Source of the DNA: Spirochaetaceae bacterium
GTDB lineage: Bacteria > Spirochaetota > Spirochaetia > DSM-27196 > PWMO01
Direction: 5' to 3'
DNA length: 40,543 bases
Assembly (NCBI GenBank): GCA_007693325.1
Contig: REDW01000114.1
Coordinates: forward strand, 1-40,543
The notes beneath the pieces were generated by a model. The model searched no databases, was not told where the DNA came from, and saw nothing but the letters and a program-made list of their open reading frames with translations. The position numbers and the translations under genes are program-made. Positions 1 to 40,543 of the stretch are shown one piece after another; the first letter of the stretch is position 1; the number at the start of each line of letters is the position of its first letter.

Positions 1-3
1 TAC

Positions 4-76
4 TGAGCCGCTCAGGGTTCGAACCTGAGACCCACGCCTTAAAAGGGCGTTGCTCTACCAGCTGAGCTAGCGGCCC
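4..76 (-). tRNA. tRNA-Lys (anticodon TTT)
   Basis: Read on the minus strand, this 73-base sequence folds as a cloverleaf. The 7-base-pair acceptor stem is GGGCCGC with GCGGCTC (one G-T pair), the D arm contains AGCTCAGCTGGTAGAGC, and the T arm contains GGTTCGAACC. The anticodon stem ACGCC/GGCGT encloses the loop CTTTTAA, so the anticodon is TTT, reading lysine AAA and AAG codons. The discriminator base is A. The following bases are GTA, so the CCA end is not encoded and must be added by the nucleotidyltransferase. A strong promoter lies directly upstream (93-121). Confidence 0.97.
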
Positions 77-77
77 G

Positions 78-96
78 TATTGGTGAGAAACCAATA
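78..96 (-). other. Perfect hairpin in the tRNA-Lys leader/promoter region
   Basis: A 7-base-pair inverted repeat (TATTGGT with ACCAATA) encloses a 5-base loop, ending one base before the mature tRNA 5' end. It covers most of the predicted -10 element and the first transcribed bases. It could be a 5' processing signal for the precursor tRNA, an operator, or a U-tract-free terminator for the upstream outer membrane protein gene. The sequence does not decide between these. Confidence 0.5.
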
Positions 97-121
97 TACC
101 CAACGCGGTTTTGACTGTCAA
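93..121 (-). promoter_or_regulatory. Sigma-70-type promoter for tRNA-Lys
   Basis: On the minus strand, TTGACA (116-121) is followed after exactly 17 bases by TATATT (93-98). This is a perfect -35 and a near-perfect -10 at optimal spacing. Transcription would start roughly 10 bases upstream of the mature tRNA 5' end. This is the best promoter match in the window, as expected for a stable RNA gene. Confidence 0.85.
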
Positions 122-138
122 GGCGGGCCGCGGGCGCG

Positions 139-1335
139 CTACAGCGGTACCTCGACGCCCACCAGCACGTTGTAGACCGAGCGGAAGCCCGGTTCGGTGG
201 AGAGCTCGGATCCGTAGACCGCGCCGTTGAGGCGCACGTGGGTCAGGTCCAGGCCAAAGCCGGCGGCCGGCATCCCGCGGCTGAGACCAAAGCGCAGATC
301 GAGCACCTGCAGCAGCGTGACCTCGCTGCCGAAGGCAAACTTCAGCAGGATATTCTCGGCCTGCTCCGGTGCAGTCCAGAAGTCTATGATGTTGCGATAA
401 TCTGCGTAGAACGTGATGCGGTTGACGTAGCGCTGCAGCCCGCCGAGTTCCGGCGAATAGAGCGCGCCGAGCGACACATTCTGCGGGATGCGTGCGTAGT
501 CGCGGCTCTCGGGGCCATCGTTATCCAGGAAGCCCTGCAGCGAGGCGTAGCGGTTGACTACCGCCGGCGCCAGCAGGTTGCCCACCGTCAGGCCAACCGC
601 CATACGGTCTTCCCACCAGTAGCGCAACCCCACATCCAGCGCCAACCCGGTGATCACGTCAAACGGCTCGTTGAGGATTGTCTCGGCATCCAGAGAACTG
701 ATGACGTCGGGCAGATCGAGCACCAGACTCGAGAAGCCGGCGCGGCCGCTGAGGTAGCCTTTGACCAGGAATCCGGCGGCAAACTCCCCGCCCCAGCCGG
801 GCAGCGGCGGCAGCGAGAAGGCGTAGCCGCCGGAAACCAGCAGCCGCTGGTAGAGATTGAGGTCAACACTGTCGATGCCGACGCCTTCCATGGTAAACGC
901 AGACCCGGCGGTAACGCCAACACCAAATCCGTTGCCAACGTAGCCGAAGGACAGCGGCCCCACTACCGAGAACCCGGCGTAGAGACTGGCAATCAGGTCG
1001 CTGACATCCGGGCGCGCGATGATGTCATCGATGTCGCTGTCCATGCCCTCGGCTACGATACCGGCCATGGTCAGCATCGGCCCCTGGATGCCGAAGTTGA
1101 CCTCGGCGGCGCGGAACTGCGGCTCCACCGCGCGGAAGCCGGCCGGATTGGTGAACAGGGTCGACATGTCATCGGCCAGCGCGGCGTGAACCCCGCCGAT
1201 AGCCGCGGTGCGCGGCGATATGAACACCACGTTGGCCTCGTCGAGCAACTCGGTTGCGCGCACAAACGGCGCCGGCAGCATCAGCGCGGCGCCGGCCAGC
1301 AGGGTTATGATCTTTTTGAAGCGCGCGGCTGACAC
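139..1335 (-). CDS. FadL/PorV-like outer membrane beta-barrel protein (398 aa)
   Basis: Probable outer membrane beta-barrel protein. A signal peptide (lysines at 7-8, then a hydrophobic stretch to about residue 25) precedes a mature region containing the segment GGVHAALADDMSTLFTNPAG. That 'alternating small/Asp, then NPAG' pattern is typical of FadL/PorV-type barrels and of the T. pallidum FadL-like family. The rest alternates Gly-rich turns and aromatic strands and ends in a short beta strand, as barrels do. GTG is taken as start because AGGAG sits 5 bases upstream. It is the last gene after a lipoprotein and a paralogous barrel protein on the same strand (gaps 31 and 38 bases), so the three are probably one transcript. 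The substrate is unknown; fatty-acid or hydrophobic-compound uptake is only a family-level guess. Confidence 0.75.
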   Translation of the reverse strand: MSAARFKKIITLLAGAALMLPAPFVRATELLDEANVVFISPRTAAIGGVHAALADDMSTLFTNPAGFRAVEPQFRAAEVNFGIQGPMLTMAGIVAEGMDSDIDDIIARPDVSDLIASLYAGFSVVGPLSFGYVGNGFGVGVTAGSAFTMEGVGIDSVDLNLYQRLLVSGGYAFSLPPLPGWGGEFAAGFLVKGYLSGRAGFSSLVLDLPDVISSLDAETILNEPFDVITGLALDVGLRYWWEDRMAVGLTVGNLLAPAVVNRYASLQGFLDNDGPESRDYARIPQNVSLGALYSPELGGLQRYVNRITFYADYRNIIDFWTAPEQAENILLKFAFGSEVTLLQVLDLRFGLSRGMPAAGFGLDLTHVRLNGAVYGSELSTEPGFRSVYNVLVGVEVPL

Positions 1336-1366
1336 AATAGCTCCTTGTGATTTCTGTGATCAGCGG

Positions 1367-1987
1367 TCACAGGCTCTGCAACTGCTCCAGATAGCTGGAG
1401 TCCGCATAGTCTTCAGCAAACGGAGTCAGAAAAGCGTCGAGTTCGGTAGTGTCACTGCCGACGATCTGGTTGTTATTCTCGCTGCCGGCTTTCAGCACCA
1501 GCCCGATGGCGGCAAAGACGTACTGCTGCTCGCTCGGCGTCCCGCCGTTGTCCCTGATTGCCTCAATCTGTTCCACCGCAGCATCGATGTAGCTGTAGTT
1601 CACCTTGTCCAGCTTGTCATCGAGTGCGGCGCCGAGCGCTGCCGCATCGCCAAAACTGGTATTGCTCGCCAGCTCAAAGAAATCGGCCAGCAGGCCCGAG
1701 AGGCCCGAAGCACCCAGCGCCAGCGTTGCAGCCAGCGAGTTGAGTTCCGGATCCTTGTTGTTGTTGTCCTGCAGAGAATCGGCCAGAGCATCGTAGGCCT
1801 TGGCCATCTTCTTGCGGTTGCCGGAATGGACCGCCTGGTGCCCGTAGTTGACCTGCTGCTCAAACGACAGCCGCGACGGATCGCGGTCAAGACCGGAGAA
1901 GATGTTGGTTGAGAATACCTGCTCGCAGCCGACAAGAAGCAGCAGCAACGGCAGCGCTGCTGCTCCCACAAAAATACGCCGTTTCAT
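1367..1987 (-). CDS. Putative lipoprotein, helical, unknown function (206 aa)
   Basis: Predicted lipoprotein. A type II signal peptide (MKRR start, hydrophobic residues 5-19) ends in the lipobox LVGC, so Cys21 would be lipidated. The mature part is alpha-helical and polar, rich in Ala, Asn and Asp, with no motif I recognise. An in-frame GTG/ATG extension exists, but the ATG at 1987 has AGGAG 7 bases upstream and begins the signal peptide directly, so it is preferred. It lies between two FadL/PorV-like outer membrane protein genes on the same strand. It may therefore be an accessory subunit of those barrels; this is inference from position only. Confidence 0.75.
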   Translation of the reverse strand: MKRRIFVGAAALPLLLLLVGCEQVFSTNIFSGLDRDPSRLSFEQQVNYGHQAVHSGNRKKMAKAYDALADSLQDNNNKDPELNSLAATLALGASGLSGLLADFFELASNTSFGDAAALGAALDDKLDKVNYSYIDAAVEQIEAIRDNGGTPSEQQYVFAAIGLVLKAGSENNNQIVGSDTTELDAFLTPFAEDYADSSYLEQLQSL

Positions 1988-2025
1988 GGTTATGCTCCTA
2001 CTATCGGCGCCCGGGGGCATAAAAG

Positions 2026-3246
2026 TTAGAAGCGCAGCGCCGCTTCGATTGCCGCGCCCGAGACCGGCTGATCACCCCGGTAGGCGCCCATTTCGCGCGT
2101 GAACAGCGCCGCGTTGAGGTCAAAGAAGCCCAGCGACAACCCGGCTCCCACGGTCGGGTGCCCCTGGTACAATCCGCCGCGCAGACTGAACGTGTCCCAC
2201 AGCGAAATCTGCGCCCCGGCGTGCAGATGCAGCACGGCACCGGCAGCGGTGTTGTGATCGGCAATGCGCAGCAGGTCGCGGACCTCCATGTGGACAACCG
2301 GGTCGAGGCGGCGGCCAAAGCCAGACAGCTGCGGATGATAGGCAACACCGAGGTTTGCGGTCATCGGCACGTAGTAGCGCTCTTCAACGTAGCCCGAATC
2401 ACCGGACTGCGCCGGCGCGGGCAGACTGCCGCTACGCAGCGCAGCCCAGACACGCTCCAGGCTGTGCGTAGAGTAATTCAGATCTGTTCCGCCGATATCG
2501 CGCAGCGACATCCCGACGCTTGCGTTGCGCCACTCTGCCAGTACGCCGAGATCAAACGCCAGTCCAAACCCGTTGAGTACCGGCGTATTGGCCATAAAAT
2601 CGTCATCTGCGTCCTGGCTGGAGACACCCAGGTAGCGCGAAATCATGCCGGCGGTCAGCGCGGCATCATCCACAAAAGAGTAGGCGCGTACAAACGGACG
2701 GATGTCGGCGCCGATTGAAAGCCTGGCGTTGGCCAGCTGAAACGGAACCGCAAACCCGCCGATGATGCTGATTTCGGACGCCAGCACCCCTTCGATATCG
2801 CCGGAATCGGTGGCCGTGGGGAAGGTTTCGCCAAACAGCAGCGCGTCGAAGACCGCCGAGACGCCAATCCCAAGGTTATTGCCCACGTAGCCGATGCCGC
2901 CGGCGCCTCCGGCACCAAAGCCCTGCGAGGTGAACTGATCCTCGATGCGGCCGCGGTTGCCGTCGAGCGCGCCCGCAAACAGGGCGCGTGCAGCGGGAAT
3001 AGCCGCGCGCGGATCGCTGTGAATCCAGATGCTGGTTGAAAGCAGCGTCAGTTCGCCGTCGCTGCGGGCAAAGCCGGCGGGGTTGCTGAACAATGCATTA
3101 TAACCGCGCGCTATAGCGCTGTAGGATCCGCCCTGCGCCATCACAACAGGATGCAGCGGGGGCATAGCATTTTGCGCAGCGGAATCAAGGCTGAAAAGCA
3201 GCGCCGCCACGCTCTGCAGCACGGCCAGCAGAATAGCACGTTTCAT
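2026..3246 (-). CDS. FadL/PorV-like outer membrane beta-barrel protein (406 aa)
   Basis: A second putative barrel of the same general type as the one ending at 139. It has a signal peptide (MKRAILL..., probable cleavage near residues 21-24 after SAA). It is followed by GGSYSAIARGYNALFSNPAG, matching the 'small-residue segment then NPAG' signature. The body shows repeated Gly-rich beta segments (for example GAGGAGGIGYVGNNLGIG) and the C terminus ends in phenylalanine, as outer membrane barrels often do. A GTG 18 bases upstream is in frame, but GGAGG overlaps that codon, so the ATG at 3246 is chosen. It appears to be the first gene of a three-gene envelope unit with the lipoprotein and the second barrel. 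Ligand unknown. Confidence 0.75.
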   Translation of the reverse strand: MKRAILLAVLQSVAALLFSLDSAAQNAMPPLHPVVMAQGGSYSAIARGYNALFSNPAGFARSDGELTLLSTSIWIHSDPRAAIPAARALFAGALDGNRGRIEDQFTSQGFGAGGAGGIGYVGNNLGIGVSAVFDALLFGETFPTATDSGDIEGVLASEISIIGGFAVPFQLANARLSIGADIRPFVRAYSFVDDAALTAGMISRYLGVSSQDADDDFMANTPVLNGFGLAFDLGVLAEWRNASVGMSLRDIGGTDLNYSTHSLERVWAALRSGSLPAPAQSGDSGYVEERYYVPMTANLGVAYHPQLSGFGRRLDPVVHMEVRDLLRIADHNTAAGAVLHLHAGAQISLWDTFSLRGGLYQGHPTVGAGLSLGFFDLNAALFTREMGAYRGDQPVSGAAIEAALRF

Positions 3247-3346
3247 CAAAGAGTGTTCCTCCACAGCGGAGAACAGCCGGACTCGAGATTGTGATACATA
3301 TTACTCCACAGTATAGCGTGAAACGGCGCAAAAAACCGCAGCGCCT

Positions 3347-3979
3347 CTACCCCTCGAGCTGCCCGCGGACACGCGTCTGGCCCTGGATGGCGGTCTGCAG
3401 GGCGGGGTTCAGCTGCAAAGCGCGCTCGTATGCCTCCAGCGCGTGGCGGTAGTCGGCGGCCTGCTCGCGAGCGTACGCCAGCCGGCTCCACCAGCCGGCG
3501 TTGGTACTGCGATAGTGCAGCGCTGTTGTGATAGCGATATCAGCGTGATGGTACTCCCCGATGCGGATGAAGATCTCGCCCATCATGAAGTAGATAGGCG
3601 CAATCTGCGGCCCGTTGGGCCGGATCTGAACGTACTGCTCGAACAGGCGCAACGCATCCAGATTGTTGCCGAGGTTGTAATGCGCCGTACCGGCTATGTG
3701 AATCAGCCGCGGGTCAAACGGAGAGATGGACAGCGCGCGTCTGCCGTAGTCCAACGCCTCCTGGTTACGCCCCAGCGCCAGCAGGCTCCAGCCCAGCACC
3801 GTGTAGGCGTCCATGTTACGCGGCATGGCCTGGATCTCTTCCAGCGTCACCTCAACCGCCCGCGCGTACTGGCCGTCTCTATAGTACTGCAGTGCATCCG
3901 GCGGCTCCTGCGCAGCCAGCTGAAGGCCGGCCGGCACTACCGCAAACGCAATTGTCAGCGCGATGATCCGTAGTTTCAT
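3347..3979 (-). CDS. Periplasmic TPR-repeat protein (210 aa)
   Basis: Secreted tetratricopeptide-repeat protein. Residues 1-23 form a signal peptide (MKLRIIALTIAFAVVPAG...) with probable cleavage after LAA. The remainder is built of helix pairs with TPR spacing, for example LGWSLLALGRNQEALDYGRR, AGTAHYNLGNNLDALRLFEQ and ADYRHALEAYERALQLNP, about four to five repeats. It would act as a protein-protein scaffold in the periplasm. A GTG start 12 bases upstream is possible, but the bactofilin stop codon overlaps there and a GGGGAG element suits the ATG at 3979. The bactofilin stop is only 8 bases away, so translation is likely coupled. Partner unknown; the bactofilin neighbour suggests envelope or cell-shape work. 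Confidence 0.8.
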   Translation of the reverse strand: MKLRIIALTIAFAVVPAGLQLAAQEPPDALQYYRDGQYARAVEVTLEEIQAMPRNMDAYTVLGWSLLALGRNQEALDYGRRALSISPFDPRLIHIAGTAHYNLGNNLDALRLFEQYVQIRPNGPQIAPIYFMMGEIFIRIGEYHHADIAITTALHYRSTNAGWWSRLAYAREQAADYRHALEAYERALQLNPALQTAIQGQTRVRGQLEG

Positions 3980-3987
3980 CCCGGCGT

Positions 3988-4368
3988 TCACTCCCCTGGC
4001 AGAGCCGGGCTGTTGAGGTTGCCGTCCATGCGGCAGGTGCCGTTGAACAGCGCGCCGCTCTGTACAATCAGATCAGGGGTGCGCAGAGTCCCGCCGACTC
4101 TACCGCTGGAGAACAGCTCCAGCTTGCGCCGTGCAAAGATATCGCCGTTGAGCCGGCCCTTGACCGAGACCACTTCGGCCGCCACTTCAGCTTCAACAGT
4201 TGCCTGCTCGCTGATGTAGACGTCGGCACTGGATTCCAGTTTGCCCTTGAGAACGCCCTTGACCAGCACCGGTTCCTGGAACGCGAGTTCACCTTCAAAC
4301 TCTACATCATCGGCAAATACGGTATCGATGTCGGCTTCATCGATCATTTTCAGACGAAGTTCTGCCAT
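3988..4368 (-). CDS. Bactofilin (polymer-forming cytoskeletal protein, 126 aa)
   Basis: Bactofilins polymerise without nucleotides into filaments made from a right-handed beta-helix and organise envelope or shape machinery. Here the central part (about residues 20-110) shows the expected short beta-rung periodicity, with hydrophobic and Gly residues spaced about every six positions. Segments such as EPVLVKGVLKGKLESSADVY and VVSVKGRLNGDIFARRKLEL, with the late NGTCRMDG turn, fit the family. The length matches small bactofilins. It starts 4 bases after the tyrA stop and is followed by a TPR protein, so the three genes look co-transcribed. In spirochaetes bactofilins have been linked to cell shape and motility, which fits the helical body plan inferred for this organism. 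Confidence 0.85.
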   Translation of the reverse strand: MAELRLKMIDEADIDTVFADDVEFEGELAFQEPVLVKGVLKGKLESSADVYISEQATVEAEVAAEVVSVKGRLNGDIFARRKLELFSSGRVGGTLRTPDLIVQSGALFNGTCRMDGNLNSPALPGE

Positions 4369-4372
4369 GCCC

Positions 4373-5140
4373 CTATCCTATGTTTCCGGTGCGATTGATG
4401 TCAATATGCTCACCGGCCTGCTGCCCCAGTCTGGCCACAACCCGATCAAATGCTGCCTCCAGATCACGGCGCATGTCGGCGGTGAAGCGATTATAGCGCT
4501 GCAGGTCGAGAAACAGCTGCATTGGATCGTTGCAGGTCTGCTCCACCACATCGAGGATCTTGCGATATCCCAGCGTGGCAATCTCGCTCGGCTGTACGTC
4601 CAGCTCGCGCAGTACACGTCCGATGAAGTGCGTGATGCCCTGGGTGTAGGCGGCCTCATGATCGTGCTCGGCGGCGCTCATCTCTTTCACGTTGAGTCCC
4701 AGCCGGCGAAACTGATCGATCCAGTAGCGCACCACCGCTTCTGGTGCGCGCTCTCGACACACAATCAGCGGCAACCCGGCTACGCCGTTGTGGCTGGAAT
4801 CCGGGCCAAACATCGGGTGCGTCCCGATCAGCTGCACTTCGGCCGGCAGCCGCGACCGCAGCACGGCCAGCGGATACTCCTTGACCGAGCAGGTATCGAG
4901 CACCACGGTTCCCGGACGCACAATGGTGCACAGCCGCTCGGCGGCGTCTTCAATTGCCGAAATCGACACGCACAGAAACAGCGCATCACACTCGCCAAGC
5001 TGCTCAAAGCGTGCCGCATGCACTCCCTCGGGCACCGGCCGCCCGGCACTCCGGTTATAGCCGTACACGGTAGCACGCGTTGCCAACAACTGAGCCCAGA
5101 GCGCGCCAAACCGGCCCAGCCCAAATACCCCAACCTTCAT
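4373..5140 (-). CDS. tyrA: Prephenate dehydrogenase (TyrA-type, 255 aa)
   Basis: Oxidative decarboxylation of prephenate (or arogenate) in tyrosine biosynthesis, cytoplasmic. The N-terminal Rossmann motif is GLGRFG at residues 7-12. Asp82 of LDTCSVK and the HPMFGPDS segment (His108) are TyrA signatures, and the C-terminal helical domain carries QGITHFIGR. The length is that of a stand-alone TyrA without a fused chorismate mutase or ACT domain, so feedback by tyrosine through ACT is absent. Whether it prefers NAD or NADP, and prephenate or arogenate, cannot be told. ATG 5140 begins the Rossmann strand; an upstream in-frame extension runs into pta and is rejected. It is the first gene of tyrA-bactofilin-TPR and is divergent from pta. 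Confidence 0.9.
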   Translation of the reverse strand: MKVGVFGLGRFGALWAQLLATRATVYGYNRSAGRPVPEGVHAARFEQLGECDALFLCVSISAIEDAAERLCTIVRPGTVVLDTCSVKEYPLAVLRSRLPAEVQLIGTHPMFGPDSSHNGVAGLPLIVCRERAPEAVVRYWIDQFRRLGLNVKEMSAAEHDHEAAYTQGITHFIGRVLRELDVQPSEIATLGYRKILDVVEQTCNDPMQLFLDLQRYNRFTADMRRDLEAAFDRVVARLGQQAGEHIDINRTGNIG

Positions 5141-5147
5141 GCCACTC

Positions 5148-5175
5148 ACTATACCCGGTTTCCCGATCGGCGCAA
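5148..5175 (-). promoter_or_regulatory. Possible tyrA promoter giving a leaderless mRNA
   Basis: On the minus strand, TTGCGC (5170-5175) lies 16 bases before TATAGT (5148-5153). A start site about 6-7 bases after the -10 falls on or next to the tyrA ATG (5140). The message would then have almost no leader, consistent with the poor ribosome binding site seen there. Confidence 0.45.
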
Positions 5176-5178
5176 AGC

Positions 5179-5187
5179 TGGTAGAAT
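5179..5187 (+). promoter_or_regulatory. Extended -10 promoter element for pta-dapB-dapA
   Basis: TGGTAGAAT combines an extended TG motif with a TAGAAT hexamer. No good -35 is visible at 16-18 bases, as is usual for extended -10 promoters. Transcription would start near 5194, giving a leader of about 35 bases that includes AGGAG upstream of the pta ATG. Confidence 0.45.
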
Positions 5188-5228
5188 AGCAGGATAAACC
5201 ACATACACTCGATGTCCAGGAGAAGACC

Positions 5229-6230
5229 ATGGGTTTCACAGAACGAATGAAAGAGAAGGCCAAGACACTGCAACGCGCGCTGGTCCTGCCGGAAGGAACT
5301 GAACCGCGTACCCTGCAGGCAGCGCGCATCCTGGTCGACGAAAACCTGGCCGGTACAGTCTACCTCATCGGCCGGCAGAAGGCTGTATCGGAGGCGGCGC
5401 GCGCCGAAGGGGTGGATCTCTCCGGTATCCAGGTGGTAGATCCGCAGGATTCCGACCAGCTGTCGCGCTACGCCGAGGAATACCACCAGCTGCGCCGGCA
5501 CAAGGGAGTCACCGCGGAGAGTGCACGCTCAGAGATCGTTGATCCCCTGAAGTGGGCGGCGATGATGTCGCGTCTCGGGGACGCCGACGCCATGGTAGCC
5601 GGCGCCGAGAGCGCCACCGCCGCGGTGCTGCTGGCATCGTTCACTATTATCAAGACCAGTCCGGGGGTCAAGTTTGCCTCATCGTGCTTTGTGATGCAGA
5701 TGCCCGATAGCGCCTGGGGCGCCGACGGCCACATGATCTTCTCGGACTGCGCAACAATTCCCGATCCAACCGCCGAGCAGCTGTCCGAGATCGCAATAGC
5801 GGCCGCCGATTCGTGCAAGAGTTTCCTGGAGGTCGAGCCGATCGTGGCGCTGCTCTCCTTCTCTACGCGCGGTTCGGCACAGCACCCGGATGTGGACAAG
5901 GTCACCGAAGCGCTCAAGATGGCGCGCGAGAAGCGGCCGGAACTCAACATTGACGGCGAGCTGCAGGCGGACGCGGCTCTGGTGGAGAGCGTTGGCCAGA
6001 AGAAGGCGCCGGGATCAAAGGTTGCCGGACGCGCTAACGTGCTGGTGTTCCCCGACCTCAATTCCGGCAACATCGGCTACAAGCTGGTCCAGCGCCTGGC
6101 CAAGGCCGAAGCCTACGGCCCGTTTCTGCAGGGATTTGCCAAACCGGTCAGTGACCTTTCGCGCGGCTGCTCGGTACAGGATATTGTCAACACCTCTGCT
6201 GCCACCCTGTGCCAGGGGGCCGATGCATGA
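5229..6230 (+). CDS. pta: Phosphate acetyltransferase (333 aa)
   Basis: Interconverts acetyl-CoA and acetyl phosphate, the step before acetate kinase in fermentative ATP production. The protein is a short, single-domain Pta (333 residues, without the N-terminal regulatory domain of long Pta). Family segments are visible: ALVLPEGTEPRTLQAA near the N terminus, DADAMVAGAESATAAVL, SSCFVMQMPD, and the C-terminal FPDLNSGNIGYKLVQRL. AGGAG sits 6 bases before the ATG. Its stop codon overlaps the dapB start in ATGA, so translation of the two is coupled. The linkage of acetate metabolism with the diaminopimelate pathway is not an obvious metabolic pairing. Phosphotransbutyrylase is a less likely alternative given the strong Pta-like segments. 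Confidence 0.93.
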   Translation: MGFTERMKEKAKTLQRALVLPEGTEPRTLQAARILVDENLAGTVYLIGRQKAVSEAARAEGVDLSGIQVVDPQDSDQLSRYAEEYHQLRRHKGVTAESARSEIVDPLKWAAMMSRLGDADAMVAGAESATAAVLLASFTIIKTSPGVKFASSCFVMQMPDSAWGADGHMIFSDCATIPDPTAEQLSEIAIAAADSCKSFLEVEPIVALLSFSTRGSAQHPDVDKVTEALKMAREKRPELNIDGELQADAALVESVGQKKAPGSKVAGRANVLVFPDLNSGNIGYKLVQRLAKAEAYGPFLQGFAKPVSDLSRGCSVQDIVNTSAATLCQGADA

Positions 6231-6994
6231 ACGTTGCACTCTGCGGCTACGGCAGAATGGGGCGCGAGATAGAGCAGGTGCTGATCTCGCGCGGTCACAC
6301 GGTGGCCACACGCATTGATCCCAGCGACGCAGGTGCCGACGTACGTTCGGTTGAGCAGGCGCCGTTGCAACAGTGCGATGCGGTCATCGAATTTGCCCAC
6401 GCCGACGGCGTGGTAACAAACGCACGCGCCTACGTGGAGGCCAAAGTAGACGCGGTGATCGGCACCACCGGATGGGAAAACGCACAGCAGGAGGTCGGCC
6501 GGATTGTTGGTACGCGTATCGGCTACGTGCTGGGATCAAACTTTTCGGTAGGAGCAAATCTGTTCTTCCGCATGGTGGCCCACGCGGCCGGGCTGGCCGA
6601 CGCCTTTGACGAGTACGATGTGGCGCTGTACGAGAGTCATCACAACCGCAAGGCCGACAGCCCCTCGGGAACCGCGTTGACCCTGGCACTGACGTTGCTC
6701 TCGCGTATCGAACGCAAGACCGAGATTGTCGATGATACGCTGCGGCGGCCGATCCAGCCCGGCGAGCTGCACGTAGCCTCGATGCGCATCGGCAGTGATC
6801 CGGGCACGCATACGGTCAGCTTTGACTCATCGGCGGATACCATCGAGCTGCGCCACCGTGCCCGCAATCGCGGCGGTTTTGCGCTCGGGGCGGTGCGTGC
6901 CGCAGAATGGATCAGCGGCCGTCACGGTTTTTTCACCGTTGATGATATGATGAACGACTTACTCGAGAGAACAGGAGGCTTGCACAATGTTTAA
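6227..6994 (+). CDS. dapB: 4-hydroxy-tetrahydrodipicolinate reductase (255 aa)
   Basis: Second committed step of the diaminopimelate/lysine pathway: NAD(P)H-dependent reduction of hydroxy-tetrahydrodipicolinate. The Rossmann motif GYGRMG is at residues 7-12. The catalytic signature ESHHNRKADSPSGTA follows, with His138-His139, Lys142 and the SGT substrate loop. The ATG at 6227 overlaps the pta stop codon (ATGA); an earlier in-frame start would lie inside pta and precede the first beta strand, so it is rejected. Its 3' end overlaps dapA by 8 bases. The products feed lysine and peptidoglycan cross-links. The length is normal and all key residues are present. Confidence 0.95.
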   Translation: MNVALCGYGRMGREIEQVLISRGHTVATRIDPSDAGADVRSVEQAPLQQCDAVIEFAHADGVVTNARAYVEAKVDAVIGTTGWENAQQEVGRIVGTRIGYVLGSNFSVGANLFFRMVAHAAGLADAFDEYDVALYESHHNRKADSPSGTALTLALTLLSRIERKTEIVDDTLRRPIQPGELHVASMRIGSDPGTHTVSFDSSADTIELRHRARNRGGFALGAVRAAEWISGRHGFFTVDDMMNDLLERTGGLHNV

Positions 6995-7862
6995 GGGAGC
7001 CTATACCGCGCTCATCACGCCGTTTGCTGCGGATGAGTCGGTTGATGAAGGTGCAATTCGTGCGCTGGTGGACAACCAGATAGAGAAAGGCATCGCCGGT
7101 CTGGTCCCGGTGGGTACTACCGGCGAGAGCCCGACGGTTACCCACGACGAAAACATCCGCATTGTTGAAATTGTGGTCAAACAGGCAGCCGGACGGGTGC
7201 CGGTGATTGCCGGCACCGGGTCCAACTCAACCCGTGAGGCGATTGACATGACGCTGCGCGCACGCGACATCGGCGCCAACGCCACGCTGCAGGTTGCGCC
7301 GTACTACAACAAGCCCAACCAGGAGGGCTTCTATCAGCATTTCACCCGTGTAGCCGATGAGGGCGGTCTACCGGTAATTGTTTACAACATACCGGGGCGT
7401 ACCAGCCGCAACATCGAGACCGACACCATGATACGCCTGGCAGCGCATCCCAACATTGCGGCAGTCAAAGAGGCCAGCGGAAGCATCGCTCAGGTGATGG
7501 ACGTGATCAGCCGCAAACCGAAGGACTTCGACGTGCTCTCGGGCGACGATAACCTGGCGCTGCCGCTGATGCTGCTGGGAGGATCCGGGGTTATCTCGGT
7601 GGCCAGCAACCTGATTCCCGACCGCATGAGTGCCCTGGCCGCAGCGGCGCTGCGCGGAGATCACACCACGGCGCTGGAGATGCACTACGCGCTGCTTCCA
7701 TTCTTCAGGGCGATATTCATGGACACCAACCCGATCCCGATCAAGTACGCCATGCATCTGGCTGGTTACGCCGAGGATGTCTATCGTCTGCCGATGTGCC
7801 CGTTGGCACCGGAGCTGAAACAGAAGCTCAAGACCATCCTATCCGAGACTGGATTGCTGTAG
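6987..7862 (+). CDS. dapA: 4-hydroxy-tetrahydrodipicolinate synthase (291 aa)
   Basis: Condenses pyruvate with aspartate semialdehyde, entering the diaminopimelate pathway. This is a TIM-barrel Schiff-base aldolase. GTTGES (43-48) binds the pyruvate carboxylate, Tyr133 in VYNIPGRT is the proton relay, and Lys161 in AAVKEASG forms the Schiff base. The length is typical. GGAGG lies 8 bases upstream of the ATG inside the end of dapB, and the genes overlap by 8 bases. The other N-acetylneuraminate-lyase-family aldolases are alternatives in principle, but pairing with dapB settles the assignment. The last 24 bases overlap the 3' end of rsmA on the opposite strand, so the transcripts converge with no intergenic space. 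Confidence 0.95.
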   Translation: MFKGAYTALITPFAADESVDEGAIRALVDNQIEKGIAGLVPVGTTGESPTVTHDENIRIVEIVVKQAAGRVPVIAGTGSNSTREAIDMTLRARDIGANATLQVAPYYNKPNQEGFYQHFTRVADEGGLPVIVYNIPGRTSRNIETDTMIRLAAHPNIAAVKEASGSIAQVMDVISRKPKDFDVLSGDDNLALPLMLLGGSGVISVASNLIPDRMSALAAAALRGDHTTALEMHYALLPFFRAIFMDTNPIPIKYAMHLAGYAEDVYRLPMCPLAPELKQKLKTILSETGLL

Positions 7863-8705
7863 CCGGTAGATCTGATCGGCCAGCCGGATGAACGCCTCCG
7901 GTGGCAGTTGCTCGGCACGCGTAGCGGGATCGATACCGCAGCTGCCGAGCAGTTGCACGGCGCTGTCCGCATCGTGTATGCCGAGGTCGCGGCGCTGCTT
8001 GAGGTTGTTGAGAACGGTCTTGCGTCGGCCGGCAAACAGGGCGTCCTTGACGCGCACAAACAGTTTGCGATCAGCAGGAATCAGACGGTCCGGCCGGCGG
8101 GTCAGCGTCAGCACGGTAGACACAACCTCCGGTGCCGGATAGAAACACGCCGGAGTGATATCGAAGCGGCGCGCAACGCTGCATACCGCTTGAACCGCAA
8201 CGCTGAAGGCCGAGTAGTTACGCGAGCCGGGGGGCGCCAGCATGCGCCCGGCCATCTCCTTCTGCACCGTAATCACCATGCGCCGCGGCGGCGGCGACAG
8301 ATCCAGCAGCGCCGCCACAATCGCCGAGGCGCTGCGGTACGGCAGGTTGCCAACCACTACATCCGCTGCTGCCGCGGCTTCATCAGCGGCCCGGGCAATA
8401 GTCTCTACCGCGTCGCCGGCAACGATACGCAGCGGCTGATCGGCAAAGCGGCGCTGCAGGAAGCGGATTATGCCCCAATCGATCTCAAAAACGGTAACCG
8501 GCCCGCTGTGCAGCAGCAGATCGGTCAGCGAGCCGATGCCCGGGCCGATCTCCCACAGCCGCTCGTGCCCGGCGCGCTCGGCCAGCCCTACAATTGCGCG
8601 GCGCACGTTGCCGTCAATCAGGAAATTCTGACCCCAGCGCTTCTTGGGACCGATGCCTTCACGCTGCAGAGTCTCGACGATTTCGCGCGGGGAGTCGTAA
8701 TTCAC
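7839..8705 (-). CDS. rsmA: 16S rRNA (adenine1518/1519-N6)-dimethyltransferase (288 aa)
   Basis: RsmA/KsgA dimethylates two adjacent adenines in helix 45 of 16S rRNA late in 30S assembly. The N-terminal KKRWGQNFLID (21-31) is the family signature. The SAM-binding motif EIGPGIGSL covers residues 52-60, Glu74 of VFEID is the ribose ligand, and the catalytic NLPY is at 120-123. The start is the GTG at 8705, which overlaps the comEC stop codon (GTGA). The frame stays open far upstream, but that part reads as an antisense-like shadow of comEC, is not family sequence, and is discarded. The gene is translationally coupled to comEC. Loss of function gives kasugamycin resistance in many bacteria. Confidence 0.94.
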   Translation of the reverse strand: MNYDSPREIVETLQREGIGPKKRWGQNFLIDGNVRRAIVGLAERAGHERLWEIGPGIGSLTDLLLHSGPVTVFEIDWGIIRFLQRRFADQPLRIVAGDAVETIARAADEAAAAADVVVGNLPYRSASAIVAALLDLSPPPRRMVITVQKEMAGRMLAPPGSRNYSAFSVAVQAVCSVARRFDITPACFYPAPEVVSTVLTLTRRPDRLIPADRKLFVRVKDALFAGRRKTVLNNLKQRRDLGIHDADSAVQLLGSCGIDPATRAEQLPPEAFIRLADQIYRLQQSSLG

Positions 8706-10198
8706 GGCGGCCACACCGCCGGACGGCGGCGTAGTTGCAGCGCAACAGCCCGCCGGTAGAGCAGAAGCAGGCTCAGCACGGTCAGCGTCAGCGTCACGCT
8801 GCTGCCTGCTACCGAAGGCGCCGCTGCCGGAGCGTGGGAGAATACGCGCGCCGCCAGCTGGATCCAGCGTGCCTGCTCGGCCAGCAGCAGCGCGGCCGCC
8901 GGCAACTGCGGCCACAACGCGCTTAACAGCAGCCACGCCAGGCCACTCCAGACAAACAGGCTGACCATCGGTATCATAACCAGCGAACTGAGCAGCGCCA
9001 CCGGATAGACGGTACCAAAGACCAGCAGCGCCAGTGGAGCGGTAGCCAGCTGCGCGCCGGCGGCAGCGGCAAGCCCCATGGCCGGCCAGCGCGGCAGATA
9101 GGGGGCAATAACGCGGCGCAGCTGAGCCCCCGGGCCGAGGATGCCCAGGATAGACAGCGCCGACAGCTGAAACGAGAGTTGGTACAGTAACGACGGCATG
9201 AGCAGCAGCAGCACGCCAACGGCGAGCGCAAAACTGTTGATTGGATCGCTGCGGCGCCCGCAGAGCCGAATCCAGCCGCCCAGCGCCAGCATGGCCATGG
9301 CGCGCAGCAGCGACGGCCGCGCACCTACCAGGTAGATATAACCCACACACAACAGCAGCGTAACCACAAAGGCGCTGCGTCTGCCCAGCAGCAGCCTCAA
9401 CAGTCCAAACGAAACCGCGGCGATGATTCCCAGGTGCATCCCCGAGAGCGCCAGCAGATGGCTGCTGCCGGATTCGCGGAACAGGCGCTGCTGCTCCAGC
9501 GTCAGACGGCTGCGCGAGCCGCCCACCAGCGCGCGGAACAGCCCCCCCGGACGGTAGCCCATGGCATCGATACGCGCAAACAGCTGCCGGCGCAGCGCGT
9601 GGCGCCGGCGCAGGTGGGCACTGGTCCAACCTGCCGTCTCAACGCTCTGCGAGCGCAGCATGAGCGTGTCGCCTGCCTGCCACAGATCCTGTGCGGTGTA
9701 ACTGACGCGCAGCCGGCGCCCTGCCGAGTATTCCTTGCCGCCGGGAACCAGCACTACCAGTGTGCCGCCCGCGTCGTACTCTACCCCGCGCCCCGACACG
9801 CGCGTGACTCGCAGCCGGTAGCGCGTATCGCTGTCTGCGTAGCGCGCTGCATCCTCTACAAGGTGCCCCTCTACCGCTGTGGCAGCGCCCAGCTGTGCGG
9901 CATCGATTCCCTGTTCCGGCGCGGGGCCGACCAGAAACGCGGCGCTCGACAGGCCGAGCGCCAGCGCCCCCAGCGGCAGGCAGTAACGAGCAACCGGGAT
10001 AGTGAGTTGAGACAGGACGATGGCGGCTGCAGCCAGTAGCGCTGCAGCAAGCAGCAGCGCCGTTACCGCCGGCAGCGGTGCGGCGCGCAGCAGCCCGCCA
10101 CCAACCAGCGCTAGACAGAAACAGAGCGGCAGATGCGCATCCGGATAGCGCGGCGGCAGCGCCGCCGGGGATTGCCGCGAATCAACCTCTTTTTTCAC
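8702..10198 (-). CDS. comEC: ComEC/Rec2-family membrane protein without the nuclease domain (498 aa)
   Basis: ComEC forms the inner-membrane channel for single-stranded DNA uptake in natural transformation. The N terminus has hydrophobic segments (about residues 24-90) followed by a soluble OB-like region (about 100-210). Next comes the Competence domain, with the signature FRESGSSHLLALSGMHLGII (about 240-259) and many transmembrane helices to the C terminus. At 498 residues it lacks the C-terminal metallo-beta-lactamase domain found in longer homologues. The start is a GTG with a weak Shine-Dalgarno. It lies 31 bases after the HEAT-like gene and overlaps rsmA by 4 bases, so it may be carried on the transcript from the promoter at 11446-11474. 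Whether this organism is transformable is unknown; no other com genes are in the window. Confidence 0.85.
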   Translation of the reverse strand: MKKEVDSRQSPAALPPRYPDAHLPLCFCLALVGGGLLRAAPLPAVTALLLAAALLAAAAIVLSQLTIPVARYCLPLGALALGLSSAAFLVGPAPEQGIDAAQLGAATAVEGHLVEDAARYADSDTRYRLRVTRVSGRGVEYDAGGTLVVLVPGGKEYSAGRRLRVSYTAQDLWQAGDTLMLRSQSVETAGWTSAHLRRRHALRRQLFARIDAMGYRPGGLFRALVGGSRSRLTLEQQRLFRESGSSHLLALSGMHLGIIAAVSFGLLRLLLGRRSAFVVTLLLCVGYIYLVGARPSLLRAMAMLALGGWIRLCGRRSDPINSFALAVGVLLLLMPSLLYQLSFQLSALSILGILGPGAQLRRVIAPYLPRWPAMGLAAAAGAQLATAPLALLVFGTVYPVALLSSLVMIPMVSLFVWSGLAWLLLSALWPQLPAAALLLAEQARWIQLAARVFSHAPAAAPSVAGSSVTLTLTVLSLLLLYRRAVALQLRRRPAVWPP

Positions 10199-10229
10199 CG
10201 CCTGCTATCCGCTGTGCGCTACCGAGCTG

Positions 10230-11417
10230 CTAGCGATTCAACGCCTGCATCGCCTGCCGGGCGCTATTCTTGACGCGCGGCGGATAGTTCAGAAGCGTTG
10301 TATAGAACAGCGAGTTGTAAGCCACAGCGGAACCGATGCGCTCCAGGTTTCTCAGCGTAGCCAGCGTTATATCGGTATTGAAGGGACGCTCAAACTCGGT
10401 GTAGCGATTGATCAGATCCAGAAACTCGGTCAGCCGGCGCGCGGCCGCTTCGGTTCCCATGGCGCCGAGTGCTTCGATTGCTTCGATCAGGTAGGCCTGG
10501 GGCGTATCGCCGCGATCAAACTCGGCGTAGGTGCGATTGAAGTGCCCTATCAGCGCCTCGGTGGCCGGGGCATACTCCCGATCCCGCAGGTAGATGTTGG
10601 CCTGATAGCGCATCTGACGCAGCATCGGCAGCGTTTCCTCACCCACGATCCGCGCCGACAAGACATTATCGAGCGCAGCGGTGACAAACTCGTCTTTCTG
10701 TTGCGGGCTCAAATCATCGCCGCGAAAGAAAAAGTCGAAGGCTTCAAGCTTGTCTTCAACCGGCTTATCACGGAAAGCGACCACTGCGTGTTCTACGATG
10801 CTGCCGTCTATGGATTGCAGCGCGTTGCGCGCCGCGGCGGTGATGGTGCCGGAATAGCCGACAATCGCTGCATCCATCAGCGCCGCAAAAGAGCGCGGAT
10901 CACCAAACTCACCGAGCGTGCGTACCGCAGCGTCGATCACGCGCAGATCGGTGGTAAAGCTGCCCAGGCGGAACTCTTCATTGCGGGATTCCAGCCAGCC
11001 GGTCAGGCGTACGATCAGGTCGCTATTGCCGCTGCCGATCTCGCGGAAGGTATCCAGCAGCTCCAGCCGCCGCCGGGCCTCACGGTAGCCCTCAAAGATG
11101 TACCAAAACGGCTCAAGAGTTGCCGTGTGCCCCGACGCGGCCGCTCCCTGGTTGGTCAGCTGCAGCATCTCCTGGAGGCGGGGATCACTTGCCAGGTCTC
11201 GTAGGTTGGTGGCAATGTAGCGTGCGGCATCCTCGTAGAACGGACCAAGCTGCTCAGCCGGCTCATTCTGCGCCGAACGCAGCAGTTCCAGTTTGACGGG
11301 CCTGTTTGCATTGCGGAAATTGTTGCGGTAGAGCGCAAGCATATCCGGCCCCTGTTGCGGCAGCGCCAGTGCTGCCACAACAACCGCAAACAGCGACAAC
11401 GCTATCGATCGTTTCAT
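10230..11417 (-). CDS. Exported HEAT-like repeat protein, unknown function (395 aa)
   Basis: A signal peptide (MKRSIALSLFAVVVAALALP, residues 1-20) is followed by a wholly alpha-helical protein. Repeating helix pairs such as VIDAAVRTLGEFGDPRSFAA, TAAARNALQSIDG and LIEAIEALGAMGTEAAARRL have the 'D/G-turn-Ala-helix' look of HEAT or Armadillo repeats, which act as binding scaffolds. ATG 11417 is preferred over an in-frame start 57 bases upstream. It directly begins the signal peptide and has AGGA 6 bases upstream, and the promoter at 11446-11474 would exclude the longer form. The product probably acts in the periplasm. It is transcribed ahead of comEC and rsmA. No catalytic motif is visible. Confidence 0.75.
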   Translation of the reverse strand: MKRSIALSLFAVVVAALALPQQGPDMLALYRNNFRNANRPVKLELLRSAQNEPAEQLGPFYEDAARYIATNLRDLASDPRLQEMLQLTNQGAAASGHTATLEPFWYIFEGYREARRRLELLDTFREIGSGNSDLIVRLTGWLESRNEEFRLGSFTTDLRVIDAAVRTLGEFGDPRSFAALMDAAIVGYSGTITAAARNALQSIDGSIVEHAVVAFRDKPVEDKLEAFDFFFRGDDLSPQQKDEFVTAALDNVLSARIVGEETLPMLRQMRYQANIYLRDREYAPATEALIGHFNRTYAEFDRGDTPQAYLIEAIEALGAMGTEAAARRLTEFLDLINRYTEFERPFNTDITLATLRNLERIGSAVAYNSLFYTTLLNYPPRVKNSARQAMQALNR

Positions 11418-11445
11418 GGTTGTTCCTGCCTCCATTGTGATACTA

Positions 11446-11474
11446 ATACTACCGTTTGTGAGGTGGAAATTCAA
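11446..11474 (-). promoter_or_regulatory. Sigma-70-type promoter for the HEAT-like gene (and comEC-rsmA)
   Basis: On the minus strand, TTGAAT (11469-11474) precedes TAGTAT (11446-11451) with exactly 17 bases between. The predicted start near 11439 leaves a 22-base leader that contains GGAGG and AGGA before the ATG at 11417. The promoter is in the short gap behind the PilZ gene. Confidence 0.6.
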
Positions 11475-11483
11475 TTGTGGGGA

Positions 11484-12518
11484 TCAGCGACGCGTAGAAC
11501 GCAGTTTGACCGGCCCCTGAGGGTCATCGGCAAAAATGTCGTAGACGAAAGTGAGAATGGTATTCTTGATCGGCGCGCTCGGCGGATTGGCCTGGATGTG
11601 CAGAATCGAGACGTTCTTGCTGTCTTTGTAGGTTACGCCCTTGATTGTGCCGCACAAGACCACCGGCGTGTTGTGGATCTCGGTCTGGATCTTCACCGGC
11701 AGCCCGGGTTTGGCGCGGCCACCGACAATTGCCGCGGCGCCGTCTTCGGATATGTCCACCATCTTGCAGCGGTAACCGCCGCTGCGCGAGATTTCTTCAT
11801 TGGCGTCCTTGATGGAGCGCAGCGGAAAGAGCATGCCCGAAGAGTCGAGCGATGCGCGTATCGAATTGCGTTTCTGCGTTCTGACAAGCTGATCCGAATG
11901 CGTGATGTGCAGGATCGGAAACTTGCGATCCATGTAGTCGCCGATCACCTTTGACTCGAAGTAGTAACCGGCATCCTCGACGCGCCAGAAATAGACGTTG
12001 ATCTTCTGGCCGCGCCACGAAACGCCAAACGGCAACGGCTTGCCCTTGGGATAGGAAATTGCCAGGTACTTACGCATGTTCTCTACAACTTTGGAATAAT
12101 AGATGCTGCCACCGGGAAAAGTGATCTTGAGCGGCTGCTGCGCCGATATGCTGCGGCTGGATTGAATTCCCAGCCGATACTTGGGCAGATTGAACTCAAC
12201 CCGCTTGCGGAAATCAAACAGCTTGCTGAGAAACTCGATTGCCTTCTCGTCTTCCTCTTTGTCTTCAGAGCGAAAGCGGATGATGGTGCCGCGGATGCAG
12301 CGGTCCAGGGTGCGCTCGGACCAGAACAGCGAGGTTGGATTCTTCAGTCTGTTCTCCACCGCAACCCGACGCAGCAGGTTCAGCTCGCGGAACTTGAACC
12401 CCGACTCCTTGCCGCGCACGTAGAACTGCACCCACGGAAACCCGAATCCGCCGGCGTGCTGAATAAATATGACAAATGCGATAGCCAATAGTGCAAGAAT
12501 CAGCAGCAGAATCCACAT
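11484..12518 (-). CDS. Membrane-anchored PilZ-domain c-di-GMP receptor (344 aa)
   Basis: Residues 2-20 form a single transmembrane anchor, followed by a charged helical region (about 35-110). A YcgR/PlzA-like N-terminal beta domain follows (about 125-205), then the PilZ domain (about 206-330). Both halves of the c-di-GMP site are present: Arg217-x3-Arg221 in RNSIR, and DISEDG at 255-260. It should bind c-di-GMP and pass the signal to a partner, in spirochaetes typically motility or envelope functions. The anchor sets it apart from soluble YcgR/PlzA proteins. The Shine-Dalgarno is distant (AGGGAGG 15 bases upstream), so the start is less certain; a downstream start would remove the anchor. It is divergent from the CPBP protease gene. 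Confidence 0.88.
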   Translation of the reverse strand: MWILLLILALLAIAFVIFIQHAGGFGFPWVQFYVRGKESGFKFRELNLLRRVAVENRLKNPTSLFWSERTLDRCIRGTIIRFRSEDKEEDEKAIEFLSKLFDFRKRVEFNLPKYRLGIQSSRSISAQQPLKITFPGGSIYYSKVVENMRKYLAISYPKGKPLPFGVSWRGQKINVYFWRVEDAGYYFESKVIGDYMDRKFPILHITHSDQLVRTQKRNSIRASLDSSGMLFPLRSIKDANEEISRSGGYRCKMVDISEDGAAAIVGGRAKPGLPVKIQTEIHNTPVVLCGTIKGVTYKDSKNVSILHIQANPPSAPIKNTILTFVYDIFADDPQGPVKLRSTRR

Positions 12519-12582
12519 GGTAGCTGGTGTAGCCCTCCCTACCCTTCAATTCCCCCCTTTATTCTCGGCGGCAGAAGGTGAT

Positions 12583-13317
12583 ATGCTTACGAAAATTCCC
12601 GGCGAGTGGTGCGCTGCACTAATGAGTCACAGTATACGGAACCAATCCAAGATATGTAAAGAGATTCTTCTGCTCTTCACAGCGTTTTTTCTGCCCGGCA
12701 TGCTGTTTGGCGGGCCGGGCGCCGATCCGCTGGCGTTTGAGCAACTCGAGCACCATCTGCTGGTTCTGCTGATTGCGCTGCCGCAGATCGGCTTGATCGT
12801 CTACCTGGTGCGCCTGCAGCCGCAGCTTGAACCTGCGCGCTACGGCATCGCCCCGATCAGGCCGCACGATCCACTGTGGGCACTGGCTGCAACAGTGCTG
12901 TTGCTGCTGCTACTGGCGCTGATCGCCATCCCGTTGTCGTTTCTGCCCGGTAGCGAACAGGCGCTGAGTGACGGCTTCCGCTGGCAGTTCCGCCGCTGGG
13001 AGTACCTTCCGCTGGTGGTGCTCACTTCGATAGCGGTGGGCTACCGCGAGGAGCTGTTCTTTCGCGGCTACCTGATCGGGCGTCTGCAGGATGCGGGGCT
13101 GCCGCAGTCTGCCGCGCTGGGCGCCAGCACCGTGCTGTTTGGTCTCGGTCACATCTATCAGGGCGCAGCCGGCGTCCTGGTCACCACCTTTGTAGGCGGA
13201 GTGTTGGGAGTGCTGTTTATCCGCAGTCGTAACCTGCACCTGGTTGCCCTGGCGCACGCGCTCTACAACGTCTTTGTTCTGACGGTTGGGACTCTGCTCT
13301 ACGACCTGACACTGTGA
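12583..13317 (+). CDS. CPBP-family intramembrane metalloprotease (CAAX/Abi-type, 244 aa)
   Basis: Predicted multi-pass membrane protease related to Rce1/Abi proteins. Hydrophobic segments lie near 26-42, 57-77, 98-121, 141-154, 175-190 and 197-213. All three family motifs are intact: EELFFR (Glu156-Glu157, Arg161), FGLGH with His190, and HALYN with His225 and Asn229. The substrate is unknown; bacterial relatives serve in bacteriocin immunity or signal-protein processing. The start at 12583 is chosen because AAGGTG lies close upstream. In-frame starts further upstream reach into the divergent PilZ gene, and a later ATG (12622) is possible. The gene stands alone, ahead of the tlpA promoter. Confidence 0.85.
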   Translation: MLTKIPGEWCAALMSHSIRNQSKICKEILLLFTAFFLPGMLFGGPGADPLAFEQLEHHLLVLLIALPQIGLIVYLVRLQPQLEPARYGIAPIRPHDPLWALAATVLLLLLLALIAIPLSFLPGSEQALSDGFRWQFRRWEYLPLVVLTSIAVGYREELFFRGYLIGRLQDAGLPQSAALGASTVLFGLGHIYQGAAGVLVTTFVGGVLGVLFIRSRNLHLVALAHALYNVFVLTVGTLLYDLTL

Positions 13318-13322
13318 ATTCG

Positions 13323-13353
13323 TTGAATTCGGCCGCTCTATGTGTTATATAAT
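13323..13353 (+). promoter_or_regulatory. Promoter for tlpA-ccdA
   Basis: TTGAAT (13323-13328) is followed by an AT-rich run with TATATA at 17 bases (13346-13351) and TATAAT at 19 bases (13348-13353). The run stands out in a GC-rich neighbourhood. The start site would lie near 13359, only about 10 bases before the ATG at 13370, so the leader is very short and the AGAGG Shine-Dalgarno sits at its very beginning. Confidence 0.6.
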
Positions 13354-13369
13354 ATATAGAGGTTGTTAG

Positions 13370-13975
13370 ATGAAACGAACACTGATTGCCGCAGGGATAT
13401 TTAGCGTGATTGCCGTGGTAACCGTCTGGGTGGCATTCGCCAGCGGCAGCCGGGATGCAGGCGCCGCTGAAACGCAGGCAGAGGCCCGGCAACACGACGC
13501 CGAGGCCGTAGCCGAACTGCTGCGCAGCGTGGGTATCCAGCCCTATAGCGGACCGCAGCGACGCATCGACTTCGATCTGGAAAACCTTGCCGAGGAATCG
13601 CGCAGTCTGTCTGATTACCGCGGCCGGCTGCTGTTTCTCAACTTCTGGGCCACCTGGTGCCCGCCGTGCATCGAAGAGATGCCGTCGATGCAACGCCTGT
13701 CCGACCAGCTGCTGGGCGAAGGTCTGACTATGGTAGCGGTCAACGTTCAGGAGGGCCGCGATGATATTCGCCCGTTTGTTGATGAGCTCGGGCTGACGTT
13801 TGAAATTCTGCTGGATCGCCGCGGCCAGACCGGACAGGCGTACGGCGTACGCGGTCTGCCGACCACCGTGCTGCTCGACCGCCAGGGCTACGTACTGGGA
13901 ACCAAGCTTGGATTTGCAATCTGGGACGACCCACAGGTGGTTCAGGCGCTGCGTGATGTGCTGCAGGAGATATAG
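13370..13975 (+). CDS. TlpA/ResA-like thiol-disulfide oxidoreductase (201 aa)
   Basis: Membrane-anchored, extracytoplasmic thioredoxin-like protein. Residues 5-24 are a signal anchor. A linker of about 50 residues follows, then a TlpA-type thioredoxin fold with WCPPC (Cys97 and Cys100) in NFWATWCPPC. The cis-proline is in VRGLPTTVLLD. It would hold reducing equivalents delivered by CcdA and reduce disulfides in exported or cytochrome proteins. There is no cytochrome c gene nearby, so general disulfide or peroxide handling is as likely as cytochrome c maturation. AGAGG precedes the ATG by 7 bases. The ccdA start is 3 bases after its stop, so the pair forms an operon. Confidence 0.9.
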   Translation: MKRTLIAAGIFSVIAVVTVWVAFASGSRDAGAAETQAEARQHDAEAVAELLRSVGIQPYSGPQRRIDFDLENLAEESRSLSDYRGRLLFLNFWATWCPPCIEEMPSMQRLSDQLLGEGLTMVAVNVQEGRDDIRPFVDELGLTFEILLDRRGQTGQAYGVRGLPTTVLLDRQGYVLGTKLGFAIWDDPQVVQALRDVLQEI

Positions 13976-13978
13976 CCC

Positions 13979-14947
13979 ATGATGACCGAGGCACCTTCGC
14001 TGCTGCTGGCACTGGTAGCCGGACTGCTGTCGTTTGCCAGCCCGTGTGTGCTGCCGCTGATCCCCTCGTACATCTCGTATGTGGGTGGTGTCTCGCTTGA
14101 CGATCTGCGGTCCGGAAGCGTTGCCCGCGGCCCGATAATGATCAAGACAGCCCTGTTTGTGCTGGGCTTTGGGCTGGTATTTGTGGTGCTCGGCATCCTG
14201 TTCAGTGGCTCCGGGCTGCTGTTTGCCGGCCTCGGGCCGCTGATTAACCTGCTGGCCGGCGGTATAGTCATTCTGCTGGGGCTCAACGTGATTTTCGATT
14301 TCTGGCAGTTCCTGCAGGTCGAGCGGCGGATGCACGTTGACGCCCGGCCCAGAGGCTTTGCCGGCTCACTGCTGGTGGGTATGGCATTCGGCGCCGGGTG
14401 GACGCCGTGCATCGGCCCGATCCTGGCCGGAATTCTTTTTCTGGCCGGGCAATCGATGCACATAGGCCGCGGGGCGCTGCTACTCAGCGCCTATTCGCTG
14501 GGACTGGGGCTCCCATTCCTGCTGGCCGGCTTCTTCTTTCCGCAGGTGGCCGGCGGATTGCAGCGCATCAGACGCTATCTGCCCGCCATCAAGACCGCCA
14601 GCGGCGTCTTCCTGGTGTTGATTGGCGTTCTTATTGCCGCCGGTCGTTTCCAGCAGCTCAACGCCGCGCTGATATCCAGCGGCATGAACCTGCGCCGCTG
14701 GCAGGCCACCGATCCGCACAGTGCGCGAATTGTCGTCTCGCTGTCTGCTGCACTGCTGGCGCTGCTGCCGCTGCTGCCGTGGCTTGTTCGAAAGCTGCGC
14801 CGCAGCGCGGCTGACGCGCCGCGACGGCCACACCTGCTGGCTCTGTGCACCAGCGCTGTATTGCTGGCGCTGGCCGTGCTCGGGGCGCTGGAGCTCGTCA
14901 ACCTGCCGACACTGGTGGCTTCCTGGCTCACCTACCAGGGTGTGTAA
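13979..14947 (+). CDS. ccdA: CcdA/DsbD-family transmembrane electron-transfer protein, extended (322 aa)
   Basis: CcdA carries electrons from cytoplasmic thioredoxin across the membrane to extracytoplasmic thiol proteins. The two redox cysteines are in the expected places: Cys23 in FASPCVLPLIPSY, and Cys144 in GAGWTPCIGPIL. The six core helices end near residue 225. Compared with the usual 220-240 residues, this protein continues for about 95 more: a basic loop and two further hydrophobic segments (about 245-263 and 284-305). The start could be ATG 13979 or the next codon, ATG 13982. Co-expression with the TlpA-like gene gives its likely partner. Confidence 0.9.
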   Translation: MMTEAPSLLLALVAGLLSFASPCVLPLIPSYISYVGGVSLDDLRSGSVARGPIMIKTALFVLGFGLVFVVLGILFSGSGLLFAGLGPLINLLAGGIVILLGLNVIFDFWQFLQVERRMHVDARPRGFAGSLLVGMAFGAGWTPCIGPILAGILFLAGQSMHIGRGALLLSAYSLGLGLPFLLAGFFFPQVAGGLQRIRRYLPAIKTASGVFLVLIGVLIAAGRFQQLNAALISSGMNLRRWQATDPHSARIVVSLSAALLALLPLLPWLVRKLRRSAADAPRRPHLLALCTSAVLLALAVLGALELVNLPTLVASWLTYQGV

Positions 14948-14974
14948 TACCGCCGGTTGCTGCAGCAGTCAGCC

Positions 14975-14989
14975 TCGGTCGTTGACCGA
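14975..14989 (+). promoter_or_regulatory. Inverted repeat overlapping the fabZ -35 element
   Basis: TCGGTC and GACCGA are perfect 6-base inverted repeats separated by GTT. The right arm contains most of the predicted -35 hexamer (14982-14987). It could be an operator for a regulator of the fatty-acid genes downstream, or a ccdA transcript end hairpin. There is no T-tract to support the second reading. Confidence 0.35.
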
Positions 14990-15010
14990 AGGAAAGCCTC
15001 GGTATACGAT
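14982..15010 (+). promoter_or_regulatory. Sigma-70-type promoter for fabZ and the acyl-CoA synthetase
   Basis: TTGACC (14982-14987) and TACGAT (15005-15010) are spaced by 17 bases. Transcription would begin near 15017, with a leader of about 38 bases ending in an AGAGGGA ribosome binding site before the fabZ ATG. Confidence 0.6.
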
Positions 15011-15054
15011 GGTGCGCATGCGAGGGCAAATCAAGTAGCAAGAGGGATAGCGTA

Positions 15055-15474
15055 ATGAGAGACATCGAAGAGTTGATTCCGCACCGCAAACCGTTCCTGT
15101 ATGTCGATCACCTGGAGAGCGTGTCCGAAGAGCAGATCATCGGCTACAAGACCTTTGGCGCTTCCGAGTATTTTTTTGAGGGTCACTTTCCCGGCTATCC
15201 GGTTGTACCGGGGGTAGTTCTGGTCGAGACCATGGCGCAGTGCGGTGGGGCTGGAATCCGCGCGCTCGAGAAAATCGGTGACGATGCGCTCTTCTTCCTG
15301 GCGGCCGTTGAGAAAGCCAAGTTTCGCCGCCAGGTGCGTCCCGATGAAACGGTGCGCATAGAAGTCGAAAACCTTCGCATCAGCGGCAAGATGATCAAGC
15401 AAGCCGGCAAAGCCTACGTCGGCGATGAGCTGGCCGCCGAAGCCGAATGGCTCTGCCTGGTGGGCCAGGCCTGA
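15055..15474 (+). CDS. fabZ: FabZ-like 3-hydroxyacyl-ACP dehydratase (139 aa)
   Basis: Hot-dog-fold dehydratase of type II fatty acid synthesis, removing water from 3-hydroxyacyl-ACP. The N-terminal LIPHRKPFLYVD is the family signature. The active site lies in EGHFPGYPVVPG with His44, and VLVETMAQ with Glu58. The length matches FabZ. AGAGGGA lies about 8 bases before the ATG. It starts an apparent two-gene unit with an acyl-CoA synthetase 5 bases downstream, outside any full fab cluster. It may be the housekeeping FabZ or a paralogue dedicated to a specialised acyl chain. Confidence 0.9.
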   Translation: MRDIEELIPHRKPFLYVDHLESVSEEQIIGYKTFGASEYFFEGHFPGYPVVPGVVLVETMAQCGGAGIRALEKIGDDALFFLAAVEKAKFRRQVRPDETVRIEVENLRISGKMIKQAGKAYVGDELAAEAEWLCLVGQA

Positions 15475-15479
15475 GTCAG

Positions 15480-17378
15480 ATGGAGACCGTTCCTCAGAGG
15501 GTACGCTCGCGCGCCATGCGGCACGCGATGTCGGTAGCTACCTACAGCAAGAACAGCGCCGGTGTCTACCGGCCGCAGACTTACGGCGAGCTGTGGCAGT
15601 CGGTCAGCGAGCTGGGTTCGGCCCTGCTCTCGATCGGCGTCAGCCGCGGCGAGCACGTGGGCATCGTGTGCGACAATCGCCCCGAGTGGCTGATGCTCGA
15701 TCTTGCACTGCTGGCGATCGGTGCAATCGATGTGCCACGCGGCAACGATGCCACCGTGGACGAAATAGCCTATATCCTCAATCACGCCGACTGCGCGGTA
15801 GCCGTTGCCGAGAATCAGGTTCAGGCAGACAAGATTCTGCTGCGGATCAAGAATATTCCGCGGCTGCGCCGCATTGTGCTGATCGATGACGACAAGGGCG
15901 TCCGCAAGCGCGCGCGCAAGGCCGGAGTGGAAGTTGTCGCACTGACACTGTTGCAGGACCGCGGCGCCGACCTCGCCCTCGAGCAGCCCGAACGGTTCAT
16001 CGAGGAGCTCGAGGCCGGTGACGGAGATGATGTTGCCACCATCATTTATACCTCGGGGACCACCGGTGATCCCAAGGGAGCCATGTTGACGCATCGCTCC
16101 TACATCTTTCAGATGGACCGTATCCCCGCTATCCTGTTTCTCAATACGCACGATATCCTTCTCAGCGTACTGCCGATCTGGCACTCATTTGAACGAGCGG
16201 TTGAGTACATCGTGCTCGATTACGCGGCTGCAATTGCCTACTCCAAGCCGATAGGAACGCTGATGCTCGAAGACATGGCGGCTATTCGGCCTACCTGGAT
16301 GACGTCGGTACCGCGAATCTGGGAAGGAGTGCGCGCCGCGGTATTCCGTAACGCCACAAAACAGTCAACCTTCAAGCAGGCTCTGTTTCACATCTTCGTT
16401 GGCGTTGGCCAGCTCTACGCCGTGCTGGCCAATATGCTGCTGGGGCGCATGCCGCAGTTTCGCAAGCGTTCGCGGGTTGTCGATATCGCGCTGGCGCTGC
16501 TGCCGCTGCTGCTGCTTTTGCCGTTGAAACTGCTCGGTGACCAGCTGGTGTTCAAAAAGCTGCGGCGCAAGCTGGGGGGAAGGTTTGTGGCCGGGGTCTC
16601 CGGCGGCGGTGCGCTTCCGCCACAGGTTGACAGGTTCTTCCAGGCGGCCGGGGTCAAATTACTTGAAGGCTACGGACTGACCGAGACCGGCCCGATCCTG
16701 GCGGTGCGGTTGCAACGCGCGCCGGTTCCCGGCACAGTGGGTCCGCTGTTGCCCGACGTCCAGTGCCGCATTCTGGGTGAGGATGGGCGCGTTCTTCCGC
16801 GCGGACGCAAAGGCGTCTTGTGGGTCAAGAGCCAACAGATCATGCGCGGTTACTACAAACGTCCCGAAGAGACCGCCAGGGTGCTGAACAACGGCTGGTT
16901 CAATACCGGTGATCTGGCCGTGCAGACTCACGGCGGAGAGTTACGTATTCTCGGCCGCGTCAAGGACACAATTGTACTGCTTGGCGGCGAGAACGTGGAG
17001 CCAAATCCTATCGAGGAGAAGCTGACCGAGTCCGAATACATCGACCAGGCAATGGTGGTTGGACAGGATCAGAAATTCCTCGGCGCGCTGCTGTCTCCTA
17101 ACCCAGAAATGATGGAGGTCTTTGCGGGGCTCTACGGTATAGAGCATGTTGAGCCTGCAGACCTCATGCAACACCCCGAGTTCATCGCTCAGATAAGGCG
17201 TGAGATAGACACCCTGATCAACACCAGGAACGGCTTCAGGCCGTGGGAGCACATCTATCGTTTTGGGCTGCTGTCAAAACCGTTCGAAGCCGGGCGCGAG
17301 CTCACCAATACTATGAAGATCAAGCGCAACGTGGTCTACGACCTGTACAAGCGCGATATCGAGCGGCTCTTCCGCTAA
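15480..17378 (+). CDS. Long-chain acyl-CoA/acyl-ACP synthetase, AMP-forming (632 aa)
   Basis: Adenylates a fatty acid and transfers it to CoA (or ACP), allowing use of exogenous or recycled fatty acids. The ATP/AMP motif YTSGTTGDPKG begins at residue 190. GYGLTETGP (motif II), NTGDLA, and GRVKDTIVLLGGENVEPNPIE (hinge to the C-terminal lid) follow in order. Between them, about residues 318-365, sits a strongly hydrophobic insert (ALLPLLLLLPLKLLGDQLVF), suggesting membrane association as in other long-chain synthetases. The ATG at 15480 is 5 bases after fabZ; an in-frame start inside fabZ (15447) is less likely. The AMP-binding core is certain; the chain length and acceptor are not. Confidence 0.92.
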   Translation: METVPQRVRSRAMRHAMSVATYSKNSAGVYRPQTYGELWQSVSELGSALLSIGVSRGEHVGIVCDNRPEWLMLDLALLAIGAIDVPRGNDATVDEIAYILNHADCAVAVAENQVQADKILLRIKNIPRLRRIVLIDDDKGVRKRARKAGVEVVALTLLQDRGADLALEQPERFIEELEAGDGDDVATIIYTSGTTGDPKGAMLTHRSYIFQMDRIPAILFLNTHDILLSVLPIWHSFERAVEYIVLDYAAAIAYSKPIGTLMLEDMAAIRPTWMTSVPRIWEGVRAAVFRNATKQSTFKQALFHIFVGVGQLYAVLANMLLGRMPQFRKRSRVVDIALALLPLLLLLPLKLLGDQLVFKKLRRKLGGRFVAGVSGGGALPPQVDRFFQAAGVKLLEGYGLTETGPILAVRLQRAPVPGTVGPLLPDVQCRILGEDGRVLPRGRKGVLWVKSQQIMRGYYKRPEETARVLNNGWFNTGDLAVQTHGGELRILGRVKDTIVLLGGENVEPNPIEEKLTESEYIDQAMVVGQDQKFLGALLSPNPEMMEVFAGLYGIEHVEPADLMQHPEFIAQIRREIDTLINTRNGFRPWEHIYRFGLLSKPFEAGRELTNTMKIKRNVVYDLYKRDIERLFR

Positions 17379-17397
17379 CGGCCTCGTGGCGCGCTCC

Positions 17398-18804
17398 TCA
17401 GGCGCCGCCGCGACGAACAAACGCGTCCCGATAACCGCTGGCGCGCAGCTGATACAGCACGATACCGGTCTCATCCTGCGACAACGGCCCGATAAACACG
17501 CGGTAGAGCGTACGATCATTGTGGTCGGCCGCGGTGACCGCAAACGGATACTCCGGCTGCATGCGGTCTATTACGTTGCGCGCACTGCGCGGACTGGCAA
17601 ACGCCCCCACCTGCAGGTAGTAGGAAGACTCTTCGAGCTCGGCCTGCAGCGGCAGGCTCTCCAGCGCCCACTCGTCCACGGTAACCCGCGGCGCAGGTTC
17701 CTCAACCGGTTCCGGCTCTGTTTCAGGGGCCGCTGCCACCGGTGGCCGAGGCTCGGCCGGTTCCAGGCGCAGGATAACGCCGTTGTCATCGGCTACCGGC
17801 GGCGGGTCGGGCTCGACGGCAATCCTCGGCGGGGGATCATCATCCGGCGCTTCGGCCGGTAGTTCGGCCGGCGGCAGTTCAGCCATCAGCGGCGGCCGCG
17901 GCTGCTCGATCTTGCCCAGCGCTTCGGCGGCCGGGCGGTCTGCCAGGTGCGGCGCCCTCTCATCCGGCAGCGGCGCTTCAGCCAGTGTGTGCTCGATCGG
18001 ACGCGAAACCGCAAGCTCGCGCGGTACATCCAGAAACGTGAAGACTTCATCGTCACGAGGAGGCGGATGCAGCTCTTTGGGCGGAACCCTGCCACGAACC
18101 GTAGCCACGGCCTCTTCCATACGGTTGGTTTCCACCACCTCAGCCGGAGGCGCAAAGAACGGCTGTTCTTCAAGCTGCGGATCGATTGCCAGCGGCGCTT
18201 CCTGCGGCAACCGCTGCGGCGCGTCAACCCGGCCGACCTCATCGCCCGCAGCCGCGCGCGCTGCAGGAACCACCCCGGCGCTGCGCACTACCCCGCCGGC
18301 AATCCCGCGTGCCGGCGGCGCAGCCGCCGGCAGCGGTTCTACATCGGGTTCTGGGGGATCTGCTGCCGCCAGCGGCAGCAGATAGGGGCCGTCGGGATCT
18401 TCCATTTGCGCCAGCGGATTGATTTCCGGATCGGGACTCAAGGGTCGATCACCAATAACCGTCGGCGGAGTCACCATGCGCGTCTCAACCGGCGTAACGC
18501 TCACGCGCGATGGAGCGCTGCGATCCATGCCGAGTCTTTCGCCGGCCTCATCAGAAAGGGCGAGAAAGACCCCCGGTTCGCTGACCCGGGTGACAATAAT
18601 GACCTCCACACTGCGACCTGTTTCCAGATTGGTAACCTGTACCACGGTGTTGCGTGCAAATGAGTTCGAGGCTCCGTAGAAGCCTTCGGCCGGAAATGCG
18701 CCGTGGCGCCCGATAACCGCGCTTCCCTCCCAGCTGCTGTCGGCGCTCGCCAACACCAGCACGGACAACGCCAGCGCAGCGTACAAGACTGCCCGTTTGA
18801 TCAT
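17398..18804 (-). CDS. RlpA-like barrel + proline-rich linker + SPOR domain protein (468 aa)
   Basis: Exported envelope protein in three parts. After a signal peptide (1-20), residues about 27-95 resemble the double-psi beta-barrel of RlpA: YGASNSFARNTVVQVTNLET, then SVEVIIVTRVSEPGVFLALS and EAGERLGM. A very long linker (about 100-385) is rich in Pro, Glu and Ala. The C-terminal SPOR domain (about 388-465) starts SSYYLQVGAFASP and should bind denuded glycan strands at division or growth sites. The RlpA lytic residues appear missing (no DRGPF-type Asp and no His before the second strand), so it is probably a glycan-binding or structural protein. ATG 18804 has GGGGG 5 bases upstream. It faces the acyl-CoA synthetase gene with a 19-base convergent gap. 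Confidence 0.82.
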   Translation of the reverse strand: MIKRAVLYAALALSVLVLASADSSWEGSAVIGRHGAFPAEGFYGASNSFARNTVVQVTNLETGRSVEVIIVTRVSEPGVFLALSDEAGERLGMDRSAPSRVSVTPVETRMVTPPTVIGDRPLSPDPEINPLAQMEDPDGPYLLPLAAADPPEPDVEPLPAAAPPARGIAGGVVRSAGVVPAARAAAGDEVGRVDAPQRLPQEAPLAIDPQLEEQPFFAPPAEVVETNRMEEAVATVRGRVPPKELHPPPRDDEVFTFLDVPRELAVSRPIEHTLAEAPLPDERAPHLADRPAAEALGKIEQPRPPLMAELPPAELPAEAPDDDPPPRIAVEPDPPPVADDNGVILRLEPAEPRPPVAAAPETEPEPVEEPAPRVTVDEWALESLPLQAELEESSYYLQVGAFASPRSARNVIDRMQPEYPFAVTAADHNDRTLYRVFIGPLSQDETGIVLYQLRASGYRDAFVRRGGA

Positions 18805-18869
18805 AGAAACCCCCACTGTGATTCTCGGCAGGAACCTATGCTAAAGTTACGAAGAATACGCGCCCTGGT

Positions 18870-19364
18870 CTACGGTTCCAGCACCGCGCGCGCAATCCTG
18901 ATACCGAGCTCAAAGGCCGCCTTGTCACGGTCGGCTCGCGATGGAGGCCGTTGTGCCGTGATTGTGCCACTCTCGAGCACCTCGGCCGGCTCGATCCGGA
19001 TCAGGCGAAATCCAGCTGCGTCTGCAAACAGGCGCCCGCCGGAGTCAGCTCCGCGGTTGTCGTAGGGCTGCAGATCGACATCGACCTCCATCGCCAGCGT
19101 GGCCCCGCCCTGGCGCGCGGTGTTGCGTATCCAGTAGCGTCGCTGGATGTCCGAATCGCTGATTCGTTCGTAGGTACCGGCGTTGAAGACGATATGTCCG
19201 GAATCAAAGAACACGTCCATCACCCCGGCTTCAACCGCGGACAGTAGATAATCATCCTGACCGGTCTGTGACGATACGTACACCATCACCGTATTGGCGC
19301 TCAGCGCCACCGTTGTCCACGCCAGCAGCGCGCAGGCTATCATCAGTAGTCTTCTTATATGCAT
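18870..19364 (-). CDS. Exported protein of unknown function (164 aa)
   Basis: A signal peptide (MHIRRLLMIACALLAWTTVALSA, cleavage near 23) precedes a small alpha/beta protein. Segments NTVMVYVSSQTGQDDYLLSA, AGVMDVFFDSGHIVFNAG and TLAMEVDVDLQP alternate strands and helices, and the end DKAAFELGIRIARAVLEP is a helix. I do not recognise a named family. The in-frame extension upstream of 19364 reads across the divergent loaP gene and is rejected. The ribosome binding site is weak. The gene precedes the RlpA-like/SPOR gene by 65 bases on the same strand, so the two may be co-transcribed and share an envelope role. Confidence 0.65.
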   Translation of the reverse strand: MHIRRLLMIACALLAWTTVALSANTVMVYVSSQTGQDDYLLSAVEAGVMDVFFDSGHIVFNAGTYERISDSDIQRRYWIRNTARQGGATLAMEVDVDLQPYDNRGADSGGRLFADAAGFRLIRIEPAEVLESGTITAQRPPSRADRDKAAFELGIRIARAVLEP

Positions 19365-19403
19365 CGTTTTGCCCCATTGGCCTTTGCCATCTACGATAAG
19401 TCT

Positions 19404-19416
19404 CGGCAGATTGCCG
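19404..19416 (+). other. Small hairpin in the leader region upstream of the loaP-like gene
   Basis: CGGCA and TGCCG form a 5-base-pair stem with a 3-base loop in the divergent interval between the secreted-protein gene and the NusG paralogue. LoaP proteins are reported to act through an RNA hairpin in the leader of their target operon. This one is short and common by chance in GC-rich DNA, so the link is tentative. Confidence 0.25.
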
Positions 19417-19469
19417 CGCGTATTGCAGCTTTCCAGCGTCCATGATACCGTTTGCGCTACTCGATGCCC

Positions 19470-20024
19470 ATGAACTACTATGTCATTCAGGTGCGCACCG
19501 GCGAAGAAGAACAGTTCCTGCGTCGTGTACGCCCCTCGATCAACCAGGATACCGTACGCATCCTGTGGCCGCGGCGGCGGCTGTCGATTCGCCGCAGGGG
19601 CCGCACGCAACAGGTCATGGCGCCGATTTTCCCCGGATACGTCTTTGCCGAGAGCCGGCAGATTGATGCCGAGCTCTACTGGGCCATTCGCCGGGCCGAC
19701 GGTTTCTTGCGCTTTCTGCCCGACAACCACGACGTGCGGCCGCTGGTTGCCGCAGATCGCAAGCTGCTGCTGCATTTTCTCTCGTTTGGAGAGGTGGTCG
19801 AGAAGTCGACGGTCAGTTTCAGCGAGGATGCTCGCATTCATGTTCTCGAAGGACCGCTCAAGGGGCTGGAAGGACGGATTGTCAAAGTTGACCGACGCAA
19901 GGGGCGTGCCAAAGTGAAGCTGGATCTCTACAACGAGTCCTTCCTGGTGGACTTTGGATTTCAGTCGATGCAGCCGGTTGCCGACATCTCGAACTCGGCC
20001 TCAAGAGCGCGTAGCACATCATGA
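19470..20024 (+). CDS. loaP: NusG-paralogue transcription antiterminator, LoaP-like (184 aa)
   Basis: Specialised NusG-family elongation factor. The NGN domain (about 1-100) opens with YYVIQVRTGEEEQF and contains PIFPGYVFAE, the RNA polymerase-binding surface. The C-terminal KOW domain (about 118-165) contains HVLEGPLKGLEGRIVKVDRR. It is not housekeeping NusG, since it lies outside a secE-nusG-rpl cluster and begins a biosynthetic operon. The RTGEEE start is like LoaP proteins, which are known from Firmicutes, Actinobacteria and spirochaetes and keep polymerase processive through long polysaccharide or secondary-metabolite operons. The start could be TTG 19452, ATG 19464 or ATG 19470; the last fits the NGN strand. 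Its stop overlaps the next gene in ATGA. The predicted target is its own six-gene operon. UpxY/RfaH-type is the alternative. Confidence 0.82.
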   Translation: MNYYVIQVRTGEEEQFLRRVRPSINQDTVRILWPRRRLSIRRRGRTQQVMAPIFPGYVFAESRQIDAELYWAIRRADGFLRFLPDNHDVRPLVAADRKLLLHFLSFGEVVEKSTVSFSEDARIHVLEGPLKGLEGRIVKVDRRKGRAKVKLDLYNESFLVDFGFQSMQPVADISNSASRARSTS

Positions 20025-21499
20025 CCGCACAGCGAGACAGACGTATCTATGTCATCGGCGCCGGTTTTGCCGGGGTCTCAATCGCCAAAGAGATTCGCAG
20101 CAAGGGCATCTTTGGTGAGGTTGCGGCGTTCCTCGACGACGATCCGGGCAAGATCGGGACCCGTATCGATGGTATTCCGGTGCTCGGTCCGATAGCCGAT
20201 GTGGTTGGGCTTATCAAGAAACGCCCGACCGATGAGGCACTGATCGCCATCCCGGGCGCTTCGCGCGACAAACTGCGCCGGCTGCACGAGCGGCTGGAGC
20301 AGGCCGAATTCACCAGGATTCGAATCCTGCCCGGTATTTCGCAGATTATCGACGGCAACGCTCACCTGATTCAGACCCGCGAGATGGACCCGCAGGACCT
20401 GCTGGGACGCAATCCAATTCAGATCGGCCTGAAGGAGAGCCTGACCTACCTGCGCGGACGCCGTGTGCTGGTTACCGGCGCCGGCGGCAGCATCGGCAGC
20501 GAAATGTGCCGGCAGCTGCTCTCCGGCGGCGCCCAGCGGCTCTACCTCTTTGGACACGGAGAAAACTCGATCTTCGAAATCGATCGTGAACTGCGCATCC
20601 TGCAGGAAGAAGGCGTTGGCGAACGCGCCACCATTGTGCCGGTAATCGGAGAGTTGCAGGATCGTGATTACATGCGCTTCATTCTGGCGCGTTTGCGCGC
20701 CGATGTGGTGTTTCACACCGCGGCGTACAAGCACGTGCCGATGCTGGAAGCCAACCCGGTGGGCGCGGTTACCAACAACGTGTTCGGCACACGCAACCTG
20801 GTGGAAGCAGCGCGCGCGGCCGGAACCGAACGGCTGGTATTCATCTCAACCGATAAGGTAGTTGACCCGGTGGGGATTTACGCCGCGAGCAAGATGCTCG
20901 CCGAGCAGATCGTGCGCCTGGGAGACGGAAATCAGCTGGCGTGCATCGCGGTTCGCTTCGGCAACGTGCTCGGGTCGCGCGGCAGCATCATTCCGATTTT
21001 TCGCAAGCAGATTGCCAAGGGCGGTCCGGTGACCGTCACCAGTCCCAACGCCACGCGCTTCTTCATGACTATCCCGGAGGCCGCATCGCTGGTACTCAAG
21101 GCCGGTGGAGGTGGAACCGGCGGACACCTCTACGCACTGGATATGGGAGATCCGGTCTCAATCCGTGAACTGGCCGAACAGATGATCCGGTTCTACGGTT
21201 ACGAGCCGGGCCGCGACATCAAACTGCAGTACGTCGGCCTGCGGCCGGGAGAGAAGCTCGCAGAGTCGCTGACCTCTGCTGCTGAGCTGACCAGCCCAAC
21301 CGATTTTCCGCGCATTCACCGCATCTGCGGCACTCAGCCGGACGCGGCGGCGCTCGAGTCTACGCTGGCCGAGCTGGAGAAGGTCTGTTTTCTCGATCCG
21401 GCTCACCGTTCGTGGTACCGCAACCGCAGAAAGCTGCGCCAGATCCTTGCGGACCACATCCCCGGTATAGGTGCTCCCGATGACGAACCGGAGTTCTGA
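20021..21499 (+). CDS. Nucleotide-sugar 4,6-dehydratase, CapD/PglF-type lacking membrane helices (492 aa)
   Basis: Short-chain dehydrogenase acting on a UDP-sugar, most likely UDP-GlcNAc 4,6-dehydration to a 4-keto sugar. An N-terminal Rossmann/CoA-binding-like domain has GAGFAG (13-18). The catalytic domain has TGAGGSIG (152-159), STDK at 276-279, and Tyr287-x3-Lys291. PglF-type enzymes often carry Met in the Tyr position, so this one resembles FlaA1/PseB there. Unlike PglF/CapD it has no four-helix membrane domain at the N terminus, so it should be soluble. It overlaps the NusG paralogue by 4 bases and the aminotransferase by about 20. The pair suggests synthesis of an amino-sugar (for example a bacillosamine-type precursor). 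No acetyltransferase or glycosyltransferase is in the window. Confidence 0.88.
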   Translation: MTAQRDRRIYVIGAGFAGVSIAKEIRSKGIFGEVAAFLDDDPGKIGTRIDGIPVLGPIADVVGLIKKRPTDEALIAIPGASRDKLRRLHERLEQAEFTRIRILPGISQIIDGNAHLIQTREMDPQDLLGRNPIQIGLKESLTYLRGRRVLVTGAGGSIGSEMCRQLLSGGAQRLYLFGHGENSIFEIDRELRILQEEGVGERATIVPVIGELQDRDYMRFILARLRADVVFHTAAYKHVPMLEANPVGAVTNNVFGTRNLVEAARAAGTERLVFISTDKVVDPVGIYAASKMLAEQIVRLGDGNQLACIAVRFGNVLGSRGSIIPIFRKQIAKGGPVTVTSPNATRFFMTIPEAASLVLKAGGGGTGGHLYALDMGDPVSIRELAEQMIRFYGYEPGRDIKLQYVGLRPGEKLAESLTSAAELTSPTDFPRIHRICGTQPDAAALESTLAELEKVCFLDPAHRSWYRNRRKLRQILADHIPGIGAPDDEPEF

Positions 21500-22676
21500 C
21501 TTCATCCCCTTTGCGCGCCCCTGCCTGGGCGACGCCGAGGAACAGGCCGTGCTGCGCGTGATGCGCAGCGGCTGGTTGACCACCGGCGGCGAATGCGCGG
21601 CCTTCGAGCGCGAATTCGCCGCCGCAGCGGCCACCGAATACGCGCTTGCGGTCAGCTCGGCAACTGCCGGCCTGCACCTGGCGCTTGAAGCGCTCGGAAT
21701 CGACGCCGGCGACCGCGTTGCCATGAGTCCCTATACGTTCACCGCCACCGCAGAGGTGGTCCGCTACCTGGGGGCCGATCCGCTGTTTGTCGATATCGAC
21801 CCGTCAACCCTGACGATCTCGCCCCAGGCACTGCGCGCGGTACTCGAACAGAGCGCTGCGAGCAAACATCCGGTACGTGCAATCATCGCGGTACACATCG
21901 GCGGCCATCGCTGCGACATGGATGCCATTCTGGCGCTGGCACATGAACACGGCGCAGTGGTTGTTGAAGACGCGGCGCACTGTGTGCCGCATCTGACCTC
22001 CGGGGTACACGTCGGTACCGAGGGCACAATCGGGGTCTACTCGTTCTACGCCACCAAACCGATCACCACCGGTGAAGGCGGCATGCTGGTTACCAATGAC
22101 CGGGCTCTGGCAGACCGCGTGCGCATCATGCGTCTGCACGGCATAGACCGCGACGTCTGGAACCGCTACCGCAGCACTACGCCGTCGTGGCAGTATGACG
22201 TTGTTGCCGCGGGCTTCAAGTACAACCTGCCCGACCTGCAGGCGGCAATCGGCAGAGTGCAGTTGGCGCGTGCGCCGCAGTTGCTGCAGCAGCGGGCGCA
22301 GATTGCCGCGCAGTATCGGTCCGCACTTCAGGACCTGCGCGAGATTGTCCTGCCGCCACAGGCGCCGAGTCACAGCCATCATCTGTTCATCATCCGCCTC
22401 AGGCAGGGCCTGCTGGCTATTGAGCGCACCGAATTCATTGCGCAGTTGGGCAGATACGGTATCGGCGCCTCGGTGCACTACCGGCCGCTGCATCTGATGA
22501 GCTACTATCGTGAACGCTACGGCTTGCAGCCCGAGGATTTTCCGCTATCATTGGAGGCGTATCGCAGCGCGGTCAGTCTGCCGCTCTACGCCGAACTCAG
22601 CAGCCAACAGATCGAGCGCGTCTGCGGCTCGGTTCGGGCCGTCTGCGATCAGCACCGCGTGGCGGAATCGAGGTAA
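21480..22676 (+). CDS. DegT/DnrJ/EryC1/StrS-family nucleotide-sugar aminotransferase (398 aa)
   Basis: PLP-dependent transfer of an amino group to a keto-sugar nucleotide, presumably the product of the preceding dehydratase. SSATAGLHLAL binds phosphate and VVEDAAH (Asp164) contacts the PLP nitrogen. Lys193 in YATKPITTGEGG forms the internal aldimine. FKYNLPDLQAAIG and SVHYRPLHLM are also typical. AGGTG lies 6 bases before the ATG at 21480; an in-frame GTG at 21471 is possible. The gene overlaps its predecessor and ends 2 bases before the xanthine-dehydrogenase-like large subunit. This suggests, but does not prove, a common pathway. Confidence 0.92.
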   Translation: MTNRSSDFIPFARPCLGDAEEQAVLRVMRSGWLTTGGECAAFEREFAAAAATEYALAVSSATAGLHLALEALGIDAGDRVAMSPYTFTATAEVVRYLGADPLFVDIDPSTLTISPQALRAVLEQSAASKHPVRAIIAVHIGGHRCDMDAILALAHEHGAVVVEDAAHCVPHLTSGVHVGTEGTIGVYSFYATKPITTGEGGMLVTNDRALADRVRIMRLHGIDRDVWNRYRSTTPSWQYDVVAAGFKYNLPDLQAAIGRVQLARAPQLLQQRAQIAAQYRSALQDLREIVLPPQAPSHSHHLFIIRLRQGLLAIERTEFIAQLGRYGIGASVHYRPLHLMSYYRERYGLQPEDFPLSLEAYRSAVSLPLYAELSSQQIERVCGSVRAVCDQHRVAESR

Positions 22677-22678
22677 CC

Positions 22679-24796
22679 ATGGCGTCAGCGCTATCGCTGC
22701 GTAACACGCTCAAGGGCAAATCGCTGTTTCTCACCGACATGTTTGCACCCAATATGCTCTACGGCCTCACAATTCGCAGCGAGCATCCCCACGCACGCAT
22801 CATTGAAACCCACCTGCCCGACCTCCCGCGTGATGTCACCTATCTGCGCGCCGCAGACATACCGGGAGTCAACTACGTCGATGTGATGGGCGACGTTGCG
22901 CCGATTCTTGCTGAGCGCGAAACGTTCTACGTTGGCGAGCCGATCGGGCTTCTGGTTGGACCATCGCCGGCGCGCCTGCTCGAGATCTCGCGTATGATCC
23001 AGATAAGCTACGAAATCCAGCAGGCCGCTGTTGAACTGGACGATCTCGAGCACGCAACCATCGTACTGGAACGCAGCACCAGGCGGGGCAACATCGAAAA
23101 AGCGCTGCGCGGCTCAAGCCAGTTGGTCCAGGCGAGCTATCGTACCGGCGTTCAGGATCATCTCTACAGCGAAGCGGTTGGGGCATACGCGGTTTCCGGC
23201 GCCGCTGATTCAGTTACGGTTTTCTCACCCAGCCAGTGGCCACATCACGTGCGCAGCACCGTAGCTGCGGCTCTCGATCTGCCGCCGGAGGCGTGCCGGG
23301 TTCGATCAACCGAAATCGGCGTGTCACTCGATGGGAAGCTGTGGTATCCGTCGGTGGTGGCCGCACAGGCCGCACTGGCTTCTCTACACACCGGCAAGCC
23401 GGTGAAGCTGGTCTACACCCGTGAAGAGGATTTCCGCTTCAGTCCCAAGGGGCTCAGCGTTCTGGTTGAATGCACCACCGGCCTGGACGAAAACGGCAAT
23501 CTCAGCGCGGCCGACATACTCGCCACGGTTAACCTCGGAGCCTACCCGCTGTTTGTCGATGAGATCGTCACCAGAGTGGCAACCTCACTGGTATCTCACT
23601 ACCGTTGTGAAGCCTCGCGACTCTGCATCCGTGCGCTGCGTACCAACCTGCCACCGCTGAACGCCTGTGGAGGGCTCGGCACTTCGCACGGTGCGTTTGC
23701 GGTTGAGACTCACGTTTCGCGCTTGAGCGAGCTCAGCCAGACCTCACCGTTCGAATGGAAGAAGATCAACCTCTTACGCCGCGGGCAGGCCCCGCTGATC
23801 GGGGCGCCGCTGGCATCCGATTGCGATCACCACGATCTGCTCGGTCACGCCGCGGGTGCCAGCGACTACCAGCGCAAATACGCCGCTTTCGAACTGCAGA
23901 AGAAGCGCCGCGAGACGTTCAGCGACATGCTCGATCCACCGCGGGGTATCGGTATAGCCTTTGCCCACCAGGCGTCGGGTTTCAGCGGACGCTCTGAGGA
24001 GCTGGTGGGCTCTTCGATCCGGGTGCGTATTGAGAAAGACGGCAGCGCTGAGTTGCTCTGCGGCGCGGTCTCGGAAAGCGAAACGATCCGCGGTATCTGG
24101 AAAGACAATCTGTCCTCGGTGCTCAATGTCGCTGACGCGCATATTCGCTTCGCAGCCGCCGATACCGCGGTTTCCACCGACTGCGGTCCGACGGTGCTAT
24201 CGCGTAACATTGTTGTTATTCAGCGCACTATAGAGAGCGCCTGCAATGCCATCAAGCGGCAGAGATTCCGCGCGCCGCTGCCGCTGGAAGTCAGGCGGTC
24301 GTTTCGCCCGCCGCGCTCTGTTGACTGGAACGCCCGCGAGCTCAGCGGACAACCGCACGCGGTCCTGTCGTACGCTGCGGCGGTGGTTGAGGTTGAGGTG
24401 AATCCGATGACCTACCAGCCGTCGGTTCGCGGTGTCTGGCTGTCCGTAGACGCCGGCCGCATTCTGCATCGTGACGAGGCAACGCGGGTACTGGAGCGCG
24501 GGGTGTACGCCGCGCTTGCCTGGGCCGGCACCGAGGAGATCCTCTTTGCCAACGGCGGACTGGGCCGCAGCGATTACCACCACTACCAGCATTCGCGACT
24601 GGCAACCGTTGCTCCGGTGCATATTGATTTTCTGGGCGATAGCGAGAAGGCTCCCGCCAAGGGCCTGGGCGATCTTCCGATGGCCGTTATTCCGGCTGCC
24701 TTCGCCCTGGCGGTAACGCAGGCCACCGGACGGTATATCGACACTATCCCCTGCACCGCCGAGACTCTGCGCACCTACCTGGAGGAGGACCAATGA
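22679..24796 (+). CDS. Xanthine dehydrogenase-family large subunit with degenerate molybdenum site (705 aa)
   Basis: The overall fold follows the molybdopterin-binding subunit: LKGKSLFLTD (11-20), YVGEPIGLLVG (84-94), GVQDHLYSEAVGAYAV (157-172, with Glu165), TNLPP (322-326), and a C-terminal KGLGD. Key sites differ from active enzymes. The Gly-rich GGGFGGKE is replaced by IGVSLDGKLW (213-222). The FRGFGGPQ substrate-arginine segment reads ACGGLGTSHG, with Gly331 at the Arg position. The MGQG cofactor-glutamine segment reads CGAVSESETI (461-470). The catalytic Glu of VGEP is Asp665. It may bind a different cofactor or substrate, or be structural. It starts 2 bases after the aminotransferase and overlaps the 2Fe-2S gene by 4 bases. 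Confidence 0.82.
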   Translation: MASALSLRNTLKGKSLFLTDMFAPNMLYGLTIRSEHPHARIIETHLPDLPRDVTYLRAADIPGVNYVDVMGDVAPILAERETFYVGEPIGLLVGPSPARLLEISRMIQISYEIQQAAVELDDLEHATIVLERSTRRGNIEKALRGSSQLVQASYRTGVQDHLYSEAVGAYAVSGAADSVTVFSPSQWPHHVRSTVAAALDLPPEACRVRSTEIGVSLDGKLWYPSVVAAQAALASLHTGKPVKLVYTREEDFRFSPKGLSVLVECTTGLDENGNLSAADILATVNLGAYPLFVDEIVTRVATSLVSHYRCEASRLCIRALRTNLPPLNACGGLGTSHGAFAVETHVSRLSELSQTSPFEWKKINLLRRGQAPLIGAPLASDCDHHDLLGHAAGASDYQRKYAAFELQKKRRETFSDMLDPPRGIGIAFAHQASGFSGRSEELVGSSIRVRIEKDGSAELLCGAVSESETIRGIWKDNLSSVLNVADAHIRFAAADTAVSTDCGPTVLSRNIVVIQRTIESACNAIKRQRFRAPLPLEVRRSFRPPRSVDWNARELSGQPHAVLSYAAAVVEVEVNPMTYQPSVRGVWLSVDAGRILHRDEATRVLERGVYAALAWAGTEEILFANGGLGRSDYHHYQHSRLATVAPVHIDFLGDSEKAPAKGLGDLPMAVIPAAFALAVTQATGRYIDTIPCTAETLRTYLEEDQ

Positions 24797-25278
24797 GAGT
24801 CTCGTTCTTACTCAACGGTGACAAGACAACGCTCAACGTCCAACCCAATACGCGCCTGATTGAGGTTCTGCGCAAGGATCTGGCGCTGACCGGCGCCCGC
24901 CCCGGATGCCTCTACGGCACCTGTGGTTTCTGCGCAATTCTGCTCGACGGCGAATTGTCACTGTCGTGCATGATACCGGCATTCCGTGTCAACAACTGTG
25001 TAGTGACCACCATCGAGGGGTTCATGGAGACACGCGATTTCCGTGATATCGAGATTGGCTTCCACCGCGCCGGGTCGGTGCCGTGCAAGTTTTGCGCCTC
25101 CGCCAAGGTATTGACAACTCACTGGGCGATCACCAGTCACCCTACACCCGACAGTGACACCCTCAATCGCGCGGTCAATGCGGTACAGTGCCGCTGCACC
25201 AGTTACGCCAGATTCAGCAATGCGATCCGCTATTCCGCCGAAGTGCGAAGGAAACGCCTGCATGGCCGCAAGCGATAA
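24793..25278 (+). CDS. Xanthine dehydrogenase-family [2Fe-2S] subunit (161 aa)
   Basis: Electron-transfer subunit with two [2Fe-2S] clusters. The ferredoxin-type N-terminal cluster has Cys39-x4-Cys44-x2-Cys47-x11-Cys59 (GCLYGTCGFC...LSC). The helical second domain keeps its four cysteines: Cys98-x2-Cys101 and Cys133-x-Cys135 (VQCRCTSY). The usual QCGFCTPG around the second cluster, whose Gln touches the molybdopterin in active enzymes, is changed to VPCKFCASA, and CRCTGY to CRCTSY. So the cluster ligands are intact while cofactor-facing residues differ, in step with the altered large subunit. It overlaps the large-subunit gene by 4 bases and the FAD-subunit gene by 17. Electrons probably pass between the FAD protein and the large subunit. 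Confidence 0.88.
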   Translation: MRVSFLLNGDKTTLNVQPNTRLIEVLRKDLALTGARPGCLYGTCGFCAILLDGELSLSCMIPAFRVNNCVVTTIEGFMETRDFRDIEIGFHRAGSVPCKFCASAKVLTTHWAITSHPTPDSDTLNRAVNAVQCRCTSYARFSNAIRYSAEVRRKRLHGRKR

Positions 25279-26134
25279 GCGTACCCACGTCTACCTGCCC
25301 GAGACCCTGCCCGAGCTGCTGCAGCTCTATCGGCGCAAGCCGCTGGCCTCGATCTACGCCGGCGGCACCGACCTGCTGCGGGGCGTGACCAAGGCGGAGT
25401 TTGCGCTGCCGACTGAAGTGATATCGCTGCAGGAGATCGAGGAACTGCACCGCATATCGCGCACTGAACGCTATCTGGAGATCGGCGCTGCAGCCACGGT
25501 AGCGCGGATACTACAGATCGGTTCCAATATACTGCCCCCGGCGTTCTACGCGGCGCTGCACTCGATCGGTCCACCGGGACTCTTCTCGCTGGCTACGCTG
25601 GGCGGCAATATCTGCAGCGTAGACCATGTCTACTCGATAGCCCCTCTGTTAAGCATCATGGACGTGCGCTACGAAGTGCGGCGCCAGGGCCATACCCGTT
25701 GGGTACCCGCCAGCCGGTTTCGTGACGCCAACGGTGCACCTGCGCTCGCCGAAGGCGAGATCCTTACCCGCATCCGCTTGCCGCTGGAGCACTGGAACGT
25801 GCAGGTGTTTCGGCAACTGGGAACAATCCACCTGGAAAGCACCTCACCGCTTATCTTCTGTGCGCTGGGCAAGACCACCAAGGCGGTACTGGATGACTTT
25901 CGCCTCACGTTCTGCGGCAGCAGCCCGATCCTGTATCGCAACCGCGAACTGGAAGCCGAACTGGTGGGGCGCAAGCTGCCGTTGCCGGCGCGAGAGATCG
26001 ACGCTTTTCTGCACGGCGTGAGCCAGGGCATCGAGCGCACCGAAATGCCGCTGACCCCGCTGCAGTTGCACCGCGCCACCGGTTTGACGCGCGTGCTGCT
26101 GGCGCGCATGGGCCAGCCCGATTCGATCGACTAG
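25262..26134 (+). CDS. Xanthine dehydrogenase-family FAD-binding subunit (290 aa)
   Basis: CoxM/XdhB-type FAD-binding (PCMH-fold) subunit. The FAD motifs are clear: YAGGTDLL (residues 32-39) and LATLGGNICS (110-119), followed by the C-terminal domain (about 175-280) typical of the family. It would accept electrons from the 2Fe-2S subunit or deliver them to NAD or another acceptor. The ATG at 25262 is preceded by AAGGA and is 17 bases inside the previous gene; a longer in-frame ORF inside that gene (from 25154) lacks family sequence. With the two previous genes it completes a three-subunit complex in the order large, Fe-S, FAD. It is the last gene before a new promoter serving dnaE. Confidence 0.9.
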   Translation: MAASDKRTHVYLPETLPELLQLYRRKPLASIYAGGTDLLRGVTKAEFALPTEVISLQEIEELHRISRTERYLEIGAAATVARILQIGSNILPPAFYAALHSIGPPGLFSLATLGGNICSVDHVYSIAPLLSIMDVRYEVRRQGHTRWVPASRFRDANGAPALAEGEILTRIRLPLEHWNVQVFRQLGTIHLESTSPLIFCALGKTTKAVLDDFRLTFCGSSPILYRNRELEAELVGRKLPLPAREIDAFLHGVSQGIERTEMPLTPLQLHRATGLTRVLLARMGQPDSID

Positions 26135-26164
26135 CAACCGCACCGGCGGCAGGCGCGTTCTGAC

Positions 26165-26193
26165 TTTACAGCGGTAGCCATATTGATTATCAT
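26165..26193 (+). promoter_or_regulatory. Sigma-70-type promoter for dnaE
   Basis: TTTACA (26165-26170) and TATCAT (26188-26193) are each one base from consensus and are separated by exactly 17 bases. The start site would be near 26200, 14 bases before the dnaE GTG, again a very short leader. It marks the boundary between the LoaP operon and the replication/repair genes. Confidence 0.65.
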
Positions 26194-26213
26194 GCGCTGA
26201 AAAGAGAACCCCT

Positions 26214-29200
26214 GTGGCAGATTTTGCGCACCTCCATACGCATTCCGATTACAGCCTCCTGAAGGGCGCCGCCCCGGTTGCAGCGCTGGTCAGCCGCGCC
26301 CGGGAGCTGGGGATGAAGCACCTCGCGCTGACCGATGACGGTAATATGTTCGGCGCACTGGAGTTCTACAATCAGTGCAGGGACAACGGCATAAACCCGA
26401 TTGTGGGAATGGACGCCTACGTAGCGGCAAAGTCACGCACAATTCGCTCCAGCCACGACTCGGAGAACCGCGTTGATCGCCTTGTGTTGCTGGCAACCAA
26501 CCGGCAGGGGTACAAGAACCTGATAAAACTCAGTTCCGCCGGCTACACCGAAGGGTTCTACTACAAGCCGCGTATCGATCATGAGCTGCTGAGCCGTCAC
26601 AATCAGGGACTGATTGCCCTCAGCGGAACGCTGTCCGGTGAGGTGCCGCGCCTGCTGCGGCAGAATCGCTTTGAAGACGCCTGCAGTGCAGCGCTGCGCT
26701 ACCGCGATCTGTTTGGCGACCAGGGCTTCTTCCTCGAGCTTCAGGACCATGGCCTTCCCGAGCAACGGATTGTGAACCAGGGGTTGCTGCAACTGTCGCA
26801 GCAGACCGGTATTGCGCTGGTGGCCACCAACGACGTTCACTACGTGAAGCAAGCCGATGCAAACGCTCAGGATATCCTGATGTGCATCGGCACCAACAAG
26901 AAGAAGCATGACACCAACCGCTTCCGCTTCTCTTCTGACCAGTTCTACCTCAAGAGCGCTGAAGAAATGGAGCAGTTGTTTGCCCAGCTGCCGCACGCGA
27001 TCGAGAACAGCCTCGTCATAGCCGAGCGCTGCCGCCTCGAGATCGATCAGCCCGGGCCACGGTTTCCCGACTACCAGATTCCGCATCGGTTTGCCTCCCC
27101 GGACGACTACCTCAGGCATCTGGCCCGCTCCGGCATCCAGGCACGTTACCGCGATGTCAGCCAGGAAATAGCCGCGCGCACCGATTACGAGCTGCAGACC
27201 ATCATCGACATGGGCTTCACCGGTTACTTCCTGATCGTCTGGGACTTCATCAAGTTTGCCCGGGACAACGGCATTCCGGTAGGACCGGGCCGCGGCTCGG
27301 GCGCCGGCTCCATAGTTGCCTACGCGCTGGGCATCACCGATATCGATCCGCTGAAATACGGACTGCTGTTCGAACGTTTCCTCAACCCGGACCGTGTATC
27401 GATGCCGGATTTTGACATTGACTTCTGTTACGAGCGCCGTGGTGAAGTCATCGAATACGTGCACCAGAAATACGGCGCTGACCGTGTTGGGCAGATCATC
27501 ACATTCGGCACGCTCAAAGCCAAGGCGGTGATCCGCGATGTGGCACGCGTGCTTGACATCCCTTACGCTGAAGCCGATGCAATTGCCAAACTGGTTCCCG
27601 CCGGACCGAAGGTCGATCTAAGCGAGGCAATCGAGGGCGAAGCCGAGCTGCTGGCGCTGCGCCGGCGCGGCGGTGTCCACAGCGAACTACTGGAGGTCAG
27701 TCTCAAGCTCGAGGGGTTGCACCGTCACGCCTCAACTCACGCGGCCGGAATTGTCATCGGGCAACAGGAGCTGACCGAATACGTTCCCCTCTACCGCGAC
27801 CCCAAGACCGGCTCAATTTCAACCCAGTACACTATGGATCAGCTGGAGGACTGCGGTCTGGTCAAGATGGACTTCCTGGGCCTCAAGACGCTGACTCTGA
27901 TCGAGCACACCGCCGAGCTGGTGCGTAACGCGGGTATCGAACTGGATATGAACGCCGTTGCCGAGGATGACCCGGCGACGTTTGCTCTACTGGGCGAGGG
28001 CAAGAGCACCGCGGTGTTCCAATTCGAGAGTTCCGGCATGCAGAGCATCCTGGCAAAAGCTAAACCAGAGCGAATAGAGGACCTGATTGCGCTGAACGCT
28101 CTCTATCGGCCGGGTCCGATGGAAAACATCGACCAGTTTGTAGACTCCAAGAACGGCCGCATGCCGCTGCGTTATCCGCTTCCCGAACTGGAAGCGGTGC
28201 TGAAAGAGACCTACGGCGTGATTGTGTACCAGGAACAGGTAATGGAGATCGTCCGCATTGTCGGCGGGTTCTCGCTCGGTCAGGCCGATATTCTGCGGCG
28301 CGCGATGGGCAAGAAGAAAGAGTCCGAGATGGAGCAAATGAAGCAGCAGTTCATCGCAGGGGCGGTCGAACGTGGCTTCAGTGAGGCACAGGCTGAAAAC
28401 ATCTTCACGCTGCTGAAGCCGTTTGCCGGTTACGGATTCAACAAGTCTCACGCTGCCGCGTATTCGGTACTGGCGTATAAGACCGCCTATCTCAAGGCCA
28501 ACTACCCGGTGCCGTTCATGGCCGCCAACCTCACCAACGAAATCAACAATCCCAAGAACTTCGCCTGGTACATGGAAGAAGCCCGTTCTATGGGGATAGC
28601 TATCAAGCCGCCGGACGTCAATCTCAGCCAGAAGTACTTCTCGGTGCTGGACAACCAGATCATCTACGGTCTGATCGGCATCAAGAACGTGGGTTCGGCA
28701 GCGGTCGATGAGATGATCCGCGAACGCGGCCGGCACGGTGCGTTCAGCTCTTTTGAGGATTTCCTGGAACGCGTTGACCTCAAGACTGTCAACCGCAAGG
28801 TGGTTGAGGTGCTGATCCAGTCGGGAGCGTTTGACAGCCTTGATCCGCGCCGCGCAACGCTGTTTCACAACCTCGCCCGCTGCCTCGACATCGCCGCCGA
28901 TACCAGGCAACGCCGACTTACCGGTCAGGTGTCGCTGTTTGACCGGGACGATCACGCGCTGGCGTCGGTACTTGAAGAGGTGCCCGAATGGGAAACCGTA
29001 GAACGGTTGAACTACGAGAAGGACAACCTCGGTTTCTACTTTTCCGGCAATCCGCTGGATGACTACCGCAACATCTGGCAGCGTACCGTAACGCTCAATC
29101 TGGGCGACCCCAGCCAGGCGATCATCGACAGAAAGTACAATCTGCTGGGGCTGCTCAAGGCGCTGCGCGTAGTTCAGACCAGAAGCGGTGGTACAATGGC

Positions 29201-29624
29201 GTTTGCCATGATAGAAGACTACAACGGTTCGATGGAAGTTGTGTTCTTTGGTGACGCCTGGGAGCAGTGCAAAGAGCGGCTGCAGGAAAACAGCGTTGTG
29301 GCAATGATCGGCAAGCTCGAGTACCGTAAGCAGAAGCTCCAGATCGTTGTTCAGGAGCTGCGCGAGCCGCACGAGCTCGATGAAACCGATAGCGGTGAGG
29401 TCCATATTCGCCTCGACCAGCAACTCGAGGACTCCGAAGCGCTGATGCAGCTGCGCGCTTTTCTCTACGAACACGCCGGACACTGCCCGGTCTTTCTGCA
29501 TATTGGACACAACGGTGATGAGGCGGTGATTAGAGCTTCGGCCCAGTTGACCGTTTCATCGCGCAGCGAGGTACTGGAAGATATTCGCCGCTATCCGCAC
29601 GTGCGCGAAGTGTGGAAACAGTAG
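26214..29624 (+). CDS. dnaE: DNA polymerase III alpha subunit (1136 aa)
   Basis: Catalytic subunit of the replicative DNA polymerase. The N-terminal PHP domain opens with HLHTHSDYSLLKGA. The polymerase palm has PDFDID with catalytic Asp399 and Asp401. The third acidic residue is in VKMDFLGLKTLT. GPGRGSGAGSIVAYAL and FNKSHAAAYSVLAY are typical DnaE fingers motifs. The C terminus contains an OB-fold region (about 960-1060). The size is that of DnaE1-type enzymes. The start codon is GTG with only an AAGAGA-like ribosome site. It is followed after 10 bases by the YggT gene. Confidence 0.97.
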   Translation: MADFAHLHTHSDYSLLKGAAPVAALVSRARELGMKHLALTDDGNMFGALEFYNQCRDNGINPIVGMDAYVAAKSRTIRSSHDSENRVDRLVLLATNRQGYKNLIKLSSAGYTEGFYYKPRIDHELLSRHNQGLIALSGTLSGEVPRLLRQNRFEDACSAALRYRDLFGDQGFFLELQDHGLPEQRIVNQGLLQLSQQTGIALVATNDVHYVKQADANAQDILMCIGTNKKKHDTNRFRFSSDQFYLKSAEEMEQLFAQLPHAIENSLVIAERCRLEIDQPGPRFPDYQIPHRFASPDDYLRHLARSGIQARYRDVSQEIAARTDYELQTIIDMGFTGYFLIVWDFIKFARDNGIPVGPGRGSGAGSIVAYALGITDIDPLKYGLLFERFLNPDRVSMPDFDIDFCYERRGEVIEYVHQKYGADRVGQIITFGTLKAKAVIRDVARVLDIPYAEADAIAKLVPAGPKVDLSEAIEGEAELLALRRRGGVHSELLEVSLKLEGLHRHASTHAAGIVIGQQELTEYVPLYRDPKTGSISTQYTMDQLEDCGLVKMDFLGLKTLTLIEHTAELVRNAGIELDMNAVAEDDPATFALLGEGKSTAVFQFESSGMQSILAKAKPERIEDLIALNALYRPGPMENIDQFVDSKNGRMPLRYPLPELEAVLKETYGVIVYQEQVMEIVRIVGGFSLGQADILRRAMGKKKESEMEQMKQQFIAGAVERGFSEAQAENIFTLLKPFAGYGFNKSHAAAYSVLAYKTAYLKANYPVPFMAANLTNEINNPKNFAWYMEEARSMGIAIKPPDVNLSQKYFSVLDNQIIYGLIGIKNVGSAAVDEMIRERGRHGAFSSFEDFLERVDLKTVNRKVVEVLIQSGAFDSLDPRRATLFHNLARCLDIAADTRQRRLTGQVSLFDRDDHALASVLEEVPEWETVERLNYEKDNLGFYFSGNPLDDYRNIWQRTVTLNLGDPSQAIIDRKYNLLGLLKALRVVQTRSGGTMAFAMIEDYNGSMEVVFFGDAWEQCKERLQENSVVAMIGKLEYRKQKLQIVVQELREPHELDETDSGEVHIRLDQQLEDSEALMQLRAFLYEHAGHCPVFLHIGHNGDEAVIRASAQLTVSSRSEVLEDIRRYPHVREVWKQ

Positions 29625-29634
29625 GAGGCTTGAA

Positions 29635-30222
29635 ATGCTACAGTCGGTCATGCGCTTTGTCAGCGCACTCATCTCGATCTACATGCTCATTCTGCTGGTG
29701 CGGATCATAATGACGTGGTTTCAGACCTCATCGTACGGCCGCACGAGCGTCTATCTGCAGCGGTTAACTGATCCGTATCTCAACTTCTTCCGCCGCTTCC
29801 GCTTTATGCAGGTTGGCTACGTGGATTTTTCGCCGGTTCTGGCGCTGGTATCGCTTTCCATCCTGGCTGACATTGCCAATTCGATTGCCTTTGCCGGAAG
29901 AATCACGCTGGGGTTTGTCCTGGCGCGCCTGCTGGCCTCCCTGTGGTCCGCGGCGTCGTTCTTCTTCACGCTGTTCCTGATCATTGCCCTGGTGCGTCTG
30001 GTGGCAATGATGCTCAATATCAACAGCGCCGGGCGTCTGTGGATCACGCTGGATCGTATCCTGCAGCCGATGGCGCACGGGCTGGTGCGGCGTTTGGCGC
30101 GCGGAGACACAACGTACCAGCACGCGCTGATGCTCTTTGGTGCCGTTGTGCTGATCGGGCTGCTGGTCGGTAATCTGCTGATCGCACGCCTTGTTGCACT
30201 ACTGATCGAGCTGCCGTTCTAG
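29635..30222 (+). CDS. YggT-family integral membrane protein, two repeats (195 aa)
   Basis: YggT-fold membrane protein with an internal duplication. Residues about 1-85 and 95-190 each comprise a hydrophobic helix, an amphipathic stretch with a Trp/Phe and Pro motif (RLTDPYLNFFRRF and TLDRILQPMAHG), and a second hydrophobic helix. Family members occur near cell-division or osmotic-stress genes, but the molecular role is not established. AGGAGG precedes the ATG by 6 bases. It lies between dnaE and recG with small gaps (10 and 15 bases), so it is probably transcribed with them. Confidence 0.85.
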   Translation: MLQSVMRFVSALISIYMLILLVRIIMTWFQTSSYGRTSVYLQRLTDPYLNFFRRFRFMQVGYVDFSPVLALVSLSILADIANSIAFAGRITLGFVLARLLASLWSAASFFFTLFLIIALVRLVAMMLNINSAGRLWITLDRILQPMAHGLVRRLARGDTTYQHALMLFGAVVLIGLLVGNLLIARLVALLIELPF

Positions 30223-30237
30223 GCGGTAGCAGCGCAG

Positions 30238-32289
30238 ATGTTTCTCGCCGAGCTCGACCAGTCGGTCCAGAAGCTGAAGGGCGTGGGACCTGCCGCCGCG
30301 CGCGCCATGAATCGGCTGGGCATTGGCACCCAGCGCGACCTGCTGCTGCATCTGCCGCGAGCCTACGAAGACCGGGTTACCCCGGTAACCATTGCCGAGT
30401 CATTAGCCGGAATTGCGTGTAATACCGTTGCCGAGGTAATTGCTCACGACTATATCGGAGCCGGCCCACAGAAGACCCTTAAGGTCTACGTACGAGATAA
30501 TAGCGCAACCGGCGCGCTGGCCTGTTTTGGCCGCAACTTCCTTGCCTCGCGCCTGCGCCCCGGGGCAAGAATCCGCCTGGCGGCGCAGTTCGCCTACCGT
30601 TATGGCGAGCCGCAAACCTCAGCCTTTGAGTTTGAACCTGCCGATGGCCCGCAACAGCTGTTCGGCCGCATCCTGGCGGTCTACCCCTTAAGCGAAGGGT
30701 TGTCGCAGGCGCTACTGCGCTCTGCGCTGCAGCAGGCGCTGCACGCCTCGGCCCGGCACCTGGAGGATGCGCTACCTGCGGATCTGCGCGGTAGACGCGG
30801 AATGCCGAACATCGCTGCGACGCTGCAGCAGATCCACCAACCGGACACACTGGCGCAGGCCGAAGCGGCACGGCGCGCGCTGGCGTACGAAGAGCTCTTC
30901 ATGCTGCAACTGCGCCTGCGCAGCCGCGTACTGGCGGGCAGTCGGACTACGCGCCCCGCGCGCCTGCTCCCGCAGACACTGCAACAGCGCGCCACCGCCG
31001 GTCTGCCGTTTCAACTGACCGCCGACCAGCAGACCGTCCTGCAGGAGATCCGCGCCGACATGCAGTCCGGGCGGCCGATGGCGCGCCTGCTGCAGGGAGA
31101 GGTTGGTTCGGGCAAGACGCTGGTAGCGTTTGTGTCGGCACTGGCGCCGATTGAAGCCGGCGGCCAGGCGGTGCTGATGGCCCCGACGGAACTGCTGGCG
31201 CGCCAGCACGCCGAGAACGCCGCCGGGCTGCTGCAGCCGCTGGGAGTTCGCGTTGTGCTGCTGACCGGTTCGGTGCCGTTGCGGGCACGCACGCCGCTGC
31301 TGGAGGCCGTAGCTGCCGGAGAGGCAGACCTGGTGGTTGGTACGCACGCGGTGTTCAGTGAGTCAACACGATTTCACGATCTGCGCTACGTCATTGTCGA
31401 TGAACAGCATCGCTTCGGAGTGGTACAGCGTGCCGCGGTGCTGCACAAAGGGCACAACCCCGACCTGCTGCTGATGACTGCAACCCCGATACCGCGTACG
31501 CTGGCGTTGACCCTCTTCGGCGATATGGAAACCTCCACAATCCGCAACCTGCCGCCGGGCCGTAAGCCAATCCAGACACATCTCGCGCGTATGTCCAACG
31601 AGCAAAAGGTGTACGCCCATGTCCGCGGTGAGCTGGAGGCCGGTCGACAGGCGTACTTCGTCTATCCACTGATTGATCCCAACGACCGTTCCGAACTGCG
31701 CAACGCTGAGACGATGTTTGAACGGTTGCGCGATCAGGTGTTTGCCAATTTTTCGGTTGGACTGGTGCACTCGCGTGTTCCGGACGCGGAGAAACGCCAG
31801 CGCATGGCGGCGTTTCAAGCCAACCAGCTGCAGGTACTGGTTGCCACCAGCGTGATAGAGGTTGGAGTCGATGTTCCCAACGCCAGCTGCATGGTGGTCG
31901 AACACGCCGAGCGTTTTGGACTGGCGGCGCTGCACCAGCTGCGCGGCCGCGTCGGACGTTCTGACCTGCAATCGTGGGCCTTCTTTGTCTACGCCGATGA
32001 CTTGAGCGAGGAGGCCAAGCAGCGCCTGCGCATCCTGCATCAGACCGGCGACGGCTTCGCGATTGCCGAGGAAGACCTGCGGATCCGCGGACCGGGCGAC
32101 CTCGCCGGCCTGCGCCAGTCGGGCTTTCTGCGTCTCCACGCGGCCGATCTGAACCGCGACGGCGACCTGCTGGAACAGGCACGTTCGGACGCCGCTGAGC
32201 TCTGCAGCGATGACGCCGATCTGTTGCAGCACCCCGGGTTGCAACGCGCCTTGAACGCCCACGACCGCCTGGAAGAGCTGGCGCTGTGA
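30238..32289 (+). CDS. recG: ATP-dependent DNA helicase RecG (683 aa)
   Basis: Branched-DNA translocase that reverses stalled replication forks and processes Holliday junctions. The N-terminal wedge domain contains LKGVGPAAARAMNRLGIGT, and an OB fold follows (about 60-150). Helicase motifs are complete: Walker A GEVGSGKT at 287-294, the DEQHRFGV Walker B, TATPIPRTLAL (motif III), and ATSVIEVGVDVPNA and HQLRGRVGRS (motifs V and VI). The length is close to other RecG proteins. The ATG is taken because an AGGCGG element lies about 12 bases upstream and the wedge domain begins directly. Its stop is 10 bases before rsmD. Confidence 0.96.
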   Translation: MFLAELDQSVQKLKGVGPAAARAMNRLGIGTQRDLLLHLPRAYEDRVTPVTIAESLAGIACNTVAEVIAHDYIGAGPQKTLKVYVRDNSATGALACFGRNFLASRLRPGARIRLAAQFAYRYGEPQTSAFEFEPADGPQQLFGRILAVYPLSEGLSQALLRSALQQALHASARHLEDALPADLRGRRGMPNIAATLQQIHQPDTLAQAEAARRALAYEELFMLQLRLRSRVLAGSRTTRPARLLPQTLQQRATAGLPFQLTADQQTVLQEIRADMQSGRPMARLLQGEVGSGKTLVAFVSALAPIEAGGQAVLMAPTELLARQHAENAAGLLQPLGVRVVLLTGSVPLRARTPLLEAVAAGEADLVVGTHAVFSESTRFHDLRYVIVDEQHRFGVVQRAAVLHKGHNPDLLLMTATPIPRTLALTLFGDMETSTIRNLPPGRKPIQTHLARMSNEQKVYAHVRGELEAGRQAYFVYPLIDPNDRSELRNAETMFERLRDQVFANFSVGLVHSRVPDAEKRQRMAAFQANQLQVLVATSVIEVGVDVPNASCMVVEHAERFGLAALHQLRGRVGRSDLQSWAFFVYADDLSEEAKQRLRILHQTGDGFAIAEEDLRIRGPGDLAGLRQSGFLRLHAADLNRDGDLLEQARSDAAELCSDDADLLQHPGLQRALNAHDRLEELAL

Positions 32290-32299
32290 GCAGACAATC

Positions 32300-32839
32300 A
32301 TGAGGGTGACAGGCGGAAAGTACCGCGGGCGCATCATCGAATGTCCGCCGGGGATAATCCGGCCGGCGATGGACAAGATGCGTGAATCGGTCTTCGGATC
32401 ACTGGGGGATCTGCACGGGCGCTCGTTCCTGGATCTGTTTGCCGGTTCGGGGGCTATTGGCATCGAGGCGGCATCGCGCGGCGCCGATCCGGTAGTACTG
32501 GTTGAACGCGATCGAGCTAAGCTTGCGGTCACACGGCGCAATACCGCTCTGGTTGAAAGCGATATTTCGATCAGCGCAATGCCGGCAGAGAGTTACCTGC
32601 AACGTGCAACCCGGCAGTTTGACGTGATCTTCCTCGATCCGCCGTTCAACTATCGCCACAAGCTGGACCTGCTGCGCAAGGCCGCACGGTCTGCTGCGAT
32701 CGGCCCGCATAGCGTGGTGCTGATTCACCACCGCTCGCACGAGACGCTTCCGGAACGCATCGATCTGCTGCAGTGCAGCGACCGGCGCGTCTACGGCGGA
32801 TCAACGGTAACCTGGTTCCTGCCGGCTGCACCAGCGTAG
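32300..32839 (+). CDS. rsmD: 16S rRNA (guanine966-N2)-methyltransferase (179 aa)
   Basis: Methylates G966 of 16S rRNA. The N terminus has the RsmD signature MRVTGGKYRGR...RPAMDKMRESVF. The SAM-binding motif is FLDLFAGSGAIGIEA (residues 43-57) and the catalytic motif is DPPF at 113-116. The size matches the family. It follows recG closely and is probably on the same transcript; a hairpin lies immediately after its stop. In many bacteria rsmD precedes coaD, but here it is followed by the histidine genes. Confidence 0.93.
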   Translation: MRVTGGKYRGRIIECPPGIIRPAMDKMRESVFGSLGDLHGRSFLDLFAGSGAIGIEAASRGADPVVLVERDRAKLAVTRRNTALVESDISISAMPAESYLQRATRQFDVIFLDPPFNYRHKLDLLRKAARSAAIGPHSVVLIHHRSHETLPERIDLLQCSDRRVYGGSTVTWFLPAAPA

Positions 32840-32860
32840 GCGCTTCGCTTCCCGAAGCGC
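32840..32860 (+). terminator. Hairpin after rsmD, possible terminator without U-tract
   Basis: A perfect 8-base-pair inverted repeat (GCGCTTCG with CGAAGCGC) encloses a 5-base loop and begins one base after the rsmD stop codon. No run of T follows, so a classical intrinsic terminator is not supported. It may still end or protect the recG-rsmD transcript. Confidence 0.45.
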
Positions 32861-32868
32861 AATCCATC

Positions 32869-32877
32869 TGCTATAGT
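32869..32877 (+). promoter_or_regulatory. Extended -10 promoter element for hisZ-hisG-hisB
   Basis: TGCTATAGT is an extended -10 (TG-n-TATAGT). No convincing -35 is seen at normal spacing. The start site would be near 32884, leaving about 25 bases of leader that carry GGAG before the hisZ start. Confidence 0.45.
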
Positions 32878-32908
32878 TGCGGCGAAACCGCATGAGGAGC
32901 GTAGCGTT

Positions 32909-34009
32909 TTGGTGTTAAACAGGCGCGGTTACCTGCAGATTCCGCAGGGTACCGAAGGGTTCTACCTCGATGAGGCGTACCGCCACAAAAAGCTGACCGC
33001 TGAAGTAGAGCAGTTGCTCTACCTGTGGGGCTATCTGCCGGTGCAGACCCCGGTATTCGACTACTATGACGCGTACGCAGCGCTGTTGTCCGAAGATGAG
33101 GCACGCAAGATCTACCGTTTGATCGATCGCGACGGTGACCTGCTCATGCTGCGTTCAGACGTGACCCTGTTTCTGGCAAAGCAGATGGGTATGATTCTGC
33201 GCCGCGATGACCTGCCGATGCGCGTCTGCTACGCGGACACTATCCTGCGCCACCAGAATCGTGAAGATATTTCCAAGAACGAGTTTTTTCAGACCGGTGT
33301 GGAGCTGATCGGGCCGGATACGCTGGATGCCGACCTGGAGGTGATCCTGCTGCTGCGGCGCACGCTGCAGCAGATCGGAGCGCCGCTGTACTACATTCAC
33401 ATCGGGTCGCGTGCTCTGTTCAATGCCGGCTTTGACCAGGCGGATGCTGCGGTCGGTGCGCGGCTGCGCCGCGCGATAGTGCTGCGGGACATGCAGGAGT
33501 TGAGTGCAGAGTGCACGCAGCTCGGCATTTCAACCGCACGCAGCCGCGCCCTGCAACAGCTTTTCAGCTACATTGGTGATGCAACCGGGCTGTCAGTGCT
33601 GGCCAACTCGCTGCGCTCGGAACTACAGGCGGCCGAGCTGCGGCAGATCGAGCGCCTGCAGCAGCTCTACAACACCCTCAATGAAGCCGATGACAGCGGA
33701 TCCTATCGCATTGATCTCTCGGAGATCGGCAGCCAGTCGTACCACACCGGTATAGTGTTTCAGGCCTACGTTGACGGGCTCGATGCATCGGTTGCCGCCG
33801 GTGGCCGCTACGACCGTCTCTACGGCAGGTTCGGACTCGATACTCCGGCGGTTGGCTTCTCGATAATGCTGCGCAAACTGCAGGACGACGCTGCCGTGGA
33901 TGCGCGCTTCACTCCGCAGATCAGCGAGGCGGCAACCGGCCGCACCTTTGTACAGCGCTTTCGTGACGCCGAAGCGCGCCGGCGCGCCGGCGGGAGCGCC
34001 ACCCTATGA
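32909..34009 (+). CDS. hisZ: ATP phosphoribosyltransferase regulatory subunit (366 aa)
   Basis: HisZ is a catalytically dead histidyl-tRNA synthetase-like protein that pairs with short-form HisG to make the first histidine-pathway enzyme and to sense histidine. The class II synthetase fold shows IPQGTEGFYLDEA near the start, YRLIDRDGDLLMLRSDVT (motif 2 region), and GLDASVAAGGRYDRLYG at the C-terminal motif 3. The start is probably TTG at 32909, with GGAG about 10 bases upstream; GTG at 32912 is equally in frame. It overlaps hisG by 4 bases (ATGA). The adjoining short HisG makes a true HisRS improbable, and the C-terminal anticodon domain of HisRS is absent. Confidence 0.92.
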   Translation: MVLNRRGYLQIPQGTEGFYLDEAYRHKKLTAEVEQLLYLWGYLPVQTPVFDYYDAYAALLSEDEARKIYRLIDRDGDLLMLRSDVTLFLAKQMGMILRRDDLPMRVCYADTILRHQNREDISKNEFFQTGVELIGPDTLDADLEVILLLRRTLQQIGAPLYYIHIGSRALFNAGFDQADAAVGARLRRAIVLRDMQELSAECTQLGISTARSRALQQLFSYIGDATGLSVLANSLRSELQAAELRQIERLQQLYNTLNEADDSGSYRIDLSEIGSQSYHTGIVFQAYVDGLDASVAAGGRYDRLYGRFGLDTPAVGFSIMLRKLQDDAAVDARFTPQISEAATGRTFVQRFRDAEARRRAGGSATL

Positions 34010-34671
34010 GTGGCGCACAACGTCATCCGCTGACGATCGCGCTGCCGAAAGGGCGCTTGCACGATCGGATTCACGAATTGTTCGCACGCTGTGGACTGGC
34101 ATTCGAATTCGAGAGCCGCAAACTGGTTGCAGAGGACCGTGAGGGCAGCGTACGATTGATGCTGGTCAAGAACAGCGATGTACCGGTGTACGTCAATCAC
34201 GGCATTGCCGGCCTTGGCGTCTGCGGTGACGACGTCCTCTACGAGTCTGGTTTTGACTACTTCCGGCTGATGACCTTGCCGTTCGGCAGCACCCGGATGT
34301 GCCTGGCCGGCCGCCGCGATCACGATCCGCAACAGGACCACGGCCGTCTCAAGGTAGCCACCAAATTTACCCGCTTTGCCCACGATTTCTTCCATCAGCG
34401 CGGCATTCCGGTGGAGGTGATCAAGCTTGGCGGCTCGGTGGAGCTGGCGCCGCTGCTGGGACTGGCACCGTATATCGTTGACCTGGTGGAAACCGGCTCA
34501 ACGCTCACAGCCAATGATCTGGTAGTCAACGAAGAGCTGACGCAGATCCAGGTGCACCTCATTTCTAACCCCGCGTACTACAAATTTCACTACGCCCAGG
34601 TCAATGCGCTGGTGCGCCGACTGCAGAATCAGGATCCACAAGGAGACGCAGATGAACCCACAGCAGGCTGA
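34006..34671 (+). CDS. hisG: ATP phosphoribosyltransferase, short form (221 aa)
   Basis: First step of histidine synthesis, joining ATP and PRPP. The N terminus reads LTIALPKGRLHDR, and the mid-region shows VKNSDVPVYVNHGIAGLGVCG. The PRPP-binding loop lies in VDLVETGSTLTANDL. At 221 residues it is the short form, without the C-terminal regulatory domain, and so depends on HisZ. The gene overlaps hisZ by 4 bases and hisB by 20, so the three are translated in a coupled way. The last 10 or so residues are polar and not conserved in the family. Confidence 0.94.
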   Translation: MSGAQRHPLTIALPKGRLHDRIHELFARCGLAFEFESRKLVAEDREGSVRLMLVKNSDVPVYVNHGIAGLGVCGDDVLYESGFDYFRLMTLPFGSTRMCLAGRRDHDPQQDHGRLKVATKFTRFAHDFFHQRGIPVEVIKLGGSVELAPLLGLAPYIVDLVETGSTLTANDLVVNEELTQIQVHLISNPAYYKFHYAQVNALVRRLQNQDPQGDADEPTAG

Positions 34672-35242
34672 AATCACGCGCGATACGCGGGAAACCCGGA
34701 TCAGCGCACGCCTGGATCTCTCGGACGCAACAACCATCGACATCAACAGCGGCATTGCCTTCTTTGATCATATGCTCACCGGCATGGCGTTTCATGGTTC
34801 GATCGGCCTCTATCTGCGCGCCGAAGGCGACCTGGACGTAGAATATCACCACACCGTGGAGGATGTTGGGCTGGTGCTCGGCGATGCGCTCTACCAGGTA
34901 TTTCAGCAGCTCGGCAGCGTACAGCGGTTTGGTCACGCAATCATCCCGATGGACGACGCGCTGGGCGAAGCGGTGATCGACGTCTGCAACCGTCCGTACC
35001 TGGTCTACAACGCCGACTATCCCCAGGACTACTGCGGTCAGTTTCCGGTAGCGCTTTTTCGCGAGTTCTTCTGGGCTCTGGCGGTACGCGCGCGTATCAA
35101 TCTGCACCTTATTGCGCGCTACGGTCTCAACAGTCACCACATGACCGAGGCGCTGTTCAAGGCGCTCGGTCGAGCTATTTCGCAGGCGTATCAGCCGAAA
35201 TCCGGTGACAGTTCAGCCATGTCGACCAAGGGCACAATATAG
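34652..35242 (+). CDS. hisB: Imidazoleglycerol-phosphate dehydratase (196 aa)
   Basis: Dehydrates imidazole-glycerol phosphate in the histidine pathway. The manganese-binding histidines are in FFDHML (about 37-42), HHTVEDVG (His66-His67, Glu70) and the C-terminal NSHHMTEALFKAL. It is a single-function HisB without the phosphatase domain. ATG 34652 has AAGGAG 7 bases upstream and starts inside hisG; the longer frame is rejected. The other his genes are not next to it, so the pathway is split in this genome. No terminator is obvious in the 84 bases that follow. Confidence 0.95.
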   Translation: MNPQQAEITRDTRETRISARLDLSDATTIDINSGIAFFDHMLTGMAFHGSIGLYLRAEGDLDVEYHHTVEDVGLVLGDALYQVFQQLGSVQRFGHAIIPMDDALGEAVIDVCNRPYLVYNADYPQDYCGQFPVALFREFFWALAVRARINLHLIARYGLNSHHMTEALFKALGRAISQAYQPKSGDSSAMSTKGTI

Positions 35243-35326
35243 TCCTGCCTAGCGGCGAAACGCAGCGAGTTGAGCTGGAATTGACGTCGGTTTTGGTCTA
35301 TATTGGTTCTTCAGGACGGCAGCTTC

Positions 35327-35668
35327 ATGGCAAACGTGAACAGCAAACACCCGCCGTCTCCCGGCTTTGTCAAGGTTACCGCCGACAGGCGGCCGCAGAT
35401 CTCTGCGGAGCAGCGGTCAGTGCTGATCCGCAAGGGCAACCAGCTGTTCAATGCCGGTAAGGTGGAGGATGCCAAGCGGATCTTCCTGACGGTCGGTTAT
35501 AGTGACGGAATAATCCGTGTAGGAGATCTGCATATGAAGCGCAATCAGCCGTTGGAGGCATTCAGAATGTACTGGCTGGCGCCCGATCGCAGCAAAACAG
35601 AGCCGCTGATCGAGAAAATGGCGCAGATCGTACAAGCCTGGTTACACGAGCCGGATAGCGCGGACTGA
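35327..35668 (+). CDS. Small conserved-looking helical protein, unknown function (113 aa)
   Basis: No named family recognised. The N-terminal 20 residues are polar and Pro-rich, with no signal peptide. Residues about 28-105 are helical, in a pattern compatible with two degenerate TPR-like hairpins: IRKGNQLFNAGKVEDAKRIF and VGDLHMKRNQPLEAFRMYWL. It is therefore probably a cytoplasmic adaptor. ATG 35327 has AGGACGG about 7-10 bases upstream; an in-frame start 24 bases earlier is possible. A TATATT sequence (35299-35304) could be its -10, but no -35 at proper spacing is seen. The next gene, a larger TPR protein, begins 36 bases downstream and may work with it. Confidence 0.7.
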   Translation: MANVNSKHPPSPGFVKVTADRRPQISAEQRSVLIRKGNQLFNAGKVEDAKRIFLTVGYSDGIIRVGDLHMKRNQPLEAFRMYWLAPDRSKTEPLIEKMAQIVQAWLHEPDSAD

Positions 35669-35704
35669 CAGCGCATTCTTCTTGATTGGATCTGGAATGG
35701 TATA

Positions 35705-36838
35705 ATGGCGTTGCACAACAGGCAGCATGACGAACACTCAGAGGATGCGCGCGCGGCGGCCGGTGTGGATATCGCCGAACTCTCGCAACGCGGCTATCAG
35801 CTGCTCAAAGAAAAGCTCCTCGATGAAGCCGATGAGTGCTTCCGCCAAATCCTGGAGCAAGAAGAGACCAACAACTACGCGTTGGTGGGCCTGGGGGACT
35901 CGGCGCGCAAGAGACGCGATTTCCACGCTGCGGTTGCCTATTATGAGAAATGCCTTGAACACCACCCGGACAACAACTACGCCCTGTTTGGCCTGGCCGA
36001 CTGCTTCAAGAGCCTGAAGTACTTCCACCGCGCGATAAAGGTGTGGGAGCGCTACCTCAAGCACGACGATCAGAACGTTACCGTGCTTACCCGCGTGGCC
36101 GACGCCTATCGCAAGGTGCGCGACTTCCACAATTCAAAGCAGCTCTACCTGCGGGTACTCGAAATGCAGCAGGATAACGCGTACGCACTTATCGGTCTGG
36201 GGCATCTGCACTACGATTTCAAGGAGTACGCCGGAGCGCTGCAGTACTGGGGTCGGATGTACGAGTTGCACGGCGAATCGGTAGATATCCGCGTGCTGAC
36301 GTCGATGGGAAACTGTCACCGCAAGATGAAGACCTTTGCCGACGGTGTTCCGTTCTTCAAGATTGCCCTGAAGCGCCAGCCCGGCAACTTCTACGCGCTG
36401 TTCGGCCTGGCCGACTGCTACCGTGGGCTGGGGGAGCCCCGGCAGTCGCTGGACTACTGGAACCAAATCCTGGAGCGAGACCCGGCAAACAAGGTGATTC
36501 TTACCCGTGCCGGAGATGCCTACCGCTGCATGGGACAGGTGGATCTTGCCGAGCGCTACTACACCAAAGCGCTGAACATCGAGTTCGATGAGTACGCCGT
36601 ACTGGGCCTGGCACTGGTCAACAAGGCGCGCGGAGATATGCCTGAGGCGATTGAATCGCTCAACGGTCTGCTGCGCAACGACGCTTCAAACCCCCGGCTC
36701 TACCTGGAATTGGCGGAATGCCACCTGAAACTCGGCCAGCGTCGCGAAGCGCAGCGCGTGCTGCAGCAGGTGGAAGCGCTGGGGATCAAGGGGCGCACCA
36801 TCGGCGCGTTCTACGACCGCCTCAAACAGCAGCTCTAA
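35705..36838 (+). CDS. Cytoplasmic TPR-repeat protein (377 aa)
   Basis: A regular tetratricopeptide-repeat array with no signal peptide or membrane segment, so a cytoplasmic scaffold. About nine helix pairs are visible. Nearly identical turns recur every 34-36 residues: NNYALVGLGD, NNYALFGLADCFKSL, NAYALIGLGHLHYDF, NFYALFGLADCYRGL and EYAVLGLALVNK. The repeated YALxGL element is unusual in its regularity. ATG 35705 overlaps a TATAAT sequence (35701-35706) that cannot be this gene's own -10. The ribosome site is weak. It converges on alaS with only 3 bases between the stop codons. Partner unknown. Confidence 0.85.
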   Translation: MALHNRQHDEHSEDARAAAGVDIAELSQRGYQLLKEKLLDEADECFRQILEQEETNNYALVGLGDSARKRRDFHAAVAYYEKCLEHHPDNNYALFGLADCFKSLKYFHRAIKVWERYLKHDDQNVTVLTRVADAYRKVRDFHNSKQLYLRVLEMQQDNAYALIGLGHLHYDFKEYAGALQYWGRMYELHGESVDIRVLTSMGNCHRKMKTFADGVPFFKIALKRQPGNFYALFGLADCYRGLGEPRQSLDYWNQILERDPANKVILTRAGDAYRCMGQVDLAERYYTKALNIEFDEYAVLGLALVNKARGDMPEAIESLNGLLRNDASNPRLYLELAECHLKLGQRREAQRVLQQVEALGIKGRTIGAFYDRLKQQL

Positions 36839-36841
36839 GCG

Positions 36842-38629
36842 CTACGACTCCAGGACGGCTTTTATCCGGCGCACACCCTGCGATGACGACTGCTCCTTCA
36901 GAATCCGAAAGCGTCCAAGCTGGCCGGTATGCTCCACGTGCGGCCCGCCACAGACCTCTTTGGAGAAATCCCCGATCGAATAGACCTTGACCACTTCATC
37001 GTACTTATTGCCGAACAGTGCCATGGCCCCGGCGTCGCGCGCTTCATCGAGGCGCATGGTGGTGAAGCTCACCGGGAGATCGCGCTCGATCTGCTGGTTG
37101 ACGATCTGCTCGACGCGCTCGAGCTCCGCGGGCGACATCTTCTCCGGATGCGAGAAGTCAAACCGCAGCCGTTCCTGGGTGATGTTGCTGCCCTTCTGGG
37201 CCACGTGATCGCCTAGTACCTCACGCAGCGCCCGATGCAGCAGGTGGGTTGCCGTGTGCAGGCGCGTGGTCACGTCGGAGTCATCGGCAAGTCCGCCCTT
37301 GAAGGTCTGGTTGGAGTCCAGCTTGGATTTCTCCTGGTGCTTGCGAAACGCATCATCAAACCCCGGGCGGTCCACGGTCATGCCGTGCTCGGAAGCCAGT
37401 TCTTCGGTGATCTCCAACGGAAAGCCGAAGGTATCGTAGAGTCGGAAAGCCAGTCTCCCGGGTATAGTGCGTTCGGGGTTCTTCAGCAGGTTGGGCAACA
37501 GCTTCTCAAACTCGTGCTCTCCCTTCTGCAGCGTGGTCCAGAAGCGGTCTTCCTCACCGCGCATCTCGTCGAGCACGCGCTCGCGATTCTGCTGCAGCAC
37601 CGGGTGTGGGTCGCGGTACATGTCTATGACAATCTGCGCCGGATCACACAGGAACTCGCGCGAAAGGCCGAGTTTGCGACCGTGGCGCACTGCACGGCGA
37701 ATCAGCCGTCGCAGAATGTAGCCCTGGCCTACGTTTGACGGCGAGACGCCCTTTTCATCTCCGAGGATGAAGGTGGCAGTACGGACGTGATCGCTGACAA
37801 TGCGGATCGAGCGGTCGGTCTCGGGGTCCTTGCCGTAACGCGCGCCGGTGAGACCCTCGATGCACGCGATAATCGGCGTGAAGACCTCGGTTTCGTAGAC
37901 CGAAGTACGCCCCTGCAGAATGGCGATTGTGCGCTCGATGCCCATGCCGGTATCAACGCAGGTGCGCTGCAGCGGCACAAAGCTGCCGTCGGCCTGTTTG
38001 TTGTACTGCATGAAGACGTCGTTCCAGACCTCCATATACTTGCCGTCGGAGACGCCGGGACGGCTGTCTGGTGTACCTTCTATTCCGGTATCGATGAACA
38101 TCTCGCTGTCGGGGCCGCACGGCCCGGTGGCGCCGGCGGGGCCCCACCAGTTGTCCTTGCGCGGCAGGTAGTAGATGCGCGATTGGGGGATGCCGAGTGC
38201 CTGCCACACCGCGGCGGATTCATGGTCCGGCGGAACATCATCGTCTCCGGCAAACACCGTCACCGACAGCTTGTCCGGCGAAATCCCCAGCCACCTGGAC
38301 GAGGTCAGGAACTCGAAACTCATCCGGATCGCTTCTTCCTTGAAATAGTCGCCCAGCGACCAGTTGCCGAGCATTTCAAAGAAGGTCAGGTGACTCGAGT
38401 CGCCGACGTCTTCGATATCCCCGGTACGAATGCATTTCTGGTAGTTGACCAGCCGCTGTCCGGCGGGGTGCGGCTCACCGAGAATGTAGGGTACCAACGG
38501 GTGCATTCCCGCGGTGGTGAAAAGCACCGTTGGATCGTTCTCGGGTATCAGTGACTGCCCCGATATCTCAACGTGGTCGTGGGCTACAAAGAAATCGATG
38601 TACTTGCTGCGCAACTCGTTGGCTGTCAT
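36842..38629 (-). CDS. alaS: Alanyl-tRNA synthetase lacking the C-Ala domain (595 aa)
   Basis: Charges tRNA-Ala. The class II catalytic core has motif 1 near LIPENDPTVLFTTAGM, the motif 2 region near LTFFEMLGNW, and GQGYILRRLIRRAVRHGR. The editing domain keeps its zinc site: His458-x3-His462 in HTATH, and Cys560-x3-His564 in CGGPH. The protein ends just after the editing domain. The C-terminal C-Ala/DHHA1 region of normal 870-residue AlaRS is absent, as I recall for Borrelia and other spirochaetes. AAGGAAG lies 7 bases before the ATG. It is the third gene after fliG1 and the TM2 protein. Confidence 0.95.
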   Translation of the reverse strand: MTANELRSKYIDFFVAHDHVEISGQSLIPENDPTVLFTTAGMHPLVPYILGEPHPAGQRLVNYQKCIRTGDIEDVGDSSHLTFFEMLGNWSLGDYFKEEAIRMSFEFLTSSRWLGISPDKLSVTVFAGDDDVPPDHESAAVWQALGIPQSRIYYLPRKDNWWGPAGATGPCGPDSEMFIDTGIEGTPDSRPGVSDGKYMEVWNDVFMQYNKQADGSFVPLQRTCVDTGMGIERTIAILQGRTSVYETEVFTPIIACIEGLTGARYGKDPETDRSIRIVSDHVRTATFILGDEKGVSPSNVGQGYILRRLIRRAVRHGRKLGLSREFLCDPAQIVIDMYRDPHPVLQQNRERVLDEMRGEEDRFWTTLQKGEHEFEKLLPNLLKNPERTIPGRLAFRLYDTFGFPLEITEELASEHGMTVDRPGFDDAFRKHQEKSKLDSNQTFKGGLADDSDVTTRLHTATHLLHRALREVLGDHVAQKGSNITQERLRFDFSHPEKMSPAELERVEQIVNQQIERDLPVSFTTMRLDEARDAGAMALFGNKYDEVVKVYSIGDFSKEVCGGPHVEHTGQLGRFRILKEQSSSQGVRRIKAVLES

Positions 38630-38684
38630 TATGTACTTCCTTGGCTATGGGTTTATCAGTTTTCCGATCAAAACACGCGCTCGG

Positions 38685-39197
38685 CTAGAAATCTTCAAGA
38701 TCCGAGCTACGGTGCTCGTCTTCAAGGTCAGGGATAACGTAGACCAGCAGGCCGCTTTTCTTGACGCGCACCTCGGCAAACCCCTTCTCCGACAGCTGCT
38801 CCAGCACGCGCCGCGCTTCCTCCAGCGGCACACCGGCTGCCAGCGCAACATCGGTTGGGGTAACCACACCGTTATTCTTTCCGGCAGATTGGAGAATTAC
38901 CTGCTCTACCGATGTGGGCCTGCCGCTGTTGCGGGCACTGCCGGCTGTTCCACTGCGCTCAACGTTGATGTGGATGGTCCCCTGCCCTAGCGCCTCACGG
39001 TATTTCTCGTGCAACTGTGCTTCGCGCACCTGCCGCGGCAGGGTGAATGCATCGTAGATAGTGCCGATCCCCAGCAGACCGCCGGTAATCAGAAAGAGCA
39101 CACCGGTTCCAAACTTGCCCAGATAGAAGCGCTGAAGACCGGAAAGCCCGAAGAGTGACGGAAGCCAGAGCAGATATGCCATTCCTACTGAGTACAC
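38685..39197 (-). CDS. TM2 domain plus winged-helix-like protein (170 aa)
   Basis: Residues about 6-50 form a TM2 unit: a hydrophobic helix, the SGLQRFYLGKFGTG turn, then a second helix and IYDAFTLPRQVREAQ. A charged linker follows. Residues about 100-160 resemble a winged helix: SVEQVILQSA, TPTDVALAAGVPLEEARRVL, LSEKGFAEVRV and LLVYVIPD. This would place a DNA- or protein-binding domain at the membrane. The GTG at 39197 is chosen since GAGG lies 6 bases upstream; at the ATG five codons later AGGA directly abuts the start codon. It lies between fliG1 and alaS. Function unknown. Confidence 0.75.
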   Translation of the reverse strand: MYSVGMAYLLWLPSLFGLSGLQRFYLGKFGTGVLFLITGGLLGIGTIYDAFTLPRQVREAQLHEKYREALGQGTIHINVERSGTAGSARNSGRPTSVEQVILQSAGKNNGVVTPTDVALAAGVPLEEARRVLEQLSEKGFAEVRVKKSGLLVYVIPDLEDEHRSSDLEDF

Positions 39198-39215
39198 GCA
39201 ATACCTCGTTGATTG

Positions 39216-39279
39216 CCGTCCACTATATGCTATCGTTGCCGCTTGGACAAGCAAGCGCTGCTGTGCAACCGTCCACTAT
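39216..39279. repeat. 11-base direct repeat upstream of the TM2 gene
   Basis: CCGTCCACTAT occurs at 39216-39226 and 39269-39279, 53 bases apart, on either side of a 6-base-pair hairpin (39240-39257, arms CGCTTG and CAAGCG). The first copy overlaps the predicted -10 of the TM2 gene promoter, so it could be a regulator site. Confidence 0.4.
39222..39250 (-). promoter_or_regulatory. Promoter for the TM2/winged-helix gene
   Basis: On the minus strand, TTGTCC (39245-39250) is 17 bases before TATAGT (39222-39227). Transcription would start near 39215, 18 bases before the GTG start, leaving the GAGG ribosome site inside the leader. It may also drive alaS. Confidence 0.55.
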
Positions 39280-39284
39280 CCGGC

Positions 39285-40448
39285 TCAAATATACTCTTCG
39301 TCCTGATGACGAACAAGAAGCTCACCGGAATCTTCCAGCCGCCTGAGGTAGTCGATGAATTCCGACGAGGCCCGATCAACATCCGTACGCGGCAACGGAC
39401 CGAGATGAGCGTATTCATCGGCAATGATGCTGCGACGCCGTTCAGAGACGTTGCGCAGCACCTTGGCCCGAATGTCCTCGCTCTTGCCCTTGAGAATTAC
39501 CGCGATGTCTCGGTCACTGAAATCACGCAGAACTCTTTGAAGGTCGGTATCTTCGATCAGAAGCAGCGTTTCGATTGTGAACAGCCGATCCTGAATCTCG
39601 TCGTAGATATCCGGTTCTTCCTGGCGCAAGGCGCGCATCACCTCGCCGCCCTCTGCCGCGCCCATAGTACGCAGAATCCGCGCCAGGGTTGCCATTCCAT
39701 CGACTTCCTGGGTAACCACGCGCCCGTGAGAGCGGATCTTCTCGCGCAGAGACTCCTCAACCCTCGACAGCACTTCGTTATCAACGCGCTGCATGCGTGC
39801 GATGCGCAGCAGAACTTCCTGGCGCACCTCGTCGCTCAAGCGTGAAATAACCTCCGAGGCGCTTGCCGGGGTAAGATGCGCCAGGATCAACGCGATTGCC
39901 GCAGGAGACTCCTCTTTGGCAATCACCATCAACTGCTGCGGCTCGAGGTCCTCCAGAAACGCAAACGCGCGTGCGGCAGGCTGCGGGACCACGCGGCTGA
40001 AGATCTTCTCTGCCACGTCACTGCCAAAGGCCTGCTCGAGCATCTGATGCGCCACATCGGCACCGCCTTGCGGCTCGAGCCTGCGCTGCCGCACTGCGCG
40101 GCCGAACTCGGCCAGGATCTCACCGGCCTCCTCGCGCCCCAGACGCGATACCGCAGTGATCTCGCGCAGGACCGCTTCAATCTCGGACTCATCGAGATGG
40201 CGCAGAATGACCGCGGCCTCGTCCTTGCCCACAGCCATCAGAAAGCGCGCCACTTTCTTGACGCCTCTCTCGGACCGCGCGCCGTCGCTGCCTACCTTGA
40301 CCAGTGCGGAGACCGCGCGCGCCTGGCGCTCCACATCGCGCCGGTTTGCCGCACTGCTGCCACCGGGCGCCGTCTCGGGACTCCCGGCTGCCGCTTTGGG
40401 GCTCTGTGTCTTGCGGTAGGCATCGGCACGCTGCTTGTTAAGATCCAC
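39285..40448 (-). CDS. fliG1: FliG-family flagellar motor switch paralogue, FliG1-type (387 aa)
   Basis: FliG forms the torque-generating ring under the flagellar basal body. The N-terminal about 60 residues are a charged extension; then come a FliG-N-like domain (VKKVARFLMAVGKDEAAVIL), the middle domain, and the C-terminal domain (LQRVLRDFSDRDIAVILKGKS...). The EHPQ motif of the canonical middle domain is EESPAA here. The protein is longer than ordinary FliG (about 340 residues) and its motor-contact helix is degenerate. This fits the second spirochaete paralogue (FliG1), which in Borrelia is polar and affects filament orientation. The start is GTG with AGGTGCA next to it. It sits upstream of the TM2 gene and alaS, as I recall next to alaS in Borrelia. 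Confidence 0.85.
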   Translation of the reverse strand: MDLNKQRADAYRKTQSPKAAAGSPETAPGGSSAANRRDVERQARAVSALVKVGSDGARSERGVKKVARFLMAVGKDEAAVILRHLDESEIEAVLREITAVSRLGREEAGEILAEFGRAVRQRRLEPQGGADVAHQMLEQAFGSDVAEKIFSRVVPQPAARAFAFLEDLEPQQLMVIAKEESPAAIALILAHLTPASASEVISRLSDEVRQEVLLRIARMQRVDNEVLSRVEESLREKIRSHGRVVTQEVDGMATLARILRTMGAAEGGEVMRALRQEEPDIYDEIQDRLFTIETLLLIEDTDLQRVLRDFSDRDIAVILKGKSEDIRAKVLRNVSERRRSIIADEYAHLGPLPRTDVDRASSEFIDYLRRLEDSGELLVRHQDEEYI

Positions 40449-40458
40449 TGCACCTATC

Positions 40459-40488
40459 AGAATAGCGCCAGCGGGCGCCGGCGGTCAA
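40459..40488 (-). promoter_or_regulatory. Candidate promoter for fliG1 (near-leaderless)
   Basis: On the minus strand, TTGACC (40483-40488) and TATTCT (40459-40464) are spaced by 18 bases. A start about 7 bases after the -10 would fall near 40452, four bases from the GTG at 40448, upstream of which there would be no room for a ribosome site. Either the transcript is nearly leaderless or the true promoter is elsewhere. Confidence 0.4.
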
Positions 40489-40503
40489 GCTGTAACCGCC
40501 GGC
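40477..40503. other. 9-base-pair inverted repeat upstream of fliG1
   Basis: GCCGGCGGT and ACCGCCGGC are perfect arms around a 9-base loop. The left arm overlaps the predicted fliG1 -35 element. There is no T-tract on either side, so an operator or an end-of-transcript hairpin from a gene beyond the window are both possible. A second short dyad (CCGGTT, AACCGG) follows at 40516-40529. No gene is seen in 40449-40543. Confidence 0.45.
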
Positions 40504-40543
40504 GGGCAGCAGTGACCGGTTTCAACCGGCAACGGCGGCAGCG

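Follow-up and report, generated by a model that had tools for sequence, protein, structure and literature searches.

What is a protein of the xanthine dehydrogenase (XDH) family for, once the residues around its molybdenum cofactor (Moco) have been replaced? The question is raised by a gene, here called L, in a stretch of 40,543 nucleotides from a Spirochaetaceae bacterium (contig REDW01000114.1), the whole of which we refer to as the window. An initial annotation had described L as an XDH large subunit that keeps the landmarks of the fold, is altered at four functional sites and has been repurposed rather than left to decay. The features of L that bear on the question are given below, with bovine XDH numbering for the equivalent sites.

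22679..24796, + strand: L, XDH-family large subunit without the Mo site (705 aa, ATG to TGA; assigned by Pfam, alignment and predicted fold)
23237..23239, + strand: Trp187, a clade-specific conserved residue (93% of the clade; mostly Cys in canonical relatives)
23315..23344, + strand: IGVSLDGKLW, residues 213-222, replacing GGGFGGKE
23669..23671, + strand: Gly331 (in ACGGLGTSHG), the equivalent of bovine XDH Arg912 by alignment
24059..24088, + strand: CGAVSESETI, residues 461-470, replacing the GQG loop (bovine Gln1040)
24488..24490, + strand: Val604, the equivalent of bovine Gln1194 by clade alignment
24671..24673, + strand: Asp665 (in KGLGD), the equivalent of the catalytic Glu1261; this loss is not family-wide

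The fold is indeed kept. L matches two Moco-binding domains in Pfam (MoCoBD_1, 6e-47; MoCoBD_2, 2e-23) as well as the hammerhead domain (Ald_Xan_dh_C, 3e-8), and its AlphaFold2 model, made with 29 orthologues (pLDDT 90, pTM 0.91), is matched by Foldseek over its full length to XDH/XO, with TMq values of 0.88 to 1jro_B and 0.89 to 1fiq_C; among solved structures, its closest relatives are XDHs and related Mo hydroxylases. No named XDH equivalog of NCBIfam (pucD, Se_dep_XDH, xdhB or XdhA) reaches its cut-off with L, the top match being TIGR03196 pucD at 192 bits against a cut-off of 784. When L is aligned by phmmer to Rhodobacter capsulatus XDH (1jro_B), IGVSLDGK faces GGGFGGKE, ACGGLG faces AFRGFG (of AFRGFGGPQGA) and AVSESET faces EMGQG (of EMGQGLH), and the replacements first noted at residues 213-222, 331 and 461-470 are present exactly as described. 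Two further losses can be added to that list, namely Leu221, where GGKE has its Glu, and Val604. The Gln of QDHLYSE, equivalent to bovine Gln767, is retained. From the model and the alignments, L is predicted to have an intact XDH fold but lacks the residues needed to bind Moco and to activate it.

The sites were compared in a single alignment of 111 non-redundant clade sequences (<80% identity) and 13 canonical proteins. Four Mo-site residues were scored, the Phe of GGGFGG and the equivalents of Arg912, Gln1040 and Gln1194, and 98 of the 111 clade members keep none of them, 12 keep one and a single sequence keeps two. Retention in the clade is 6, 2, 2 and 3%, respectively, against 92-100% in the canonical set, where the Arg and both Gln are found in 13/13 proteins and the Phe in 12/13; full motifs occur in 12 of these 13, the last, a more distant paralogue, being shifted solely at GGGFGGKE. 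The position of the GGKE Glu is occupied by Leu, Ile or Val in 97/111 clade members and that of the Arg, residue 331, by Ala, Ser, Gly, Ile and others, a variability which, as judged from the alignment, is relaxation at the Mo site inside a constrained fold. The newly conserved residues of the clade include Pro535 (96%) as well as Trp187. Asp665 had originally been counted among the losses: its position was correctly identified, but the frequencies in the clade (Glu 44%, Asp 21%) rule it out as a diagnostic loss, and in the aligned sequences the Glu to Asp change is conservative and no evidence of loss. With this site and the Gln767 equivalent (residue 159; Gln in 49%) each kept in about half of the clade, the pocket has not been wholly erased.

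A conserved clade with the altered residues fixed had been anticipated. In a 91-protein tree that also holds E. coli XdhA and XdhD, a branch with an SH-aLRT of 99 has all 75 clade members to one side of it, and the split between clade and canonical proteins costs 1 change against 15 in shuffles; the tree was made by a quick method and has long branches, so its inner branching order is unreliable. The single clade is thus as anticipated, but fixation in the strict sense is ruled out because the replacing residues vary. One clade member, L123, retains both Mo-site Gln, branches nearest the canonical proteins and is a possible intermediate, and two others, L028 (G023) and L032 (G040), carry an Ala/Glu-rich, low-complexity insertion of about 150-170 residues at the boundary between the hammerhead and first Moco-type domains. 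Orthologues of L are present across the order and class of the window genome, and the 79 loci in the named genome collection all come from spirochaete-named genomes except two labelled only 'bacterium'. Judging by these orthologues, the complex without the Mo site is retained by spirochaetes of most Spirochaetia families; genomes of family f26 (about 1-1.8 Mb), probably the Borreliaceae, gave no clade match.

L does not stand alone in the window, and the two genes that follow it carry the signatures of the remaining XDH cofactors.

24793..25278, + strand: S, [2Fe-2S] small subunit (161 aa, all eight cluster Cys), its start overlapping the stop of L (ATGA)
24907-24909, 24922-24924, 24931-24933 and 24967-24969, + strand: first four Cys codons of S
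25084-25086, 25093-25095, 25189-25191 and 25195-25197, + strand: other four Cys codons of S
25262..26134, + strand: M, FAD subunit (290 aa, PF00941), overlapping the end of S
25358-25369 and 25595-25609, + strand: FAD signatures of M, AGGT and TLGGN

L, S and M adjoin on the same strand in 78 of the 79 non-redundant loci with enough flank. All eight cluster Cys are present in 75 of 106 S proteins and a further 18 miss one Cys of the second cluster, so that at least seven are found in 93/106. In eleven S proteins a cluster lacks at least two of its ligands: the first cluster is affected in G115 and both clusters in G011 and G332, and G046, G049, G312 and G328 are also among the eleven. Among the M proteins, the first FAD loop retains its GxxT in 90/100, and the second loop has the second Gly of its GGN in 100/100. 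Judged by these motifs, the cofactor site under the tightest constraint would be that of the flavin half. In one genome (G345, 93% complete) an intact L (L141) has no adjacent S or M, and an ABC transporter gene lies downstream.

The reading that we favour, with a probability of about 0.72, is that L, S and M form a Mo-free complex, in which L would act as scaffold or as binding subunit, and flavin-based redox chemistry or sensing would fall to M, joined in most species by S. A spare enzyme of the XdhA/PucD type would have lost Mo catalysis in an early spirochaete; the L2S2M2 assembly would have been retained for its other half, in which the FAD of M and, for most lineages, the two [2Fe-2S] clusters of S are still useful; and L, itself no longer a catalyst, would serve as a scaffold that brings a bound partner or ligand to the flavin. 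The sequences themselves show the lost site, the single clade, the common inheritance of the three adjacent genes across the Spirochaetia, the selection on them and the lack of Moco genes in most carriers; the XDH-like hexamer, the occupancy of M by flavin and the role are what we infer from them. Because G115, G011, G332, G046 and others have lost Fe-S ligands yet keep all three genes, the losses suggest that a relay of electrons from Mo to FAD is not the irreducible role, which would instead lie in flavin binding or purely in assembly or sensing.

The same losses lend something to the idea that the complex is silent in catalysis and serves as a structural, regulatory or binding module, a scaffold or sensor to which FAD and Fe-S clusters are irrelevant. 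The S protein of G011, from which nearly all cluster Cys are gone, is still predicted to fold (pLDDT 88.6; TMq 0.84 to the small subunit of CO dehydrogenase (CODH)), the closest folds to its model being Fe-S subunits of CODH and related enzymes, and the L gene of G345 manages without adjacent S and M. We nevertheless hold a silent module to be unlikely, since the near-constancy of both FAD loops and the survival of at least seven Fe-S Cys in most S proteins argue that redox chemistry is retained in most species.

A more specific role might be sought in the genes around the operon.

19452..20024, + strand: LoaP-family antiterminator, the conserved start of the cluster (NCBIfam NF033641, 151.2 bits, cut-off 125)
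20021..21499, + strand: FlaA1/PseB-like NDP-sugar 4,6-dehydratase, conserved upstream neighbour (Pfam PF02719, 2.5e-100)
21471..22676, + strand: DegT/PseC-like sugar aminotransferase, conserved upstream neighbour (Pfam PF01041, 4.5e-114)
26214..29624, + strand: dnaE, downstream neighbour in part of the class (Pfam)

The NCBIfam cut-offs for PseB and PseC themselves are unmet (TIGR03589, 158.6 against 407.8 bits; TIGR03588, 360.5 against 423.5 bits). Most commonly the genes run in the order LoaP, FlaA1-type dehydratase, DegT aminotransferase, L, S and M, and dnaE often comes next; where a non-redundant locus has enough flank, DegT lies nearby in 64/82, FlaA1 in 55/75, LoaP in 36/57 and dnaE in 20/76, all of these counts being lower bounds, as distant homologues can escape and the limit for dnaE is tight. 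Beyond the operon, positions 26214-32286 of the window hold dnaE, yggT and recG, and the adjacency of dnaE and yggT is kept in many relatives. A scan for promoters and terminators gave nothing exceeding chance, and an RNA family scan of the window found a tRNA only.

With LoaP, FlaA1 and DegT as neighbours, gene order indicates that the role of L-S-M is probably related to the envelope or to glycans in most species, though not exclusively, because two genomes, G332 and G292, keep the complex with no FlaA1 or DegT orthologue found at 1e-20. These neighbours are hence not obligatory partners, and strict dependence of L-S-M on FlaA1 and DegT is ruled out. The same two genomes count against a special case of our preferred reading, in which the complex would be a flavin-dependent oxidoreductase of the adjoining aminosugar pathway, whose substrate would be what FlaA1 and DegT produce. 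It would account for the recurrence of the LoaP-FlaA1-DegT-L-S-M order in many families, for FlaA1-DegT-L-S-M in G115 and for the high counts of DegT and FlaA1, and we regard it as rather unlikely.

Whether the carriers make Moco at all was addressed by a search for MoaC and MoeA in 296 genomes of the phylum, with curated models that gave matches in 11 of 14 control genomes. Among 59 genomes with a verified degenerate L, 47 are without MoaC and MoeA, 11 have both and one has MoaC only; by this gene content, most sampled carriers are unable to make Moco via the standard pathway. In three carriers assembled as single contigs and 99% complete (G007, G011 and G052), MoaA, MoaE and XdhC are absent too. 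The expectation that the altered L would occur in genomes without molybdopterin synthesis is therefore correct for most carriers but fails for the window genome itself (3.47 Mb, 97.5% complete), which encodes MoaA, MoaC, MoaE, MoeA and XdhC. It also encodes four further XDH-family proteins with canonical motifs, which its Moco genes presumably serve. As one of the 12 of 59 carriers with MoaC, whose gene content is compatible with Mo binding, it leaves the case for the Mo-free reading to rest on the clade. Elsewhere in the Spirochaetia, canonical XDH-family proteins with full Mo motifs occur in G048 (L047), G041 (L046), G302 (L181) and G303 (L186), in which a Pfam search found neither MoaC nor MoeA, although G048 and G041 do have XdhC; salvage of Moco may exist in the class, or genes may have been missed.

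Such salvage would be needed if L were a divergent but working Mo hydroxylase, with other residues holding a Moco that non-synthesisers scavenge. The retention of Glu or Asp at 665 in 65% of the clade and of Gln at 159 speaks for this, as do the four genomes just named, but the equivalents of Arg912, Gln1040 and Gln1194 survive in 2-3% only and their replacements are unrelated, with none fixed. Moreover, XdhC is missing from the complete carriers, within family f24 a second XDH-family match at 1e-30 is absent from most genomes, and the Fe-S relay that such an enzyme needs has also been lost in several lineages. We consider it quite improbable.

On L, S and M themselves, selection has been maintained. 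Over fourteen close pairs, L has a dN/dS of 0.04-0.20, S of 0-0.10 and M of 0.04-0.16, the neighbouring enzymes having similar or higher values, and the frames of L orthologues are intact throughout; L-S-M is under strong purifying selection, with no decay. Active-site losses by themselves could hint at a decaying pseudogene or an assembly artefact, but the chance of either is negligible, being already contradicted by the intact frames, the dN/dS of L, the conserved operon and the single-contig genomes. An artefact of alignment is excluded, as canonical proteins show the motifs in the same alignment, and one of assembly by the same losses in about 110 non-redundant sequences, single-contig genomes included. 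The proposal of repurposing instead of decay is upheld and extends to the whole three-gene complex. A phage or plasmid origin of L was rejected, the best such matches being merely about 20-27% identical.

Bacterial XDHs of the XdhABC and PucCDE types share with the spirochaete complex the fold and domain order of L, separate genes for the three subunits and the [2Fe-2S] and FAD signatures. They differ in that the spirochaete L is without the equivalents of GGGFGGKE, Arg912, GQG and Gln1194, that most carriers are without Moco synthesis and that the complete ones checked are without XdhC. The contrast can be drawn within one genome: the XdhA-like paralogue L002 (G000 C121:42415-44475), 28% identical to L, has a DSGPTCASR segment in common with the DSGPSTLSRN of the clade but, unlike L, has the full Mo motifs GGGFGGKE, FRGFGAPQ, GQG and KGAGE, and lies across the 99% branch. 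That the XDH family is able to assemble without Moco is evident from Hydrogenophaga CODH, crystallised without Mo-pyranopterin (PDB 1ffu), and in this it resembles the complex proposed here; 1ffu is, however, an apo form with its Mo site intact, whereas in the spirochaete complex the site itself is gone.

Because the Mo-binding site is gone, the standard XDH annotation of the complex is very probably wrong, and the complex would have to do something else. The open-access literature holds homology annotations only and no description of a Mo-free spirochaete XDH-like complex; most subscription journals lay outside this scope, and a prior description is possible. If the reading is true, the complex would be among the few documented examples in which a whole multi-subunit redox enzyme has lost its catalytic metal site and yet is kept throughout a bacterial class. 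The graded loss, of Mo residues almost always, of Fe-S ligands sometimes and of flavin loops nearly never, makes the use of an XDH scaffold without Mo testable, and the conserved three-gene unit lends itself to deletion. A probably wrong XDH annotation would be removed from many spirochaete genomes, very probably including that of Treponema pallidum.

The last point concerns G115, a single contig of 1,139,633 bases which carries L (L153), S and M and in which the curated models found neither MoaC nor MoeA. It belongs to f24, probably the Treponemataceae, and is itself very probably T. pallidum, in line with the published order and annotation of TPASS_0079 and TPASS_0081 (PMC4403809). We put forward only tentatively, at somewhat less than even odds, the fuller proposal that a former Mo enzyme became, class-wide, a Mo-free flavin-based redox or sensing machine, whose role mattered enough for it to survive genome reduction in this probable T. 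pallidum, even with the loss of one Fe-S cluster. TPASS_0079 and TPASS_0081, both annotated 'Xanthine dehydrogenase' (PMC4403809), most likely correspond to L and M of the L153 locus; the label was given by homology only, whereas the L gene here falls in the Mo-free clade.
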